From an uncultured Brachyspira sp. (GTDB lineage: Bacteria; Spirochaetota; Brachyspiria; Brachyspirales; Brachyspiraceae), in the NCBI RefSeq assembly GCF_944388875.1, contig NZ_CALXKQ010000004.1, positions 1 through 64,000 of the forward strand: a DNA stretch of 64,000 nt. The letters run 5' to 3'. Both the position numbers and the translations under genes were made by a program. Each line of letters opens with the position of its first letter. Position 1 is the first letter of the stretch. This document shows, piece after piece, positions 1 through 64,000 of this stretch. The notes beneath the pieces are model-generated. The model was not told the DNA's origin and did not search any database. It saw nothing but the letters and a program-made list of their open reading frames with translations.

Positions 1-832
1 TCTAATTAATTTTTCTGTTTAATAAAAAAAGCAAGCCCGCCCAAGTTATTATTAGATTTAAAATTCATTAACGCACGGTAAACAAAATTTTTTAATATAA
101 TAAAATTTGAATAGCATATAGATTTATATTTTTAATTTTACTCTGCGTGCGGTGAATAAAGACTCAAATTTAAAAATGCTTGGGTGGGTAGTGCTGTAAC
201 TGTTTGAAGCCAAAAAAATAATAATATAAAGATTACCAATGATATTAAAAACCTAAAGGGTGGGAAAATGTAAGTAAATTTTAAAAATTAATTACATACC
301 CCGCCCTTATAAATTTACTGCTTTTATAAAAAAAGCATTCTAATTAATTTTTCTGTTTAATAAAAAAAGCAAGCCCGCCCAAGTTATTATTAGATTTAAA
401 ATTCATTAACGCACGGTAAACAAAATTTTTTAATATAATAAAATTTGAATAGCATATAGATTTATATTTTTAATTTTACTCTGCGTGCGGTGAATAAAGA
501 CTCAAATTTAAAAATGCTTGGGTGGGTAGTGCTGTAACTGTTTGAAGCCAAAAAAATAATAATATAAAGATTACCAATGATATTAAAAACCTAAAGGGTG
601 GGAAAATGTAAGTAAATTTTAAAAATTAATTACATACCCCGCCCTTATAAATTTACTGCTTTTATAAAAAAAGCATTCTAATTAATTTTTCTGTTTAATA
701 AAAAAAGCAAGCCCGCCCAAGTTATTATTAGATTTAAAATTCATTAACGCACGGTAAACAAAATTTTTTAATATAATAAAATTTGAATAGCATATAGATT
801 TACATTTTTAATTTTATTCTGCGTGCGGTATT
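1..832. repeat. 338-bp tandem array of the dispersed intergenic repeat
   Basis: Units start at 1, 339 and 677 (period 338 bp). Two are complete and nearly identical; the third stops after the CTGCGTGCGGT motif near 830 and has a few substitutions. Each unit holds GCCCGCCCAAG, then CGCACGG, CTGCGTGCGG and CTTGGGTGGG, which form a nested inverted repeat. A second pair follows, AAGGGTGGG...ATGTAA against TTACAT...CCGCCCTT. There is no coding frame. The array begins at the window edge, so it may extend upstream. Confidence 0.9.
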
Positions 833-902
833 TCACAAAACTTGAAATTATCTATTTATTTTATAAAATAAAAATACTTTATAAAATATAAGGAAATAAA
901 AA

Positions 903-1190
903 ATGAAATTCGCTTATTTAATAATGGATAAAATTTTTGACAGTAAAAAAGATAGAGCTTTTATACATAATGGGGTTTCTCAAATTATAGGTGTATCAGA
1001 TATTGAAGAAGCCTGTAAAATTGCAAAACAGCTGCAAAATGAAGGCATTAACTGTATAGAATTATGCGGAGGATTTAGAGAAGAAGGAGCGAGAAAAATA
1101 ATAGAGGCTACAGAAAATAAAATAGCAGTTGGTTTCGTCATACATTTAGAAGAACAAAATGATATTTATGCTAAATTATTCGGTAAATAA
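903..1190 (+). CDS. small DUF6506-like protein
   Basis: This is a 95-residue soluble protein without signal peptide or membrane segment, preceded by AAGGAA about 8 bases before the ATG. It begins KFAYLIMD and contains IELCGGFREEGARKI, a pattern I associate with the DUF6506 family of about 100 residues; the family name is from memory and the function is unknown. It starts about 70 bases after the tandem repeat array and is convergent with the small membrane protein at 1195, with only 4 bases between their ends. Confidence 0.6.
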   Translation: MKFAYLIMDKIFDSKKDRAFIHNGVSQIIGVSDIEEACKIAKQLQNEGINCIELCGGFREEGARKIIEATENKIAVGFVIHLEEQNDIYAKLFGK

Positions 1191-1194
1191 AAAT

Positions 1195-1395
1195 TTAAGA
1201 ATTAGATTTATACATAAAACCAGCAACTATAACTATAATACCTATAAGCATAGTAAAAGGTGCCAAAAATCCCATAAATCCCTCAGGATGCTGTCCTACC
1301 ATTGCTATAAATAGGAAACTTAAGGCAAATATTATAAGCCCTATTATTAATATAATTAAATTCTGTTTTGAAAGTTTATCGTGATTATTTACCAT
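1195..1395 (-). CDS. small two-helix membrane protein
   Basis: The product has 66 residues: a short polar N-terminus (MVNNHDKLSKQN), then two hydrophobic segments at about residues 13-32 and 41-60, and a polar C-terminus. It is probably an inner-membrane protein with both ends in the cytoplasm. I do not recognise a family. It lies between the tRNA-Leu gene and the convergent gene at 903-1190. Support for it being real is an intact frame, plausible membrane topology and lack of overlap. Confidence 0.55.
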   Translation of the reverse strand: MVNNHDKLSKQNLIILIIGLIIFALSFLFIAMVGQHPEGFMGFLAPFTMLIGIIVIVAGFMYKSNS

Positions 1396-1462
1396 AGTTT
1401 ATTATACAAAAAAAGTTCATAGCTTAATAGCCATAAACCTTATATCTCTCCATTTTAGTTTT

Positions 1463-1547
1463 TGCTCGGGGCCGGAATCGAACCGGCACGGTCACAAGGA
1501 CCAGCAGATTTTAAATCTGCTATGTCTACCAATTCCATCACCCGAGC
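1463..1547 (-). tRNA. tRNA-Leu (anticodon UAA)
   Basis: Read on the minus strand, the acceptor arm is GCTCGGG paired with CCCGAGC. The D arm carries TGGTAGAC, the anticodon stem is GCAGA/TCTGC with loop TTTAAAA (anticodon TAA), and a long variable arm (TGGTCCTTGTGACC) marks a class II tRNA. The T arm is CCGGTTCGATTCCGG. The 3' CCA is not encoded, as the next bases are AAA. Confidence 0.95.
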
Positions 1548-1813
1548 TGGTAGTTGCTGTATATGTTATCATAAACATTAAAAAAGTCAAGTATTTATAA
1601 TAAAATATTTGTTTAGTAGTATGAGTTTTTAGACACTTTTTAATAAAATTAAAGACCTTTTCAAAAATGTTAAGTAAATATTTTCTAACGTAATTTTTAT
1701 AATTTAGACTATATTTATAAATTTTTATTTTAACTCCCACCCTCTAAGATTTATTAATCTTATTTTTATATTAATAAATTTTATTTATATTTAAAATTCC
1801 AATTTATATTATT

Positions 1814-2290
1814 AGCACCCGCCCAAGTTTTATTTAAATTTGGAATATTATATAACGCACGCAAAATAAAATTAAAAATACATATTTTATTTGCAATTCT
1901 AATTTTACTATATTATAAAATTTTATTCTTCGTGCGGTAAGTTGATTATAAATTTAAACATCACTTGGGAGGGAGTGCTTTTTTTAATTAAGCCAAAAAG
2001 TTAATATAAACTTTATTTTCAGAAAAAATAAAAAAGCATAAAGGGCGGGGTATGTAATTAATTTTTTAAAACTTAAATTAAATTTGCCCACCCTATAGGC
2101 TTTCAATCTCATTTATCATTTATAATGTATTTTTATTTATAAAAAATTTACTATTATTTTAGCTGCCCGCCCAAGTTTTATTTAAATTTGGAATATTATA
2201 TAACGCACGCAAAATAAAATTAAAAATATGTATTTTGTTTGCAATTCTAATTTTTATATATTATTATAATTTAGTTTACCGTGCGTTAAA
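1814..2290. repeat. dispersed intergenic repeat, one full and one partial copy
   Basis: This fills the gap between the tRNA and phoH. Copy one (about 1814-2107) has CCCGCCCAAG, AACGCACGC, CGTGCGG, CACTTGGGAGGG, then AAGGGCGGGGTATG and GCCCACCCT. A second partial copy (about 2163-2290) has CTGCCCGCCCAAG, AACGCACGC and CCGTGCGTT only. The two left halves share a long identical stretch, so the second arose by local duplication. No gene is visible here. Confidence 0.85.
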
Positions 2291-2323
2291 TATATTATCA
2301 ATATAATTTGCACTTGTTTATTG

Positions 2324-3679
2324 CTATAATACATTAGCAGCAAGCTCAGCAAGTTTTGAACGCTCTCCTTTTTCAAGCGTAACAGTACCGCTTAATACTT
2401 CCGCTTTTGTTCTATCTATTAAATAAGTAAGCCCATTGTTCCTCTCATCCAAATACGGAGTATCTATCTGATGAATGTCGCCTGTAAAAACTATTTTTGT
2501 ACCCTCACCTGCTCTAGTTATAATAGTTTTTATTTCATGCGGAGTTAGGTTCTGAGCTTCATCTACTATAAAATATATTTTGTTCAAACTTCTTCCTCTA
2601 ATGTATGCCAAAGGAGAGATGACTATCTTTTCATTTTCAAGCATTTTTTTAATGTTTTTACTTTCATCGCTGTCATCAGAATGTACATGCTGTATAACTG
2701 AAAGATTATCAAATAAAGGCTGCATATAAGGGTCTAATTTGCTGTTAATATCCCCCGGAAGAAAACCCAAATCCTTATTAGAAAGAGCTACTACAGGACG
2801 AGCTAAAAGTATTTGCCTGTACTCTCTTCTCTTTGCCAAAGCAGCAGCAAGTGCTAGAAGCGTTTTACCAGTACCTGCCTTACCCATTATAGTAACTAAA
2901 GGTATATCATTGTCAAGTAAAACGTCCAAAGCCATAGCCTGCTCTTCATTTCTAGGCTTTATACCATAAGCATCTATATTAGTGTCAACATGAACTATTG
3001 TTTTTGTATCATCCTTATATTTACCTATTACTGCCTCATCTTCTTCTTTCACTCTATAGCAGAAATATGTATTAGGATATACAGAATGCTCTCCTTTTAC
3101 AGCTATCTCTTTATTTTCATTAAGCTCTTTTATATAAATACTAGCATTATCCCCTGATATGCTTTCTATACCTGTAAAAAGTGATGATAATTTTTCTATT
3201 TTGTCAGTATTATAATCCTGAGTATCAATACCTAAACTTCTTGCCTTCATCCTCATATTAATATCTTTTGTTATAAGAATTACTCTATGACTCTCACATT
3301 TAATATTATAGGCACATGACAGTATCTTATGATCTGGAATATTACCTGAAAATATTTTTTTAAACTCTTCTCGCTCTTCATTATTAACATCAACAAATAC
3401 TTTACTTTTATTATCAAGTAAAGCACCTTTTTTAAATATATCTTTAACTCCTTCAGTTTTTTCATTTTTTTCTACTATCACATCAAGTTCTCTTATGAAC
3501 TCTCTTGCATTAAAATTGATTGTATCGCTTCCTTTTTTGAATTTATCAACTTCTTCCAAAACTGTAATAGGTATAACTATATTTGTTTCCTCAAAAGAAA
3601 ATATTGATTTAAAGTCATGCAGTATTACATTGGTATCAAATACGAATACTTTTTTATTAGGTATGAAATTTTCTGTCAT
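2324..3679 (-). CDS. phoH: PhoH family protein with N-terminal PIN domain
   Basis: This 451-residue protein is a fusion of a PIN-type nuclease domain and a PhoH ATPase domain, the YlaK/PhoH2 arrangement. The PIN domain starts VFDTNVILHD (residues 12-21) with its acidic metal-binding residues. The C-terminal half carries Walker A GKAGTGKT (about residue 266) and Walker B IYFIVDEAQN, followed by FTGD. PhoH2 proteins are ATP-dependent RNA helicase/ribonucleases of RNA turnover; activity here is inferred from the family. AAAGGA lies upstream of the ATG. The gene stands alone, and the repeat follows its 3' end closely. Confidence 0.93.
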   Translation of the reverse strand: MTENFIPNKKVFVFDTNVILHDFKSIFSFEETNIVIPITVLEEVDKFKKGSDTINFNAREFIRELDVIVEKNEKTEGVKDIFKKGALLDNKSKVFVDVNNEEREEFKKIFSGNIPDHKILSCAYNIKCESHRVILITKDINMRMKARSLGIDTQDYNTDKIEKLSSLFTGIESISGDNASIYIKELNENKEIAVKGEHSVYPNTYFCYRVKEEDEAVIGKYKDDTKTIVHVDTNIDAYGIKPRNEEQAMALDVLLDNDIPLVTIMGKAGTGKTLLALAAALAKRREYRQILLARPVVALSNKDLGFLPGDINSKLDPYMQPLFDNLSVIQHVHSDDSDESKNIKKMLENEKIVISPLAYIRGRSLNKIYFIVDEAQNLTPHEIKTIITRAGEGTKIVFTGDIHQIDTPYLDERNNGLTYLIDRTKAEVLSGTVTLEKGERSKLAELAANVL

Positions 3680-3800
3680 TTAAAATCCTTTTATTGATTT
3701 TTAAAGCATAATTCTTTAATGCTATATAATAAGTATTATACAAAAGAATAAAAAATGCAAATACTATAAAGCCTATTTTTTTGTTTTAATCTATTCAAAC

Positions 3801-3828
3801 TTGACAATATAAGCAAATGTAGTATTAT
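3801..3828 (+). promoter_or_regulatory. sigma-70-type promoter for the DUF4241 gene
   Basis: TTGACA at 3801-3806 and TATTAT at 3823-3828 are separated by 16 bases. The predicted start of transcription is near 3835. The ribosome binding site AAGGAG (3849-3854) and ATG at 3864 follow. Confidence 0.65.
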
Positions 3829-3863
3829 TTTTTGTGATAAATCCGCTTAAGGAGAACATATTT

Positions 3864-4580
3864 ATGGATAAAAAATTCAAAGAACAATTTGATAAAGTTA
3901 AACACTTGCTTGTGCCTATTTTCGATTTGGATACAGCATTTAGAAATAAAGAGTTTAATAATATAAAATTAGATGTTCTTGAAATAGGTGAAGTTAATCT
4001 TACAAGCGGAAAAATAATAGCATGCGATCCTTTAGCTTATTTATATGAAGATGAAATATGTCCTTTCATTCAAACTGTAAAGCCTAATAAATATAATGTG
4101 TCGCTCCTTATTATAGAAGATGAAGAAAGAATTGCTATGGCAAAAATTTCTTTCACGAATAGAGAGCCTAAAAGATATGAGCTTGCTGTAACTGGAGAAG
4201 AAGATTTATCAGAAGTAGAAGAAAATGAGTTTTTTGGATATCCTGTAGATGCAGGTATGGGATGCGTATGTGATGAAGATGCTGCTAAAAAATATATTAT
4301 TTATGAAAAAGAATTAGAAAAAGACAATGAAGATTTTGATAACAGATACGATGATTTATTTGCAGATTTACTAGAAGAGAATGCAAAGAAATATCCTAAA
4401 TATCAGTCTGAATATGGAGATTGGCTTAATTGGAATATTCCAAATTCCGATTCAAATATAGTATTATTTTCAAGCGGATACGGAGATGGTTATTATCCTT
4501 CATATTTTGCATACGATGAAAATAATGATATATGTGCATTTTATACCATATTCATAGATTTGAATGATGATGAGGAATGA
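3864..4580 (+). CDS. DUF4241 domain-containing protein
   Basis: This is a 238-residue, acidic cytosolic protein. The motif GYPVDAGMGC (about residue 140) is the hallmark of DUF4241, a widespread family of unknown function whose members often occur as single genes or beside toxin-immunity loci. The C-terminus has the family's SSGYGDGYYPSYF segment. The GTG at 3834 is in frame, but AAGGAG at 3849-3854 fits the ATG at 3864 and the promoter start makes the GTG too early. It converges on the EamA gene with no gap between stop codons. Confidence 0.8.
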   Translation: MDKKFKEQFDKVKHLLVPIFDLDTAFRNKEFNNIKLDVLEIGEVNLTSGKIIACDPLAYLYEDEICPFIQTVKPNKYNVSLLIIEDEERIAMAKISFTNREPKRYELAVTGEEDLSEVEENEFFGYPVDAGMGCVCDEDAAKKYIIYEKELEKDNEDFDNRYDDLFADLLEENAKKYPKYQSEYGDWLNWNIPNSDSNIVLFSSGYGDGYYPSYFAYDENNDICAFYTIFIDLNDDEE

Positions 4581-5006
4581 TTATAAAGTTATAATCAAAG
4601 TTCCTGCTGTAATCATTATAATACCTATTATAACTTTTAGAGTTAAAGCTTCTTTTAAGAATATTGCAGCCATTATTATTGTAAATACTAAAGAAAGTTT
4701 ATCTATTACCGCAACTTTATTAACCTCTCCTATCTGCAATGCTTTAAAATAAAACAGCCATGACAATCCAGTTGCTATACCAGAAAGTATTATAAATATA
4801 AGTGTTTTTCTATCAATGTTTTTCAATGATTCTATTGTATTAATAGAATTAACTGAATTAATATAAAAAACTACAATCCAAGACATGATTAGAATTACTA
4901 TTGTTCTTATTGCTGTTGCTAAATTTGAATTGATATTTGAAAGCCCTATTTTTACAAGTATTGCAGTCATTGCGGCAAATATAGAAGATAAAAAAGCATA
5001 TAACAT
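4581..5006 (-). CDS. EamA-type (DMT) membrane transporter, single domain
   Basis: The product has 141 residues and four to five hydrophobic segments, matching one EamA repeat (about 135 residues) rather than the usual two. The first segment starts LYAFLSSIFAAMTAILVKIG and the last is LKVIIGIIMITAGTLII; the conserved LSWLFYFKALQIGEVNKVAVIDK lies between. Single-repeat members act as dimers in the inner membrane. The substrate is unknown. The stop codon abuts that of the convergent DUF4241 gene. Confidence 0.85.
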   Translation of the reverse strand: MLYAFLSSIFAAMTAILVKIGLSNINSNLATAIRTIVILIMSWIVVFYINSVNSINTIESLKNIDRKTLIFIILSGIATGLSWLFYFKALQIGEVNKVAVIDKLSLVFTIIMAAIFLKEALTLKVIIGIIMITAGTLIITL

Positions 5007-5138
5007 ATTTTAATCCTTTAATATAGTGAGATTTATATTATACAAAATACTTAAAAAAATTAAAATTATAATATTTTTCTTGATTTTTTAATGAAAATAT
5101 TATAGCCTATTATATAGTTAAGAAAAGGAGTAATCCTT

Positions 5139-5681
5139 ATGAATAAAAAGATTCCAATAATAATTGCTGCAGCTGCTGTTATCACTGTATCAAGTGCATT
5201 AATTGTATTTAAAAGAAAAAATAAAAAGATTCTTCATCTTAAAAGTTATGACGGCAGGTTTGTCATAGAGTTTCCTGATGAATGGAAAGCTTCTAAAGAA
5301 CAAAATGAATTAAATGAAAATTCAAATCTAGAGGCTGTTAATAATAAAAAAGGAATATGCTTTATAATGTTTTCAAAACATAAAAATGAATTAAATAATA
5401 TAAATTTGTATGAATATAATAAAACTATTTTTAATAGTATAAAAGAAGAAAATATCATATCAAGCAGAAAAATAAATATTAATAATAAAACTATGTATGC
5501 AACAGAATTTAATTCTTATTATGAGAATATGCTTATACATTATATTCTATATACATTAGAAACAGAGAATTATTTTCATCAGGTAATGGCTGCACTTATA
5601 AATAATAATTTAAAAATTAAAAAAGATAAAGTACAGTTTAATACAATAAATAATATTTTATCAACATTGAAAGAGATTTAA
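5139..5681 (+). CDS. membrane-anchored protein of unknown function
   Basis: The 180-residue product has an N-terminal hydrophobic segment (about residues 5-23) followed by RKNKK, so it is probably tethered to the membrane with an external C-terminal part. That part begins with LKSYDGRFVIEFPDEWKAS, a pattern resembling PsbP/DcrB-like folds, but I cannot confirm this. AAAAGGAG lies 10 bases before the ATG. It is the first of three closely spaced co-directional genes; the next starts 7 bases after its stop. Confidence 0.7.
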   Translation: MNKKIPIIIAAAAVITVSSALIVFKRKNKKILHLKSYDGRFVIEFPDEWKASKEQNELNENSNLEAVNNKKGICFIMFSKHKNELNNINLYEYNKTIFNSIKEENIISSRKININNKTMYATEFNSYYENMLIHYILYTLETENYFHQVMAALINNNLKIKKDKVQFNTINNILSTLKEI

Positions 5682-5688
5682 GAATTTA

Positions 5689-6117
5689 ATGAGAAAAAAT
5701 ACTTTAATAATAATATTTCTGCTTTTATCGGTATCTATAATATACGGAGAGCAAAAAATATTTATATCCGCCAAATTAAAAGGAAATGATTTACGCAAAG
5801 AAATAATTAAATGGGTGAAAAATAAAGCTGGGAACAATAAATTTAACAGCTATGATAATGGACTTGTATATTTATTTTATGTATCAAATAACATTATAGA
5901 TAATAATTCATTATGTTTTGATATAAACTTTCATATAGAATACGATAAATTTATAGTTGATTTTTCAAATATAAAATTATTAAATAATGAAACAGGCGAT
6001 GCAGAAAAATTAAAATTCAGTATTTGGTCTACTCTTACAAACAGCGGATGGTTTAGAGAATATAATGATACTATAACTATGCTGGTAGAAGAGTTAGAAA
6101 ATATTATAAAATTATAA
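5689..6117 (+). CDS. secreted protein of unknown function
   Basis: The 142-residue protein has a clear signal peptide: KNTLIIIFLLLSVSIIYG with a probable cleavage before EQK. The mature part of about 120 residues has no motif I recognise. It starts 7 bases after the preceding gene and is followed 16 bases later by the AddB-like nuclease, so the three are probably co-transcribed. Confidence 0.65.
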   Translation: MRKNTLIIIFLLLSVSIIYGEQKIFISAKLKGNDLRKEIIKWVKNKAGNNKFNSYDNGLVYLFYVSNNIIDNNSLCFDINFHIEYDKFIVDFSNIKLLNNETGDAEKLKFSIWSTLTNSGWFREYNDTITMLVEELENIIKL

Positions 6118-6133
6118 TAAGTGATGAGAATAT

Positions 6134-9100
6134 ATGCAAGAGTTAATTTTATTTCCAAATAATAAAGCTAAAAATAATTACTTAAAAGACAGATATAATT
6201 ATTATACATTAGATATAAGCAATTATAAAACCCTTCATCAATTTTATAAAATACATTTTGATAATTTTCAATCAAATTATAATAGAGAAAATGGAAAAAA
6301 ATATGCCGAGCCTTCAATAGCCGTTATAAATATGCATACAGCATTAAATGAATATGTGAAACAGAATAAAAAGTCTTTAATATCAAAACAGAATATTACT
6401 TATGAACTTGCTGATACTTTATACAAAACTATGGAAGAAATTGCATTTGCTGAGCTTATATCAGAAAATAAAAAATTATGCTGTGAATACAACAATTTAA
6501 AAGAAATAAAAGAAATAATAGATATATACAAAAATATAAATGATGAAAATAATTTGCTGGATCAGTTTGACACTTTTGAACTGTTTTTAAAAGCTATAGA
6601 AAATAAAGAAATAGACTCTCTTAATGATTACAGTAAAATAATAATATACAATTTTGAAAAGATACCTCCTATACATTCAGTTTTTCTTGATAGTATAATA
6701 AATCATTATAATATAAGCGTAGAAGTTATTATGCCTTATGATATGAGCAGGCATTTTAAGCATTATAAAATGTTTTTTCGTTCAATAGATAATTTAAAAG
6801 TAAATAAAATATCAAATTTTTCAAATGCTTTGATAGAAAAGAAGAGCTTAAATAATTACAAAAATAATATTAAATTCATATCAGGCTTCGGAGCAAAACA
6901 GGAGGCTGATACTGTTATTGATGAGGTAATTAAATTAATAAATAACGGTACACCTTTATACGATATAGGCATAATTTTTTCGAATATACAAAAATACAAT
7001 GAAATAATTTCTAATAAATTAAAAGAATGCGGCATTAAGTTTAATGAAAGAAGAGCCAGCTTTTTATGGAAAGTTCCTATTATACCAGTATTAACTTCTA
7101 TATTTTTAATATTAGACAGTTATGACGGTGAAATAGATGTGGACATTTTAATAAAAATATTATCATCATCATATATTCAAAATATAAAAGGAATAAATCC
7201 ATATAATATAAGAGATTTAATATATGCTTCTAATTCTGAAGAAATATTTTCAAAGATGTCTTTATGTGAGTTTAAAATGAAGATATCAAAAAAATTCTCT
7301 TCTAATAAAGAAGCGGCAGATTCTATAATAGAGTTTCTAAATCTTTTAAATAAATTGGTATCAAAAAAAACTTATAAAGAAATAGGACTTGCTTATATTA
7401 ATATATTAAAATTTCTGAATATTGATTCTATATTTATAGAAGATGAAAATGATTCTGAAAGATTTAATATATTCTACAAATCAAAGGATGATTACTGCTA
7501 TAGAGATAATCAGGCATTATCATTATTTATAGATTTTGTATTGAGAACAGCATGTACTAACAATAAAGAGAATATAAGCCATTTGGATTTTTACACAGCT
7601 TTAAATGTTCTTCTTAGAGATAAATCGCTTATGCTTTCTGATAATAGAGAAACTTCCGTAACTGTAAGCAATATGTATGATGCCAGAGGACTTAGATTTA
7701 AGCATTTATTTATACTTGGAATGAATAATGATTTTTTAGTTAAAAGACCTAATACATTTTTTATAAGCAGTAAATTAAGAGAGTCTGTAAACAAAAAATA
7801 CGGAAAATATATTTTTAATACTCAGCAATTATTATCAGACGGATCTTATGCTTTATTTTTGAATATAATATCATCATGCTTTGAAAACACTAATATTTAT
7901 TTTTCATTTAGATTTAAAGATGAGGATGGAAACCCTGAACTTCCTTTTTATTATATAGAAGATTTATATGATGAACTTTATAATGAGGATTTCAAATTCG
8001 AAACTCTTAAGAAAAACGGACTTATTTATAGAAAAGATTATATACCTAGAGGAGAAAATATACATACAGATAAAGAAAATATTATGAGTGTATTCTTCTA
8101 TAATGAAGCGGAGTATGACATTGATAATTTAGAGGATATAGTAAGAACTGTAGAACATAAAGCAAATAAAAACGGATATAATAATTTTGAAGATAAGCAT
8201 GAAGAGATAAAGAAGTTTTTTAATAATATTTTTAAAGATAGTGTTTCTGTAACAACTTTGCAGTCTGTAATGGAATGCCCTGCTAAATTCTTTTATTCAT
8301 ATTTATTTGAAAAAGATTCTGTAGTATCCAATGTTCAGGGTATAAGCTATATGGAAAAAGGAATCACATATCATAAAATTTTTCAGAATTTCTATGAGAA
8401 AGTAAAAGAAAAAAATAATTCATTAGACTGTTCTCTTAAGGAAAGCGAGTTTAATAATTATAATAATATAGCAAGAGAGGCTATAGAAACTGAGATAGAA
8501 AGACTTAATACATTATATTCCAAAAAGGATTTAAATGATAAGTATTTTATAGAATATAAATTGGATCAGAGTGTAATAAGAGAAGAGGCTTTAAATGTTA
8601 TGAATTCTTTTATAAAAAAAGAGATAAAAGAAAACATAATTAAAGATGAAAATATGGGATATCATTATATACCTTACAGCTTTGAAGAGAGTATAGGAGG
8701 TATAAAAGATGATAATTCAATTATATATTCAAAAGGAAACTTTACAATTAAAATAAAGGGAAGAATAGACAGGATAGATTTCAGTTATGAGGATAAAAAC
8801 TTCAAAATTAAGAACGGTATTAGAATAGTAGATTATAAATCAAGCTATAAATCAGAAAATAGAAAGAAAATAGAAGATGATACGGAGAAAAGAATATATA
8901 TAATAAATACATATTTTCAGCCTATATTATACTTAAAATATATACTCTCTAAATATATAAAGGATGATATAGAAAACAAAATAAAAAACTGCGAGGTTGT
9001 ATTTACTGTGTATAAAGAAAAGGATGTTATTAATGAAGATACTGATATAAATAAAGTATATAATGATAGGGATATGCTCCTTTCTATATGCGGATATATT

Positions 9101-9262
9101 GACAATGGATATAATTTAAATAATTATTTTGATGAAGTTTTTGATGAAATATTAAACGGAAAACTAGTTTACAAGCCAAGCGATAATGCATGCTTACATT
9201 GTTTTAATAGTCAATATTGTGATTTTTATAACGGAATTACTGCAGAAGAAAATTTATATTAA
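6134..9262 (+). CDS. AddB/RecB-like PD-(D/E)XK nuclease with iron-sulfur cluster motif
   Basis: The 1042-residue protein has an N-terminal region resembling an inactivated UvrD-type helicase (no Walker A motif) and a C-terminal RecB-family nuclease. The nuclease (about residues 710-1035) shows GxxxH in GITYHKIF, the acidic residue in RIDRIDF, DYKSS, and Q in FQPILYLKY. Cysteines in MECPAKFF, CLHC and YCDFY fit the four-Cys iron-sulfur staple of AddB. By analogy it is the AddB subunit of a helicase-nuclease for double-strand break repair. No AddA partner is in the window, and the two genes upstream are unrelated small secreted proteins. Confidence 0.85.
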   Translation: MQELILFPNNKAKNNYLKDRYNYYTLDISNYKTLHQFYKIHFDNFQSNYNRENGKKYAEPSIAVINMHTALNEYVKQNKKSLISKQNITYELADTLYKTMEEIAFAELISENKKLCCEYNNLKEIKEIIDIYKNINDENNLLDQFDTFELFLKAIENKEIDSLNDYSKIIIYNFEKIPPIHSVFLDSIINHYNISVEVIMPYDMSRHFKHYKMFFRSIDNLKVNKISNFSNALIEKKSLNNYKNNIKFISGFGAKQEADTVIDEVIKLINNGTPLYDIGIIFSNIQKYNEIISNKLKECGIKFNERRASFLWKVPIIPVLTSIFLILDSYDGEIDVDILIKILSSSYIQNIKGINPYNIRDLIYASNSEEIFSKMSLCEFKMKISKKFSSNKEAADSIIEFLNLLNKLVSKKTYKEIGLAYINILKFLNIDSIFIEDENDSERFNIFYKSKDDYCYRDNQALSLFIDFVLRTACTNNKENISHLDFYTALNVLLRDKSLMLSDNRETSVTVSNMYDARGLRFKHLFILGMNNDFLVKRPNTFFISSKLRESVNKKYGKYIFNTQQLLSDGSYALFLNIISSCFENTNIYFSFRFKDEDGNPELPFYYIEDLYDELYNEDFKFETLKKNGLIYRKDYIPRGENIHTDKENIMSVFFYNEAEYDIDNLEDIVRTVEHKANKNGYNNFEDKHEEIKKFFNNIFKDSVSVTTLQSVMECPAKFFYSYLFEKDSVVSNVQGISYMEKGITYHKIFQNFYEKVKEKNNSLDCSLKESEFNNYNNIAREAIETEIERLNTLYSKKDLNDKYFIEYKLDQSVIREEALNVMNSFIKKEIKENIIKDENMGYHYIPYSFEESIGGIKDDNSIIYSKGNFTIKIKGRIDRIDFSYEDKNFKIKNGIRIVDYKSSYKSENRKKIEDDTEKRIYIINTYFQPILYLKYILSKYIKDDIENKIKNCEVVFTVYKEKDVINEDTDINKVYNDRDMLLSICGYIDNGYNLNNYFDEVFDEILNGKLVYKPSDNACLHCFNSQYCDFYNGITAEENLY

Positions 9263-9307
9263 TTAGATATTTTCATTCTACTTAAAGATTCATATATTGT
9301 ATAATCT

Positions 9308-9346
9308 TTGACTTTTTGATTTAAAATTATATACTATATAGTATAT
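9308..9346 (+). promoter_or_regulatory. alcohol dehydrogenase promoter with palindrome over the -10
   Basis: TTGACT (9308-9313) and TATACT (9330-9335) are 16 bases apart. The -10 lies inside a perfect 18-base palindrome at 9329-9346 (half-site ATATACTAT). AAAAAGGAG at about 9362-9369 precedes the ATG at 9378. The palindrome is a possible operator; it is AT-only except for one C:G pair in each half, so it may be fortuitous. Confidence 0.6.
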
Positions 9347-9377
9347 AAAAATAAAAACTAAAAAAGGAGTATAAAAT

Positions 9378-10436
9378 ATGAAAGGATTTGCTATGAAAAA
9401 AATTGGCGAAACAGGATGGGTTGAAAAAGAGATACCTGCCTGCGGACCTCTTGATGCTATCGTAAAGCCTTTAGCAGTAGCAATATGTACTTCTGACATA
9501 CATACTATTGCAGGTGCAATAGGAGAAAGAAAAGACATGATTTTAGGTCATGAAGTATGTGCGGAAGTTCATGAAGTTGGAGCTTTAGTTAAAGACTTCA
9601 AGAAAGGCGACAGAGTATTAGTTACTGCTATAACTCCAGATTGGAGTACAGTTGAAGCTCAGGCTGGATATTCTATGCATTCTGGCGGTATGCTTAATGG
9701 CTGGAAGTTCTCCAATGTAAAAGACGGTGTATTTTCTGAATATTTCCATGTAAATGATGCCGACGGTAACCTTGCTTTGCTTCCTGAAGGCATGGATCCT
9801 ATAGATGCTTGTATGATTTCTGATATGGTTCCTACTGGTTTTCATGGTGCTGAATTGGCTGATATACAATATGGGGACACTGTACTTGTTATAGGTATAG
9901 GACCTGTTGGACTTATGGGAGTTGCTGGTGCTTCTTTAAGAGGTGCTTCAAGAATTATTGCTGTAGGTACTAGACCTAAATGTGTGGAGGTTGCTAAAAT
10001 TTATGGAGCTAATGAATTCATAAGCTATAAGAACGGACCTATAGATGAACAAGTATTGAAAATGACTAATGGAAAAGGCGTAGACAAAGTTATTATAGCA
10101 GGCGGCGGAGTTGAAACTTTCTCTGAAGCTGTTAAATCTTTAAAAGCTGGTGGAAAGATAGGTAATGTTAACTATTTAGGTTCTGGAGATAATGTATTAA
10201 TACCTAGACTTGAATGGGGTGTTGGTATGGGTCATAAAGCTATATTTGGCGGACTTATGCCTGGCGGAAGATTAAGAGCAGAAAAATTAGGTTCTTTGGT
10301 TGCTTCTGGAAGATTGAATGTTAGACATTTAATTACTCATGTATATGAGGGATGGGATCAGCTTCCTGAGGCTGTTAGAATTATGGGTGAAAAACCTGCT
10401 GATTTGATTAAACCTGTAGTAAGAATTCAAAAATAA
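9378..10436 (+). CDS. adh: NADP-dependent zinc secondary alcohol dehydrogenase
   Basis: This 352-residue enzyme closely resembles the secondary alcohol dehydrogenase of Thermoanaerobacter brockii along its whole length (start MKGFAM, then DAIVKPLAVA, NMILGHE-like DMILGHE, SGGMLNGWKFSNVKDG, and a DLIKPVV end). Likely zinc ligands are Cys37, His58, Glu59 and the Asp in ISDMVPTGFHG. The Rossmann motif is GIGPVGLMG; the following VGTRP and the Tyr in ISYKNG are the NADP-binding determinants of that family. The expected reaction is interconversion of secondary alcohols or acetaldehyde/ethanol with ketones/aldehydes in fermentation. A strong promoter and a terminator flank it as a single gene. Its codon use is less AT-rich than its neighbours, consistent with high expression. 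Confidence 0.95.
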   Translation: MKGFAMKKIGETGWVEKEIPACGPLDAIVKPLAVAICTSDIHTIAGAIGERKDMILGHEVCAEVHEVGALVKDFKKGDRVLVTAITPDWSTVEAQAGYSMHSGGMLNGWKFSNVKDGVFSEYFHVNDADGNLALLPEGMDPIDACMISDMVPTGFHGAELADIQYGDTVLVIGIGPVGLMGVAGASLRGASRIIAVGTRPKCVEVAKIYGANEFISYKNGPIDEQVLKMTNGKGVDKVIIAGGGVETFSEAVKSLKAGGKIGNVNYLGSGDNVLIPRLEWGVGMGHKAIFGGLMPGGRLRAEKLGSLVASGRLNVRHLITHVYEGWDQLPEAVRIMGEKPADLIKPVVRIQK

Positions 10437-10456
10437 TAATTATACATTTTGATTAG

Positions 10457-10490
10457 ATGCCGACGTATAAAGTACGCCGGCATTTATTTT
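10457..10490 (+). terminator. intrinsic terminator after adh
   Basis: An 11-bp stem with one mismatch, ATGCCGACGTA (10457-10467) with TACGCCGGCAT (10473-10483), has a 5-base loop and is followed by TTATTTT. It lies 20 bases after the adh stop. Confidence 0.85.
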
Positions 10491-10518
10491 ATAATATATA
10501 TTTTGGAGTTTTGTATTT

Positions 10519-11727
10519 ATGAAGTCATTGATTAGTCCTGAGAATTATTGGGGGCTGTGGGCGATAGTTGTGGGATTTGCAGCTTTAAGTATAGTATTAG
10601 AACAAAAATATAAATGGGCTTCTGTTTTATCTGGTGCTATAATAGCATTGATATGTGCCATGTTTTTAAGCAATTTGAATATAATTCCTATAAGTTCTCC
10701 TGTATATGATATTGTATGGGGATATGCAATACCCTTAGCAATACCTTTATTATTGATGAAATGTGATATTCGAAAGATTGCAAAAGAAAGCGGACGAATA
10801 TTGATTATATTTTTAATAGGCTCATTTGCTACAGCAGCAGGCAGTATAACAGCTTATTTTCTTTTGAGAAATAATATTCCAGAACTTGAAGGAATAGCAG
10901 CAATGATAACAGGTACTTATATAGGAGGAACTATTAATTTTGTTGCATTATCCAGTGCTTTTAATGTATCAGGAAAAATGGTTTCATCGGCTACTGTTGC
11001 TGATAATCTTTTAATGGCTTTATATTTCTTTGTACTTATTTCAATACCGTCTGTTAAATTTTTTAGAAAACATTATGCACATCCTTATATTGATAAAATA
11101 GAAATGAATAAAATGAGTGATACGGAAAATGCATCAAAAAATTATTGGAAGCCTAAAGAAATATCATTAAAGGACATAGCATTATCAATGTCTTATGCAT
11201 TCATAATAGCTGCTCTTGCAAATATAATATCACCTATATTTGCTAAAATAATACCTAAAACCAATTTTATATTTCAAATGCTGAATGGGTTATTAGGAAA
11301 TCAGTATTTAATTATAACAACTATATCCATAATATCTACTGCATTATTTCCTAATGTATTTTCAAAGATAGGAGGTGCTGAAGAGATAGGTACTTTTTTA
11401 ATTTATTTATTTTTCTTTGTAATAGGGGCTCCTGCTTCTTTAATAGAAATAATAAAAAACTCTCCTTTGCTTTTAGTTTTCTGTGCTTTGGTAGTTATGG
11501 TAAATATGATTGTATCTTTTATATTTGGAAAAGTGTTAAAATTTAATTTGGAAGAGATTATATTAGCCTCTAATGCCAATATCGGAGGTCCTACAACGGC
11601 GGCGGCTATGGCGGTATCTAAAGGATGGTTTGAACTTGTAGGTCCTATAATGCTTGTTGGAACTTTAGGGTATGTGCTTGGAACTTATTCTGGAGTATTC
11701 GTAGGAAATTTATTAATTAAATTATAG
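10519..11727 (+). CDS. DUF819 family membrane protein
   Basis: The 402-residue protein is almost wholly hydrophobic, with about 10-11 predicted membrane segments and a polar loop near residues 195-220 in the middle. The two halves look related, each ending in a glycine-rich helix (ITGTYIGGTINFVALS and NIGGPTTAAAMAVSKGW), typical of DUF819 (YjcL-like) proteins, which share a carboxylate-transporter-like fold. The substrate is unknown. TTTTGGAG lies upstream of the ATG. It follows the adh terminator, so it is a separate transcription unit. Confidence 0.85.
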   Translation: MKSLISPENYWGLWAIVVGFAALSIVLEQKYKWASVLSGAIIALICAMFLSNLNIIPISSPVYDIVWGYAIPLAIPLLLMKCDIRKIAKESGRILIIFLIGSFATAAGSITAYFLLRNNIPELEGIAAMITGTYIGGTINFVALSSAFNVSGKMVSSATVADNLLMALYFFVLISIPSVKFFRKHYAHPYIDKIEMNKMSDTENASKNYWKPKEISLKDIALSMSYAFIIAALANIISPIFAKIIPKTNFIFQMLNGLLGNQYLIITTISIISTALFPNVFSKIGGAEEIGTFLIYLFFFVIGAPASLIEIIKNSPLLLVFCALVVMVNMIVSFIFGKVLKFNLEEIILASNANIGGPTTAAAMAVSKGWFELVGPIMLVGTLGYVLGTYSGVFVGNLLIKL

Positions 11728-11802
11728 TTTATTACCGCTAATAAAAATTATTTGTAAAGTAAACTTTCCAGATGCAAATAATTTTTATATAAACTATCTA
11801 GT

Positions 11803-12073
11803 ATAAAAAAGCTGGCAGCAATAAATTGTTACCAGCCCTCGTTTATTTCCATTATTAATAAAAATTGTTCACTTATAATCCTCCAGCAAATAAATTTGCT
11901 GGAAGCTCACAATTTTTATAATTTCTCTCTAGCATTCAAAACTATTATTTCATAACATTATAGAATGCTTTTTTATTATTGTTGCTATCGATAAACTCGT
12001 ATAAAAAAGCTGGAAACAATAAATTGTTACCAGCTCTCGTTTATCGATTTAAAACTAAAATTATTTAATATCA
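11803..12073. other. duplicated terminator region with a relic of the eno 3' end
   Basis: This gap between the convergent DUF819 and eno genes holds three hairpins: 11811-11836 (GCTGG...CCAGC), 11883-11902 (perfect 9-bp stem CCAGCAAAT/ATTTGCTGG) and 12009-12034 (GCTGG...CCAGC, nearly identical to the first). The second is enclosed by AAAATTGT (11861-11868) and ACAATTTT (11910-11917). Positions 11945-11975 match the last 31 bases of eno (12074-12104) at 30 of 31 positions. It is a decayed tandem duplication of the eno 3' end with its terminator. Confidence 0.8.
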
Positions 12074-14432
<2,359 letters not shown>

Positions 14433-14438
14433 TTTAAT

Positions 14439-16496
14439 TTATGCCTCAAATTTTATTTTATTAGCTGCTGATATAATAATAGAAGCTAACCCAATAATAG
14501 TCATTGGTATTACAGCAAATATATATCTATATCCGCTATGAGGTGAATATAAAATAGTAATAAAAATAGTTGATATGCTTGAAGATGATATTGATAAAAC
14601 TAAAATATTTAAATTTACAGAACCCTTCTTCTTTATTAAAAATATTATTGATAAAATAAAACATATTAATGATATTATAAAAAAATATACAGGCTTTATA
14701 AATAAAATATCAAAAATATTTTTTTCAAGAAATATTAAAAATTGTTTTTCTTGTTCAGTATATTTAACTGCAAGTTCATTTTTAGGTATAAACTCTGCTA
14801 TTTTAGAACCATATAGATTATTATTATCAGAATCACTTCTTATTCTTTCTATACCAGGAAAAAACAATAATCCCTTTGCAAATATTAATTTATGATATAT
14901 ATATTCTTTAGGATATTTAAATACAATTTTTAACCAATATAATTTAAAATTATCTAAATCAGGTTCTAATAGATTATATCTGTTATCAGAATTCCAAATT
15001 AAATTATCTATAGTGTAATGAGAAAAACTAGATTTTATAGTTTCGAAATTTACTTTTTCACCGTATGCTGATTCAGGCAAAAGATCTTTATCTATTAAAT
15101 AGCTTATGGATAGTATATCATGCAATGGTATATGCCATGTCATTCCTTTGTTTCTTCCTTCTGGTATTAAAGAAGGATATGCCTTATACACAAATACTAA
15201 AAATATACAAATACATATAAAAGATTTTATAAAATTAAATATATATTGTTTAGATAAAAAATTATAATTGCACTTTAACAAATATACATGCACCCAATAA
15301 ATTAAAAATGGTGTTAATGTAACTATTGCTGTATGCGACCATAGGAAAGCAAATATAAATAGAAAACTTGTAATTAATAAAAATAAATTTGGAGATCTAT
15401 ATGAACCCAATTCCATAAATAGTATTATATTTAAATAAACCCAAATAAACATACTATAAGTATAATCTTTATGTAAATCTGGCAAGAACCACCATATATT
15501 TGAAAGAAATGTTAAAAAAATTAATAGAATAGAAAATAAACTTTTAGTTGTATTATAAACTGACATTATTAAAAATAATAAACCAATATACCATAATATT
15601 AAATTAATGAGGAAAAAATACCATACATGATTTCCAAATACTATATTTAAAATCCTAAAGAAAACAGATATGAAAACAGGAAAAATATGTGAAAAGTTTA
15701 TTATTCCCAAAGATTGAGGAAGTATATTTGAAGAGAAATCTCCAAAAATATAATTGCCAGGAAAAAATAGATTAAATCTAAATATTATTTCTATAATAGA
15801 AAAAACTAAACATGTAATAATTAATATTATATATTTTATATCTTTTTCTTTAAATAAAGAAAAAGTATTTTTTAATGCATAATTAAAATATTTTTTTAAT
15901 GTGATTTTATTATCTAAAGAATATAAAATTAAAATAATTTTCTTTACGTTATGAAATACTTTAGCAAAATATAATATAGGAATAATAATAAAGATAATAA
16001 TGAAAATTGATATTATATTGCTTTTTATTTTTAAAATATAATCAACATTATCTATCTTATCAAACTCTATTTTTTCAGAAGAAATTAAATTACCAAAAGG
16101 ACTTCCTTTATAAATATTAATTTCTTCAATAAAATCATTGTCTTTCAAAACTTTATTTGTGTCTATATAAACATTATAAATATCGCTATGCCTAAATACT
16201 TTATCATAATACTGAACTTTAAATCCATAGCTGTAATTAGTTATACTTTCATTTGTAAATATATAGTTTTTAATACCTTCTTCATCTAAGTTCCCATCTG
16301 CATTTATGAACTGATCTTTTATATACGATAAATTATTCAATTCTAAAGTTCTATTTATATGAGAAATATCAAATTTGAATTCACTTAAATATCCAATTCT
16401 TGCTTTTCTGCCAAGTATAGAAAGTGCTATAATAGATACAGCAGATATTATTATTAAAGATAAATATATTTTAAATAAAAATTTATTATTTTTCAT
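14439..16496 (-). CDS. large multi-pass envelope membrane protein (copy 1), GtrC-like partner
   Basis: This protein of about 685 residues has an N-terminal helix, an external domain of about 140 residues (starting RIGYLSEFKFDISH), and then 10 or more membrane segments. The architecture fits GT-C fold membrane glycosyltransferases, but I see no decisive motif. Residues 20-150 are almost identical to the protein at 18435-21128, also at DNA level (about 16074-16290 against 20701-20923). The later parts differ. An in-frame ATG 12 bases upstream exists; the ATG at 16496 is chosen because GGAG precedes it and it matches the paralogue start. Its 5' leader carries a (CAAA)12 tract in a short upstream ORF. 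Confidence 0.8.
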   Translation of the reverse strand: MKNNKFLFKIYLSLIIISAVSIIALSILGRKARIGYLSEFKFDISHINRTLELNNLSYIKDQFINADGNLDEEGIKNYIFTNESITNYSYGFKVQYYDKVFRHSDIYNVYIDTNKVLKDNDFIEEINIYKGSPFGNLISSEKIEFDKIDNVDYILKIKSNIISIFIIIFIIIPILYFAKVFHNVKKIILILYSLDNKITLKKYFNYALKNTFSLFKEKDIKYIILIITCLVFSIIEIIFRFNLFFPGNYIFGDFSSNILPQSLGIINFSHIFPVFISVFFRILNIVFGNHVWYFFLINLILWYIGLLFLIMSVYNTTKSLFSILLIFLTFLSNIWWFLPDLHKDYTYSMFIWVYLNIILFMELGSYRSPNLFLLITSFLFIFAFLWSHTAIVTLTPFLIYWVHVYLLKCNYNFLSKQYIFNFIKSFICICIFLVFVYKAYPSLIPEGRNKGMTWHIPLHDILSISYLIDKDLLPESAYGEKVNFETIKSSFSHYTIDNLIWNSDNRYNLLEPDLDNFKLYWLKIVFKYPKEYIYHKLIFAKGLLFFPGIERIRSDSDNNNLYGSKIAEFIPKNELAVKYTEQEKQFLIFLEKNIFDILFIKPVYFFIISLICFILSIIFLIKKKGSVNLNILVLSISSSSISTIFITILYSPHSGYRYIFAVIPMTIIGLASIIISAANKIKFEA

Positions 16497-16579
16497 AAAC
16501 TGCTCCATAAAATAAAGAGCTGTTTATAAAATAATTTTTTGCAATGAGTATAAATTTATTTAAATGAGTATAAATTTCT

Positions 16580-16651
16580 TTAGAAGAGTAAAACTTGAGG
16601 TTTGTTTGTTTGTTTGTTTGTTTGTTTGTTTGTTTGTTTGTTTGTTTGCAT
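16580..16651 (-). CDS. repeat-containing upstream ORF in the leader of membrane protein copy 1
   Basis: ATG (16651-16649) lies directly before the (CAAA)12 tract and is preceded by GGAAATTAT. It would encode a 23-residue peptide with QTNK repeats, ending at TAA 83 bases before the main start. Loss of one unit (11) or gain of two (14) would shift reading into a frame open past the main ATG, stopping just inside it. Translation is inferred only. Confidence 0.4.
   Translation of the reverse strand: MQTNKQTNKQTNKQTNKPQVLLF
16601..16648. repeat. tetranucleotide tract (TTTG)12, CAAA on the coding strand
   Basis: Twelve perfect TTTG units lie between the predicted promoter (16682-16710) and the start of the gene at 16496. 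They are thus transcribed, in the 5' leader. A matching tract of 14 units lies before the paralogue at 21218-21273. Confidence 0.97.
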
Positions 16652-16681
16652 ATAATTTCCGATATTATATTTACGGTTAGT

Positions 16682-16710
16682 AGTATACCATAATTATCAA
16701 AAACAGTCAA
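16682..16710 (-). promoter_or_regulatory. promoter of membrane protein copy 1
   Basis: On the minus strand, TTGACT (16710-16705), a 17-base spacer, and TATACT (16687-16682). Transcription should start near 16675, about 24 bases before the upstream ORF and the CAAA tract. The same promoter with the same spacer recurs at 21311-21339. Confidence 0.8.
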
Positions 16711-16823
16711 TAAATAATAATAAAAATCTATTAAAGCACTTTATATTTTAACAAAGTTTATACAATCATAAAAATCAGTTATTATTTTTGTAATGAATAT
16801 ATTATTTGAATTGTATGTTAACA

Positions 16824-17536
16824 CTATTTTACTATTTTACAAATTGCCAATAAACTAGACCCAAATGGTAAATTAATTTTATTTAATAAATATTTTTCTA
16901 TATGAAATATTTTATATAAAAAATAATTAGTTAATCTTGAATTCCCATATTCAAATTTTTTTCTATTAAAAACTTTATCTGCTATCCTTACCAAAGCAAA
17001 TAATGGAAATAAAAAACAATTCATATATGATAATTTTTGTATTTCTAATCCGTTATCTTCTAAAACCTTTCTTAATCTTTTAGAATTATATCTTCTATAA
17101 TGACCATAAAATATATCAGAATTACTAAATAACCATTGATATGCCGGAACTGTAATTATAATAGTAGCATTCTCTTTTATCAATCTTTTTACCTCTTGTA
17201 AAAATCTATTTTCATCTTCTATATGTTCCATAACATCTAAAAAAGTAACTATATCAAAACTATTATCTTTAAAATTATTATCAAAAATATCTATATTTAA
17301 AATATTATTAAATAGTTTTTTTGGATAACTAAATTTTTCTATACCAACAGCGTTTTTAATATATTGAGAACTATCTTTTAATAAATGTCCATTACCGCAT
17401 CCAATATCTAGTAAACTGCAATTATTATGATCGCTAATATTTTTTATTATATATCTATAACAATTTCCCTTCTAACTCTAAACCACCATAGATTATCTTC
17501 TAAATCGTCTATATCATTATATGCTTTATCTTCCAT
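16824..17536 (-). pseudogene. class I SAM-dependent methyltransferase, frameshifted
   Basis: Read on the minus strand, the first part starts MEDKAYNDIDDLEDNLWWFRVRRE (given here in two pieces: MEDKAYNDID and DLEDNLWWFRVRRE) at 17536 and ends at a stop near 17447. The adjoining frame continues with YIIKNISDHNNCSLL, the SAM-binding motif LDIGCGNGHLL, FDIVTFLDVMEHIED, and the C-terminal RRYNSKRLRKVLEDNG to 16824. Joined, they give a complete methyltransferase of about 237 residues of the type found in glycan clusters. One base is missing near GGGAAATTG (about 17461-17470). It lies between the glycosyltransferase at 17650 and membrane protein copy 1. Either a true pseudogene or a sequencing error. 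Confidence 0.8.
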
Positions 17537-17649
17537 AGCATACCCCAAAGAAATATAGTGATAATAAATATTTAGAATAGTATAATATTGTACTTGGCAT
17601 AATTTATTTTCCTTTATTTTATTATAGAACAAAAATTAAATTATTTCAA

Positions 17650-18432
17650 TTATTTGGTTTTTAAATCATAATAACCAAATACTACTCTTATTAATTGCAC
17701 CATTATTTGTATGTTTCCAAAGAAATTTATTTTTGTAGGGATCTTTCCATTTTTAGGATACACTCTTGTTTGAGGTATTTCTATAACTTTATATCCCAAT
17801 TTTGGTATAATATTTGCTAAATACCATTGTGATTCCCAACTTGTAAATATATCTCTAAAAATAGCTATTCTATCATCATCTATTATCTTCATTGAAAAAC
17901 CTCTAAATGCTGACATTGTTTCAGTGTATTTAAAGCCTGAAGATAAAGATAATAATGGATTAGATATTAACTTTATTGCTAAGATTCTTGATAATGGTGT
18001 ATTTTTATGATATCCTCCTTTCATAAATCTTGAACCTTGTACAAAGTCATAACCTTTTTCTAACATCTCTACAAATTCCATAGTTTGTTCCACACTATCT
18101 TTATTGTTTCCGTCTACTGTAACTATTCCTTTATATTTTTCATCAGATACTTTAGAAAATCCTGCTTTATAGGCATTAGCCTGACCTTTCATTCTAATTG
18201 TAAGTACTGCTCTTACACCTATATCTTTTAAAAAATCATCTTCTATAGAACCATCTGTACTTCCTGCATCTAGTAAAAATATATCTATTTTTTTTGGTAT
18301 ATCTTTATTTTTTAAACGATTAAGCTCTATTTTTATTCGTTCACCTTCATTCCATGTAGGTATTAAAAGACAATATTCATTTATTTTCTTAAAATATTCT
18401 TTATATTCATAATGAGGTATTTGTCTTTCCAT
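17650..18432 (-). CDS. family 2 glycosyltransferase (DPM1-like)
   Basis: The 260-residue protein has a GT-A domain: LLIPTWNEGERI, FLLDAGSTDGS, KAGFSKVSDEKYKG, and VTVDGNNKD where relatives have DADLQ. There is no membrane segment, unlike the enzyme at 13500. The C-terminal half has the DPM1-type FVQGSRFMKGGYHKNTPLSR and GYKVIEIPQTRVYP. It probably transfers a nucleotide-sugar residue to a polyprenyl phosphate. The start is 2 bases after the stop of the large membrane protein upstream, so the two are translationally linked, in the same arrangement as 14439/13500. Confidence 0.87.
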   Translation of the reverse strand: MERQIPHYEYKEYFKKINEYCLLIPTWNEGERIKIELNRLKNKDIPKKIDIFLLDAGSTDGSIEDDFLKDIGVRAVLTIRMKGQANAYKAGFSKVSDEKYKGIVTVDGNNKDSVEQTMEFVEMLEKGYDFVQGSRFMKGGYHKNTPLSRILAIKLISNPLLSLSSGFKYTETMSAFRGFSMKIIDDDRIAIFRDIFTSWESQWYLANIIPKLGYKVIEIPQTRVYPKNGKIPTKINFFGNIQIMVQLIRVVFGYYDLKTK

Positions 18433-18434
18433 TT

Positions 18435-21128
18435 TTAAAGCCCTTTGGATAATCTATCATTAATTAATATAAATCCTGTGTTGAAATCTTCATTTTTTAT
18501 AAAATTAAATTTCATACCAGAACTATCCATATTTAGTTTATATACAAAATACTTTTGATTGTTTATATAAAAATCATAATCTGTAAATTGTACTCTATTA
18601 TCTGTATATAATTTTTTATACTCAATATCTGATATAAAGTAAAAATCATAATCCAATCTTAAATAAATTTTATTAACATTATCTTTAAGAGCTAATATTA
18701 ACCCTCCATTTATATTATTATCTATATTTGAAATAATACTTTTAGAATCCTTACTAATTTTTGAATTATTGCAAGCTATAATTGTATCATTTAGTGAATT
18801 ATTAGTAACTTCTATTTGTGCCAAAAGCTGCCTAACTTGTTTCACATTTCTAGACCAGTAAACTGCATAATTCCAAGATTCATCTGAATTATAATTTTTA
18901 AAAAACAAATTAACAAATCTAATACCATTATCTTTTCCGTATGAGAATGTTTTCCACATATCTATATCATATACATAGTCTGAATTTACAGGAGTATAAT
19001 ATTGTGAGTGTATATTAGTTATCAAGATTTTTATTGATATAATAAATAGAATTATAAATAATATATATTTTAATATTTTTATATTAGGCAAAATATTAAA
19101 TATATATCTTATCAATAGAAATATAGAAAAAATAAACAAAGAAACAGTAATAAGTCTGTCAGCCCCTCCATTTCTTAATGCTATAATAAAAACCAATGAA
19201 AATATAATTAATATTATATTAAGCATAAAATTAATTGTAACTATATTTTTAAATAATACTTTCTTATTTTTTATAATATATGTAAACAAAAATGAAGATA
19301 ATATTATTATCAAAATTACTCCAAATAATGCCTTCTTAGTATAAGACGAATATATACTGCTTCCGCCAACAAATGCCATAATTGATCCGCCTGCATAAGA
19401 AAATATATATGTTGTTAATAAAGAATTAAATGCCATTGGTAATAATAATGAGAATAAAATAGTAAGAAAACATGACAAAACATACAAAATAAAATTATTT
19501 AATAAAATTTTTTCAATGCCATTAGTTCTTATAATATTATGCTTTACCATAAAAGTAATTACAGATAAAATAATAAAAAATACAGGTGTTATAATTTGGC
19601 TGTAAATAAGTAAATTTTTACTAATAACATTAATAAAAGCAGAAGATAACAGCATATCATTTTTAATTGCTATAGGAATAAATATATTGATTAATATTAC
19701 AAAAATTGTTATAAATATTAATATATTTGAAATATTACCTATATTTTTATCTTCATTATAATAAAAATATTTATCTAAATTAAGCAGTATATAAATTATA
19801 AAAATACCTATAATCCATCCAGCTATCATAATTTTTGAAAGTACAGCAGCACCTACAAAAATACCAGATAAAATTAATAAAAGTTTATGTTTATTATCAC
19901 ATAAATTATCGGTGTTAGATGAAGATATGACAAAATAAAGAGATATAGATGCTAATAGTAAGCCTATACCCTCATACCTTATTACTGTGTTTAGACCATT
20001 ACCAGCATCAAAAACAAATTTAGACATTGATAAAATAATTAATAATGATAAGCTAAAAATAAATATAACAAATCTATTTTTTACAATATTTTGAATTTGC
20101 ATTACTCTAATAATATTTATATACATTATTGTAATGAATAAAAAAAATGATGATCTGCATATCATTAAAATATATTCTGTAAATTCAACAAATGATAAAT
20201 ATGGATTTAGACTGTTTTCTAATTCTGTTATATTAGATGCTGATATTATTTTAAAAATATTCCCTATTGGAATAAATATATATTTATATAATACTAACGG
20301 AATCATATTAGGATGTAAAAGATGCTCTGGAAATAAATTACTAGAAACTAATAATATATCTTTTGCATATATTTGAGATGAATCCCAAGCTCTATAGTAT
20401 GGAGCAGATGAATAAATAGATTCATAAAATATAAATATGAATGGAAAAAAAATTAAAAATGCAGCTATATATATATTATTAGACCCTAAATCTTTTACTG
20501 TATTAAATTTATGTACCTTAATATGCTTATCAAAAAAGTTATTAAAAAATTCAATAATATAATTCATTATTGGGAATATAAGTTTTATTATAAGCGGAAG
20601 TAATATATACAATATTAGAATAGAATATAATATTATTAATAGTATAATAATAGATGCTTTTAATTTTAAAGTGTATTTAACATTATCTATCTTATCAGAC
20701 TCTATTTTTTCAGAAGAAATTAAATTACCGAAAGGATTTCCTTTATAAATATTAATTTCTTCAATAAAATCATTGTCTTTCAAAACTTTATTTGTGTCTA
20801 TATAAACATTATAAATATCGCTATGCCTAAATACTTTATCATAATACTGAACTTTAAATCCATAGCTGTAATTAGTTATACTTTCATTTGTAAATATATA
20901 GTTTTTAATGCCTTCTTCATCTAATATTCTATCTTTAGTAAAGAGTTCTTTTATATATGATAAATTATTTAATTCTAAAGTTCTATTTATATGAGAAATA
21001 TCAAATTTGAATTCACTTAAATATCCTATTCTAGGCTTGTTTCCAAGTACAGAAAATAATATAGCAGCAGAAGATATTATTATTAATAATGGTATATATA
21101 TTTTGAAGAATAGTTTATTGTTTTTCAT
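18435..21128 (-). CDS. large multi-pass envelope membrane protein (copy 2)
   Basis: The 897-residue protein has an N-terminal helix, an external domain of about 140 residues nearly identical to that of the protein at 14439, then about 14 membrane segments and a C-terminal external domain of about 170 residues (from NIHSQYYTPVNSDYVYDID). This layout is usual for GT-C glycosyltransferases or surface-glycan assembly proteins, but no catalytic motif is certain. The identical N-terminal parts and identical promoters suggest recent conversion between copies. The leader carries a (CAAA)14 tract in a short ORF. GGAT lies before the ATG. Confidence 0.8.
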   Translation of the reverse strand: MKNNKLFFKIYIPLLIIISSAAILFSVLGNKPRIGYLSEFKFDISHINRTLELNNLSYIKELFTKDRILDEEGIKNYIFTNESITNYSYGFKVQYYDKVFRHSDIYNVYIDTNKVLKDNDFIEEINIYKGNPFGNLISSEKIESDKIDNVKYTLKLKASIIILLIILYSILILYILLPLIIKLIFPIMNYIIEFFNNFFDKHIKVHKFNTVKDLGSNNIYIAAFLIFFPFIFIFYESIYSSAPYYRAWDSSQIYAKDILLVSSNLFPEHLLHPNMIPLVLYKYIFIPIGNIFKIISASNITELENSLNPYLSFVEFTEYILMICRSSFFLFITIMYINIIRVMQIQNIVKNRFVIFIFSLSLLIILSMSKFVFDAGNGLNTVIRYEGIGLLLASISLYFVISSSNTDNLCDNKHKLLLILSGIFVGAAVLSKIMIAGWIIGIFIIYILLNLDKYFYYNEDKNIGNISNILIFITIFVILINIFIPIAIKNDMLLSSAFINVISKNLLIYSQIITPVFFIILSVITFMVKHNIIRTNGIEKILLNNFILYVLSCFLTILFSLLLPMAFNSLLTTYIFSYAGGSIMAFVGGSSIYSSYTKKALFGVILIIILSSFLFTYIIKNKKVLFKNIVTINFMLNIILIIFSLVFIIALRNGGADRLITVSLFIFSIFLLIRYIFNILPNIKILKYILFIILFIISIKILITNIHSQYYTPVNSDYVYDIDMWKTFSYGKDNGIRFVNLFFKNYNSDESWNYAVYWSRNVKQVRQLLAQIEVTNNSLNDTIIACNNSKISKDSKSIISNIDNNINGGLILALKDNVNKIYLRLDYDFYFISDIEYKKLYTDNRVQFTDYDFYINNQKYFVYKLNMDSSGMKFNFIKNEDFNTGFILINDRLSKGL

Positions 21129-21211
21129 AAACTATATCCAAAAATAAATAAGTAGATATTTGAAAATAAGATTTTTCTGCAACGAAGATAAATTTATTTA
21201 GAAGAATAAAA

Positions 21212-21280
21212 TTAATGTTTGTTTGTTTGTTTGTTTGTTTGTTTGTTTGTTTGTTTGTTTGTTTGTTTGTTTGTTTTCAT
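21212..21280 (-). CDS. repeat-containing upstream ORF in the leader of membrane protein copy 2
   Basis: ATG (21280-21278), preceded by TTGGAAATTAT, reads AAAA then 14 CAAA units and stops at once at TAA (22 residues). With 13 or 16 units the frame would stay open for about 33 codons and end just past the main ATG at 21128. The same organisation is found in copy 1. Translation is inferred only. Confidence 0.4.
   Translation of the reverse strand: MKTNKQTNKQTNKQTNKQTNKH
21218..21273. repeat. tetranucleotide tract (TTTG)14, CAAA on the coding strand
   Basis: Fourteen perfect units lie in the transcribed leader of membrane protein copy 2, between the promoter at 21311-21339 and the ATG at 21128. 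Such tracts change length by slipped-strand mispairing. Confidence 0.97.
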
Positions 21281-21310
21281 ATAATTTCCAATATTATATT
21301 TACGCCTAAC

Positions 21311-21339
21311 AGTATACCATAATTATCAAAAACAGTCAA
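21311..21339 (-). promoter_or_regulatory. promoter of membrane protein copy 2
   Basis: On the minus strand, TTGACT (21339-21334), a 17-base spacer, and TATACT (21316-21311). It is nearly identical to the promoter at 16682-16710, including flanks, showing that the regulatory region was duplicated with the gene. Confidence 0.8.
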
Positions 21340-21380
21340 ATAGATAATAATAACAAAATCTATTAAAAGCCCTTTATATT

Positions 21381-21408
21381 TTGACAAAGTTTTATTTGCA
21401 TGTATAAT
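21381..21408 (+). promoter_or_regulatory. consensus promoter placed for a leaderless transcript
   Basis: TTGACA (21381-21386), a 16-base spacer and TATAAT (21403-21408) match the consensus exactly. Transcription would start about 21415, at or one base before the ATG at 21416, leaving no room for a ribosome binding site. Confidence 0.8.
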
Positions 21409-21415
21409 ATTGAGC

Positions 21416-21835
21416 ATGAATACAATTATAAAAATTTTTCTAATAATATCTATACTTTTTATGAATGGATGTTTAAACTTTTTCACAAACTCTTCCAGCA
21501 ATAATAATAATGATGGAATCGATAAAAAGTATATAGGAACTTATATTGGAACAATAACAACAATAGAAAATAATAATATTCAGTCCCAAAACCAAGCAAC
21601 AGTAATAGTAGGAAGCGGCGGATTTGTTCAAATTAGGGTATCAGGTTCAACTATGAATATTATGATTAATATATATAAAGAAGATATAATAAAGATATCG
21701 GATAATGTATATAAAGCATCGGCTACTTCAAGCGGTTATATATATAACTTCACTTTTTCATTTAATAATAATTTGATGAATCTCTATTTTACAAGAAATG
21801 ATAATACAGTAAGCGATGGTAATTTGCAAAAATAA
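21416..21835 (+). CDS. small lipoprotein of unknown function
   Basis: The 139-residue product has a lipoprotein signal peptide, NTIIKIFLIISILFMNGC, with the lipobox ending at Cys. A Ser/Asn-rich linker (NSSSNNNN) follows, then a domain of about 100 residues rich in short beta strands (YIGTYIGTITTIEN, ATVIVGSGGFVQIRV). It probably sits in the outer or inner membrane. A TTG at 21410 is an alternative start, but it overlaps the promoter. The gene diverges from membrane protein copy 2. A decayed copy of its promoter region survives beside copy 1, near 16728-16790. Confidence 0.7.
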   Translation: MNTIIKIFLIISILFMNGCLNFFTNSSSNNNNDGIDKKYIGTYIGTITTIENNNIQSQNQATVIVGSGGFVQIRVSGSTMNIMINIYKEDIIKISDNVYKASATSSGYIYNFTFSFNNNLMNLYFTRNDNTVSDGNLQK

Positions 21836-21837
21836 TA

Positions 21838-22704
21838 TTAATTATACTTTATATCCTCTGATTTATTTTTATAGAAATACACCATTAATGCTGCAGTAAT
21901 TGTAAGAAACATACCTATTATTGAATATATATCTATTATTTCATTTAGAATAAATACGCTTAATAAATATGAAAATATTACGCCCATATAATTATAAATA
22001 CTTATTCTTGAAACAGGAGCTTTTTTGTATGCTATTGTCAAAAAGAACTGACCAAGACCTGCAAATATTCCTATAAGCAAAAGCATAATTACTTGATAAA
22101 AATTAGGTGCAATAAAACTGCCTATAAAAAACAGTGAGAAAACGGTTGAAAACAGAGAAAAATAAAATATTATCAAAGCATTGCTTTCCTTTCCTTTTAA
22201 AAAACCTATAACAGCATAGGCAATACCAGCGAAAATAGCCGATGCTAATGCTACCAAAGCAGGCAATATATCAGAGTTCATACTCGGCTTTATAACTAGA
22301 ATAGAACCAAATATTGCTATAAGCAATGCTATACATTGTATTTTTGATATCTTCTCTTTAATAATAATAAAAGCAAAAAAACTAGACCAAAATGGAGAAG
22401 TTCTTTGAAGTATTGAAGCATCAGCAAGAAGCATATTATTAGTTGCATAAAAATATGAAACTACCCCTAAATAACCAAAAAATGCCCTGCAAAATAATGC
22501 AAAGATATTATTTTTATTAGGAAATAATTTCTCTTTATTTTTTATAATTACTAATGTGCTTATAATCAATGTTACAAAATTACGGGCAAAAACCTGCTCC
22601 ATAATAGGTATATTTTCACCTGATATTTTAACAATCATCTGCATAATACTAAAAGCCAAAGCAGAAAATATTATATATAATGAGGCTATTTTTATATTAT
22701 TCAT
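21838..22704 (-). CDS. EamA family (DMT) transporter
   Basis: The 288-residue protein has ten membrane segments as two EamA repeats (about residues 5-137 and 148-280). The first repeat has NIPIMEQVFARNFV and a loop before SYFYATNNMLLADASILQRTSP (two pieces: SYFYATNNML, LADASILQRT); the second has YKKAPVSRISIYNYMGVIFSY. This is the drug/metabolite transporter superfamily in the inner membrane, close to the RhaT/S-adenosylmethionine-carrier group; the substrate cannot be assigned. It converges on the lipoprotein gene with a 2-base gap. There is no gene upstream in the same unit within 30 bases except CobB, which is co-directional. Confidence 0.88.
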   Translation of the reverse strand: MNNIKIASLYIIFSALAFSIMQMIVKISGENIPIMEQVFARNFVTLIISTLVIIKNKEKLFPNKNNIFALFCRAFFGYLGVVSYFYATNNMLLADASILQRTSPFWSSFFAFIIIKEKISKIQCIALLIAIFGSILVIKPSMNSDILPALVALASAIFAGIAYAVIGFLKGKESNALIIFYFSLFSTVFSLFFIGSFIAPNFYQVIMLLLIGIFAGLGQFFLTIAYKKAPVSRISIYNYMGVIFSYLLSVFILNEIIDIYSIIGMFLTITAALMVYFYKNKSEDIKYN

Positions 22705-22738
22705 AAATTAAGAATTATATTACATAAAGAATATTATT

Positions 22739-23470
22739 TTATAAATACTTTTCTATCTCAGAAAATGCAACTCCAGCCTTCTCTTGTATATAAATATCAA
22801 CTATTGAATTTGTAAAACTTGAAGGTGCAGGATTAATTTCAATAATTTTAGCCCTAGAATTCTTAGCTATATGCGGAATCTGAGCAGCAGGCATAACTTC
22901 TCCTCCAGTTCCTATAATAATGAACAAATCACTTTTCTGAGCATCTTCTATGGAGTTATTGAAATCAACAGCAGGCAGCTGCTCCCCAAAGAAAACGAAA
23001 GCAGGCTTTAAAGTAGCCGAACATTTTTCACATGAAGGAGGATCCATAGCTAGTATTTCTTTATCTATTTTGTATCTAGTTTTGCATTTCATACATACTG
23101 CATATTTAGCAGTACCATGAAGTTCATAAACTATTTTACTTCCAGCCTCTTGATGAAGATTATCAATATTCTGAGTAATAACGGAACGCATTATACCCAT
23201 TTTTTCTAAATTAGCTAATACTATATGAGCTTTATTAGGCTTAACATCCGTAATAGGATCATAAAAAACCTTTTTAAGAGAATGCCAAGACTCCTTCTGA
23301 TGCTTGACAAAATAAGAAATTTCGGCAAACTGACTTCCATGCTTCTCCCAAAGACCATCAGGACCTCTAAATGGAGGAACACCGCTTTCTACACTTATAC
23401 CTGCTCCTGTAAAGGCAACAGCATATTTTGAATCTTTAATTGTTTGTGCTATTAATTTATAATCTGTCAT
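22739..23470 (-). CDS. cobB: NAD-dependent protein deacylase, Sir2 family
   Basis: This 243-residue sirtuin removes acyl groups from lysines using NAD+. NAD-binding motifs GAGISVESGVPPFRG and QNIDNLHQEAG are intact; the catalytic His is in VYELHGT. A zinc site is formed by Cys-x2-Cys (CMKC) and Cys-x2-Cys (CEKC). FVFFGEQLP and IIGTGGEVMPAAQIP complete the family pattern. The size is typical of class U/III bacterial sirtuins. It is probably co-transcribed with the EamA gene, which starts 34 bases downstream. Confidence 0.95.
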   Translation of the reverse strand: MTDYKLIAQTIKDSKYAVAFTGAGISVESGVPPFRGPDGLWEKHGSQFAEISYFVKHQKESWHSLKKVFYDPITDVKPNKAHIVLANLEKMGIMRSVITQNIDNLHQEAGSKIVYELHGTAKYAVCMKCKTRYKIDKEILAMDPPSCEKCSATLKPAFVFFGEQLPAVDFNNSIEDAQKSDLFIIIGTGGEVMPAAQIPHIAKNSRAKIIEINPAPSSFTNSIVDIYIQEKAGVAFSEIEKYL

Positions 23471-23610
23471 AATATTTTATTATATAAAAAAAATTATTTT
23501 TTTCCAGTGTATATTAATATTTATTTAAATAATGATGTATAAATTATCAGACAGCATTATTAATGTTCTAATATTGTATATAATTTCGCATTTTATTATA
23601 ATATTTTTTG

Positions 23611-23638
23611 TTGACACATTACTTTATCATGTTATAAT
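23611..23638 (+). promoter_or_regulatory. consensus promoter of rex
   Basis: TTGACA (23611-23616), a 16-base spacer and TATAAT (23633-23638) match the sigma-70 consensus exactly. GAGGA at about 23677-23681 precedes the ATG at 23691. No clear Rex-type TTGTGA/TCACAA palindrome is visible here. Confidence 0.8.
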
Positions 23639-23690
23639 ATAACCATATATTTTTATTATTAAAATCAAAAAAAGATGTTGAGGATATATT

Positions 23691-24353
23691 ATGATTAGCA
23701 GAACACAAATTATGCGTTTATTAAAATACAAAAACGCTTTAAGACGCATGAAAAGTTTCGGATTTATAAAAGCCTATTCTAATAATTTAGGAGATGCAAT
23801 AGGTATTACTTCAGTTCAAGTAAGGAAAGATTTTTCACTATTTAATATCTCTGGAAATAAAAAAGGCGGATACAATATAGATGATTTACTAGAACAAATT
23901 GACAGCATATTAGGAAAACAAATATCACATAATATAATATTAATAGGCTATGGTAAAATAGGAAAAGCATTAGTTAATTATAGAGGATTTGAAAGCGAAT
24001 CTATAAAAATTATTGCCGCATTTGATCATAATCCTGATAAGATAGATAGAAATGCACCTACTCCTATACTTCCTATAGAAGAATTAAAAGATTTTATAAT
24101 AAATAACAAAATAGAAATAGCCATATTAACAGTACCTGACTTAGAAGCTCAGAGAATGTTTGATGTTATATGTAATGCAGGTATAAAAGGCGTTCTTAAT
24201 TTTGCTCCTATTAAACTATTAGAAAGACCTGACTGCATAATTAATGATGTTAATATTGCAGATGAAATCGAATCTTTATTTTACTTTATCAATGATGTAA
24301 AAGAAACATCTTCTTCTTCTGCTAAAAAACATAAAGATAAAAGCGAAAAATAA
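23691..24353 (+). CDS. rex: redox-sensing transcriptional repressor Rex
   Basis: This 220-residue protein has an N-terminal winged-helix domain (SRTQIMRLLKYKNALRRM, then GITSVQVRKDFSLF as recognition helix) and a Rossmann domain with LIGYGKIGKALVNY, AAFDHNP and ILTVPDLEAQ. Rex senses the NADH/NAD+ ratio and represses fermentation and respiration genes when NADH is low. The C-terminal tail is Ser/Lys-rich. The gene is monocistronic, with a consensus promoter and a strong terminator. The alcohol dehydrogenase at 9378 is a plausible target by family knowledge, but I see no Rex operator there. Confidence 0.93.
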   Translation: MISRTQIMRLLKYKNALRRMKSFGFIKAYSNNLGDAIGITSVQVRKDFSLFNISGNKKGGYNIDDLLEQIDSILGKQISHNIILIGYGKIGKALVNYRGFESESIKIIAAFDHNPDKIDRNAPTPILPIEELKDFIINNKIEIAILTVPDLEAQRMFDVICNAGIKGVLNFAPIKLLERPDCIINDVNIADEIESLFYFINDVKETSSSSAKKHKDKSEK

Positions 24354-24368
24354 TATTAAAAAATAAAA

Positions 24369-24399
24369 AGAGATACTTCTTATAAGTATCTCTTTTTTG
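24369..24399. terminator. bidirectional terminator between rex and the ankyrin gene
   Basis: A perfect 10-bp stem AGAGATACTT (24369-24378) / AAGTATCTCT (24384-24393), 5-base loop, followed by TTTTTT. On the minus strand it is also followed by a T run, so it serves both convergent genes. Confidence 0.9.
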
Positions 24400-24416
24400 T
24401 ATGTATATAAAATGCA

Positions 24417-25529
24417 TTATTTATTATAAGTTAAGCTAGCCCTTGTCAATAAATCTATTACTTCAGCATTTCCATTTTCCATAGCATACATCAAAGCAGT
24501 TTTTCTAAACTTATCCAAAGTATTAAGATGAGCTCCGGCATTAACTAAATACTCTACAGACATATAATCTCCATTTTCAGCAGCAAACATTAAAGCTGTT
24601 TTACCATCATTATCTGCAATATTTAAATCAGCTTTAGCATTAATCAAAGCATTAATAGACTCACTTTTTCCAGAAACAGCAGCCCATATTAAAGCAGTTC
24701 TTCCATCTCTCATTTTAAAGTTAATACTAGCTTTTCCTATTAAGAGCGAAGATACAACATCAGTTAATCCCAATGTAGAAGCTAAAGCCAAAGGAGTAAT
24801 ATTTCCATAAGGACCATAAGATGCTGCTATATTGGCATCAGCACCATGCTCTAATAATATTTTAGCAACCTCATTATTTCCCTTAGCTATAGCATAAAAT
24901 AAAGCATTAGCACCATACTCATTTATATAATTAACCTCACTTCCTCTGTCTAAAAGCAGTCTTACTATTAAATCATGGTTATTATAGGAAGCAACCATTA
25001 AAGGAGTCATATTATAATTAACTCCGTCATCATTTCCGCTTCTGTATGTACCGCTTAATTTTAAATCGGCATTAGCATTAACTATCATCTCTGCTATACT
25101 GTAATATCCCTTTCCTGCAGCCTGCAAAAGAGCTGTTGTACCATTATTCAATTTTATATTAGGGTTAGCATTCTTTGCAAGCAAATAAGATACTATATCA
25201 ACATATCCTGCATCAGCAGCATAAGTTAAAGCTGTTTTTCCATGCACGCATGTAAGGTTAACATTGGCATTTTGGGATAACAAAAGAAGTACTATATCCT
25301 TATATCCCTTTGAAGCAGCTATTATTAAAGCATTATGCCCCTGATTATCTCCATAATCTATAAAATTGGAAATAGAGCCTTGAGATATTAATCTTTTTAT
25401 GCCGTTGGTATCTCCTGTATTGGCATAGTCTAATAATTGATCCAATCTCCCTGTATTAACATTGGCTGTCTGAGCAAAAACTGTAAAAAATGTATTTAAA
25501 AATATTAAAATAAAAACTAAATAACGCAT
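24417..25529 (-). CDS. secreted ankyrin-repeat protein
   Basis: The 370-residue protein has a signal peptide (RYLVFILIFLNTFFTVFAQ) and about nine ankyrin repeats from residue 28 to the end, each with the NxGxTALxxAAxxGxxxxVxxLL pattern (for example GKTALTYAADAGYVDIVSYL). It is therefore exported, probably to the periplasm. Ankyrin repeats bind proteins; the partner is unknown. Such proteins are abundant in Brachyspira. The gene is alone between a shared terminator and a gap before the UDG-like gene. Confidence 0.92.
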   Translation of the reverse strand: MRYLVFILIFLNTFFTVFAQTANVNTGRLDQLLDYANTGDTNGIKRLISQGSISNFIDYGDNQGHNALIIAASKGYKDIVLLLLSQNANVNLTCVHGKTALTYAADAGYVDIVSYLLAKNANPNIKLNNGTTALLQAAGKGYYSIAEMIVNANADLKLSGTYRSGNDDGVNYNMTPLMVASYNNHDLIVRLLLDRGSEVNYINEYGANALFYAIAKGNNEVAKILLEHGADANIAASYGPYGNITPLALASTLGLTDVVSSLLIGKASINFKMRDGRTALIWAAVSGKSESINALINAKADLNIADNDGKTALMFAAENGDYMSVEYLVNAGAHLNTLDKFRKTALMYAMENGNAEVIDLLTRASLTYNK

Positions 25530-25633
25530 ATCTAATTCTTCCTTAAAGTATAGAATTTTAGCTGTTATAAAATTTCGGAAATATATATATTAATTTTTAA
25601 TAACTTTACAATTTATTTTCATTTATAACAGCA

Positions 25634-26386
25634 TTAAAAATTGTTAATATAATACCTATAAAGTTCTCTTTTGGTAGAATACAAACTCACACCTTTTATA
25701 GGACTTATTTTTAAAGTAATTGTAGATATTTTAATTTTTTTTCTATTATTATTATCAGATATACTATAGAATTTATCTTTATTATCTTTATATAAATAAC
25801 GCTCTTTCAAAGAATTTATTATATCAATAGTTATACCCTTATCATTTATACCGTTATTATAATACCGACTAACTTCATCACTATACTCCAAACTATAATC
25901 AATGTTATTATTATTTAATATCTTAAAAAAATTATTTTCTGTAAAACGGCTTGTAAATATTATAGATTTTAAATATTTATAATTATCTTCATTATTTATG
26001 ATATCAGCCAATATATTATTATATTCTAATATTATTAAATCAGTATCCCTAGCACTTTCAATATTCTTTCTTTTGCATTTTGAAAATACATCTGCTATGC
26101 CTATTTGTTTATCTTCAAAAAGTTTTTTCTTTTTAATTTTGTTAGTGAGAAAATCTTTATTATCTTTTTTATAATCAATATCAAAACTATCAGCTATTAT
26201 TTTCCAAAACTCGCTTCTTTTACTTGAATAATACCAAGCATTTTCTTTTTCCAAATCAGATAATCTTTCAAACTTTTCTATATTAGAAAAATTAGGCACA
26301 GGAAAAGTACCAAGTATTAAAACTTTCATTTTCTTTGGAAAGAAATTAATATCATCAAATACATGTTCTTCTATTTTATCCATCAT
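25634..26386 (-). CDS. uracil-DNA glycosylase-fold protein
   Basis: The 250-residue protein resembles the small UDG superfamily branch annotated as DNA-deoxyinosine glycosylase or related. It has the motif VLILGTFPVPN (normally GTFPSP or similar near the active site), WYYSSKRSEFWKIIADSF, and IGIADVFSKCKR. The C-terminal SIIFTSRFTENNFF fits the usual IxFTG segment only loosely. The substrate specificity is uncertain, and the protein may have a role other than base excision. The start overlaps the stop region of the small membrane protein upstream (adjacent, no gap). Confidence 0.6.
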   Translation of the reverse strand: MMDKIEEHVFDDINFFPKKMKVLILGTFPVPNFSNIEKFERLSDLEKENAWYYSSKRSEFWKIIADSFDIDYKKDNKDFLTNKIKKKKLFEDKQIGIADVFSKCKRKNIESARDTDLIILEYNNILADIINNEDNYKYLKSIIFTSRFTENNFFKILNNNNIDYSLEYSDEVSRYYNNGINDKGITIDIINSLKERYLYKDNKDKFYSISDNNNRKKIKISTITLKISPIKGVSLYSTKRELYRYYINNF

Positions 26387-26602
26387 TTATTTTTTTATTA
26401 TCCATAAAATTAGGCAGCTTATTATTATTATAAATCCTAAAATACATGTAAGTATTCTAACTCCCATTTCTCCAAACATACTGTATACAGAAGCCATAAA
26501 ATTAGAGCTATTGGGATTTAAAAGCCAATTCCATTTAAAAACAGCGGCTAAAATAAATAAAAGTCCTGCCAATGTTCCGAAAAGATAAGGAAATTTATTC
26601 AT
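26387..26602 (-). CDS. small two-helix membrane protein, Imm17-like
   Basis: The 71-residue protein has two hydrophobic segments (about residues 5-22 and 48-68) with NWLLNPNSSNFM between. The segment GVRILTCILGFIIII resembles the ARIFYGILG part of the Imm17 family, small membrane proteins predicted as immunity proteins in toxin systems. The similarity is weak and from memory. Its stop codon lies directly before the start of the UDG-like gene, so they are one unit. I see no polymorphic toxin next to it. Confidence 0.5.
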   Translation of the reverse strand: MNKFPYLFGTLAGLLFILAAVFKWNWLLNPNSSNFMASVYSMFGEMGVRILTCILGFIIIISCLILWIIKK

Positions 26603-26636
26603 ATTAATAAAACCAATAATTATAAATATTATAAAA

Positions 26637-29411
26637 TCACCAAGACATCTGCAGTCCGAATCCTATATAAATGTCATTGATAGTAGGATAATTGCCTATT
26701 ATATTCTTGTCTAAACTTTTAGGAAGCCTCAAAGCTAATAATAAATAAGGCTCTCCTGTAACTACATTCTGATACCCTGATACTGGAATGCTTGCATTAA
26801 ATCCAGCCTTTAAAGCAGCAGAATGCATATAGTCATTGCAGTAATAAGCATATCTGTATGAGAGAGATGCAAAGAAATTATCAAAATATATATGGCTTAA
26901 ATTAAACTGCGAATCCAAATATCCCAAAAGCTCAAAATCACCTGCCAAAAAATAATTACTTTCATATCTTTTATTTTTTACATAAGAATAAAACTCTTCT
27001 GGAGCTTGAACATATCTGCTTCCGAATATAGTTGAAGCTCCGTCAAATGTGGCTATGCTGTCAAAAGCATAAGAACCATAAAAACTAGCTCTGATAGGAA
27101 CATATCTAGTTTGAAACTTAGCACTGAAATCAATAGCAAATTTATTGTATTTAATAGAATAAGTAGGATAAACTGTAATATCAATTAAATCATCTCTATA
27201 CGGCTTATCAGTTCTTACTCTAAATAATAGTGATGCCCTAAGAGAAGCATTGAATGTCCATGAAGAATATTTCCAAGTAAATGCACTTGAGGTATTAGTC
27301 TGAGGATTAACAAACTCTGAAAATAAAGCCCCTGATACAGTAGGCTCTAATAAAAAACTAAGTTTGTCGCTTTCTGTATTAATAAGAAACTGCATTGCTA
27401 TATATGTATTAAGCCTCCAATAGTTGTAAGTAGAATACACAACATCGCTTTTGAATCCGAAGTATAAAGGATAAAGCAGATTATATGATGTAAGAGTTAA
27501 TTCTGTCTGCAGAAAATTGGAAGGTATATCGTATCCAAGCCAAATCTGAGCTATATTATCCATAGAAGGAGAAGCTATAACAGAAAGTATTCCAAGTCCA
27601 TTAACTATAAATGGAAATGTATCATTTACCTGAGGCAAAGGCACCCACATAGCCCAAGGCTTAATATATTTAAAAGGATTATAATTGCCTAGCTCCATTT
27701 CTGGAGTAAAATCATATTCATTTATAGTTTTAGCCGTATATGTAAAATTTTTATTTTCAGACTCTGCATCTCTGTACTTCATAAGCCTGTCATATTCAGA
27801 GAATCTGCCTTTATAATAAATATCATTGCCTGCATATACTGGATTAAATACTCCGCCTGAAAAATCTTTAGTATAGAGCTTCATTGTATTGTTATTTAAA
27901 TCTATTTCTCCAAGTTTATAGAATCTGTCATTATCATTATAAGAAAAAAGAAGTTTATTATTTGAATATCTTAAATACCTTACATAATTTAAAGTGCTGT
28001 CTTTGGTATCAATATACTTTAAAGATTTTGTATTATAATTAAATATTGCTATATGCTTAATTCCGCTTTCTGTAACTATCAATGCTATATTATCATCATC
28101 AATAACTGTAGGAAAGCTGTATCCAAAATTATCATTTGCAGGAAGTAAAATTTCTTTTTTATTGTTTTCATCTATATAAATTAAAACAGAATTATGCAAA
28201 TCTTTAGATATACCTATAATACCGTTCTTGAAATATCTTGCATACTGCATATCAAACCATTTTCTTTTGGTTCTTGTTTTTTTATTCATATCATATTCTT
28301 TAACTATATATTTATAAAGCCCCGCATTATACATATAAGAAACTATTAATGCATTTCTTCCGTCCTTTGATATATCCAAACTCTCAGAGCTTCTGTCTAT
28401 TAAAAACTCTAATTTCAAATCTTTTTTATTATTTTCATTGTTTCTTTTGTCTTTATAAGAATATAATGCTCCAATATCTCCGTCTATATAATAAACAGTA
28501 TCTTCATAAGAATAAACATCATTAATAAAAGTTTCTTTATCATTCAGTATCAGGCTTTCACTTGGGTTAACATTTTCAAGTGCCAATGAATTTTGAAAAT
28601 CAGACCATGCTTCTATAAACTTTATTCCGTAAACATCTTTAAAAGCTCCGTAAACTCCAGAATTATAAACAAGAAAAGAAAAATAGAATCTAGTCTGCAT
28701 CTTTTTCCAAAACTCATTATACTTTTCCATTCCAAATCTATTTTGCAAATATTGTGAAAACAATCCTCCGTATTCATAATAAACATTTCCATAAGGGCTT
28801 TTAGTCCAAATATAAGAAGTCTGAATAGGTGTTCTAAAATTTCCTTCAAATATATCCTGTCTTAATCTCTGTCTTACCAGAGGATCATTAGCTCTTCCAA
28901 ATCCTGTAAAACTTTCCATACTCACAGGTGCCCCCTCTATCATAAAAGGCATAGCATTAATATGCACAAAAGAAGCCCAGTTTCCCATTACTTTAGTTGC
29001 CGTACCTGTATTTTCAGAAGCCATAGATAATAAATGTGTAAGTTCATGTATGAATACGCTTTCAAAATTATTGCTGAAGCTTGTAAAATTTTCATCTAAA
29101 TTGGTGTCATAAAGTATAAGGCTTGAATAAGGTATTATCATTGCCGCAGAATTAAACAAATTAAAATCAGGGGTTATAGTTATTGGTATTTTGCCTCTTA
29201 CTGTGCTGTTTAATATTTTGGAATATTTTTCGTATATTTTATCAGCTGATTTTGCAAGGTTTTCTGCTGTTCTTCTTGATTCTATTGGAAAAATTATTTC
29301 AAACTTTTCTGTTTGTATAGTATACAATTTTCTAAATGGTTTAAAAGTCTGCGTATAGACATTCGCATAAAGTATAAATATAATTGCTAAAAATAAACAA
29401 AGTTTTCTCAT
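26637..29411 (-). CDS. outer-membrane metalloprotease-like protein with beta-propeller and beta-barrel
   Basis: The 924-residue protein has a signal peptide (RKLCLFLAIIFILYANVYTQ) and three parts. Residues 25-290 form a gluzincin-like domain with HELTH at about 120 and the downstream Glu in MIEGAPVSMES, consistent with a zinc site. Residues 290-580 carry TolB-like propeller repeats (SLDISKDGRNALIVS). Residues 600-924 have amphipathic strands of an outer-membrane barrel ending in Trp (IGFGLQMSW). Similar large proteins occur in spirochaetes; activity is untested. It is a single gene beside a copy of the dispersed repeat. Confidence 0.8.
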   Translation of the reverse strand: MRKLCLFLAIIFILYANVYTQTFKPFRKLYTIQTEKFEIIFPIESRRTAENLAKSADKIYEKYSKILNSTVRGKIPITITPDFNLFNSAAMIIPYSSLILYDTNLDENFTSFSNNFESVFIHELTHLLSMASENTGTATKVMGNWASFVHINAMPFMIEGAPVSMESFTGFGRANDPLVRQRLRQDIFEGNFRTPIQTSYIWTKSPYGNVYYEYGGLFSQYLQNRFGMEKYNEFWKKMQTRFYFSFLVYNSGVYGAFKDVYGIKFIEAWSDFQNSLALENVNPSESLILNDKETFINDVYSYEDTVYYIDGDIGALYSYKDKRNNENNKKDLKLEFLIDRSSESLDISKDGRNALIVSYMYNAGLYKYIVKEYDMNKKTRTKRKWFDMQYARYFKNGIIGISKDLHNSVLIYIDENNKKEILLPANDNFGYSFPTVIDDDNIALIVTESGIKHIAIFNYNTKSLKYIDTKDSTLNYVRYLRYSNNKLLFSYNDNDRFYKLGEIDLNNNTMKLYTKDFSGGVFNPVYAGNDIYYKGRFSEYDRLMKYRDAESENKNFTYTAKTINEYDFTPEMELGNYNPFKYIKPWAMWVPLPQVNDTFPFIVNGLGILSVIASPSMDNIAQIWLGYDIPSNFLQTELTLTSYNLLYPLYFGFKSDVVYSTYNYWRLNTYIAMQFLINTESDKLSFLLEPTVSGALFSEFVNPQTNTSSAFTWKYSSWTFNASLRASLLFRVRTDKPYRDDLIDITVYPTYSIKYNKFAIDFSAKFQTRYVPIRASFYGSYAFDSIATFDGASTIFGSRYVQAPEEFYSYVKNKRYESNYFLAGDFELLGYLDSQFNLSHIYFDNFFASLSYRYAYYCNDYMHSAALKAGFNASIPVSGYQNVVTGEPYLLLALRLPKSLDKNIIGNYPTINDIYIGFGLQMSW

Positions 29412-29540
29412 ATATAAATAATTGCTGTTAGTATATTATAATTTAACTTTTTTGCAATATAAATCAAAAATCAGAAAATTAAAAAATGATGGCTTTTAAC
29501 TTTTAAAAGTAAAAAGAAAATATAATACATGAATAAAAAT

Positions 29541-29744
29541 AATTACATACCCCACCCTTATAGATTTACTGCTTTTATAATAATTGCATTTTAATTAATT
29601 TTTATATCTAATTAAAAAAGCACACCCGCCCAAGTTTTTATTAGATTTTGAATTTTGATTAACGCACGGTGAATAAAATTTTATATATAATAAAATTTGA
29701 ACTTCAAATAAATTTATATTTTTAATTTTGTTCTGCGTGCGGTA
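29541..29744. repeat. dispersed intergenic repeat, partial copy
   Basis: It begins with AATTACATACCCCACCC and carries ACCCGCCCAAG, AACGCACGG and CTGCGTGCGGT, in the same orientation as the array at 1-832. The right half (CTTGGGTGGG and the following hairpin) is missing. It ends 9 bases before the gene at 29753. No other feature is visible in the 29412-29752 gap. Confidence 0.85.
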
Positions 29745-29752
29745 TATTGTTA

Positions 29753-30295
29753 TTATATAAATCTTATGTCAAATTTACTTATATAATTTCTCTTTTCAAA
29801 TAAATCATCTTCTGTTACATTATCTATAACATAAATTAAAGATGATATTTTTACCGTCTTTTTTACTATATTGTTTAAATCTTCATTTATCTTTGTTATG
29901 ATTTTATTATACTTGCTGATATAATCTTTTATATCTTTGGTATTTTCTATATCATTAGCAGCTTTATCAAAAAAGTCATTTATTTCTTTTACTTTATTTT
30001 GAGCCTCTAATTTTATATAATCTTCTTTAAATGTATTGGCGACATCTTCAAATGATTTTAATTCTTTATTTTTTGATAATTGTATTTGATTAATAAACAT
30101 CTCTTTTATGTATTTAATATTCAAAGCAATTTTTAAATAATTCTCATCAGCAGTATTATCAGTATTTTCTGACGGTTCTTCAGTAGTTTTTTCTGAAGTA
30201 TTGGCATCTGCCTGCACTAAATTGCCTGAGCTGTTTTTTTCATTTTCAATACTTGTGTAAATTCTATCAAATTCTTCTATAAAAGAAATGACCAT
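29753..30295 (-). CDS. acidic coiled-coil protein of unknown function
   Basis: The 180-residue protein is rich in Glu, Asn, Lys and Ile with a Thr/Ser/Glu-rich linker at about residues 22-50 (NTSEKTTEEPSENTDNT) and predicted helices after it. I see no known domain or signal peptide. Its start overlaps the end of the next gene upstream by 19 bases, so the two form an operon. The 3' end is directly at the dispersed repeat. Confidence 0.55.
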   Translation of the reverse strand: MVISFIEEFDRIYTSIENEKNSSGNLVQADANTSEKTTEEPSENTDNTADENYLKIALNIKYIKEMFINQIQLSKNKELKSFEDVANTFKEDYIKLEAQNKVKEINDFFDKAANDIENTKDIKDYISKYNKIITKINEDLNNIVKKTVKISSLIYVIDNVTEDDLFEKRNYISKFDIRFI

Positions 30296-30588
30296 TTTTT
30301 TTCAATATTACTCTTTAATGTTGAAAAGCTGGTGTATTGATTATTTTCTTCTATTATATTATTAATTAAAGATGAAGGTAATTTCATTATGTTATTTTGA
30401 ACTAACCATTCTGATAAATATGAAAAACTATCCATATTAATAACTAGAGAATTCTCATCAAATTCTATACGCAAACCTTTTTTATTAGAATAATTATTAA
30501 AATTTAAATAATAAAATCCCATTTTAAGCATTGTTTCATATACTATTTCATCGTTATATTTTTTCTTTAATTGAAATTTATAAATCAT
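30277..30588 (-). CDS. small protein of unknown function
   Basis: The product has about 103 residues from the ATG at 30588; an ATG 36 bases upstream (30624) is also in frame. GAGAG lies a little far upstream of 30588, so the start is uncertain. The sequence (MIYKFQLKKKYND, FYYLNFNNYSNKKGLRIEF, SYLSEWLVQNN) has no family I recognise. It overlaps the coiled-coil gene at 29753. Confidence 0.5.
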   Translation of the reverse strand: MIYKFQLKKKYNDEIVYETMLKMGFYYLNFNNYSNKKGLRIEFDENSLVINMDSFSYLSEWLVQNNIMKLPSSLINNIIEENNQYTSFSTLKSNIEKKWSFLL

Positions 30589-30752
30589 AATACTTTTATA
30601 CTCTCTTTTATGTTGTTTTATCATTATTATAACATATTTACAATTTATTTGAATAAGATTTTATACTGTTTTATGTCATTACTATTTTCTGTACTTATGC
30701 AGAGTAAAGTTGTTAGGTAAATAAAAAATGGCGGGGTATGTAATCAATATTT

Positions 30753-31151
30753 TTATTTTTTAACAATGTAAATTCCAAAAGAAATAAATATTAATCCTAA
30801 AACAGTATTTAATATATAAAGAATGCCCTCAGAAAAAGGAATTTTTATATTTCTTGGCTCATTAGGATCATACCATAAAGCTAATTTATCTCCCACCTTT
30901 CTAAAGGGATAATAGCTTTTTAATGTTGTATATAATGTTCCGTATTTATCAGTTTCATAGCTTATTAACATTGTATTTTCATATATAGTTTTTTTAGCTC
31001 TGTATATTCTTTTACTATTGTACTGTTCAACCGTGCATACTGTATGAATATAATTTTTTGTACCAATGAAAGAATACAATCCTATTACTCCCCATAAAGT
31101 AAGAAATATTCCAACGAAAAACATCATTATTTTTAATATTAATTTAGTCAT
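30753..31151 (-). CDS. DUF3592 domain-containing membrane protein
   Basis: The 132-residue protein has membrane segments at about residues 5-25 and 108-128. Between them lies a domain with VEQYNSKRIYRAKKT, SYETDKYGTLYTTL, and YPFRKVGDKLALWYDPNEPRNIKI, the pattern of DUF3592. The family is found in all bacteria and its function is unknown. A short fragment of the dispersed repeat (GGCGGGGTATGTAAT, about 30730-30745) lies at its 3' end. Confidence 0.8.
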   Translation of the reverse strand: MTKLILKIMMFFVGIFLTLWGVIGLYSFIGTKNYIHTVCTVEQYNSKRIYRAKKTIYENTMLISYETDKYGTLYTTLKSYYPFRKVGDKLALWYDPNEPRNIKIPFSEGILYILNTVLGLIFISFGIYIVKK

Positions 31152-31249
31152 ATATTAAATTTATTCTATCACACAGAAAAATAAAATCAATTTAAAAAAA
31201 CTTGATAAAAAATTTTTTTTGTTTATAATATGAAAACATTTTATAAATA

Positions 31250-31425
31250 CCTTTATTTATATAGGGGAATGTGGGTGTAAATCCCACGCTGGCACGCAAC
31301 CGTAAAGAATAGATATCATTAATTTTCTATCGAAGTCGGAATACCTAAAAATAAATAATCAAGTCGAGTGCACTAGGTTATGTATGCACTCCTTTATAAA
31401 ATCGTTAGAATTTTTAAAAGGAGTT
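31250..31425 (+). promoter_or_regulatory. cobalamin riboswitch with expression platform
   Basis: The aptamer core matches the B12 box class: GGGGAATG, GGGTGTAAATCCCACGC, GGCACGCAACCGTAA and AGTCGGAATACCT, closed by TTATTTAT (31251-31259) with ATAAATAA. The L5 loop AACC (31298-31301) can pair with GGTT (31376-31379) in the loop of the hairpin GAGTGCA/TGCACTC (31366-31391), the L5-L13 kissing contact. ACTCCTTT (31389-31396) can pair with AAAGGAGT (31418-31425), which contains the ribosome binding site of the next gene and is followed by TTTTTT. This would block translation and/or terminate transcription. The two hairpins share ACTC. Confidence 0.9.
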
Positions 31426-31433
31426 TTTTTATT

Positions 31434-31982
31434 GTGAAAAATATAAAAACTAAACTATTTTTTCTTATTGCAGTACTTTCATTTGCAGTATCATGCTCTA
31501 ATCAAACAACAAGACCAGAGTTAAGTACAGAAAGCACTTCCAAAGTTTACGGATATAAAACTGTATATTACGGAAATAAAACATTTACTGATAATATCAC
31601 TCAGGAAAAAATCGAAAGCCTATGGAAAGATATGATTAAAGATAAAACAGTATACGCAAACAGCAGCTATTCATCGGTAACAGGCAATTTTAAAAGCGAT
31701 GCTAATTATTATGAAACAAAATGGAATAGCGGCAATACAGCAAGAACAGAATTCAGAAAATGCACATTAATTGAATATAATAATAAAGAATATATAGCAG
31801 GAATATACTGGGATAATCAAACTGGTATTGGAATGCAGGAGAGATACAGACTTATTGTAATAGATGAAAATGGCACTGAGCATGCTTGGTACGGAGGCGG
31901 CGGTAATGCTGATATGCTTCCTGATGATAATACTAAATGGGTTAAATATAACTTTATATTCGGATATATTAAATTAGATTAA
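31434..31982 (+). CDS. lipoprotein under B12 riboswitch control
   Basis: The start is the GTG at 31434, 9 bases after AAAGGAG. The upstream in-frame ATG at 31380 lies in the riboswitch and is not used. The 182-residue product has a lipobox (KTKLFFLIAVLSFAVSC). The mature part has YYGNKTFTDNITQEKIESLW, HAWYGGGGNADMLPDDNTKW and other short motifs; I do not recognise the family. Position behind a cobalamin aptamer and before a TonB-dependent receptor suggests a surface or periplasmic corrinoid-binding role, like BtuG or BtuH of Bacteroides in position but not recognisably in sequence. Confidence 0.8.
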   Translation: MKNIKTKLFFLIAVLSFAVSCSNQTTRPELSTESTSKVYGYKTVYYGNKTFTDNITQEKIESLWKDMIKDKTVYANSSYSSVTGNFKSDANYYETKWNSGNTARTEFRKCTLIEYNNKEYIAGIYWDNQTGIGMQERYRLIVIDENGTEHAWYGGGGNADMLPDDNTKWVKYNFIFGYIKLD

Positions 31983-31993
31983 GGAAAAATTGA

Positions 31994-32392
31994 ATGAGAA
32001 AGTTTTTATTATTTATTATATTTACATTTATAATTGCATCATGTTCAAAATCCCCCACAAATCCAGTATCAAGAAGAGGGGAATATAAATTTCTCACTGA
32101 TAATGATATTTTATCTCTTTCTTGGAGCGATAAAAGAAAGCAGAATTATTTTTACACTAACTGGATGAATACTTTTACAAATCAAACTATACTTCCAGCA
32201 GGAGTAACCAAAACAACAAGAACAACTGATTCAAAAGCAGCTTATATTGAAGACGGTCAAATTCTAGGCAATTTTATGCTTGCATCAGCTTTCAGAACAG
32301 GAGCTACGGTTAATCCTCCTACTGAAGATGATTGGAAAGGAATATTCAATCAATGGGGACCTTCAAAAACAGGTATTATAAATATAAATTAA
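31994..32392 (+). CDS. second lipoprotein of the B12 uptake operon
   Basis: The 132-residue protein has a lipoprotein signal (RKFLLFIIFTFIIASC) with AAGGAA before the ATG. The mature domain has YKFLTDNDILSLSWSDKR, TILPAGVTKTTRTTDSKA and FNQWGPSKTGIININ. No known family. It starts 11 bases after the first lipoprotein and ends 84 bases before the receptor ATG. Its role is probably corrinoid capture at the outer membrane, by context only. Confidence 0.75.
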   Translation: MRKFLLFIIFTFIIASCSKSPTNPVSRRGEYKFLTDNDILSLSWSDKRKQNYFYTNWMNTFTNQTILPAGVTKTTRTTDSKAAYIEDGQILGNFMLASAFRTGATVNPPTEDDWKGIFNQWGPSKTGIININ

Positions 32393-32427
32393 TTTAGAAA
32401 AATCGTGATAAACCTCAACTATAAAAA

Positions 32428-32456
32428 GGGGAATGTATTAATAAAAAGCATTCCCC
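32428..32456 (+). promoter_or_regulatory. hairpin upstream of the receptor start
   Basis: A perfect 8-bp inverted repeat, GGGGAATG (32428-32435) and CATTCCCC (32449-32456), lies 20 bases before the ATG of the TonB-dependent receptor. GGGG is rare in this AT-rich sequence. There is no T run, so it is not a terminator; it could modulate translation or mRNA stability. Confidence 0.55.
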
Positions 32457-32476
32457 AAATATTTATTAATCTAATT

Positions 32477-34429
32477 ATGAAAAATATAAAAATATTAATA
32501 ATAATTTTAACATTGTCAGTAAATATATTATACTCTCAAACATATTTAATAAAAGAACTTAAAGGCGGTATTTGGGTTACTTCGCAAGTGGAATTAACTA
32601 ATAATATTAATACAAATATTCAAAAAGAAAGTAATACCAAACAACCTATAAAAGTTAATAGCAGAGTTATAACATCAGAAGAGATAGAGAGAATGGGGTA
32701 TAATAATGCTCAGGAAGTATTAGCCAATCAGCCTGGATTTGTAAATAAGGGCAATTACATGGGCAATGAAGTTATTGATCCTGCTGGTGCTAATGGAGAT
32801 AATATAAAGATATATGTTAATGGCATTCTTATGAATACAGCTAAAGGAAATGCTGATGCAGGAGTAGATTTAAGAAGAATACCTGCAAACTTAATAGAAT
32901 CCATTGAAATAATAGGAAACTCCATTTATATAACAACAAAAACTCCTAATGAAGATATAACTTTAATATCATTAGCTTACGGAGCATACAACACTATAAG
33001 ACCTTCCATACTTTTTTCAAGAAAAATAGATGATAATCAAATTTTTACTTTTACAGCTGATTCATATTACAGCGATGCTAATTACTATTATGATTTTACA
33101 AATATAGCAGGAAAAAGAATAAAAGGAAACTTTATAGACAACAGACAATTTATTATAAACTCATCTGCAAATTATAAATATATACTTCCAAATGATGATT
33201 ATATAAATGTTTTTGCAAATGTATCATATTCTGATTCTGCCGCACAGTATCAGATACCTCCTATAAGCTATACAGATTCTTGGTTTACATTCACAACTTT
33301 AGCTTCTTCAATATCATACAATGGATTTTCAGATATTTTAGACTATAATATAAATCTCAGTTATTTATTTGATTCATTTGTAGACAGACCATATTTACAA
33401 AATGGAAAATTTGTATCGGATTATAAATCTCATGCTGTAGCTTTAAATGCATCTCTTAAAAGAATGGATGAGCTTATACCTAATACAATAACATTATACA
33501 ATCAATTAACACCAGAATATAGATACGATATTTTAACAGAAGATACAAATGCTATAGAAACAAATTTTTATTATTATCCTCAAAGACATTCCATTTCTAT
33601 AAAATATGATATGCAGTTTTCTTTCGGATACTGGGATGATTATACTCCTATATTTTCATTATTGCCTAGTATTAAATATGAATATCAAAATGAACAGTTT
33701 ACAAATCATAAAAATAATAATTATTTAGCATATAATGCAGCATTTAATTTAAACTTCTATAAAGGATATAGTTTATACTTCTCATATTCAAGCGATTATA
33801 CTTCTCCTACTTTCAATGATCTCTATTACGGTACATTCAGCAATCCTAATTTAAAACCAGAAAGCTATAATCAAATACTCACAAAATTAACTTTAGAACC
33901 TATAACCAATTTAACCATAGAAGCATACTATGCATACACGGTATACACAAATAAAATAGTTTGGTATAATGCTGTACCTGAAAATGTTGATTCTGCTGTT
34001 TCTCATATATTTAATTCAAGTATAGGATATAATATTCCTTTTCTTCAATTTCATAAAATAACGGCAAAACTAGGATATTCTTATCAGATTGCATATATGG
34101 GTAAAAACAAAATGCCTAAAATAGGGCTTCCAGAAAATGTTATAAGTGCATTATTAGGATATGACTTCATACCTAATTATAAAGTACTAAGTTCATTTTC
34201 TATAAATTTCATATACACATATTCTGCTCCAAGACCATTAACAGAAAATAAACCAATATATTACAGCGATATTTTTCATGATTTCAATATATCATTATAT
34301 TCGATATGGTTTAATCATCTAATAGTATCGATGAATTTTAAAAATATTTTTAACAGAACTCCTCAGCTTTCAGCTTATTCAGTTGCAAAGCCTTTTACTT
34401 GGGAAATAGAATTAGGCTATAATTTCTAA
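32477..34429 (+). CDS. btuB: TonB-dependent outer-membrane receptor, probable cobalamin transporter
   Basis: The product has 650 residues from the ATG at 32477; the signal peptide is KNIKILIIILTLSVNILYSQ. A GTG at 32405 is in frame but adds a non-signal extension. The plug domain (about residues 40-150) has INSRVITSEEIERMGY-like VITSEEIERMG, AQEVLANQPGFV, and GDNIKIYVNGI. The rest is a 22-strand barrel ending WEIELGYNF. Receptors of this type use TonB energy. Linkage to a B12 riboswitch and the two lipoproteins supports corrinoid uptake. TonB, ExbB and ExbD are not in the window. Confidence 0.88.
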   Translation: MKNIKILIIILTLSVNILYSQTYLIKELKGGIWVTSQVELTNNINTNIQKESNTKQPIKVNSRVITSEEIERMGYNNAQEVLANQPGFVNKGNYMGNEVIDPAGANGDNIKIYVNGILMNTAKGNADAGVDLRRIPANLIESIEIIGNSIYITTKTPNEDITLISLAYGAYNTIRPSILFSRKIDDNQIFTFTADSYYSDANYYYDFTNIAGKRIKGNFIDNRQFIINSSANYKYILPNDDYINVFANVSYSDSAAQYQIPPISYTDSWFTFTTLASSISYNGFSDILDYNINLSYLFDSFVDRPYLQNGKFVSDYKSHAVALNASLKRMDELIPNTITLYNQLTPEYRYDILTEDTNAIETNFYYYPQRHSISIKYDMQFSFGYWDDYTPIFSLLPSIKYEYQNEQFTNHKNNNYLAYNAAFNLNFYKGYSLYFSYSSDYTSPTFNDLYYGTFSNPNLKPESYNQILTKLTLEPITNLTIEAYYAYTVYTNKIVWYNAVPENVDSAVSHIFNSSIGYNIPFLQFHKITAKLGYSYQIAYMGKNKMPKIGLPENVISALLGYDFIPNYKVLSSFSINFIYTYSAPRPLTENKPIYYSDIFHDFNISLYSIWFNHLIVSMNFKNIFNRTPQLSAYSVAKPFTWEIELGYNF

Positions 34430-34440
34430 AAGTTAAACTA

Positions 34441-34738
34441 CCGCACGCAAAATGAAATTAAAAATATAAATTTTTTTGTTATATAAAAAAATTTTGTTCA
34501 CCGTGCGTCAATCAAAATTTAAAATCTAATCAAAACTTGGGCGGGTGTGCTTTTTTAATGAAACAGCAAAATTAATTAGCATGCAATTATTATAAAAGCA
34601 GTAAATTTATAAGGGCGGGGTATGTAATTAATTTTTTTATTTTTACTTACATTTTCCCACCCTTTAGGCTTTCAATCTTATTTGTAATTTTTATGTTATT
34701 TTTCTTTTTTATTTTATTCTCTTTTTTTAACTGCCCGC
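34441..34738. repeat. dispersed intergenic repeat, reverse orientation
   Basis: This copy reads CCGCACGCA, ACCGTGCGT, AACTTGGGCGGG, AAGGGCGGGGTATG, CCCACCCTTTAGG and CTGCCCGC, the reverse of the array at 1-832. It starts 12 bases after the receptor stop and fills the gap to the next gene (34774), which runs on the other strand. No other feature is seen in the gap. Confidence 0.88.
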
Positions 34739-34773
34739 TAAAACTATAGCATATTCACTATACAATAATTTTT

Positions 34774-35583
34774 TTAAACAAGTCTTATATGCAGAGTGTT
34801 AAAGTTTATCATATTTTTTATAAACGGAAAATGTCTTAATATACCTATAAATCCCCATCTATTTTTAAAATAGTCAGCATAATTATAGCTGTTTATAAAT
34901 CTTATATGACTGCTTAATTTTTCTATATCTGACGGTATATCTAATCCCCATCTAAACACTGCATTTGTTTCTTTTACTGTTTCATGGAGTTTTGTATTTT
35001 TAGTAAAAATTTTAGGTATGGTATCAAATATAAAATGGCAGTTAACAAAATTTTCAGATAGTTTTTCAATTAGCTCTTTTATGTAATTTTCTTCTATATA
35101 CATTAATACACCCTCAGATATTATTATAACAGTGCCTTTTACTTTAATATTTTTTATCCACCTGTAATCTAGTATAGATGATGATATGCATTCATAATTT
35201 TTATTATTTTCAAGTTCTATAAAAAATTGTTTTCTTAACAAAATAACATCTTCAAAATCTATATCATACCAATAAATATTATCTTTTATAAGCCTGCTTA
35301 CTCTTGTATCAAGACCTGCTCCTAAATTTATAATAGTAAAACTTTTTGTTGTGCTTTTTTCAAAAATATCTTTTATTATATCATCTATTATTTTTGTTCT
35401 TACACATGTACCTACTTGGGTTCCTTTAGAGTTTTTGAACTTTGAAAAATCGTAATTTATTTCTTTTAATATTTCTATAGATTTATAATCTTTTATAATT
35501 GAATCTTCTCTTTTACTTTCTTCTGCTTTTGCCCATAAAGTAATTAATAGAGTTTCAGAAACTCCGTTTAAATCAATATTCAT
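34774..35583 (-). CDS. class I SAM-dependent methyltransferase, LCMT/PPM family
   Basis: The 269-residue protein matches the leucine carboxyl methyltransferase-like family (Tcmp/PPM type). The N-terminal GVSETLLITLWAKAEES and the motif INLGAGLDTRVSRL at the SAM site are typical; WYDIDFEDVILLRK and IISEGVLMYIEE follow. Members methylate small-molecule or peptide carboxylates or oxygens; the substrate is unknown. AAGGAG lies upstream of the ATG. A consensus promoter and a perfect palindrome directly before the start indicate specific regulation. No regulator gene is adjacent. Confidence 0.87.
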   Translation of the reverse strand: MNIDLNGVSETLLITLWAKAEESKREDSIIKDYKSIEILKEINYDFSKFKNSKGTQVGTCVRTKIIDDIIKDIFEKSTTKSFTIINLGAGLDTRVSRLIKDNIYWYDIDFEDVILLRKQFFIELENNKNYECISSSILDYRWIKNIKVKGTVIIISEGVLMYIEENYIKELIEKLSENFVNCHFIFDTIPKIFTKNTKLHETVKETNAVFRWGLDIPSDIEKLSSHIRFINSYNYADYFKNRWGFIGILRHFPFIKNMINFNTLHIRLV

Positions 35584-35598
35584 AATTACATCTCCTTT

Positions 35599-35654
35599 AA
35601 ATGTTAGAATATTCTAACATTTTTGATTATATATGTTTTATATGTTTTTGTCAA
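35599..35654 (-). promoter_or_regulatory. consensus promoter with palindromic operator
   Basis: On the minus strand, TTGACA (35654-35649), a 17-base spacer and TATAAT (35631-35626) match the consensus. The predicted start of transcription (about 35619) lies in a perfect 24-bp palindrome at 35599-35622, half-site AAATGTTAGAAT. A protein bound there would block initiation; the site is close to those of MarR/TetR-type repressors in form, but I cannot name the regulator. Confidence 0.8.
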
Positions 35655-35749
35655 ATTCTTGAAATGAGAAATATATTTATATTTATTAATCTTTTTAAAA
35701 TTTTTAGGAATTATTTTTTATTTAGTAATATTTGAAATTAAATATAGTT

Positions 35750-36200
35750 TTTAATTTTATAATTTATCTGCCGCACGCAGAATGAAATTAAAAATATAAA
35801 TTTATTTGAAATTTAAATTTTATTATGTTTTTAAATTTTGCTCACCGTGCGTTAATCAAAATTTAAAATCTAATCAAAACTTGGGAGGGTATGCTTTTTT
35901 AAATGAAACAGCAAAATTAATTAGAATGCAATTATTATAAAAGCAGTAAATTTATAAGGGCGGGGTATGTAATTAATTTTTTTATTTTTACTTACATTTT
36001 CCCACCCTTTAGGCTTTCAATCTCATTTGTAATTTTTATGTTATTTTTCTTTTTTATTTTATTCTCTTTTTTTAACTGCCCGCCCAGTGTTTTTTAATTT
36101 TATAATTTATCTGCCGCACGCAGAATGAAATTAAAAATATAAATTTATTTTCAATTCTGATTTTTGTTATATAAAAAATTTTGTTTACCGTGCGTTAATA
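35750..36200. repeat. dispersed intergenic repeat, one full and one partial tandem copy
   Basis: Same orientation as 34441-34738. It has CCGCACGCAG, CACCGTGCG, AACTTGGGAGGG, AAGGGCGGGGTATG, CCCACCCTTTAGG and CTGCCCGCCC. From about 36092 the left part (TATCTGCCGCACGCAGAATG) is repeated, ending ACCGTGCGTT near 36200. The spacing of the two left parts is about 343 bases, close to the 338-bp period of the array at 1-832. The stretch 36201-36470 is AT-rich with nothing visible. Confidence 0.87.
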
Positions 36201-36470
36201 AATATTTAAAATCTAATCATAACTTATTTACAAAAATATTGGTAAATTTAATATAAAAATTGCAATTTTTTTATATTAAAAATTTTACTAACAGACTTTA
36301 AATAAAAAAATAATTTACATCTGCTTATAAAATTCATGTTCAGTGAAAAAAATAGTTTAGAAATATATACTAGCAGTAAATATTATGTAAATACATGTTT
36401 TTTAAGAATTTTGCCTTTTTATATAAAAATATTATATTTAAGTCATATTAAATAAACATAAGGGATAAAA

Positions 36471-36980
36471 ATGAAAACTAAATTATTTTTAATACTAACT
36501 ATTTTAATTTTTGCATACTCATGCAATAGTCCGTCAAATCCAACAAAAGCTAGTAATAATCAAAGCAATATTTCTAATAGCATAGAAAATAATGCAATGC
36601 ATGATATAGCAAAATTGAATAGTAATGCTACAAAAATTGATGAACCTAATATAGAAGATAATTACAAGCCTTTAGCTGTATATGAAGGAAATGGAAAATA
36701 TAGAATAAATGGTGTTGATTTTCCTAATGATGAAAATTTAAAAATAGAAATATATGATGATGGTTCTATAGATGTTATTAGAACAAAAAAATATTTCAGA
36801 TTTGAACGTATTGATAAAACTGAAAAGGATATATATAAAGGCGAAGAATATTATAATGGATATAAACATACATTAGATATGACAGTTACAGGAGATAAAG
36901 CAAAAGTTTTATATACTATACAAGGCGACAATGAAAATTATTCTTTTGAATCTGAAAGTTTGGTAAAAGTAATAGAGTAA
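36471..36980 (+). CDS. lipoprotein, paralogue of the next gene
   Basis: The 169-residue protein has a lipoprotein signal (KTKLFLILTILIFAYSC), an Asn/Ser-rich linker, and a beta-rich domain: YEGNGKYRINGVDF, LKIEIYDDGSIDVIRT, LDMTVTGDKAKVLYTIQGDNENY. The domain recurs in the gene 22 bases downstream, so they arose by tandem duplication. AAGGGA is the ribosome binding site. The function is unknown. Confidence 0.75.
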   Translation: MKTKLFLILTILIFAYSCNSPSNPTKASNNQSNISNSIENNAMHDIAKLNSNATKIDEPNIEDNYKPLAVYEGNGKYRINGVDFPNDENLKIEIYDDGSIDVIRTKKYFRFERIDKTEKDIYKGEEYYNGYKHTLDMTVTGDKAKVLYTIQGDNENYSFESESLVKVIE

Positions 36981-37002
36981 AATAAAAAAGAGGTAAAATA
37001 CA

Positions 37003-37494
37003 ATGAAAATAAAATTATTTATAATATTAACTATTTTAATTTTTGCAGTATCATGCAGTAAAAATTCAGCCACTAATCCTACATCTAAAAGCTACTTAGA
37101 TAATTCTGTTAGCAAAAAATTAGAAAATTATGGAGATTCCGTTGTTAAAAATAATATTCCAATAGATGACGGTTCTGTAGAATATCATGGAATTGGAAAA
37201 TACGTAATTAAAAGTTTAGATGATGCTATAACAACTAATCCTGAGAATGCAGAAATATATGTTGACATCTATAAAGATAAAAAAGAAGCCGTAATTTATA
37301 TACCAAATAGATTTATATTCAGCAATCTTATATCAGTAAGCGGTAAAATAGATTCTCAAATAAATGATGATAAAGGGACATATATATTATCTATGACTGT
37401 AGGAGATAATGCTATTACAGATTTTAGCTTTACAATAAGAGGAAACAATGAAAAATATTATATAACGGCTGTTAGATTAGATAAAACTAAATGA
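37003..37494 (+). CDS. lipoprotein, paralogue of the previous gene
   Basis: The 163-residue protein has the lipoprotein signal KIKLFIILTILIFAVSC and a beta-rich domain with HGIGKYVIKSLDD, AEIYVDIYKDKKEAVIYI and LSMTVGDNAITDFSFTIRGNNEKY, matching the gene at 36471. GAGGTAAA precedes the ATG. The two are probably co-transcribed. The signal peptides are almost identical to that of the B12 operon lipoproteins, showing a common lipoprotein export signal in this genome. Confidence 0.75.
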   Translation: MKIKLFIILTILIFAVSCSKNSATNPTSKSYLDNSVSKKLENYGDSVVKNNIPIDDGSVEYHGIGKYVIKSLDDAITTNPENAEIYVDIYKDKKEAVIYIPNRFIFSNLISVSGKIDSQINDDKGTYILSMTVGDNAITDFSFTIRGNNEKYYITAVRLDKTK

Positions 37495-37524
37495 TAATTT
37501 TTTATTCTTGATATTAAATAATAA

Positions 37525-37577
37525 ACTTGTTTCAAAACTAATTTTATATACTATCTTGCCAGCACTTTGAAACAAGT
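37525..37577. other. hairpin after the lipoprotein pair
   Basis: ACTTGTTTCAAA (37525-37536) and TTTGAAACAAGT (37566-37577) form a perfect 12-bp stem with a 29-base loop. It may be a terminator, although no strong T run follows. Confidence 0.6.
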
Positions 37578-37660
37578 CTAATATATATTTACTATACTTG
37601 TATTTTAATCAATATCTAGTATTATAATAATATTCATTATTATTTGTTTAAGAGGTTTTT

Positions 37661-38770
37661 ATGCCGAAAGTTTCTGTTGTTCTTCCTATATACAATGTAG
37701 AAAAATATTTGCCAAAATGTATAGATAGTATTATCAATCAGACCTTAAAAGATATAGAAATAATATGCGTTAATGACTGCTCTACTGACGGCTCTGAGAA
37801 TATTATTAAAGAATATATGGAAAAAGATAATAGAATAAAGCTTATTAATCATGAAGAAAATCAGGGCTTAGGCTATGCTAGAAACAGCGGATTCAATGAC
37901 AGCAATTCTGATTATGTTGCATTTATTGATTCTGATGATTTCGTATCAAATGACTATATAGAATATTTATATAATACTGCATTAAAATATGATGCTGATA
38001 TAGTTTTTACAGATAATATATACACTGTTAATGATGCTAAAGGATATATAAAACCTTATTATCACAATAGATTGGATAAATGGAATAGAATATACAAAGA
38101 TAATTGTTTTGAAGGAATAAGCAGTTTTAATGTTAATAAACCTGAGAAAGAAAATACTCCTGAATATCCTCTTGCTGTTGCTTGGAATAAATTATACAAA
38201 AAAAAGTTTCTTAAAAATAATAAATTATTATATTCCAAAGTAAGACTTGCTGAAGATATAGATATGTTTTACAGAATTTTAGCTAATAACCCAAAAATGT
38301 ACTATAATCATAATGCAAAGTATTATTATCTTCAAAGAAGTACATCTCTTGCAGGTAATATTTCTCATACTTCAAAAATTCCTATTGCTATATTAGAAGT
38401 ATTTTCAAATGTATTTAATTACTATAAAGAAAACAAAAATGAATTATTAATTGACTGCAATTATTATAATTTTTTATCTTTAATGCATACATTCAATAAT
38501 TATAAAGCAGATAACAAAAATGAATTCTATACCAAATGCCATTATCTTATGAAAGAACTTGATGTTGAAATAGATAGAGAAAAGCATGCTTTTTATGCTT
38601 ATTCCTGCTATGTTATGAAAACTTACGATGACTATAATGTTTATTTAGAGAAGATTGAATCTATAAAGAAAAAAGTTTTTGATATAGCTTGGTGGATACC
38701 TTCTATAACATTAAGAGAGAAATATAAAAAAATTAATTTAGATAAACTTGCAAATAAAAACTGGAAATAA
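37661..38770 (+). CDS. family 2 glycosyltransferase
   Basis: The 369-residue protein has a typical GT-A domain: VVLPIYNVEKYLPKCIDSI, IICVNDCSTDGS, NSGFNDSNSDYVAFIDSDDF (two pieces: NSGFNDS, YVAFIDSDDF), and AWNKLYKKKFL with AEDIDMFYRI. The C-terminal 130 residues are specific. Such enzymes add sugars to lipooligosaccharide or exopolysaccharide at the cytoplasmic face. It is a single gene with AGAGGT before the ATG and is not related in sequence to the two enzymes at 13500 and 17650 beyond the family. Confidence 0.9.
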   Translation: MPKVSVVLPIYNVEKYLPKCIDSIINQTLKDIEIICVNDCSTDGSENIIKEYMEKDNRIKLINHEENQGLGYARNSGFNDSNSDYVAFIDSDDFVSNDYIEYLYNTALKYDADIVFTDNIYTVNDAKGYIKPYYHNRLDKWNRIYKDNCFEGISSFNVNKPEKENTPEYPLAVAWNKLYKKKFLKNNKLLYSKVRLAEDIDMFYRILANNPKMYYNHNAKYYYLQRSTSLAGNISHTSKIPIAILEVFSNVFNYYKENKNELLIDCNYYNFLSLMHTFNNYKADNKNEFYTKCHYLMKELDVEIDREKHAFYAYSCYVMKTYDDYNVYLEKIESIKKKVFDIAWWIPSITLREKYKKINLDKLANKNWK

Positions 38771-38836
38771 GTTTACAAACATATATAAAATTAATATACT
38801 ATTATAGTATAAAATAATTATAGGATGAATATTTTC

Positions 38837-39997
38837 ATGGAAAAACAAAAAAAAGATTATCTATTAATTAAACTTTTTATAGGTATAGTTATTGGTATTA
38901 TACTTGGTACATATTCAAATGAGGGTATAATCAATGTAATACAGTCTATCAAATATGTACTTAATCAGGTAATATCGTTTATGGTTCCATTAATAGTATT
39001 AGGGTTTATTGCTCCTGCTATAACGAGAATGGGAAACAGTGCAAATAAAATGCTTGGTGTTATGCTTGTGCTTGCTTATGTATCATCTGTGGGTGCTGCT
39101 TTATTTTCAATGACTGCGGGGTATATTATAATACCGAATTTAAATATACCTTCAGCTGTTGAGGGAGGCAGAGAGCTGCCTGAAATTATATTTAAACTAG
39201 ATATTAATCCTGTATTTCCAGTAATAACCGCTTTATTTCTAGCTATATGCGGAGGTGTTGCTGTTGTAAAAACTAAATCTAAATATTTTGAAGGCTTATT
39301 AGATGAGCTTAATAATATAATTTTATTTTTGGTAAATAAAGTAGTTGTACCTATACTTCCTTTTTATATAGGAAGTACATTTGCTACTTTAGCTTATGAA
39401 GGCACTATAATAAAAAGCGTACCTGTATTTATAATAGTAATATTAATAGCAATAGCAGGACATTTTATATGGCTTACTGTGTTATATACAATAGCAGGCA
39501 TAATATCTAAAAAGAATCCAGTGAGAGTATTTAAGCATTACGGACCTGCTTATCTTACTGCGGTAGGTACAATGTCATCAGCAGCTACTTTGCCAGTGGC
39601 ATTGAAATGTGCAGGAAAATCTGATGCTTTAGATAAAGATATTGTAAACTTTGCTATACCGATGGGCTCTACAATACATTTATGCGGTTCTGTATTAACA
39701 GAAACATTCTTTGTTATGACAATATCAAAAATATTATACGGCTCTATTCCAAGCATTGGAACTATGATTTTATTTGTTATACTTCTTGGTATATTTGCAG
39801 TAGGTGCACCTGGAGTACCAGGAGGAACAGTTGTTGCTTCTTTGGGTATTATAATTTCTGTATTGGGATTCAATAATGACGGTACAGCTTTAATACTTGC
39901 TGTATTTGCTTTACAGGACAGTTTCGGTACTGCATGCAATGTTACAGGAGATGGAGCTTTGGCTTTAATGCTTCAGGGAATATTCAAAAAGGAATGA
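38837..39997 (+). CDS. dicarboxylate/amino acid:cation symporter
   Basis: The product has about 386 residues from the ATG at 38837; an ATG at 38825 is in frame but TAGGA fits the later start. It has about eight membrane segments with two hairpin loops, the glutamate-transporter (DAACS) fold. Motifs are the serine-rich AVGTMSSAATLPVALKC (reentrant loop 1), NFAIPMGSTIHLCGSV, and GAPGVPGGTVVASLG (reentrant loop 2), DSFGTACNVTGDGA. It cotransports a dicarboxylate or serine/threonine with sodium or protons across the inner membrane. Confidence 0.92.
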   Translation: MEKQKKDYLLIKLFIGIVIGIILGTYSNEGIINVIQSIKYVLNQVISFMVPLIVLGFIAPAITRMGNSANKMLGVMLVLAYVSSVGAALFSMTAGYIIIPNLNIPSAVEGGRELPEIIFKLDINPVFPVITALFLAICGGVAVVKTKSKYFEGLLDELNNIILFLVNKVVVPILPFYIGSTFATLAYEGTIIKSVPVFIIVILIAIAGHFIWLTVLYTIAGIISKKNPVRVFKHYGPAYLTAVGTMSSAATLPVALKCAGKSDALDKDIVNFAIPMGSTIHLCGSVLTETFFVMTISKILYGSIPSIGTMILFVILLGIFAVGAPGVPGGTVVASLGIIISVLGFNNDGTALILAVFALQDSFGTACNVTGDGALALMLQGIFKKE

Positions 39998-40010
39998 TTA
40001 TTTATTTATT

Positions 40011-40697
40011 ATGATGAATGATTTTTTTGAATCCTGTAAAAACGGCAGTTTAGAAATAGTTAAGAAGTACATTGAAAAAGATATTAGCAGCATAAATAAA
40101 TTAGACAATGAGGGTTTTAGTGCATTAATGCTTGCTTGTATTTTTAATAAAATTAATATAGCTGAAGAGTTAATAAAAAACGGAGCGGATGTAAATTTTA
40201 AAAGCGATGAAAATTGGACTGCCTTAATGTTTGCTTCTTTTTACGGACATTATAATATAGCTGATTTTTTATTAAAAAATAATTCTGATACAAGCATAAA
40301 AAATAATCAAGGATTTGATGCATTGCTTATAGCTTTATTTTACAAAAGAGAAGATATAGCAAAACTTCTTATAGAACATAAAGCAGATGTTAATACAAAA
40401 AATAATGATGGAATGTTCCCATTAATATACGCATGTAATTATGATAATTCCGAAATATTAAAACTTTTATTATATAATGGTGCGTATATTAATAACAAAA
40501 ATAATAATGGCACAACGGCTTTAATGTATGCTTCATTGATGCTCAAAGAATATATTGTTGCTGAACTTATAAATAATAATGCTGATATTACTGAAACAGA
40601 TAATAATGGAGATGATGTTTATGTTTATTTAAACAGTAATGAAGATGAGGCAGATAAACTAAATATTATAGAGGCTCTATTAAAAAATAGAGGCTAA
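40011..40697 (+). CDS. cytosolic ankyrin-repeat protein
   Basis: The 228-residue protein has no signal peptide and is made almost entirely of about six ankyrin repeats (NEGFSALMLACIFNKINIAE, DENWTALMFASFYGHYNIAD, NNGTTALMYASLMLKEYIVA). It is thus cytosolic, unlike the exported one at 24417. Two consecutive ATG codons (40011, 40014) make the start uncertain by one residue. It begins 14 bases after the symporter stop, so they may be co-transcribed. Confidence 0.88.
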   Translation: MMNDFFESCKNGSLEIVKKYIEKDISSINKLDNEGFSALMLACIFNKINIAEELIKNGADVNFKSDENWTALMFASFYGHYNIADFLLKNNSDTSIKNNQGFDALLIALFYKREDIAKLLIEHKADVNTKNNDGMFPLIYACNYDNSEILKLLLYNGAYINNKNNNGTTALMYASLMLKEYIVAELINNNADITETDNNGDDVYVYLNSNEDEADKLNIIEALLKNRG

Positions 40698-40794
40698 CTA
40701 TAATTTTATAATAGCTAGCCCTTACATTGGTTGATATCTATAATTATTAAAACATTTATATATTCTAAATGTAAAATAATAAATAATTAATCGT

Positions 40795-41880
40795 TTATAA
40801 ATTATCACTAAAAAATTGAACTAATTTATCAAATGGTATTTTTTCCATATTATCATATAAATCAACATGATCAGCATTTTCTACTATCACAAGTTCTTTA
40901 GGTTCTTTAGCTTCTTTATAAACATCTTCCGAATAATATCTTGAATGTGCTTTATCTCCTGCTATTAATAATATAGGAGTAGGAGAAACATCCTGAAGAT
41001 TATCCATCAAATTAAAATTCCAGTAAGAAAAAGGCATAGTAGCCGTCCAAGAAGTAACAAAGTTTATTGCACGAGGATGATAGGCTCTTTTGGCATAATA
41101 ATTATAAAATGCCGCAAATACAGTATCCGCATTTTCGGGAAGCTCTTCAGGTACAATCATGGCAGAAGCTACTATATCATTATTTTCATCAAAATACGGC
41201 TCATGATTTCCTAATGCATAGCTTTTATTTTCTGCATCCTTCCAACGCTGTTCGCTCAAATATTCTCTTATTTTTCTTCTCTGTTCTGGCATATAATAAT
41301 CCTGATGTCCTCTGCTCATATCCCTTGACATATCATACATAGAGGCAACAGCAACAGCTTTTATTCTGGTATCAGTACCAGCGGCAGTTATAGCCATACC
41401 AGAAAGTCCGCAAATACCTATTGCACCAATGCGGTTTCTATCTACATAATCAAGCAATCCTAAATAATCTACAGCAGCACTATAATCTTCAGTAAATATA
41501 TCAGGAGAAGATGTGTTTCTTACATTTCCTCCGCTTTCACCTGTAAAAGAAGGATCAAAAGCTAAAGCTACAAAACCATTCGATGCCATCTCCTGAGCAT
41601 ATAGTCCTGAAGCCTGTTCCTTAACAGCACCGAATGGTCCTGATACAACTAATGCTGGATTTTTCTTATTGCTGTAATCAGCAGGCAAATATAAATGCCC
41701 TGCTATTTCTATACCGAAACGGTTTGTAAATTTAACCTGCTTCATTTCAATATTTGTATAAATTTTAAATACTCTTGTATCCATATTATTATCTCCTTTT
41801 GTTTGATTATTTGCTGACTGACTGCAGCTCAATGAAATAAAAATAATAAAAGAAAAAATTGATATAAATATTTTTTTCAT
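40795..41880 (-). CDS. alpha/beta-hydrolase lipoprotein (dienelactone-hydrolase/YcjY-like)
   Basis: The 361-residue protein has a lipobox (KKIFISIFSFIIFISLSC). The hydrolase domain has VVSGPFGAVKEQASGLY (oxyanion region), ALAFDPSFTGESGG, the nucleophile elbow IGICGLSGMA, then Asp in LIAGDKAHSRYY and His in ENADHVDLYD. In related YcjY proteins the elbow residue is Cys, consistent with GICG. The substrate is unknown. It has AGGAGG upstream and stands alone. The protein is anchored in the periplasm. Confidence 0.85.
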   Translation of the reverse strand: MKKIFISIFSFIIFISLSCSQSANNQTKGDNNMDTRVFKIYTNIEMKQVKFTNRFGIEIAGHLYLPADYSNKKNPALVVSGPFGAVKEQASGLYAQEMASNGFVALAFDPSFTGESGGNVRNTSSPDIFTEDYSAAVDYLGLLDYVDRNRIGAIGICGLSGMAITAAGTDTRIKAVAVASMYDMSRDMSRGHQDYYMPEQRRKIREYLSEQRWKDAENKSYALGNHEPYFDENNDIVASAMIVPEELPENADTVFAAFYNYYAKRAYHPRAINFVTSWTATMPFSYWNFNLMDNLQDVSPTPILLIAGDKAHSRYYSEDVYKEAKEPKELVIVENADHVDLYDNMEKIPFDKLVQFFSDNL

Positions 41881-42005
41881 AAATTTGAAAGCCTCCTAAT
41901 TTAAGATTTTTTTTATTATTATAGGAGTTTTTCTGTATATATCAAATACTTATGTATTATATATTATTATGCTTAAAAAGTATTAAATATATTATGCAAA
42001 TAAAA

Positions 42006-42037
42006 AGGCTTAAACTCTTTATAAAGAATTCAAGCCT
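42006..42037. terminator. terminator downstream of the AAA operon
   Basis: AGGCTTAAACTCTTTA and TAAAGAATTCAAGCCT form a nearly perfect stem (two mismatches) 23 bases past the stop of the AAA gene. On the minus strand TTTTTATTT follows. Confidence 0.7.
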
Positions 42038-42059
42038 CTCAATAAATCATCATTATAAA

Positions 42060-43247
42060 TTATTTTTTGGAAGCATATTTCATGTCATACTTATCCAAAT
42101 TCTTTTTCATATCTTCAAGTTTATCTTTAAAAGTTACAGATATGCATTTAAAATCTTTCATAGCATCTTCCAAATCCTTAGTTTCCATTTTTTTGCAGTC
42201 TTCAATAAAACATCTCTCTATTGAATGCTGAATAATAGATTCAATATCCGCACCAGAATAACCTTCTGTTTTATCAAGAAGACTAATAATATCTAATTTT
42301 GAAATATCCTGATTTCTTTTCTTTAGATGAAGCTCAAAAATCTCTTTTCTTTCTTTGGCATTAGGAAGCTCTATTCTAAATAGTTCATCAAATCTTCCCT
42401 TTCTAAAAAATTCAGCAGGAAGTTTAGTAATATCATTTGAAGTAGCAACCACATAAACAGTAGAATCTTTTTCCTGAAGCCAAGTAAGTATATAGCCCAA
42501 AAGCCTAGTAGTAATATCGCTTGCCCCTCCTGTTCCTCCAATACCAGCAAAAGCCTTTTCAATCTCATCAATCCATAAAACACAAGGAGTAACTGCCTCA
42601 GCTATTTTTATTGCCTTTCTTAAATTCAAAGATATAAAACCCTTTTGCTGATAGGCTAAATTTAATATCTGCTTAATTTCAAATTCGCTTAATCCTCTAA
42701 GTGAAGCAGTTATCTCATCTCTAACTTCTTTTTCAAGAGTAATATTATAATTTGCTATATACTCATCTAATATTTTAGAAATATCATCATCTTTAGGATA
42801 AGGTATATCAAGAATAGTAGTGTATTTTTCTATTTCATTTGGTATATAAAGAGAAGAAGAAATTATAAATATAGTAACATTATAATCATTGTCTTTCATG
42901 TTTTTATGAGCTATATCTGTAAGCCATGATAAAACTTCATTATCCTTCAAATAGCCATTAATATTTTTTAAAACTATAAAATGATTATTATCATATTCAT
43001 GTTCTAATTTTAAAAATCCTATTATATCTTTGGAAGCAGAAGTTTTTTTGATTAACTCTCCTGTTTCTCCATCTTTCTCCCATTTATAAGTAATATTATT
43101 ATTAACCCATTCATAAACTTTATATCCGCTTGAAACATCAAATATAATTTTATCAATCTTTTCAAAATCAAAATGATTAATATAAATTATTGGTCTTAAA
43201 GCATATATATACGAAGCTAATTTTTCTTTTATATCATTATTTTCCAT
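42060..43247 (-). CDS. Ycf46-like AAA ATPase with the P-loop segment missing
   Basis: The 395-residue protein starts with the Ycf46-type N-domain (ALRPIIYINHFDFEKIDKI; DIAHKNMKDND; GLSEFEIKQILNLAYQ). At about residue 207 it passes from GFISL straight into NLRKAIKIAEAV, PCVLWIDEIEKAFAG (Walker B), VVATSNDITKLPAEFFRKGRFDE (sensor 1 and arginine finger; two pieces) and the C-terminal lid. The roughly 90-110 residues that normally lie between, with Walker A (GxPGxGKS), are absent. Family length is about 490-510. Without the P-loop it should not bind ATP normally. It is the last of four genes. Confidence 0.85.
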   Translation of the reverse strand: MENNDIKEKLASYIYALRPIIYINHFDFEKIDKIIFDVSSGYKVYEWVNNNITYKWEKDGETGELIKKTSASKDIIGFLKLEHEYDNNHFIVLKNINGYLKDNEVLSWLTDIAHKNMKDNDYNVTIFIISSSLYIPNEIEKYTTILDIPYPKDDDISKILDEYIANYNITLEKEVRDEITASLRGLSEFEIKQILNLAYQQKGFISLNLRKAIKIAEAVTPCVLWIDEIEKAFAGIGGTGGASDITTRLLGYILTWLQEKDSTVYVVATSNDITKLPAEFFRKGRFDELFRIELPNAKERKEIFELHLKKRNQDISKLDIISLLDKTEGYSGADIESIIQHSIERCFIEDCKKMETKDLEDAMKDFKCISVTFKDKLEDMKKNLDKYDMKYASKK

Positions 43248-43248
43248 A

Positions 43249-44178
43249 TTATATCTCCATATATACTAATTGTGCAGACTCGCTTGCACCCATATAAGTA
43301 ATTCCGTCTAATATTAAAAACTTATTATTAATATCTTCATAGCTGTATTCTTTGCTCTTATCTTTAAAACTAGTTACATTGCATCCGCTGTCTATATGAA
43401 GTATTAAACATTTTTTATCTTCAACAACTGTAGAAAAATGTCTTTTAGTATTTTGAGAATAAATTTTTAATTTATTAGTTAAATAATGATTATCTTCTAA
43501 TTTTGCTTTATATAAACCAAACCTAGATTTTATAGCATTAGAAGTACCATAGGTATGTGAAAACATTTCGTTCAATTCTTTCATTATATCTCCATCATCC
43601 ATAAAATAATTTCTGATTTTTTTATTTGATAATATTGAAAGAATAGAAAAATAATTATCTTCTTTATGAAGTTTTAAAAATAAATTGTAATAATCATATT
43701 TAAATGCGTTCATAAAATTGTCGCTGATATTTTTTACAGATGATTTTATAAATTCATAATCCTCTTTTTTCTCTATTATCAGATTAATTATATCCTCATA
43801 GTTTTTAAAATAATTATCAATAACTTCTTTTTCTTTGAAATCATTTTTGCTGAAAACTTCTAAATCATCTTTCCTCTTGTTTTCAAACCCTATCATATAT
43901 GTAGCTTCTTTTGACATCTCTTTTATAGTGTTTTCATCTTCATCTTCATAAAATATTTCCATTAGGCTATTAACTTTTTTATAAATATCTGCATTCTTAT
44001 CAATAGCTGATACCTTTTCATTAACATCATTTAAATTCTGTGCTGTAAGCCATTTCTCCAAAATACCCTTATCAAAATAATCTAATATGTCATGAATATT
44101 AAAATTATTTTTTACATCTTCAAGATTTTTACAGTACTTGTTTCCAAGTAAAAGATTAAATTTAATTCTTTTCAACAT
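43249..44178 (-). CDS. unknown protein, third gene of the AAA operon
   Basis: The 309-residue protein has no signal peptide or membrane segment. Near the N-terminus, FNIHDILDYFDKGILEKWL resembles a short domain (F-x-D-x2-x-Y-x2-G-x-L-x2-WL) seen at the start of many uncharacterised proteins. The middle is helical, and the C-terminal part (KKCLILHIDSGCNVTSF, NKFLILDGITYMGASE) may be beta-rich. I do not recognise a family. Its stop is one base before the start of the AAA gene. Confidence 0.65.
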   Translation of the reverse strand: MLKRIKFNLLLGNKYCKNLEDVKNNFNIHDILDYFDKGILEKWLTAQNLNDVNEKVSAIDKNADIYKKVNSLMEIFYEDEDENTIKEMSKEATYMIGFENKRKDDLEVFSKNDFKEKEVIDNYFKNYEDIINLIIEKKEDYEFIKSSVKNISDNFMNAFKYDYYNLFLKLHKEDNYFSILSILSNKKIRNYFMDDGDIMKELNEMFSHTYGTSNAIKSRFGLYKAKLEDNHYLTNKLKIYSQNTKRHFSTVVEDKKCLILHIDSGCNVTSFKDKSKEYSYEDINNKFLILDGITYMGASESAQLVYMEI

Positions 44179-44196
44179 TTAAGAAACTCCTTAATT

Positions 44197-45294
44197 TTAA
44201 TTTAAATATTTCTTTTCTAAACTCTCAACCATTTCTATATATAATTTCTTACATTCTTCATATTCTTTATTTTCTATCATTTTTAAACAGTTTTTCAAAT
44301 ATTTATTATTAATTTCATCATATATTAAACTGCTGTCATTTTTTAAATCAATATTTTTTACTATTTGAGGAGCTATTTTATAATATCTTTCTATCAATGC
44401 ATTTCCATCTTTTTGATACATTAACCAATTATCTCTGAAATCCCTAAACATATTTAATTCATAACAATCATCTTCTTTATTATCCTTACGGCATACTGCA
44501 GTTGTTATATAACATCCTCCTGTAACAAAATCTACAGCACTGCTTACAAAATTTCCTACAGCTCTAACTGCACCGCCTATAGCACGTCCTACTGCTTTTA
44601 CTGCACCACCTACTATCTCAATTCCTTTCTTAACAACTCCGCCTACAGCTTTTCCTACAGCACTTCCAGCTACTGCCCCCACAACTGCACCAGCTGCAGC
44701 TCCTATAGGTCCTAAAACACTTCCTATTGAAGCTCCTATTGCACTGCCTGCATATTTTCCTACAGTAGTACCAACAAATGTACCTACAGCTGTTCCTGCT
44801 GCAGTTCCTACAACTGTTCCTGTGGCTGTTGTTGCCTCTTCTATTTTTGTGCTTACTATCTCGCCAACTTGTGCTGTGGTTCTATCAACTGCATAATCAA
44901 CCACCTCTTCTGCATCCATTTCTCCCGCAGCAACTTTATATGCAGCCTTTGTAGTAGTTAAAGAATTATCAACTATACGTGCAACATCATCAGGATTTTT
45001 ATCTTTCATCTTATCGCCTAAATAACCTTTTTGAGAAGCTATATATGTGGCTGTAGTTACCATCTTTTTTATATCTTCATCTTTCTCATCATCTATATCT
45101 GATGTTATATATTCTTTTAAAGCCTTTACTTCTTTATGATCTGTATTTATTTCCACTTTGTCATAACCTTCTGAAAACTCTATAGCCCCTATCAAAGAAT
45201 TATCTCTTATCTCATCAGATGTATCCTGTATTAATGCTTTTCTTCCTTCCTCTGTGGTTAAATCATATTCATTATTTTTTATTTCTTCTGACAT
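44197..45294 (-). CDS. glycine-zipper protein with C-terminal CYITTAVC domain
   Basis: The 365-residue protein has an acidic N-terminal half (residues 1-155) without motifs, then a long glycine-zipper at about 155-255: repeats of V/A-G-x3 such as GTAVGTFVGTTVGKYAGS and GAVVGAVAGSAVGKAVGG, which can insert in membranes. The C-terminal domain starts GGCYITTAVCRKDNKEDDCYEL and continues FRDFRDNWL (pieces given as GGCYITTAVCRK, DDCYEL), a Cys-rich C-terminal module I have seen in other uncharacterised bacterial proteins. There is no signal peptide. The first gene of the operon shares the EGYDK segment with its N-terminus (FSEGYDKVE). Confidence 0.7.
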   Translation of the reverse strand: MSEEIKNNEYDLTTEEGRKALIQDTSDEIRDNSLIGAIEFSEGYDKVEINTDHKEVKALKEYITSDIDDEKDEDIKKMVTTATYIASQKGYLGDKMKDKNPDDVARIVDNSLTTTKAAYKVAAGEMDAEEVVDYAVDRTTAQVGEIVSTKIEEATTATGTVVGTAAGTAVGTFVGTTVGKYAGSAIGASIGSVLGPIGAAAGAVVGAVAGSAVGKAVGGVVKKGIEIVGGAVKAVGRAIGGAVRAVGNFVSSAVDFVTGGCYITTAVCRKDNKEDDCYELNMFRDFRDNWLMYQKDGNALIERYYKIAPQIVKNIDLKNDSSLIYDEINNKYLKNCLKMIENKEYEECKKLYIEMVESLEKKYLN

Positions 45295-45308
45295 AGTAAT
45301 CCCCCAAT

Positions 45309-45716
45309 TTAATTATTGTTTTCTTCTTTCATTTTTTCAGCTTTTTCAAGTATTTTTAAATGTTCATTTTTAGTTTCTTTTAAAGCTTTATTTACACTTC
45401 CAAGTATTATAGTTTTATCATCTTCTTCTAAACCTTCCATACTTTTTTCTAAATCCTGATAAAGCCATTGGGTATTTGATTTTCCTTTTTTCTTAAAATT
45501 AATAAGGCTTTTAAATTTATCTGCAATGCCTTTTAATGTAGTGCCGAATTTAGATATTATAGATTTTCTCTCTTCTTCGCTTTGTCCTACTTCATACTCT
45601 TTTAGTTTTTCTTGTAAATAAGTATCTAAATCCTGTTTATTTTCTAGCTTATCATAGCCCTCTAGTATATCAGCCATGATTTTTTGAAACTCTTCAGCGT
45701 TTATTTTTTCTGACAT
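45309..45716 (-). CDS. unknown helical protein, first gene of the AAA operon
   Basis: The start is the ATG at 45716 with AAAGGA upstream; the open frame continues to 45830 but that stretch covers a terminator-like hairpin and is a hydrophobic AT-rich artefact. The 135-residue protein is highly charged and helical (EGYDKLENKQDLDTYLQEKLKEY and GKSNTQWLYQDLEKSM, in part). No family recognised. The segment LEGYDKLE resembles FSEGYDKVE in the next gene, suggesting a related N-terminal helix. Confidence 0.65.
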   Translation of the reverse strand: MSEKINAEEFQKIMADILEGYDKLENKQDLDTYLQEKLKEYEVGQSEEERKSIISKFGTTLKGIADKFKSLINFKKKGKSNTQWLYQDLEKSMEGLEEDDKTIILGSVNKALKETKNEHLKILEKAEKMKEENNN

Positions 45717-45801
45717 AAAAAATTCCTTTATAATGATGATTATATTTAAGTATATATTAAAAAATGCTAAAACCCAAGTTGTAATGTATTTTAAAATAAA
45801 A

Positions 45802-45839
45802 AATCCCCCAAGCATTATATAATATAACACTTGGGGATT
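45802..45839 (-). terminator. terminator-like hairpin in the leader of the AAA operon
   Basis: AATCCCCCAAG (45802-45812) and CTTGGGGATT (45830-45839) form a strong stem with one bulge. On the minus strand TTTTTTATTTT follows. No minus-strand gene lies upstream within 120 bases, so it would act on a leader transcript of the four-gene operon. Confidence 0.7.
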
Positions 45840-45962
45840 AAAATAAGTTTAATATATTAATATTTATTTTTTAATTAATAAAAAATACAGCATTTAATTT
45901 GTTGACTTTATATTGTTACATGTTAAATTATTTTATATTACAAAATATAAAAGGATAGTACT

Positions 45963-46850
45963 ATGAAAAAAATTATAGTTTTTTTATCAATTATGGCATT
46001 TATCTATAGCTGTAATTCAAACAAAACAGATAATGCATCTGATTCAGGTTTTAAAGCAGAAATTTCTTTTGACGGCTCTTCCTCTTTAGCTCCTGTGATG
46101 GCTTCTATAGGAAATAAATTTATGGAAGAGTATATTACTTGGGATAAGGTATCTTCAAATCTCCCAAGCGAAAATATATCTATATATGTTTCATCTGCAG
46201 GTTCAGGTGCAGGAGTTAAAAGTATATTAGATAATACTGCAAGTTTTGGAATGTTAGCTAGAAAAATAAGAGATACTGAAAAATCACAAATGAATAATTA
46301 TAAAGAATTTTTAGTAGCTTCTGATGCTTTAACTGTATCAGTTAATACTAAAAACCCAATAGTAAAAATAAAAGATGATTTAGATTCTGATACTATTAGA
46401 AAAATATTTTCAGGAGAATATAAATACTGGAGTGATGTTGATCCTTCTTTGCCTCAAAAAGAAATAGTAGTTATAATTAGAGATTTAAGCGGAGGAGCTT
46501 ATGAAGTTTTTCAAGAATCTATAATGGGTGAAACTCAAATATCTCCTAATGCTATACAATCTCCTTCTATGGGAGCATTAGGAACAAAAATAGTAGAAAA
46601 TGAAAATGCTATAGGATATGCTTCTTACGGAGTTTATAATCAAAATAAAGATAATTTATTTGCTTTCAAAGTTGATGGCGTTGAACCTACTAAAGAAAAT
46701 ATTTTAAATGGACAGTATAAAATACAAAGACCTTTAATGTTTATAAAAAACTCAGAACTTTCTGAAGCTGAAAATGCTTTTGTTAATTATGTATTCAGCG
46801 ATATAGGAAAACAAATAGTAGAAGAAAACGGATATATTCCTGTAGAATAA
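45963..46850 (+). CDS. pstS: phosphate ABC transporter substrate-binding lipoprotein (PstS-like)
   Basis: The 295-residue protein has a lipoprotein signal (KKIIVFLSIMAFIYSC) and the PBP-like fold of phosphate-binding proteins: ISFDGSSSLAPVMASIG (phosphate loop), VSSAGSGAGVKSILD, FGMLARKIRDTE, VVIIRDLSGGAYEVF, AIGYASYGVY, and the end FVNYVFSDIGKQIVEENGYIPV. It captures inorganic phosphate in the periplasm for PstCAB, which is not nearby. AAAGGAT lies upstream. It is alone, with a terminator that it shares with the phage module. Confidence 0.92.
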   Translation: MKKIIVFLSIMAFIYSCNSNKTDNASDSGFKAEISFDGSSSLAPVMASIGNKFMEEYITWDKVSSNLPSENISIYVSSAGSGAGVKSILDNTASFGMLARKIRDTEKSQMNNYKEFLVASDALTVSVNTKNPIVKIKDDLDSDTIRKIFSGEYKYWSDVDPSLPQKEIVVIIRDLSGGAYEVFQESIMGETQISPNAIQSPSMGALGTKIVENENAIGYASYGVYNQNKDNLFAFKVDGVEPTKENILNGQYKIQRPLMFIKNSELSEAENAFVNYVFSDIGKQIVEENGYIPVE

Positions 46851-46860
46851 TAATTATAAC

Positions 46861-46898
46861 AATGCTGGGATACTTCATTAAGCAAGTATCTCAGCATT
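46861..46898. terminator. bidirectional terminator between pstS and the tape measure gene
   Basis: AATGCTGGGATACTT (46861-46875) pairs with AAGTATCTCAGCATT (46884-46898) with one mismatch; TTTTATC follows on the plus strand. It separates the phage module from pstS. Confidence 0.85.
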
Positions 46899-46902
46899 AA
46901 TT

Positions 46903-48054
46903 TTATCTAGTATACATCTGACTATTTCTTGACTTATAGCTATTCATAAGTTTATAAACCTCATCAGGATTTAAAGCCTGTTCTACATTAATAGTAACAT
47001 TCCAAATATCGCCTTTAGAAAAACCTTGTTCTTGTAACTGAGCATTACTTTGAACTTGTATTTTACCAGATTTATTTGTTACAATTTCAGCACCCATTTC
47101 ACCTACTATTGCAGAACCTCCGTCTGGAATAATGTATCCTGTTGTACCAAAAGCAAACTGCGGAGCCTGAGGAGGATTAGATTTTACAGTATCTAAAGCA
47201 TTGGCTGATGATACTATACCAGAAGCAGCAGCAAGTGCAGATGATATTGCAGTGGCAGATATTACAAGCCCAGCTGCAAAACCAACAGGTCCTCCCTGAG
47301 CAAATGAAGCAGCAACTCCCAATGCCGCCTGAGCAATAGCAAGAGAAGGTATTAAAACTGCATCCGCTATTGCTTTAGCCTTCTCCATTTCTGCTAATTT
47401 TACCTGATTATCCCACTCAGCATAAGCTTTATTATACTCTGCCTGTGCAAGCTGTTTTTCGAGTAATTCTCTCTGATTTTGTATATCTTTCTCTTTTTGT
47501 AAATCTTCTTTTTCCTTTTCCTGTTTCTTCTTTAACTCTTCCTGCTTTATACGTATAGCTTCAGTACTCATAGCATCTTTATTTTCAATTGCAAGTTCAA
47601 GCTCTTCATCAAGCCTTGACAAATAGTTTTCATAATCCTCATCATCCTGAGATTTTTGATTTTCTTTTAACTCTTTTTGATAATCATCAAACTCCTGTAA
47701 TTTATTTTTAGCTTCTTCTATTGCCGCATCATAAGAGCTTAAATCATAATGAAAAAAATCTGAAAAACTGGCACTTAAATCTTTATATATACTTGATATG
47801 CTTGAAAGCGAATCTTTTATTTCACTAGAAAAACTTTTTATATCTATTTTATTTATACTATTATCAATTGAGTTTATAGAAGTTTCTATATTATCTATAG
47901 AAGTTTTTGCCTCTGCTGCTGAACTTGAAAACTCATTAAAAGAATTTTCTGAACCATTAAAAAATGAAGAACTTTCATAAGCTAAATTTATTTTCTTTAT
48001 ACTTTCTTCTATATTCTGTAATTCTTTATTTGTACTTGAGAAATTATTACTCAT
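46903..48054 (-). CDS. short tail tape measure-like protein
   Basis: The 383-residue protein begins with a Ser/Ile-rich coiled coil (residues 1-120), then a Glu/Lys-rich coiled coil (120-230), a hydrophobic Ala/Gly segment (about 235-290) and a C-terminal domain with FAFGTTGYIIPDGGSAIVG and EMGAEIVTNKSGKIQVQS, a pattern common at the end of tape measure proteins. It follows the chaperone genes, the standard position. At about 0.15 nm per residue it would set a tail of about 57 nm. AAAGG precedes the ATG. Confidence 0.8.
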   Translation of the reverse strand: MSNNFSSTNKELQNIEESIKKINLAYESSSFFNGSENSFNEFSSSAAEAKTSIDNIETSINSIDNSINKIDIKSFSSEIKDSLSSISSIYKDLSASFSDFFHYDLSSYDAAIEEAKNKLQEFDDYQKELKENQKSQDDEDYENYLSRLDEELELAIENKDAMSTEAIRIKQEELKKKQEKEKEDLQKEKDIQNQRELLEKQLAQAEYNKAYAEWDNQVKLAEMEKAKAIADAVLIPSLAIAQAALGVAASFAQGGPVGFAAGLVISATAISSALAAASGIVSSANALDTVKSNPPQAPQFAFGTTGYIIPDGGSAIVGEMGAEIVTNKSGKIQVQSNAQLQEQGFSKGDIWNVTINVEQALNPDEVYKLMNSYKSRNSQMYTR

Positions 48055-48094
48055 ACTTTTTTACCTTTATATAAAAACTCAATAATATAAAAAA

Positions 48095-48753
48095 TTAATT
48101 AGAAACTTTCAAAGCCTTATCTATCAAAATCTTAAACCTAAAAACAGCATAATTAAGACCTAACCTCAAATAATCATCTTCATCATAACGGCAATATACA
48201 AATCTTCCGCTTATTATCTGATACCAAGCCTCAAGTATTATCTTATTCCAAAACAAAGAAGCAGTATACAAACTTATAAGACAGTCATTAAAATAACAAA
48301 AGTCATCATATTTAACTTCTTTATTATTAAAAGCATAACTTACAAGATTATCAATTTCTGTCTGCTCTATTATAGAAAAATTAGATAAATTACTCGCTAC
48401 ATAATTCTTCTCTCTAGCAAAAAACTTTTTATCACCTGTGCAAACTCATTAATATCTTTAGTACTCCATTCATCGAGAAGACTTACAGCAAGAGTCCCAT
48501 TTATTCTAACATCAAGCCATTTAAAAATATCATCATCAATAATCTTCTCTTCTTTCTCTCTTACATATTTAATATTTTCATTGAAGCTTGGACGATTAAT
48601 ACTTATAATATCATCGCTTTTAAACTTACTTCCTAAAGTAGAGCGGCTGAATACTTTAACAGGTACAATATTTTCTCCGTCATCTTTATAAACAATTTCT
48701 TCTACAATATATCTATTAAAAAAATCAACGCATTTAAATTCTAACTTTTCCAT
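48095..48753 (-). CDS. tail assembly chaperone GT fusion, made by -1 frameshift
   Basis: Downstream of the G gene an open frame without any usual start codon runs from the slippery site to a TAA at 48095 (107 residues, starting ARE). Its frame is -1 relative to G. A shift at T TTT TTG (48424-48418) joins codon 112 of G to it, giving about 219 residues. This reproduces the G/GT pair found before the tape measure gene in phage lambda and many siphoviruses. The extension ends 41 bases before the tape measure ATG. Confidence 0.75.
48397..48753 (-). CDS. tail assembly chaperone G-like protein
   Basis: The 118-residue acidic protein (start EKLEFKCVDFFNRYIVEE) lies just before the tape measure gene and ends a few codons after the slippery heptamer. 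Position, size and the overlap with a -1 open frame identify it as a tail assembly chaperone, although sequence similarity is not recognisable. AAGGAG precedes the ATG. A 45-bp segment with this binding site is repeated 77 bases upstream. Confidence 0.75.
   Translation of the reverse strand: MEKLEFKCVDFFNRYIVEEIVYKDDGENIVPVKVFSRSTLGSKFKSDDIISINRPSFNENIKYVREKEEKIIDDDIFKWLDVRINGTLAVSLLDEWSTKDINEFAQVIKSFLLERRIM
48418..48424 (-). other. slippery heptamer T TTT TTG for -1 frameshifting
   Basis: In the G frame the codons are AGT TTT TTG. Slipping back one base re-pairs Phe and Leu tRNAs on TTT TTT and continues GCT AGA GAG into an open frame of 107 codons. The site is at 6 codons before the G stop. 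Confidence 0.75.
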
Positions 48754-48756
48754 TTG

Positions 48757-48880
48757 AAATTCTCCTTAATTTTTTCACTGATAGGCTATGACAATTACAT
48801 TGTCATAGGTTCAAAAATATAAGGAGTTTTTTTAAATTCTCCTTAATTTTTTCACTCATAGGCTATGACAATTATATTTT
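48757..48880. repeat. direct repeat and palindrome before the chaperone gene
   Basis: Two 45-bp copies (48757-48801 and 48834-48878), differing at a few bases, each contain the ribosome binding site of the G gene. The first copy forms a perfect 10-bp palindrome with following bases (CTATGACAAT, 48786-48795, and ATTGTCATAG, 48799-48808). Confidence 0.8.
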
Positions 48881-48919
48881 TATACATTCAAAATAATTAT
48901 TAAAAAATTTAAAATAAAA

Positions 48920-48945
48920 AAGCCCTATACAGAAGTATAAGGCTT
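48920..48945 (-). terminator. terminator of the 49790-48965 cassette
   Basis: AAGCCCTATAC (48920-48930) and GTATAAGGCTT (48935-48945) form a stem with one mismatch and a 4-base loop; on the minus strand TTTTTATTTT follows. It lies 20 bases past the stop of the gene at 48965. Confidence 0.85.
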
Positions 48946-48964
48946 ATCAAATATAAATAATTTA

Positions 48965-49228
48965 CTATTTTCTAAACTTTTCAATATCATTCATATCTTT
49001 ATCATTAATATCCAAACGTATTGATGATATACGTAAATTTTGTTCTCTTATTAAATGCTCTCCATTAGTTACCGTAATCTCAAATACAGTCAAACCTTTA
49101 AGTCCATTAGGTCTTTCAAATGAAACATTATATTTTTGTTTATTATTATCTTTCCAATCTTTATAAACAATATATTTATGTTTTGATAAGAAATCTATAA
49201 CTTTATCTGCATCATAAAATAAAGACAT
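48965..49228 (-). CDS. small unknown protein (cassette gene within the phage module)
   Basis: The 87-residue protein begins SLFYDADKVIDFLSKHKY and contains FERPNGLKGLTVFEITVTNG. No known family. It and the gene before it (49254) have a terminator of their own and lie between the tube and chaperone genes, where siphophages have no conserved gene. They are therefore probably an inserted accessory pair (moron). Confidence 0.55.
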   Translation of the reverse strand: MSLFYDADKVIDFLSKHKYIVYKDWKDNNKQKYNVSFERPNGLKGLTVFEITVTNGEHLIREQNLRISSIRLDINDKDMNDIEKFRK

Positions 49229-49253
49229 AATATATAAATCCTTAATAACTATT

Positions 49254-49790
49254 TTATTGAACTTCTTTTAAGTCTATCTCATCAATCTTATATTTAGGTT
49301 CTATTGTAGCATTAACCTGATTAAGTTTATTTCGTATATCCACATATTTTTTTAGAAAATCATTAAAAGTATTTTTATACCTCTCTTCTACTTCATCTAT
49401 TATTTGCTTTTCTAAAGTATTATTTATATCTTTACCAAATTTTGCTAATTCTCCATCTATTTTTCTATAATGTTTCCAATAGTTGTCCATAGCATTAGTG
49501 TCTACACAAATTATGTATTTATCTAAATCATCAGCAGAATTTATATTGTTATCAAAATATTCCAAAATATTTGTAACTAAATTTGTTATAGATGATTTTA
49601 TATCTTCTCCACTATTAAAAAACATAAGTTCCAAACAAACAGCTTCAAATATACCGTCATCAGCTTTATTTACCATAAAATGCAAATGAGGTATATTCCA
49701 TGACTCAGTATTTTTTAAAACAAGCTTACCTATAGCTTTAAAATCTAAATCTGAAACAGAAAGAACTTTTATATTTTCATATTTAGACAT
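49254..49790 (-). CDS. unknown protein (cassette gene within the phage module)
   Basis: The 178-residue protein starts SKYENIKVLSVSDLDFKAIG and has a helical C-terminal half (IDEVEERYKNTFNDFLKKY). It has no recognised family and no tail-protein features. AAGGAG precedes the ATG. It is followed 25 bases later by the gene at 48965; the pair ends at a terminator. Confidence 0.55.
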   Translation of the reverse strand: MSKYENIKVLSVSDLDFKAIGKLVLKNTESWNIPHLHFMVNKADDGIFEAVCLELMFFNSGEDIKSSITNLVTNILEYFDNNINSADDLDKYIICVDTNAMDNYWKHYRKIDGELAKFGKDINNTLEKQIIDEVEERYKNTFNDFLKKYVDIRNKLNQVNATIEPKYKIDEIDLKEVQ

Positions 49791-49853
49791 TATACAATCT
49801 CCTTAAAAAACTTATATAATAGTAGTATATCAAAAAATATTTAAGCTGTCAAA

Positions 49854-51251
49854 TCAAAACAAATCCTCTCTGTCTGTAAATGCTATCAAATAATTACTGT
49901 TCATATCATTTGACTGCTCTGCTGCCTTAAAATTATTTAAAGATATTGAAAGCTCTTTAGGCTCTATTGCTGGAAATGAAGGACTTCCTCCTACATCTGA
50001 ACTTACAAACACAAATGGGTAATCTTTATTTTTAAATCTTGTTTTTGATGATATTATAAATGACTGCCTATTTCCATTTAAAACTCTGTCATAAAAAATC
50101 TCTTTTGACTGAGCATTAAAAACTGCATTGCCTGAAAAACTAAGTGTAAACTTTGAATTTGGAAAGCCGTATCTTTTTGCTGAAATATTAAACTTCTCTT
50201 CTTTAGTCCATTCAAATGATAAAGAAACATCACTTACAGAAGTAGCCTCCGTTCCGTTAATAAAAAGTTTGGTAGGATATTTTGAAGTCTGTGCCATTAC
50301 AACATCTCTTTCTTCTGCTCTCTCTTCATATAAAACCGAATCTTTATCTATTTTTTCTTCATCTAAAGCCCATAATGAAGAACTTATTTCTGTCATAGTC
50401 TTATTTGCAAAATTAAAATTAATAGATTTACTCTCACATCCTATATATTGATTTCCGTCCATATTTTTTGAACTGTCATACAAAGCTATATTATAATACT
50501 GTGCCTCTCCGAATCTTGGGGCTATTATACTTTGATATTTTGGATATTTCTTTTTACTCTCTTCTGTAAATACCCCACTCTCTATAAGACCCACTCTTTT
50601 AAAACTAAGTAAATATTCTGTTTTGTTATTTTCTGTATTATACTCTTTTAATTCATCTATTATATTAGTAAAATCAATATCATCTTCTTCGCTTCCTGTT
50701 ATTAAAAATGCTTTTATATTTGTTATTTTATTTAAAGCATTAATCAAATCTTTCTGCTTCATAGAAGTATAAATATCAATAAAATTACTGCTGTAGCCAT
50801 CATCTTCTTCTATTATAATTTCAAGCATATTAATACTTTCATCTTCTGAAGACTTATTAAATCTAACAGCAAAATTATTAAAAGAGTTAATACATAGTAA
50901 ATTGCCAGATGTTTCTTTTGTATGCACATTAGCCCATATTAAGCTCGCATAATATGCATTAGAATTAGGAAAAGCCCCGTAGGAAATATCTCCTGCATAA
51001 GTGGTAGCTCCTGCATAACTTTCAGAAGAAGGAGAGCCTATATACTCCTTACTCATTGATTCTGTAGTTGGAGTAAGCCCAACTTGAGAAGGATATATTA
51101 AATATTTTCCTTTAACATCATCAGAAGAGAAATCTATTTTTTCATCTCTATTTTTTGTTTTTGCTATTCTTACTTTATAACTAGAACCGCTTACAACTTT
51201 TAAGCCGTCCTCATCATTCATTAAATTACCTTTTAAATCAAAAATGCTCAT
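49854..51251 (-). CDS. major tail tube protein
   Basis: The 465-residue protein (about 52 kDa) has two similar beta-rich halves. The first has YPSQVGLTPTTESMSKEYIG and GATTYAGDISYGAFPNS, a pattern of siphophage tube proteins with a TTES/AG-x-I motif. The second has VSLSFEWTKEEKFNISAKR and SFSGNAVFNAQSKEIFYDR. There is no sheath-like subtilisin or ATP motif. Position between the tail terminator and the chaperones supports the tube call. The size is close to that of Hvp53, which I recall as a structural protein of VSH-1. Confidence 0.7.
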   Translation of the reverse strand: MSIFDLKGNLMNDEDGLKVVSGSSYKVRIAKTKNRDEKIDFSSDDVKGKYLIYPSQVGLTPTTESMSKEYIGSPSSESYAGATTYAGDISYGAFPNSNAYYASLIWANVHTKETSGNLLCINSFNNFAVRFNKSSEDESINMLEIIIEEDDGYSSNFIDIYTSMKQKDLINALNKITNIKAFLITGSEEDDIDFTNIIDELKEYNTENNKTEYLLSFKRVGLIESGVFTEESKKKYPKYQSIIAPRFGEAQYYNIALYDSSKNMDGNQYIGCESKSINFNFANKTMTEISSSLWALDEEKIDKDSVLYEERAEERDVVMAQTSKYPTKLFINGTEATSVSDVSLSFEWTKEEKFNISAKRYGFPNSKFTLSFSGNAVFNAQSKEIFYDRVLNGNRQSFIISSKTRFKNKDYPFVFVSSDVGGSPSFPAIEPKELSISLNNFKAAEQSNDMNSNYLIAFTDREDLF

Positions 51252-51294
51252 TATTATACACTCACAATTTTAAAAATCATTTTACGCAAAAAAT

Positions 51295-51440
51295 ATTTTA
51301 TACATTCCCGCCCACCCGCCCCAAAATCTTATCTACGCAAAATGTATAAATTAACACGCGTTAAACTTAGCCCATACAATATAAATAAAATAATAATTCT
51401 AATACCATCTATATATAAAATTCCGTTCAACGCGTGGATA
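51295..51440. repeat. divergent GC-rich repeat between tube and PEGA genes
   Basis: CCCGCCCACCCGCCCC is followed by AACACGCGTT and, near 51430, AACGCGTGG. The layout (GC-rich block, then an inverted pair around ACGCGT) recalls the dispersed family but the core differs (CGCGT instead of CGTGCG). It may be a related element or a separate one. Confidence 0.6.
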
Positions 51441-51459
51441 AAAAATTTTATTAATAATA

Positions 51460-51732
51460 TTAAATGCTTTCCAAAACTACATTCTCTAAAACATCGCTGT
51501 TATTAACTGTTATGCTTCCCTCTTTTGTAGTATAGCCTTCAAGACTAACCTGATAATTTATCACTTCAGCATTTTTATAAGCACCGAAATATTTTTCTTC
51601 TTCATTCATTATTATTTTGGCATTCTCCGGAGAAGAAGTGATTTTTACTTTATAAAGTTTATCTCTATTTTGAACATAATCATAAACTTTTTTATTAAAT
51701 GAATTATTAATTAAATTAGTAAAGAACTTCAT
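51460..51732 (-). CDS. PEGA domain protein in the tail module
   Basis: The 90-residue protein carries a PEGA-like beta-sandwich: YKVKITSSPENAKIIMNEE, INYQVSLEGYTTKEGSI. PEGA domains are common in surface proteins and rare in phage cores. Its start overlaps the previous gene by 17 bases, so it belongs to the tail operon. It may serve as a tail-tube or adhesion extension. Confidence 0.65.
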   Translation of the reverse strand: MKFFTNLINNSFNKKVYDYVQNRDKLYKVKITSSPENAKIIMNEEEKYFGAYKNAEVINYQVSLEGYTTKEGSITVNNSDVLENVVLESI

Positions 51733-52273
51733 TTAAATAACTCCCTGTCATAATCTTAAAATTAATATCAAGAGAAAAATTAACGCCCCTTATAGACGAA
51801 AAATCATTAAACTGTCTTTTGCTGTTTTCACTGTCAAATGAAGGAGCTTCCCACTTAATTATAGGAGATAATGCTATACGCTCGCCCTCATCATTGAGTT
51901 TTGATATCCAATAACGTGCCGCCTGATTGAGTGCCAAAGGTATAATATTATAAGCTAAAAATGATTCTCCAGCTTTAAGCTCTTTATATACTGTTGCTTT
52001 TAAACATATATCATCAGCAAAACCTGCAGAGTCCCCTATATATGAATTGCTTCCCCTGCTCTCGCCTTCTGCTATTGAAGCCCAAAGGAATGATTTGCTC
52101 ATAGAACTCAAAGCTCCTAAACTAAAATATTCTATTTTTAATTTATCATCTAAAAGTTTATTTAATTGATTATCGCCTTCAACTTTATTTCCTGATAAAT
52201 CAATATATTCATCAGCCATAAAGTTCATAAAATTATCTAAAACATATATAACGCTGTTTTTAAAATGTATCAT
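51716..52273 (-). CDS. putative tail terminator protein
   Basis: The 185-residue protein (start IHFKNSVIYVLDNFMNFM) lies between the head-tail connector and the tube, the usual place of the tail terminator. A segment AYNIIPLALNQAARYWISK and the end SLDINFKIMTG fit a beta-rich tail completion protein, but similarity is not decisive. It overlaps the PEGA gene. Confidence 0.55.
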   Translation of the reverse strand: MIHFKNSVIYVLDNFMNFMADEYIDLSGNKVEGDNQLNKLLDDKLKIEYFSLGALSSMSKSFLWASIAEGESRGSNSYIGDSAGFADDICLKATVYKELKAGESFLAYNIIPLALNQAARYWISKLNDEGERIALSPIIKWEAPSFDSENSKRQFNDFSSIRGVNFSLDINFKIMTGSYLNEVLY

Positions 52274-52313
52274 AATAAACCTTTTGATTTTTTTATTTAT
52301 TTTTTAGTACGAT

Positions 52314-52697
52314 TTAAGGCTTTTTTATATCACCTTCTAAACGCACACTCTCATAACTATTTTCACCAACTACAATGCTTGATAAATCTTTTATAGCAAG
52401 TTCTTTTAATCTAAGACTTTCTGTACGAATAAAGTTTATCAAATCGCTGTTTGAAACAAAATTTACAGTTAAAAGCCTTGCCGCCTCATAGCATATATAA
52501 TTTTTTATAGATATATACGGAAGTCCGTTTTCTTCTGTAGGCTCTGTATAATTCATATTCAAAATCATTCTTCTAAACTGAATAGTATAACTTTTAAGCT
52601 GTTCTTCTAAAAAGTCTGTATCAATATCATCATAGTTAAACATTTTAAATATGCTTTTAAAATAATTTATATCAGGCTCGTAAATATATTCCTGCAT
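52314..52697 (-). CDS. putative head-tail connector protein
   Basis: The 127-residue mostly helical protein (start QEYIYEPDINYFKSIFK; SYTIQFRRMILNMNY; YICYEAARLLTVNF) is of the size and helical content of phage adaptor proteins (gp6/DUF1320 type). It lies between the capsid and terminator genes, as expected. Function is assigned by position. Confidence 0.55.
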   Translation of the reverse strand: MQEYIYEPDINYFKSIFKMFNYDDIDTDFLEEQLKSYTIQFRRMILNMNYTEPTEENGLPYISIKNYICYEAARLLTVNFVSNSDLINFIRTESLRLKELAIKDLSSIVVGENSYESVRLEGDIKKP

Positions 52698-52766
52698 ATT
52701 AATTTCCTTTTTTAGTTTTAATGTACTGCCTAAAAATATAATTTAAGACAGCACATAAAAAATAAA

Positions 52767-53063
52767 TTAAGCCTCAAGCTCTTTTATCTTTTCTTTTAAC
52801 TTTTTATTCTCTTCTTTAAGATAATTGATAACATCATCAGGCTTCATCTTCTCTCTTATAAGCTCCTCTGCTTCATTTTTACTTATAATCAAAAATGAAT
52901 CGCTTAAAGATATATTTAAATCGCTTTCAACTATTACCTTGCATCTTCTTTCATGCACATCTCTAAAGAAATATCCCACTCTTGATACCACATAATCATT
53001 AGCTTTTATTTCTTTATTAGTAATACTATTTTCTAAAAAAAATAATAAAGATTTCTTTGACAT
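52767..53063 (-). CDS. small coiled-coil protein of the head module
   Basis: The 98-residue protein has a beta-rich start (SKKSLLFFLENSITNKEIK; VVSRVGYFFRDVHERRCKVI) and a C-terminal coiled coil (KEENKKLKEKIKELE). It probably forms part of the head or connector. No family recognised. Confidence 0.55.
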   Translation of the reverse strand: MSKKSLLFFLENSITNKEIKANDYVVSRVGYFFRDVHERRCKVIVESDLNISLSDSFLIISKNEAEELIREKMKPDDVINYLKEENKKLKEKIKELEA

Positions 53064-53109
53064 AACGCCTCTTTTTATTTATTAATTATATGAATATTAA
53101 ATTTTGGAT

Positions 53110-53185
53110 TTGTGGGGACTAGCCCCCACACCCCCAGTTCTTTTATTGGTATAAAAGAACCAAAAGAACTGCATTTGACAAAGTC
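53110..53185. repeat. GC-rich inverted repeat after the capsid gene
   Basis: GTGGGG/CCCCAC forms a short hairpin around ACTAG, followed by CCCCCAGTTCTTTT and, after 17 bases, AAAAGAACT. It is GC-rich against an AT-rich background and lies in the 224-base gap before the capsid gene. It may be a dispersed element. Confidence 0.6.
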
Positions 53186-53286
53186 CGCACCGCTGTGAGT
53201 CCCTTTGGAAAGGAGCAGTTTAAATTTCAGGTATTACTATAATTAATACATATATTTAAAATATAAATTTCTAGAAATTAATTATA

Positions 53287-54330
53287 TTAAGACAAGCTCA
53301 AGTCTATTTTACAGAAGCCGTAAGGGTTGGAAGCTACTGTGCATCTCTTTGTTCTTGTTCTCCACAAATTATTGCCTAATATATCAACTTCTCTTATATC
53401 ATGATTTAAATATACCACCTCTTTTATTGAAGCCATATCAAGTATATTAGATGAAGTTGTAAACATATAAATTGATGAGCCTGTCCATATATCTGTAAGA
53501 TTTTCTAACTGATATATTTGATCCACTTCATGATCATCTGCAACTCTAAATGCTGTACCTACAACTGTTATTCCGCTTGTTACAGCATTAAAAATATCTG
53601 GTCTGAATGCTTTATATTTTCCGTTAGCATCATTTCCAATCATTGATATATAATTAGAAAATAATCTGAATAAACCTTGAAGTTTAATATATACATCTAT
53701 TGGAATAACTATATAAAGTTTCTGTCCGTTATTTTGAAGCTCCATTCTGTCATTAAAGAGATTTCCTCCAACAGCATAATTTAAATATTTAGCCAAATCT
53801 ATAAATGAAGAAAAGAAATTATCAATATCAGCCTCTGTCCAAGTGCTTATAGGTTTTGCAGTTAAATCAACAGTGTTTGTACTTCCGTAAAGACTAGCAT
53901 CTGTAACTTTTGCAGCTAGGTTTCTTTCTCTTAAAAGCCCTAGTCTTGATACAAGTTTCTGAGCTATATAATTTAAAATCTCTTCACCTGCTTTTTTCTC
54001 ATCTCTTGAATAAAGTTCATTAATCTCTTCTATTCTGTTAATATCTATTCCGATATAATATTCTTCAGGCTCCATTTTAAAAACTCTAGCCTCATGTTTA
54101 GGATACTCATTGAAAATATTTAAATCTCCTAAAGAAGTACCGCCGTACATGTTTTTGAGATTAAATGCGGTATTGTCTAAATCGCCTCCTATAGCTCCCT
54201 GAGAAACACCTACAAAAATCTCTGGTATATATTTGCTCACAAAATTAGTCTGCCCCATATATCTAGGCATTTCTTTATTGATTATTGGAAAAAGTTTATT
54301 TTGTATATTTTGTAAATTAGGTATGCTCAT
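53287..54330 (-). CDS. major capsid protein
   Basis: The start at 54330 follows GGAG by 9 bases; an ATG 45 bases upstream has no binding site. The product has 347 residues (about 39 kDa). It has IQNKLFPIINKEMPRYMGQ and SQGAIGGDLDNTAFN at the N-terminal region, the E-loop-like LEYPKHEARVFKMEPEEYYIGIDINRIEEIN (pieces), and the end LYNHD-like VVYLNHDIREVDILGNN with RTRTKRCTVASNPYGF, the HK97-type capsid pattern of Mu gpT-like and related proteins. The size is near that of Hvp38, the VSH-1 head protein as I recall it. Confidence 0.8.
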   Translation of the reverse strand: MSIPNLQNIQNKLFPIINKEMPRYMGQTNFVSKYIPEIFVGVSQGAIGGDLDNTAFNLKNMYGGTSLGDLNIFNEYPKHEARVFKMEPEEYYIGIDINRIEEINELYSRDEKKAGEEILNYIAQKLVSRLGLLRERNLAAKVTDASLYGSTNTVDLTAKPISTWTEADIDNFFSSFIDLAKYLNYAVGGNLFNDRMELQNNGQKLYIVIPIDVYIKLQGLFRLFSNYISMIGNDANGKYKAFRPDIFNAVTSGITVVGTAFRVADDHEVDQIYQLENLTDIWTGSSIYMFTTSSNILDMASIKEVVYLNHDIREVDILGNNLWRTRTKRCTVASNPYGFCKIDLSLS

Positions 54331-54433
54331 CTTGATTAACTCCGTTGTAAGTTGAAAGAATAAATAGACATTCATAAAGATATATAAAAATTATTTTATA
54401 ATTAAATAATTATATCTTATAATTTTTTATATC

Positions 54434-54500
54434 TTTATGAATATATTATCAACTTTTTTGACGCACAAAAAAGTTGCAAAAAACGCAAATAATATAGTCT
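54434..54500. repeat. small repeat with hairpin (prophage copy 1)
   Basis: ATCAACTTTTTTGACGCAC followed by AAAAAAGTTGCAAAAAACGC. AACTTTTT and AAAAAGTT can pair. Similar copies are at 54967-55022 and 56236-56318. Confidence 0.7.
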
Positions 54501-54570
54501 AATATTTTGACAATATATATTAGAATAGGATAATAACTAAAAATACCAACTTTTTACTATATAATATACA

Positions 54571-54939
54571 TCATACAGATTTCAAAAGTATCTCTGCATA
54601 ATTGCTCCCGCCTCTTATAACTACTCCTACTCCATGACCATCTAATGATTTTTTGAATCCTTTATCTGATGCCGTTACAATATCACCTGCAACAACACTT
54701 TCTGCTACAACTGCATTTACTATTCCGTCATAGCAAACCGATATTGTATTTGCCTTTAATCCAAACTCCTGATAGGAAAAAGCCTCTTCCAAAGCAACGC
54801 CTACAAATACACTTCCATCACTGTAGAGTGAGAAAACGCCTTTTCCATTATCATTTTTTATTGTTACAGGAAAACCTTTTTTAGGTAAATTAGCTTCATC
54901 ACTATGAATACCAGCTTTTATTATAGAACCTTGTGCCAC
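54571..54939 (-). CDS. capsid decoration protein (DUF2190-like)
   Basis: The 122-residue protein has the short beta-rich repeats of the head decoration family: GIHSDEANLPKKGFPVTI, SDGSVFVGVALEEAFSYQ, NAVVAESVVAGDIVTASD and GVGVVIRGGSNYAEILLKS. Such proteins cap the capsid after expansion. It lies between the protease/scaffold and the capsid gene, as expected. Confidence 0.7.
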   Translation of the reverse strand: MAQGSIIKAGIHSDEANLPKKGFPVTIKNDNGKGVFSLYSDGSVFVGVALEEAFSYQEFGLKANTISVCYDGIVNAVVAESVVAGDIVTASDKGFKKSLDGHGVGVVIRGGSNYAEILLKSV

Positions 54940-54966
54940 TATGAAACTCCGTATTATATAAAAAAT

Positions 54967-55022
54967 TAAATTTGTTCAACTTTTTCCCGCCGCAAAAAGT
55001 TGCAAAAAATGCAAGTAAAAAA
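54967..55022. repeat. small repeat with hairpin (prophage copy 2)
   Basis: TTCAACTTTTTCCCGCCGC then AAAAAGTTGCAAAAAATGC. Same arrangement as at 54434. Confidence 0.65.
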
Positions 55023-55129
55023 CATACTAACTTTATTTTTATATATGAAGTAAAAATGCAATATCTTACGACAGTCAAATTGAAAATATAAATTTATTGT
55101 TACAAACTTAAAACTATTTAACATAAATA

Positions 55130-55648
55130 TTATTTAAATAGTTTTGCTATCTCGCTGTATTTGTTTTCTTCGCTTAATGCTGATAAATTAATCTTCTCTG
55201 TGCCTCCTACTCCTATAGGTACTAAATCATTTCTAACTATTGACATTATCTCTTCTTTGCTTAGTCCAGCTTTAAAAAGTTTTCTTGCCTTTAAGTATGT
55301 AGAGCTTTCTGATTTTGAAGAGCATCTTACAGCATTCTGACTTTCTGCATATTCATTGCACCAATCTCCGTAAGTTATAGCTGAAAGATTTAATTCTTTA
55401 TTATTTGCAGTATTATTAGATAAGTTAGATAAATTATTTAATTCTTTATTGTAGTCTTTGTTATTTTCTCTACTTTCTTTATTGTCTTTTAAATTGTCTT
55501 CTCTCAATTTTTCTGCCACAATACCAATAATAATATTTTGAATCTCTTCATCATTTTTAAATAAATAAACAAACTCTTCTCTAGCTTGCTTTTCTATTTC
55601 TTTCTCTTCACTTAATAATTTTTCTAATACACTTTTTAATTTTTTCAT
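55130..55648 (-). CDS. nested scaffold protein from an internal start
   Basis: An in-frame ATG at 55648 lies 5 bases after GGAGG, a stronger site than that of the full-length gene. It would yield 172 residues, the coiled-coil scaffold alone. In Mu (I/Z) and lambda (C/Nu3) the scaffold is made in this way from the protease gene. Confidence 0.75.
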   Translation of the reverse strand: MKKLKSVLEKLLSEEKEIEKQAREEFVYLFKNDEEIQNIIIGIVAEKLREDNLKDNKESRENNKDYNKELNNLSNLSNNTANNKELNLSAITYGDWCNEYAESQNAVRCSSKSESSTYLKARKLFKAGLSKEEIMSIVRNDLVPIGVGGTEKINLSALSEENKYSEIAKLFK

Positions 55649-56116
55649 GTATCCTCCGTTAATATTATCTTCACTGTTTATAATGGCACTAGCACAAAGT
55701 AAATCTACATTACGGCTTGCAGGATATTCCACTGCAGCAACAGCTTTTATCCCGCAATTCTCCCAATAAATAAAATCTTCATCTTCATAAGATTTTTTAC
55801 CCACCATCTCAATAGAAGGATAAAAAGATTTCTTATCTGTTATACTATCATCAAACCATTCTATAACAGCATAAAGTCCTATAGCCTCATTATCTTTTTC
55901 TAAACCCACAACCTTTCCAATAGCCTCTCTTTCTTCATCTTCTTTATGCCCCTTATAAACAAATATTTCTATATTGCTTTTTTCAAATGAGTTTATAAGC
56001 TCATCAATATTTTTTTCTGTAATTTTATTAGTTTTAGTTTCAGCAAAAGTATTTTTTGAAAGCGGTATATACTGCTTGAAACTATCTCCTAAAATTTTGT
56101 ATTTCTTTTTAATCAT
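55130..56116 (-). CDS. prohead protease and scaffold (Mu I-like)
   Basis: The 328-residue protein starts with a protease-like domain (about residues 1-150): SFKQYIPLSKNTFAE, NIEIFVYKGHKEDEEREAIG, AVIEWFDDSITDKKSFYPS and AVAAVEYPASRN, as in Mu I/phage prohead proteases. The C-terminal region is a charged coiled coil (EKLLSEEKEIEKQAREEF) with Asn/Leu-rich repeats, as in scaffold proteins. AAGGAG precedes the ATG at 56116. The scaffold part also has an internal start (55648). Confidence 0.8.
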   Translation of the reverse strand: MIKKKYKILGDSFKQYIPLSKNTFAETKTNKITEKNIDELINSFEKSNIEIFVYKGHKEDEEREAIGKVVGLEKDNEAIGLYAVIEWFDDSITDKKSFYPSIEMVGKKSYEDEDFIYWENCGIKAVAAVEYPASRNVDLLCASAIINSEDNINGGYMKKLKSVLEKLLSEEKEIEKQAREEFVYLFKNDEEIQNIIIGIVAEKLREDNLKDNKESRENNKDYNKELNNLSNLSNNTANNKELNLSAITYGDWCNEYAESQNAVRCSSKSESSTYLKARKLFKAGLSKEEIMSIVRNDLVPIGVGGTEKINLSALSEENKYSEIAKLFK

Positions 56117-56235
56117 TTTATCTCCTTAAATTATAAATATTAATCTATGTTGAAATGATTTTTTATTATCTATATATATAGCAAAAAATATTAGTGATTA
56201 TAAGTCATATTTATTTTGTCAATTTTTATATTTTT

Positions 56236-56318
56236 ATAAATCTATTATCAACTTTTTTGCCGCACAACGCCAAAGTTTTTATCTTTCAGATACGCTTCGC
56301 GAAAAACGCAAGTACTAT
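56236..56318. repeat. small repeat with hairpin (prophage copy 3, with insertion)
   Basis: ATCAACTTTTTTGCCGCAC followed by an altered stretch with CGCTTCGCGAAAAACGCAAG. It is the third copy of the family at 54434 and 54967, in the gap between the protease and the metallopeptidase. AATAAAAAAGGCTT (about 56428-56440) starts the terminator below. Confidence 0.6.
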
Positions 56319-56431
56319 TTTTAAATATATTATTTCTGATAATATTATAATTAAACATTATCTGTTTAGTCTATTTATTATTCCTATATCTATGTCAAAA
56401 AATATAAGTGATTATAAGTTCATCAAAATAA

Positions 56432-56463
56432 AAAAGGCTTAGTAAATTAATACCAAGCCTTTT
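56432..56463. terminator. terminator of the 57359-56487 cassette
   Basis: AAAAGGCTTAGTA (56432-56444) and TACCAAGCCTTTT (56451-56463) form a stem with one mismatch, T runs on both strands. It lies 24 bases past the stop of the metallopeptidase. Confidence 0.85.
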
Positions 56464-56486
56464 ATTTTAATTTTATTTAATAAAAT

Positions 56487-57110
56487 TTATTTTCTATATT
56501 TTTTTAATATACTATCTCTTAGTTCTTTTAAATCTAAAACATCTATAATGACATAATCTTCAAATTGGGCATTTTTATAAAAGAATGATTTATCCAAAAG
56601 AATATAACACATCAATATATTTGCTAATTCTTCCTCATTAAGATTATCAAAATCCATATTAGGAATGATATCTATATTCTCCTTTAATATTCTGTCTATA
56701 ATTATATGTGCCAGTTCATGAGCAACTACACATCTTTTTTCTTTAATGCTCATTTCCTCATTTATAACAATAACATCAACCCAATTATATTTATCTTTTA
56801 AAGTATATCCATATTCAAAAAGCTTTTTCTCTTTTATAAATATTTTATAAAGTGCCACATTCATTATTTTTATAACTTTTGGGTTTGTATATGAAATCTC
56901 TTTACAATGATTTTTAAATTTATATTGCCTTGTTTGTAAAACTATATTTTCTACAGCACTTTTCCAATGTGATAATAAAGATTTTTCTATATATTTGAGA
57001 ATTAAATTATCCATTATATTAGATTCTAAATCATCTAATAATTTACGCTGTTTTGCAATTTCAGTATATCCGCATCTGGCAGCTATTTCTTGTAATTTTA
57101 ATTTATGCAT
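56487..57110 (-). CDS. ImmA/IrrE-type metallopeptidase (M78)
   Basis: The 207-residue protein has HELAH (VVAHELAHIIIDR, about residue 140) and the downstream third ligand Glu in NEEELANILMCYIL, the zinc site of the M78/ImmA family. The N-terminal part (KLQEIAARCGYTEIAKQRKL) is helical. ImmA-like peptidases cleave phage repressors or regulate toxins. Here it is preceded (7 bases) by the small gene at 57117 and followed by a terminator, so the two form an accessory cassette. Confidence 0.8.
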   Translation of the reverse strand: MHKLKLQEIAARCGYTEIAKQRKLLDDLESNIMDNLILKYIEKSLLSHWKSAVENIVLQTRQYKFKNHCKEISYTNPKVIKIMNVALYKIFIKEKKLFEYGYTLKDKYNWVDVIVINEEMSIKEKRCVVAHELAHIIIDRILKENIDIIPNMDFDNLNEEELANILMCYILLDKSFFYKNAQFEDYVIIDVLDLKELRDSILKKYRK

Positions 57111-57116
57111 ATAAAA

Positions 57117-57359
57117 TTAAAATCCTCTGTACATTCTAACTTCATCATCTAAAAACATTACCAATATATCATTATATTTTTTTTCTAATGATATATTACC
57201 AAAATATTTTATAGATTTAGAATTGCAGGCTTTTGTAATAGCATCTATTTTTGTTTCATAATCATCTTCTTTTATACCCAAAGAATCAAAGTATGCTTCT
57301 ACTTCTTCTTTTGTAGTGCATTTCTGCAATTCTTCTTTACTAAAAAGTTTAACCGCCAT
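57117..57359 (-). CDS. small unknown protein paired with the metallopeptidase
   Basis: The 80-residue protein (start AVKLFSKEELQKCTTKEEVE) is charged and mostly helical, with no recognised DNA-binding motif. AAGGAG lies upstream of the ATG. It ends 7 bases before the metallopeptidase gene. It may be its substrate or partner by position, as in ImmR/ImmA pairs, but it does not resemble a repressor. Confidence 0.55.
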   Translation of the reverse strand: MAVKLFSKEELQKCTTKEEVEAYFDSLGIKEDDYETKIDAITKACNSKSIKYFGNISLEKKYNDILVMFLDDEVRMYRGF

Positions 57360-57532
57360 AAATGCCTCCTTAAATGTATTTTATAAATATCGTAAAATTT
57401 TGAAAATTTGAAAGAAATTTATATATAAATATAGTATATAAATTTAAATAATTAACAACTGTATATACATATAAAAATTTAATATTTAAGGATATCATTA
57501 CATATTAATAAAACAATCAAAAATTTGATAAT

Positions 57533-58774
57533 CTACTCTGATTTGCTAATTACAGAATGAGAAACTCTAAAATAATCACATTCACCTGAAAGCCTTAAAC
57601 TTTTAAAATTCAAATCAAAATATCTTTTTATAAAACTGTTATTAATATAATTGATTATACCAGAAACTATATCGCTTGCCATAAGAATAGCATTGTCCTG
57701 AGTAAGTTCTGCTAAAGATTTGGTAGCTCCTTTGTTTAGACCAAGTGCTTTAATATCTACGCCTTTATTTTTAAATAAAGCTGAAAGCATGCTATCTCTA
57801 AAATTATACCATTCATTAGCATCAATACTTTCTATCTTTTCTATCTTACCATATTTGGAGATGAAAACTCCGCCTCCGTTATTTACGAAATTTCTTATCT
57901 CACGCTCTGCCTCCTTACGCTTTGAATCATTAAGCTCAGTATTTGCTATAAAATTAAAACTATGCTCGCCTATATTTTTTAAATTGCGGTTAAAACTATT
58001 ATCCATAGATTCTAAAATCTGCCAAAGTGAATATGCACTGTATAAAAATGGCTTTCCTATAATGTCGCCTTCTATGCTTCCATAACTTGCATAACCTGCT
58101 AAAGCTAAATCAAAATCTATATTTATAATGCTTGCTTCATTATCATTATACAAACTATTAAAAATTTCTTTGCGGCTTTTTATAATGCTTATGCTTTTTA
58201 TCTCATCACTGTCATTTTCATCAAAATTGAATCTGTATATTGAAGAAGGATCATAATATTTAAATCCTCTTAAACCGTCAAGTCTTCCTTTAAATCCATA
58301 AGCCTTTGCAGATACTACTTCAAGTTTCGGAGTAAAAAAACAAAATCCGTAAACCAAAGCATTATAAGTAACATTAACTATTAAGTTTTTAAGTCCTCCC
58401 GACCTTTCAAACTGATTTACAAAAAAATTGTAGGCATTATTTACTCTTTCATTATCTTCGCATTCTTTGGGCTTTTCTACAAAATAATCAAAAGAATTAA
58501 GAACTCCTCTGTAAAACTGAAGTATAGGCTCAAGATAAATAGAACTCTCCATTCTTTTGCAAGTCAAAGCCCATTTATGAGGAAATGAAAAATCATCGCT
58601 TTCATCTCCCCTATTTGATATTACATTCGGAATGCCTGAATTATAACTGCTTGTGGATATTCTATTTAATTCATCATTTAATTTTTCTATCTCTCTGTTT
58701 TTATCTTTTAATTTATTATCATATTCTTCAATAATTTTTTCTATTTGTGATTGTTTATTTTCTATATTTTGCAT
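57533..58774 (-). CDS. portal protein (Mu gp29/DUF935-like)
   Basis: The 413-residue protein has an N-terminal coiled coil (residues 1-45), FPHKWALTCKRMESSIYLEP, and the core with GFCFFTPKLEVVSAKAYG, YYDPSSIYRF, AYSLWQILESMDNSFNRN, NNGGGVFISKYGKIEKIE, and a C-terminal part with LGLNKGATKSLAELTQDNA and IINYINNSFIKRYFDLNF. This layout is that of DUF935 portal proteins. The portal forms the DNA channel at the capsid vertex. It is the first recognisable structural gene in transcription order. Confidence 0.75.
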   Translation of the reverse strand: MQNIENKQSQIEKIIEEYDNKLKDKNREIEKLNDELNRISTSSYNSGIPNVISNRGDESDDFSFPHKWALTCKRMESSIYLEPILQFYRGVLNSFDYFVEKPKECEDNERVNNAYNFFVNQFERSGGLKNLIVNVTYNALVYGFCFFTPKLEVVSAKAYGFKGRLDGLRGFKYYDPSSIYRFNFDENDSDEIKSISIIKSRKEIFNSLYNDNEASIINIDFDLALAGYASYGSIEGDIIGKPFLYSAYSLWQILESMDNSFNRNLKNIGEHSFNFIANTELNDSKRKEAEREIRNFVNNGGGVFISKYGKIEKIESIDANEWYNFRDSMLSALFKNKGVDIKALGLNKGATKSLAELTQDNAILMASDIVSGIINYINNSFIKRYFDLNFKSLRLSGECDYFRVSHSVISKSE

Positions 58775-58862
58775 AAATGAAAACCTATTAAAAATTAATC
58801 TTTATACTAATAATAAAAAATATAAGTGATTATAAGTTTTATTGTATCAAAAATATAAAATA

Positions 58863-59252
58863 TTAGATAAAAATATTTTGAAAAGAAATTAAAAGAATTG
58901 CTGCTTTTATATTTAAAAAGTAAAATGCCCGAAAAGTCATGCCATTCTTATATGAAGGGGCTGGAATATTTACAAAATTCCATGCGGTTACACCTCCATA
59001 CAAATCATGAACTTCTTTCTTATAATCTGGAATTAATTTTATTTCAGGGTCATCTATATTGATATTTATGATATTAATATAGTTTTCATATATGTTCTGA
59101 ATTATTTTATTAGCTTCTTTACTACAAAATTTAATATTGTTATTTATTACTTCATTAATAAACTCTTCCATAGCTTTATCAAACTCATCGCAGCTGAAAT
59201 AACTTAAAAAGTCTGTATATGTATAATAATCATCAATGCTGACATCAGGCAT
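58863..59252 (-). CDS. unknown protein at the start of the phage module
   Basis: The 129-residue acidic protein starts PDVSIDDYYTYTDFLSYFS and has VTAWNFVNIPAPSYKNG near the end. It has no known family. It begins the minus-strand phage series and ends 89 bases before the portal start. It might be a remnant of a larger gene, as the hydrophobic end (NIKAAILLISFQNIFI) is unlike the rest. Confidence 0.5.
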   Translation of the reverse strand: MPDVSIDDYYTYTDFLSYFSCDEFDKAMEEFINEVINNNIKFCSKEANKIIQNIYENYINIININIDDPEIKLIPDYKKEVHDLYGGVTAWNFVNIPAPSYKNGMTFRAFYFLNIKAAILLISFQNIFI

Positions 59253-59311
59253 TACAAAATAAAGTAAAAATAAATTTGATATTTCATTTAATTTAAACTA
59301 AAAAATAAAAT

Positions 59312-59485
59312 TATTAATCGTGCGTTAATAAAAATTCAAAGTATAATAAAAACTTGGGCGGGTGCTGGAATTTCTAAATAGGTTATAAAGATAGTTAATA
59401 TTGAAATTCAAAAGTTAGCTATAAAGAATAAAGGGCGGGGAATGTAAATTAAGTTTTAAAATTTAATTACACTCCACACCCTATA
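59312..59485. repeat. dispersed intergenic repeat, partial copy
   Basis: TCGTGCGTTAA, AACTTGGGCGGG and AAGGGCGGGGAATG then ACTCCACACCCTATA. This is the right half of the family, in the orientation of 34441. It lies between the phage module and the acyltransferase (59253-59634). The rest of the gap is AT-rich with nothing visible. Confidence 0.85.
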
Positions 59486-59634
59486 AATTTTATGCTCTAA
59501 TTTGAATTGTAATATTCATTTATTTTTTATTTCATTAGAGTTTATAAAAAACTACATTGAAAAAATTTTTTATTCATATTTACTTATAATTTTTAATATG
59601 ATAATTTCTTACATAAACTTAAATAGGAGTAAAT

Positions 59635-60624
59635 ATGTATCATTCAAGATTTACAAAAAGCCATTATGAAGCAGGATTAAAATACGGAAAAATACTTGCT
59701 AAAAACAATATAAACTTACCAAACAAAATAAAAATATCAAAAGAAAGAGAAAATTTCGCAAAAAAATGCATTCCAATATATAAAAAAATTTTTCCAGAAA
59801 TAATTGAAGAAATAAAAGGAATATCTGAAGCACTCAATATCGATTATAAAAGTATATGCTATTTTTTATTTAGCATGTATGCCTTTACTTTTGAAAATAA
59901 ATGTTCGGCTTTAGCTTTTAAAACTGATAATGAAATAATACTTGCAAAAAACAGCGATTTTTTAATAGATATAGAAAAATATTCAGACAGTACTTATTAT
60001 AAATTAAACAATTCTTATTCATTTATAGGAAATACAACAGCTTTCATAGAAATGGAAGATGGAATAAATGATAAAGGACTTTCATGTGCCTTAACATTTG
60101 TATACCCTACAAAAATTAATTATGGATTAAATGCTGGAATGATAATAAGATATATTTTAGAAAAGTGCAGCACTCTAAAAGAAGCATTAATATTCTTAAA
60201 AGAAATACCTATATCATCATCTCAAAATATTATAATAGCAGACAAAAACGGCTCTATTGCATTGATAGAGTCAAATTGCGATAAATTAGAAATAATAGAA
60301 AATGAATATGTATTTACTTCTAATCATTTTGAAAGCGAAACTATGAAAAAATATAATACTAATTTAAATGATGATATTTATTCTCATGAAAGATATAATA
60401 CATTAAAAGAAGCATTAAAAAATTATAAACATGATTTAGAATTTATTAAAAATCTCATGTCTGGAAAATATGGTTTTTTATGTCAGTATAATAGAAAAAC
60501 TTCAGATATTGATACAATATGGTCAAGCATCTATTCATTAAAAGAAAAAAGTATATATAGATCAGAAGGAAATCCATCAAGAAAAAAATATATTAAAGAT
60601 AATAGACTTATATTTGATTACTGA
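59635..60624 (+). CDS. C45 family acyltransferase/hydrolase
   Basis: The 329-residue protein is of the acyl-CoA:6-aminopenicillanate acyltransferase-like family (peptidase C45, Ntn hydrolase fold). The putative nucleophile is Cys at about 90 (FENKCSALAFKT), followed by AKNSDFLIDIEKY, EMEDGINDKGLSCALTFVYP (two pieces), and HERYNTLKEAL. These enzymes often self-cleave before the Cys and then act on amides or peptides. TAGGAG precedes the ATG. The substrate is unknown. Confidence 0.85.
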   Translation: MYHSRFTKSHYEAGLKYGKILAKNNINLPNKIKISKERENFAKKCIPIYKKIFPEIIEEIKGISEALNIDYKSICYFLFSMYAFTFENKCSALAFKTDNEIILAKNSDFLIDIEKYSDSTYYKLNNSYSFIGNTTAFIEMEDGINDKGLSCALTFVYPTKINYGLNAGMIIRYILEKCSTLKEALIFLKEIPISSSQNIIIADKNGSIALIESNCDKLEIIENEYVFTSNHFESETMKKYNTNLNDDIYSHERYNTLKEALKNYKHDLEFIKNLMSGKYGFLCQYNRKTSDIDTIWSSIYSLKEKSIYRSEGNPSRKKYIKDNRLIFDY

Positions 60625-60735
60625 TAATTTATAAAGCCGCCGAACTTCAATTTCAAATCATATATAATAAATTATTGTATTGATAAATATATACTTAAAT
60701 TATATAATTATATAAAAATTAATGGATAACATTTC

Positions 60736-61161
60736 ATGACTTATAATTACGATATAAGATGGAAACAGAGATTTAATAATTTCAGTAAGGCTTATAATCT
60801 ATTGAAAAGTGTTTTTGAAGAGAAAAAAATAGAAGATTTATCATTATTAGAACGAGAAGGAGTTGTACAAAGATTTGAATACACTTATGAATTGGCATGG
60901 AAAACTTTAAAAGATTATTTAGAATATAATGGCAATTTGAATAATATAGATATTTCACCTAGAAACATTTTTAAAGAAGCTTACTCAGCAAAAATTATTA
61001 AAAATCAGGAGAGCTTTATTGATATGATGCTAAGCAGAAATTTGCTTTCTCATACTTATGATTTTATAAAATTTACAGAAATTATAGAAAAAATAGAAAA
61101 TGAATACTTAAAAATACTAAATGAACTGCATAATTTCTTTTTAGAGAGGATAAATGATTAA
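60736..61161 (+). CDS. HEPN-type nucleotidyltransferase partner (HI0074-like)
   Basis: The 141-residue protein matches the nucleotidyltransferase substrate-binding family: WKQRFNNFSKAYNLL, QRFEYTYELAWKTLKDYLE, SPRNIFKEAYSAKII and MMLSRNLLSHTYD. The last contains R-x4-H, the HEPN RNase motif. HEPN/MNT pairs are toxin-antitoxin systems in which the MNT partner inactivates the HEPN toxin by nucleotidylation. Its stop overlaps the ATG of the MNT gene by one base. Confidence 0.9.
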   Translation: MTYNYDIRWKQRFNNFSKAYNLLKSVFEEKKIEDLSLLEREGVVQRFEYTYELAWKTLKDYLEYNGNLNNIDISPRNIFKEAYSAKIIKNQESFIDMMLSRNLLSHTYDFIKFTEIIEKIENEYLKILNELHNFFLERIND

Positions 61162-61457
61162 TGCTTGATGATAAATTAATTAATGGAATTAAAGATATAT
61201 GCAGTTTGTATAGCAATATAGAAAAGGTTATACTATTTGGTTCTAGGGCTGTAAATAAAGAAAAGTATAATTCTGATATAGATTTAGCTTTAATAGGTGA
61301 GTTTGATATATTGTTTTGTGAAAGATTAAAACTGGAATTATCTAATTTACCTACTCTCTTAAAATTTGATGTTATATCATATAATGATATTGAAAATAAA
61401 GAATTAAAAGACAGTATAGATACATACGGTAAAATTATATATATAAAACAAAACTAA
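61161..61457 (+). CDS. MNT-type minimal nucleotidyltransferase (HI0073-like)
   Basis: The 98-residue protein has the active-site motif GSRAVNKEKYNSDIDLAL (G-S-x9-D-x-D), typical of minimal nucleotidyltransferases, and a beta-rich end (TLLKFDVISYNDIENKEL). It is the likely antitoxin of the HEPN protein encoded just upstream. The two are translated together. Confidence 0.92.
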   Translation: MLDDKLINGIKDICSLYSNIEKVILFGSRAVNKEKYNSDIDLALIGEFDILFCERLKLELSNLPTLLKFDVISYNDIENKELKDSIDTYGKIIYIKQN

Positions 61458-61473
61458 TTTTTAATCAAAAAAT

Positions 61474-61929
61474 TTATTTCAAATCCGCATTCCAATTAGC
61501 AGCTTGTATCATAACATCAATATCACTATAAGCCTTTGAAATCTTATCAGCTTCATTCTGTATATCTTTTACGTTAACTAATACTTTCATTTTGATTTCA
61601 TTTTTAGCATTTCTATATTCTTTGCTGTTAAGCTCTTTTAAAACAGTTTTATAAATTTCAAGCTCTCTATAAAGCTTATCCCTAATATTAACAGCCTCAG
61701 AAATAGATATACCTATATCAAGTTTAATTTCATGCTCTTTATTTTCAATCTTCATAATTAAATCTGAAAGCTCATTATTAATATCTATATACTCTTTTAT
61801 TAAATCATTAGGATTTTCATTATTTTCATTATCATCTCTAAGAACCACATTGCTTTTTATTCTTTTTTTAATATCATCCTGTCTTTTTATATATTCATCT
61901 CTTTTTAATAAAGCTTCTCCAAGTTTCAT
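61474..61929 (-). CDS. DIP1984 family protein
   Basis: The 151-residue helical protein matches the DIP1984/septicolysin-like family: MKLGEALLKRDEYIKRQDD (start), LRDDNENNENPNDLIKEYI, SISEAVNIRDKLYRELEIY and the end AANWNADLK. Its function is unknown; it is cytosolic and helical, with no signal peptide. It converges on the MNT gene with a 16-base gap. Confidence 0.85.
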   Translation of the reverse strand: MKLGEALLKRDEYIKRQDDIKKRIKSNVVLRDDNENNENPNDLIKEYIDINNELSDLIMKIENKEHEIKLDIGISISEAVNIRDKLYRELEIYKTVLKELNSKEYRNAKNEIKMKVLVNVKDIQNEADKISKAYSDIDVMIQAANWNADLK

Positions 61930-62106
61930 AAATAATCCCCTATTTATTATTATTATAATAGTATAATAAAAAAGAAATTTCAGTCAATGATAAAATTTTT
62001 AAAATTGTAAATATTAATAAAATAAATTATTAAAATCTAAATTTATACGATAAATAATAAAATGCAGATTGTTTATGAATATGCAAATAAAATTAACGGA
62101 TTAATT

Positions 62107-63090
62107 ATGATATTAAATGTAGAATCAAAACAAAAAATATTAAATTATTTTAAAAATCAAAAAATAGCTGTACTGTATGGCGGAACCAGTGAGGAAAGAG
62201 AAGTTTCTCTTAGAAGCGGCAGGAATATCTATAAAGCATTGACAAGTTTTAATGAACTTAAAGATAACTGCATATTAATAGATGTTACTGATTATTTTGA
62301 TTTGGTAAATACTCTGAAAAAAGAAAGAATAAAATATTGCTATAATATACTTCATGGAACTTTTGGAGAGGATGGTGCTATACAGGGACTTTTAGAAACA
62401 CTTAATATCAAATATACAGGAGAAAATATTTTAGTAAGTGCTGTTTGCATGAATAAAGTATATACTAAAAGAATATGGAAATCATCTGATGTAGCAACTT
62501 CAGAATTTTGTCTTCTTGAAGATGTTAATTCTGTTGATGATGATTGTATAAAAGCTGATGATAAAATATTTAATTTCCCTATTATACTAAAACCAATATC
62601 CAGCGGTTCAAGTGTTGGAGTATCATTAGTAAAAACAAAAAATGAATTTGAGAGTATAGTTGATAAATTAGAAAATGTAAGTAATTATTTTATAGAACCT
62701 TATATAAAAGGAAAGGAAATAACTGTAGGACTAGTAAAAGATTGCGATGACATTTATGTATTTCCTATATTAGGTATCAATTCAAAAAATGAAATATATG
62801 ATTATGATGCTAAATATACTCCTGGAAAAACAGAATTAGAAATACCAGCCAAAATATCTAAAGAAATAGAGAACAAAGTCATAGAAAATTGTAAAAAGGC
62901 ATATACTGTACTTGGATGTTCAGGACTTTGCAGAATAGATGCAATATTAGGAGAAGATGGAAATGTTTATTTAATGGAAGTAAATACTCAAAGCGGAATG
63001 ACAGATACATCAGATATACCAGCAATGGCTAAATATGAAGGGATGAATTTTGAAGATATAGCTTTATATGTTTTAGGGCTTCTTCAATAA
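62107..63090 (+). CDS. ddl: D-alanine--D-alanine ligase
   Basis: This ATP-grasp enzyme joins two D-Ala for peptidoglycan synthesis. Motifs: IAVLYGGTSEEREVSLRSG, NILHGTFGEDGAIQGLLE, FPIILKPISSGSSVGVS, FIEPYIKGKEITVG, YDYDAKYTPGKTE, and LCRIDAILGEDGNVYLMEVN with TQSGMTDTSDIPAMA. The ligands Glu, Asn and the Lys/Ser of the family are present. In-frame ATG at 62062 adds 15 residues; GGA before 62107 and the family length (about 305-345) make 62107 (327 residues) likelier, with some doubt. Confidence 0.93.
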   Translation: MILNVESKQKILNYFKNQKIAVLYGGTSEEREVSLRSGRNIYKALTSFNELKDNCILIDVTDYFDLVNTLKKERIKYCYNILHGTFGEDGAIQGLLETLNIKYTGENILVSAVCMNKVYTKRIWKSSDVATSEFCLLEDVNSVDDDCIKADDKIFNFPIILKPISSGSSVGVSLVKTKNEFESIVDKLENVSNYFIEPYIKGKEITVGLVKDCDDIYVFPILGINSKNEIYDYDAKYTPGKTELEIPAKISKEIENKVIENCKKAYTVLGCSGLCRIDAILGEDGNVYLMEVNTQSGMTDTSDIPAMAKYEGMNFEDIALYVLGLLQ

Positions 63091-63147
63091 CAAGAGAATA
63101 ATAAAAATCCTCCAAATAAAAAGATTATTTGGAGGATAATATAAGAA

Positions 63148-63972
63148 TTAAACAATAGTCAATAAATTAGAATAATCATTTTTATAACCCATTTGATCCA
63201 ATAGTACTGAAATCTCTCCTCTATGATGAGTATTATGATTAAGTTCATGCATTATCAAATGGTATCTTGATTTTTTTACTTCTAAATCAGGAAGCATAAC
63301 TTTTCCTGTTATATTGAAATCGTCTATAGAATTAATTATAGCTATTATAACATCATCAAGTTTAGTTCTTATATCTATTAATGTTTGAAAATCTTTTTCT
63401 ATGTCTTTATTAAATGTAAAATCATCATTTAAATAAGTTAATAGCTCTTCATTTAAAATAGTTTTTTTATTTGAATATTTTCTATACATATTAAAGAAAT
63501 ACATATCGCATTGTATAATATGCACAAATATTCCATATATTGATTTGAAATAAGCTCCTGTATCTTTTTTCATATCTTCTTCTTTAACGTTTTTCAAAAT
63601 TTCAATGAGATTTAGATTGGCATTTTTATTATATAAAGCCATCATATTCATAATTTTTTTTGCTGTTTTATCTATAGGCTTTTTATCTGTAGCTGCTTTT
63701 TTACTTATTTCTATTTTTTTATTAACTCTATTTGAAGCTGTTTCTTTTTTAGCATTTATGAGATTATTTTTCATTTCTTTAACTTTGTCTGTAATATTCT
63801 TCTTTTCTTCCTGAAGTTTTTTTAATTGTTTTGTTTTTAATTCTTTAACATTTTTTTTCAAATCTTTTGTTATACTAGATTTTATTTTTTCTATATCCTT
63901 AATCTTCTTATCCAGTTTTTTAGATTCCATTTCTATTTTTTTGGTTAATTCTTTTACTTTAGATTCTATCAT
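63148..63972 (-). CDS. DinB family protein with N-terminal coiled coil
   Basis: The 274-residue protein has a Lys/Glu-rich coiled coil (residues 1-100: KELTKKIEMESKKLDKKIK and similar) and a DinB four-helix domain: AYFKSIYGIFVHIIQCDMYF and the metal-binding HELNHNTHHRGEISVLL. DinB proteins bind a metal through three His and act in thiol transfer or as hydrolases; the substrate is unknown. The coiled-coil extension is unusual. AAGGG precedes the ATG. It is the last gene in the window. Confidence 0.85.
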   Translation of the reverse strand: MIESKVKELTKKIEMESKKLDKKIKDIEKIKSSITKDLKKNVKELKTKQLKKLQEEKKNITDKVKEMKNNLINAKKETASNRVNKKIEISKKAATDKKPIDKTAKKIMNMMALYNKNANLNLIEILKNVKEEDMKKDTGAYFKSIYGIFVHIIQCDMYFFNMYRKYSNKKTILNEELLTYLNDDFTFNKDIEKDFQTLIDIRTKLDDVIIAIINSIDDFNITGKVMLPDLEVKKSRYHLIMHELNHNTHHRGEISVLLDQMGYKNDYSNLLTIV

Positions 63973-64000
63973 AATAATAACCCTTAATTTTAATTTTTAT

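Follow-up and report, generated by a model that had tools for sequence, protein, structure and literature searches.

Two paralogous cassettes and their genes

The window, by which we mean the whole 64,000-nucleotide stretch of DNA analyzed, comes from Brachyspira, a genus of intestinal spirochaetes. It contains two paralogous cassettes (A and B) located 4.6 kb apart, with similar promoters, leaders and N-terminal regions. All elements of both lie on the minus strand, in the common order of promoter, SD, ATG, (CAAA)n, a spacer of ~90–100 nt, SD, the ATG of a polytopic membrane protein, and a GT2 gene. Cassette B was absent from the initial annotation. The features are as follows:

13500–14432, minus strand: GT2 glycosyltransferase gene (PgfS/ArnC-like), directly 3' of gene A (PF00535, 1.8e-31)
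14439–16496, minus strand: main gene A, whose product is a polytopic 685-aa membrane protein (689 aa from 16508) with ~11 hydrophobic segments
16580–16651, minus strand: upstream ORF (uORF) A as assembled, 12 units, 23 codons plus stop, GGAA upstream
16601–16648, minus strand: (CAAA)12 tract A, immediately after the uORF ATG (16651–16649)
16682–16710, minus strand: promoter A (TTGACT, 17 nt, TATACT), 10/12 consensus matches, position relative to the uORF ATG kept in most relatives
17650–18432, minus strand: GT2 glycosyltransferase gene, directly 3' of gene B (PF00535, 9.9e-10)
18435–21128, minus strand: main gene B, whose product is a polytopic 897-aa membrane protein
21212–21280, minus strand: uORF B as assembled, 22 codons plus stop, the stop 83 nt ahead of the main ATG
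21216–21276, minus strand: CAAA tract B, before the 897-aa gene, 14 full units plus flanking partial units (~14–15)
21311–21339, minus strand: promoter B (TTGACT, 17 nt, TATACT), paralogous to promoter A

Leader A runs from the promoter (16710–16682) through GGAAATTAT-ATG, (CAAA)12 and a 103-nt spacer to the main ATG at 16496. As assembled with 12 units, its uORF encodes MQTN...VLLF* and ends at 16580, with the stop 83 nt ahead of the main ATG. Eleven units leave 37 codons open beyond the tract, up to a TAA stop at +11, and 13 units place the stop at –63. One phase of the three is coupled, in the sense that its frame runs from the tract to the main start, and the same holds for leader B. The initial annotation had claimed this promoter, an ATG followed by 12 CAAA units upstream of the main start, a small-ORF stop 83 bases before the gene, a frame of about 37 codons ending just past the main ATG after the loss of one unit, and an early stop in the third frame. 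The promoter was present, the tract and the early stop were confirmed, and both distances proved exact. A 20-base tandem duplication in the leader A spacer (16543–16590), lacking in relatives, accompanies the loss of one of two coupled frames.

The long ORF of gene A has an earlier in-frame ATG at 16508. The start at 16496 is likelier, because GGAG lies just upstream and the paralogue aligns there. The N-terminal region of protein B is 83% identical to that of A over ~155 aa. Members of the family share an N-terminal part of ~190 residues, a soluble segment between hydrophobic segments, which is followed by divergent polytopic parts; in relatives that share this part, DUF2142 or DUF7657/DUF7654 was detected in it. 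Proteins A and B had no match to Pfam, NCBIfam or PDB profiles and nothing credible in the PDB. A related-locus search with protein A gave no match, close genomes possibly not being covered, and the AlphaFold2 model of the membrane protein was unusable (pLDDT 41). For the GT2 neighbor of gene A, the NCBIfam PgfS and PRK10714 matches were below the cut-offs. Since a GT2 gene adjoins, the role of a membrane glycosyltransferase in a surface glycan is plausible, but it has not been shown. The "large envelope protein" of the initial annotation stands as a polytopic membrane protein, with the refinement that it adjoins a glycosyltransferase gene.

Carriage by a plasmid, phage or virus was rejected, as the searches returned no relevant match. 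Between the cassettes lies an apparently frameshifted class I methyltransferase gene (16824–17562, minus strand), the start of which (MEDKAYNDIDDLEDNLWWFRVRREIVIDI) and the remainder (LLDIGCGNGHLL...) are in different frames. At the contig edge, window positions 1–829 hold a 338-bp tandem repeat (2.5 copies, 99% identical), and a 77-bp tandem repeat (2.1 copies) was found at 48752–48913.

Spread of the leader and replacement of its unit

Relatives of protein A were detected in 25/25 genus genomes searched and in 0/16 genomes from other genera. Of 26 genus genomes, 17 contain CAAA tracts of at least six units, and a spacer profile built on sequence alone matched 25, some of the matches being weak. 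The leader set comprised the CAAA tract sites and the leaders retrieved with this profile. At 28 of ~31 tract sites, an ATG stands 0–2 nt before the tract, and an SD-like motif is seen in nearly all, weak in some copies. At the remaining sites the ATG has been lost or the assembly has a gap. In most leaders, the spacing between a promoter-like site and the uORF ATG varies little. The median identity among leaders is 66%, and they form six groups at 75%. At this level of identity they are related but long diverged, and being homologous, the loci are not independent.

Unit numbers range from 8 to 42, and the tracts are ~30–170 nt long; the comparison was made among loci and species, with one genome per species. 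Several contigs end at tracts or have Ns inside them, so some of the counts are unreliable. This would be expected of a neutral microsatellite or an assembly artefact. However, both tracts of the window are short, at 49 nt for A and 61 nt for B, and the position, the ATG and the frames are conserved genus-wide. Moreover, 7 of the 12 ATG(AAAC)7 records in a collection of 84,980 species belong to Brachyspira. We therefore regard such an origin as scarcely credible.

Two separated leader halves and two apparently broken genes were encountered. At L081 and L082 (genome G023, contig C11, ~262.5 kb and 481.7 kb), the upstream and downstream halves of a leader lie ~219 kb apart in opposite orientation, each fused at the tract to other sequence, which may reflect either an inversion between tracts or a misassembly. 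At L090 and L097, tracts of 28 and 20 units precede a gene that ends after 18 codons; the switch has been retained there though the gene appears to be broken.

In five homologous leaders, a 7-base unit replaces the 4-base unit in ~8 to 17 copies (AAGCAAC, in any rotation, in four; AAACAAC in one). These tracts can still be read through by an ORF starting at the ATG, and each of the five leaders still has one coupled frame or two. Counting the 4-base unit and the two heptamers, three different units were found at the same leader position. Both 4 and 7 are 1 mod 3, which suggests that the reading frame is what counts rather than the repeat sequence or the distance. One of the five lies in the window genome and is read through to +11 as assembled, making it a candidate for a third switch there, as far as its sequence can tell:

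L105 positions 528–606 (contig C2 of the window genome, ~141927–142005): (AAGCAAC)11 heptanucleotide tract in a homologous leader

The tract could also act through its length instead of its frame, by an effect on the leader or the promoter. It does sit in the leader, and there is a precedent in the AGAT repeats of uspA2 (PMC7302503). On the other hand, it lies downstream of the promoter, its length varies from ~30 to 170 nt, and neither open frames nor an ATG at the tract would be predicted. We find tuning by length very doubtful.

Some leaders deviate from the common design. At L083 the spacer is deleted and every frame is coupled, and at L087, in another genome, the tract is fused directly to the coding frame, as in the classical in-gene design. 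In other phyla, ATG(AAAC)n is mostly inside the gene. In records from a Syntrophomonadaceae bacterium, a Bacteroidetes bacterium, a gammaproteobacterium and Methylobacter (L124, L127, L128 and L130), a different repeat number opens a long ORF, an apparent case of in-gene phase variation. Two further Brachyspira leaders (L098 and L099) precede genes that, from a reading of the sequence, are apparent GT2 genes, and the switch therefore appears to be modular.

Reading frames and predicted hairpins at the main start

For the 28 tract-bearing leaders with a spacer, we counted the frames that stay open beyond the tract and stop between –12 and +15 nt relative to the main start. The result was 47 of 84, as compared with an expectation of 7.4 and a maximum of 14 in 1000 dinucleotide shuffles of the spacer that left its final 16 nt and the main start unchanged. 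Twenty of the 28 loci have at least two coupled frames (0.36 expected), and 27 are coupled in at least one phase. The –12/+15 window was picked after the data had been seen; a stricter earlier test left the answer unchanged (both frames open in 14/22 loci vs 0.10 expected). As a control, both frames were open in 0/30 window genes with non-coding upstream DNA. Stops at both +4 and +11 are present in 15/39 window genes, and these stops are partly owed to the common start ATGAAAAATAA. For locus A alone, a single open coupled frame gave a shuffle P of 0.13. By itself this locus is not remarkable; the frame signal is highly significant only genus-wide.

The usual leader has two coupled frames, with stops at +4 (as ATGA) and at ~+11, and its third frame, the one used by the main gene, ends between –63 and –90 (~–70). 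Because this layout couples two phases of three, the one-of-three coupling in the window looks like a derived state on comparison of the leaders. The frame switch through a leader ORF claimed initially is supported by the comparison; the single coupled phase is not the rule: the genus usually couples two. A fusion of the uORF product to the membrane protein was ruled out, as frame 0 always stops before the gene and never enters it in any leader with a spacer.

Folding calculations yielded predicted hairpins over the main SD in both cassettes:

16495–16527, minus strand: hairpin A (predicted), the arm 16517–16527 pairing with 16495–16505; P(SD paired) 0.99, z –2.3
21105–21139, minus strand: hairpin B (predicted), enclosing the SD of gene B and its start; P(SD paired) 0.97, z –2.7

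Hairpin A is predicted to cover most of the SD GGAG (16503–16506) and part of the start codon (16494–16496). In A the other arm is upstream of the SD, whereas in B it lies inside the gene (21105–21118). In 22 leaders, the local folding energy was lower than in 45 control genes (p = 0.0008; lowest z, –8.5), and the predicted SD pairing was higher (p = 0.02). The main SD was predicted to be hidden in both A and B and in roughly half of the leaders; in this prediction for 22 leaders, no hidden SD was found in L089, L093, L096, L098 and L099. The partner strand of the hairpin differs between loci, and the structures may have originated repeatedly. An Rfam search of the leader revealed no known RNA family, the sole match being at chance level.

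These structures bear on the sign of the switch. Ribosomes leaving the uORF could block initiation as they cross the main SD and start, so that the early-stop phase would be ON. The coupled frames do have a 4–14-nt overlap with the start, and a strong hairpin is missing in some leaders. But the main SD is predicted to be hidden in many copies, including A and B, and initiation should therefore be poor without passing ribosomes. The ATGA overlaps are, in addition, a classical layout for re-initiation. We consider this inverted sign unlikely, while keeping it in mind.

The effect could also arise at the RNA level, if an early stop left the leader RNA untranslated and exposed it to premature transcription termination or decay, with re-initiation being secondary. 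The uncoupled phase indeed leaves ~60–90 nt of untranslated RNA ahead of the gene, and identical frame conservation would be predicted. Such an effect, however, needs neither stops at the start codon nor hidden SDs, and we judge it improbable as the main cause.

Proposed switch and comparison with known systems

With the layout, the conserved frames, the exchange of the unit and the predicted hairpins established here, we propose phase variation by translational coupling through the reading frame of the leader ORF. In the absence of expression data, we put the probability of this reading at roughly 0.7. The sigma-70-like promoter would give an mRNA with a uORF starting at the ATG directly before the tract. 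The tract has no stop in any frame, and each unit of 4 or 7 bases would shift the exit frame by one. In a coupled phase, ribosomes from the uORF would get as far as the main start, terminating at +4 (ATGA) or ~+11; on their way through the hairpin they would open it over the main SD, and then re-initiate, so that the membrane protein is produced, probably together with the glycosyltransferase encoded downstream. Ribosomes in the uncoupled phase would stop ~60–90 nt upstream and end ahead of the hairpin, which would remain closed, with low expression. Slipped-strand mispairing would alter n and flip the state. Translation of the uORF, the identity of the ON phase, slippage, reversibility and unit change within a strain are inferred, and the assignment of coupled as ON rests on predicted hairpins and general knowledge.

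As assembled, A and B (frame 1, stop at –83) are predicted to be OFF and the heptanucleotide locus, read to +11, to be ON. Among loci with a readable start, 16 were in a coupled and 8 in an uncoupled phase, as expected if the phases are random and fall on loci mostly with two coupled frames. The initial annotation had proposed that the number of repeats determines if ribosomes finish close to the main start, and had called this a translational-coupling type of phase variation. Its proposal gains support from the ATG found immediately ahead of the tract at almost every tract locus, from frames ending at the main start that are retained far above chance, from the change of a 4-base to a 7-base unit with the frame arithmetic kept, and from the many copies in which the main SD is predicted to be hidden. 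The comparative sequence data give good support to a uORF switch that depends on the frame. The broader notion of a genus-wide modular uORF cassette, biased to ON and reused with different membrane-protein/GT2 genes while the unit is exchanged and the frame arithmetic kept, seems to us somewhat better than an even bet.

Simple-repeat phase variation is usually ascribed to in-gene frames or promoter effects, and a conserved switch acting through a uORF would escape surveys confined to ORF interiors. If the proposal is true, simple-repeat phase variation takes effect through translational coupling at several loci in a genome, and Brachyspira would practice multi-locus bet-hedging for probable surface-glycan genes. 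Two ON phases in three would alter the expected ON/OFF balance. Our literature search, outside the coverage of which most subscription-journal papers fall, found no description of a uORF repeat switch and nothing relevant on phase variation or repeats in Brachyspira. The Brachyspira genome papers searched did not mention such tracts. No paper combining coupling with tetranucleotide phase variation was found, the nearest matches not being cases.

The closest system in principle is lex2A–lex2B of Haemophilus influenzae, where the repeat is in a small ORF upstream of a glycosyltransferase gene. It is the nearest single-locus precedent, restricted to one locus in a different phylum; to our knowledge, it has no genus-wide leader family and no unit swap. 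A CAAG tract in lex2A has been listed, and nearly all such tetranucleotide tracts of H. influenzae fall within ORFs, either at the start or immediately downstream of it (PMC2651432). The Brachyspira leaders qualify as simple-repeat loci, with units of 4 or 7 bases (not multiples of 3) located 0–2 nt after an ATG in nearly all copies. They resemble the lic/mod type of H. influenzae in having a tetranucleotide tract beside a start codon, a unit number that sets the frame, and, probably, surface genes. In contrast to lic/mod, a short ORF of its own holds the tract, the main protein has the same sequence in every phase, and two phases of three are usually coupled. The in-gene design does not apply, as the main-gene frame is closed upstream in all leaders with a spacer.

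Tetranucleotide tracts outside the main ORF are also found at uspA2 of Moraxella catarrhalis, where AGAT repeats upstream of the ORF tune the mRNA and act on transcription (PMC7302503), and at nadA of Neisseria meningitidis, where the tract likewise acts on transcription (PMC2791445). The Brachyspira tract, by contrast, is inside a putatively translated frame and downstream of the promoter. Since it follows the predicted –10 element and the uORF ATG, promoter spacing of the nadA type does not apply. The gtr-type cassettes (GT-C with a GtrB-like GT2) likewise place a polytopic membrane protein beside an ArnC/PgfS-like GT2 gene, but A and B have no sequence match to a known glycosyltransferase family, and the resemblance is in layout only.

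GeneTack keeps phase variation and coupling as separate classes (PMC3711429). The leaders share with translational coupling an upstream stop that overlaps or adjoins the next start and, by prediction in A, B and about half of them, an SD that would be hidden without upstream translation. What would set them apart from ordinary coupling is that, in our proposal, it is conditional on a hypermutable tract.

Follow-up and report, generated by a model that had tools for sequence, protein, structure and literature searches.

A putative phase-variable leader reading frame gating a start-masking hairpin before membrane protein genes of Brachyspira

Two genes for many-pass membrane proteins in a 64,000-nt stretch of DNA from an uncultured Brachyspira sp. 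(hereafter, the window) are each preceded by a short leader ORF that contains a tract of CAAA units and, in one of its three phases, stays open until just past the start codon of the main gene. The best explanation, which we consider likely, is slipped-strand phase variation of the leader ORF, gating translation of the main gene through a hairpin that masks its start. Brachyspira are gut spirochaetes of pigs, poultry and humans, and their surface variation is poorly understood.

In the proposed mechanism, transcription would begin just 5′ of the short leader ORF, in which the CAAA tract makes up the first codons. We infer that slipped-strand mispairing at the locus alters the unit number and thereby shifts the reading frame beyond the tract. 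If the frame is open, translation of the leader would end shortly after the main ATG, and the ribosomes would melt the start-masking hairpin en route; once the hairpin is melted, the membrane glycan gene would be translated together with the GtrB-like gene that begins 2 nt after it (ON). In the closed frames of the copy described first below (copy 2), ribosomes would stop 72–86 nt before the main ATG, too far from the base of the hairpin to disturb its folding; the hairpin would remain shut and the gene silent (OFF).

Leaders of the two window copies

The leader of copy 2 (21339–21115, reverse strand) can be read directly in the sequence. Its promoter, TTGACT-17-TATACT with a TG before the −10 element (21311–21339), matches the consensus at 10 of 12 positions. 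The ribosome site GGAAA (21285–21289) was assigned by sequence, and a GGA is placed likewise in most leaders. The start codon of the leader ORF (uATG, 21278–21280) is followed by AAAA and 14 CAAA units (21218–21273), and about 90 nt then separate the tract from the main ATG at 21128. In both window copies, the tract lies within a leader ORF having its own promoter and ribosome site, and its 4-nt units begin 3–7 nt after the uATG.

When tract lengths were simulated, the assembled phase of copy 2 (n = 14) gave a peptide MKTNK..KH, whose stop ends at 21212, two codons after the tract, and n = 12 or 15 gave a peptide ending in LILFF with the stop at 21198. These closed phases terminate at −72 or −86 relative to the main ATG. 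The post-tract leader ORF (21115–21217) is open only if the unit number modulo 3 is 1 (n = 13 or 16); it then has 33 open codons past the tract, and its TAA stop (21117–21115) lies beyond the main ATG, ending 11 nt past the A. An earlier reading of the sequence alone had described the 14 units after AAAA, the immediate stop in the present frame and a 13-unit frame open for about 33 codons to just past the main ATG, and all of these were confirmed from the sequence and the simulated lengths.

That reading had also proposed the same frame logic in another copy of the leader, which is borne out by copy 1 (16710–16486, reverse strand), with 12 units and one open phase. Its TTGACT-17-TATACT promoter (16682–16710) and leader start codon (16649–16651) precede a tract of 12 CAAA units (16601–16648) and a post-tract leader ORF (16486–16600) that is open only if the unit number modulo 3 is 2. 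The open phase (n = 11 or 14) stops 8 nt past the main ATG (16496), and the closed phases terminate at −66 or −86. A 20-nt duplication in the post-tract ORF joins two open frames; it shifted the frames, and one open frame was nonetheless retained.

As assembled, both copies have a closed phase, which would correspond to OFF, and the ON share is one third of the phases for each. They hold the only tracts of at least five CAAA units in the genome, and 7- and 5-nt versions of the leader occur on three other contigs (C2, C10 and C39). Fusion of the leader to the main protein was rejected at the window locus because the main frame is closed by stops between the tract and the main ATG. The main frame is stopped before the main ATG in 37 of 37 leaders that could be placed.

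Finding one frame open in a single leader of such AT-rich sequence counts as weak evidence. Some frame also stayed open in 24% of the dinucleotide shuffles of copy 1 (P = 0.24) and in 49% of those of copy 2 (P = 0.49). Because one leader alone offers not more than chance, the case rests on relatives.

Repeat units and open frames across the genus

The relatives comprised 26 Brachyspira genomes, one per species, in draft assemblies in which repeats can be miscounted. An exact-sequence search of them with the window leader gave no match outside the window genome, because the units and the surrounding bases differ. A protein-based search with the first 172 residues of the 897-aa product of copy 2 did recover leader-bearing homologues, and leaders were excised from about 70 places. 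About half of these have a tandem tract between the promoter and the gene, with the units CAAA, CAACA, CACTA, TACAA, AAGCAAC, AAACAAC and GTCTACA. Among the 37 placed tracts, the unit is 4 nt long in 18, 5 nt in 11 and 7 nt in 8, and in none is it a multiple of 3. An ATG stands just 5′ of the tract; ATG-anchored tract patterns match 16, 10 and 18 of the 26 genomes, and the reversed-pattern controls were nearly empty.

Some frame reaches the main start in 35 of 35 leaders whose tract lies 50 nt or more from the gene, against 13.9 ± 2.6 expected, where reaching means ending past the main start or within 25 nt before it, a cut-off chosen after the leaders had been seen. Since paralogues share ancestry, two stricter tests were used. 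When the substitutions observed in 16 disjoint pairs were placed at random, all pairs stayed open with a modest P of 0.012, a value that considers substitutions alone and ignores insertions and deletions. Among 13 leader classes, the start is reached in 12, compared with 6.4 expected (P = 2.4 × 10−4); ten of the classes were picked as dissimilar-looking or as preceding other genes (the exceptions being the window, CACTA and GTCTACA types), and two have very short leaders that add little. The open frames in the 35 leaders and the 12 classes are not due to chance, which supports the selection on the open frame that had been suggested from the window leaders.

Nine further homologues have a collapsed tract, that is, a leader with almost no repeat. 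In six of the nine, the ORF that begins at the same ATG is intact and ends at −11, −6 or +1, with an ATGA overlap in four of the six, and the other three have early stops. The sequence-only reading had proposed to check in other Brachyspira genomes whether the overlap frame stays free of stops and the other two frames do not. The first part held in all 35 tract leaders, in all classes except one and in the six intact collapsed leaders; the second did not always hold, as two frames are open in about half of the leaders, so that the ON share is often two thirds. Leader stops fall mostly between −25 and +11 from the main start.

An open phase is found in 17 of 34 copies, against 18 expected from the open-frame counts, as expected for random drawing of phases. 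Away from the window locus, two near-identical leaders from different species differ in their predicted state, with 11.4 CAACA units (OFF) in one (G002:C10) and 10.2 (ON) in the other (G020:C206).

These comparisons bear on three other readings of the tract. If the frame were irrelevant, the tract might tune expression by leader length or as an untranslated CA-rich sequence; its position between promoter and gene is compatible with this, and length-dependent leaders exist in other systems. Under such tuning, however, there is no reason for unit lengths that are never multiples of 3, for a start codon directly 5′ of the tract with nearly empty reversed controls, or for frames that stay open throughout the tract leaders and in nearly all classes, and we regard it as very unlikely.

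A second reading, in which what is switched is the leader peptide itself, draws on an FI(A/V)AK-like stretch that recurs in many leaders. This stretch is not always in the open frame (G012:C60 and G022:C91), and the substitutions have no third-codon-position excess: leader mismatches are spread evenly over the codon positions (35/31/34%), and the codon-position test was flat on two alignments. A functional leader peptide was rejected on this test, and the peptide as switched product is highly improbable. Because substitutions do not differ among codon positions, what appears to be kept is the openness of the leader and not its peptide.

Least probable of all the readings weighed is a neutral microsatellite in an AT-rich leader with no switch. 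It is true that chance alone will leave a frame open in a single leader fairly often, but neutrality leaves aside the recurrence with different units, the open frames in 12 of the 13 classes and the leader-specific hairpin described next.

A predicted hairpin over the main start

A feature that goes beyond the earlier reading supplies the mechanism that we propose. The codons after the main ATG are predicted to pair with this ATG and its ribosome site, giving an RNA hairpin of up to 22 pairs, which in copy 2 spans 21095–21150 (reverse strand) and has an inner helix of 21135–21127 and 21118–21110. On 103 nt, its z-score is −3.1 and none of 200 shuffles was as stable; the predicted mean unpaired probability is 0.15 over positions −13 to +2. 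In copy 1 (16491–16531, reverse strand), an upstream arm in the leader ORF pairs with the GGAGC ribosome site and the ATG. This fold is less convincing than that of copy 2 and only moderately better than shuffles, with z = −1.7 on 103 nt (10 of 200 shuffles as stable) and z = −3.2 on 85 nt.

The base of the hairpin lies near −22 in copy 2 and near −35 in copy 1. The distances at which the closed phases stop fit the mechanism, because in the pil1 system of Streptococcus gallolyticus, leaders ending at least 28 nt before the hairpin gave mainly a low profile (PMC3894217).

The potential to form the hairpin is conserved together with the leader. Among 22 positions, 14–21 are paired in 16 leader-bearing copies versus 9–15 in ten leaderless homologues, which have similar first codons. 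Covariation of the hairpin, limited to the nearest clade, is 0.217 versus 0.173 ± 0.015 in shuffled data (reached in 1 of 500), and controls slid along the alignment did not exceed 0.102. After correction by shuffling, the fold energy z is lower in 43 leader-bearing than in 17 leaderless copies (P = 4 × 10−5); leaders of the CACTA type and several others fold weakly. Fold energies of the collapsed leaders are −7.5 to −15.4 kcal/mol where the ORF is intact (six copies) and −3.9 to −5.9 kcal/mol where it is broken (three copies). The hairpin is missing in a copy in which tract and gene are fused (−3.3) and in a copy whose post-tract region is deleted, leaving the tract 10 nt from the ATG (−1.5), so that the main ATG is reached in every phase. 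In this small sample, predicted start masking tracks the leader, being present where a ribosome can arrive and absent where it would never or always do so.

The opposite sign of control was also considered. The open frame crosses the main ribosome site and ATG in another frame, and passing ribosomes might block initiation there, so that the overlapping leader ORF would repress the main gene and the open phase would be OFF. Under repression, however, the main start should not be hidden when no ribosome passes, as it is predicted to be; the collapsed-tract copies that keep the leader ORF open would be silenced permanently; and the hairpin should not be absent where the leader ORF is broken. The restriction of masking to leaders in which a ribosome can arrive is the main reason to prefer activation, and we consider repression improbable.

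Translational activation through the hairpin also agrees with what coupling of a leader to a main gene entails. The leader stop overlaps the main start in both copies (+11 in copy 2 and +8 in copy 1), and the main ribosome site would be hidden without leader translation, the latter by prediction only.

Controlled genes and their neighbours

The gene controlled by copy 2 (18435–21128, reverse strand) encodes a protein of 897 aa with 14 membrane-spanning-like segments, and that controlled by copy 1 (14439–16496, reverse strand) encodes 685 aa with 11 such segments. Neither protein matched Pfam, NCBIfam, PHROGs or PDB sequences. They share the leader and, at 80% identity, an N-terminal stretch of about 170 residues, which forms a module common to a Brachyspira family, and the remainders are unrelated or very diverged. 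The module also occurs in tandem at three places in the relatives (G012:C60, G017:C2 and G019:C6). From sequence comparison, the tandem modules and the diverged remainders suggest module swapping.

A GtrB-like glycosyltransferase gene lies within 2–6 nt 3′ of each controlled membrane gene. The family 2 glycosyltransferase gene at 17650–18432 (reverse strand; PHROG 841, E = 1.2 × 10−14) has its start 2 nt beyond the stop codon of the 897-aa gene and is probably co-expressed with it, and the gene that follows copy 1 is at 13500–14432 (reverse strand; PHROG 841, E = 1.3 × 10−92). These matches indicate similarity to bactoprenol glucosyltransferases of the GtrB type rather than function. A scan of eight neighbouring proteins gave no match to a GtrA flippase. 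Because a GtrB-like glycosyltransferase follows each many-pass membrane gene, the target of the switch is likely to be surface glycan modification.

Between the two cassettes, a methyltransferase ORF (16824–17231), whose Pfam match covers the second half of the family alone, is possibly a remnant. Elsewhere, the window has a 338-bp tandem repeat of 2.5 nearly identical copies at its edge (1–829) and a 77-bp repeat in two copies (48752–48913), each with the inverted repeat TATGACAATTACATTGTCATA, which is possibly an operator.

Other repeat leaders in Brachyspira

Leaders of the window type also stand 5′ of unrelated genes, namely those of a family 2 glycosyltransferase (L138), sugar-nucleotide enzymes (L132 and L150) and another membrane family (L129 and L141). 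Other leader types precede lipoprotein-like genes (L178 and L190) and others. A leader with eight AAACC units (G000:C10:55652–55692, L106) precedes an MBOAT-like acyltransferase gene, a family assigned by eye; one of its frames ends in a TAATG stop–start overlap, and related tracts occur in G006 and G010.

True fusion-type tracts are also found in Brachyspira (L130, L156, L159, L176 and L179). At L130 and at G010:C1:1674615 (L077, L156), the second half of the leader is deleted and the tract is fused to the gene; in the latter, the intervening DNA is lost and one phase allows reading from the tract into the gene. Such deletions appear to turn a coupled switch into a classic in-frame one.

A terminator-like hairpin of −16 to −20 kcal/mol followed by a T run lies between tract and gene in four leaders (L172, L186, L187 and L152), and in the first three of these (−17 to −20 kcal/mol) it lies under the longest leader frame. 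These four are candidate attenuators of the pil1 type, before glycosyltransferase-like and other genes. Transcription attenuation, in which the leader ribosome blocks a terminator and not a start-masking hairpin, could by analogy be proposed for the window, since the leader frame overlaps the terminator-like hairpins in those Brachyspira genes. A terminator was sought and rejected in both window leaders: none lies between tract and main ATG (best 0.0 kcal/mol), and a regional scan found none. Attenuation is therefore unlikely at the window, though the least unlikely of the alternatives to start masking.

Taken together, we lean towards the view that portable 5′ repeat-gated leaders occur genus-wide before unrelated surface genes, with two interchangeable outputs, a masking hairpin in the window lineage or a terminator elsewhere.

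Comparison with known systems

The closest likeness is to pil1 and pil3 of S. gallolyticus, in which GCAGA repeats lie in a short leader ORF that has a ribosome site of its own, and the frame decides whether the ribosome arrives at a hairpin before the gene, a long leader peptide being ON (PMC3894217). Pil1 and the window thus share repeats in a leader ORF that decide whether a ribosome reaches a pre-gene hairpin. They differ in that the pil1 hairpin is a transcription terminator, whereas the window hairpin is predicted to mask the ribosome site and start codon, and in that the leader stop overlaps the gene start at the window. By prediction, the window locus lacks the pil1 terminator and has the features of start-site coupling. 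Moreover, the 4-, 5- and 7-nt units of the Brachyspira leaders recur at dozens of loci throughout this spirochaete genus.

At lex2 of Haemophilus influenzae, 12 GCAA repeats are ON, and 10 and 11 are OFF (PMC6479036). This locus (lex2A/lex2B) resembles the window in having a tetranucleotide repeat beside a surface-glycan glycosyltransferase locus, with the repeat number modulo 3 setting ON or OFF. The lex2 repeats are perhaps in a separate small ORF translationally coupled to lex2B. The lic and mod genes of H. influenzae likewise have units not divisible by 3 directly after a start codon and switch by slipped-strand mispairing; at the window, in contrast, the main frame is closed before the main ATG and the repeat is outside the main protein. 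Gtr O-antigen conversion modules are similar in that a GtrB-like glycosyltransferase adjoins a many-pass membrane protein; they differ from the window, where GtrA is missing among the eight neighbours scanned and the membrane proteins match no family of Pfam, NCBIfam or PHROGs.

Repeat-driven phase variation in Brachyspira was not found in the literature searched, a weak negative, as this was mostly without subscription journals. Versions of the switch recur genus-wide before many genes, and through them the surface can probably be varied by chance. If the mechanism is true, tract lengths from any genome would predict which surface-sugar genes are ON, whereas standard annotation sees intact genes and misses that they can be switched. 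As an output of the pil1 principle, the translational form would be new, and the attenuator-type switch of one streptococcal pilus system would gain a translational counterpart at many loci.
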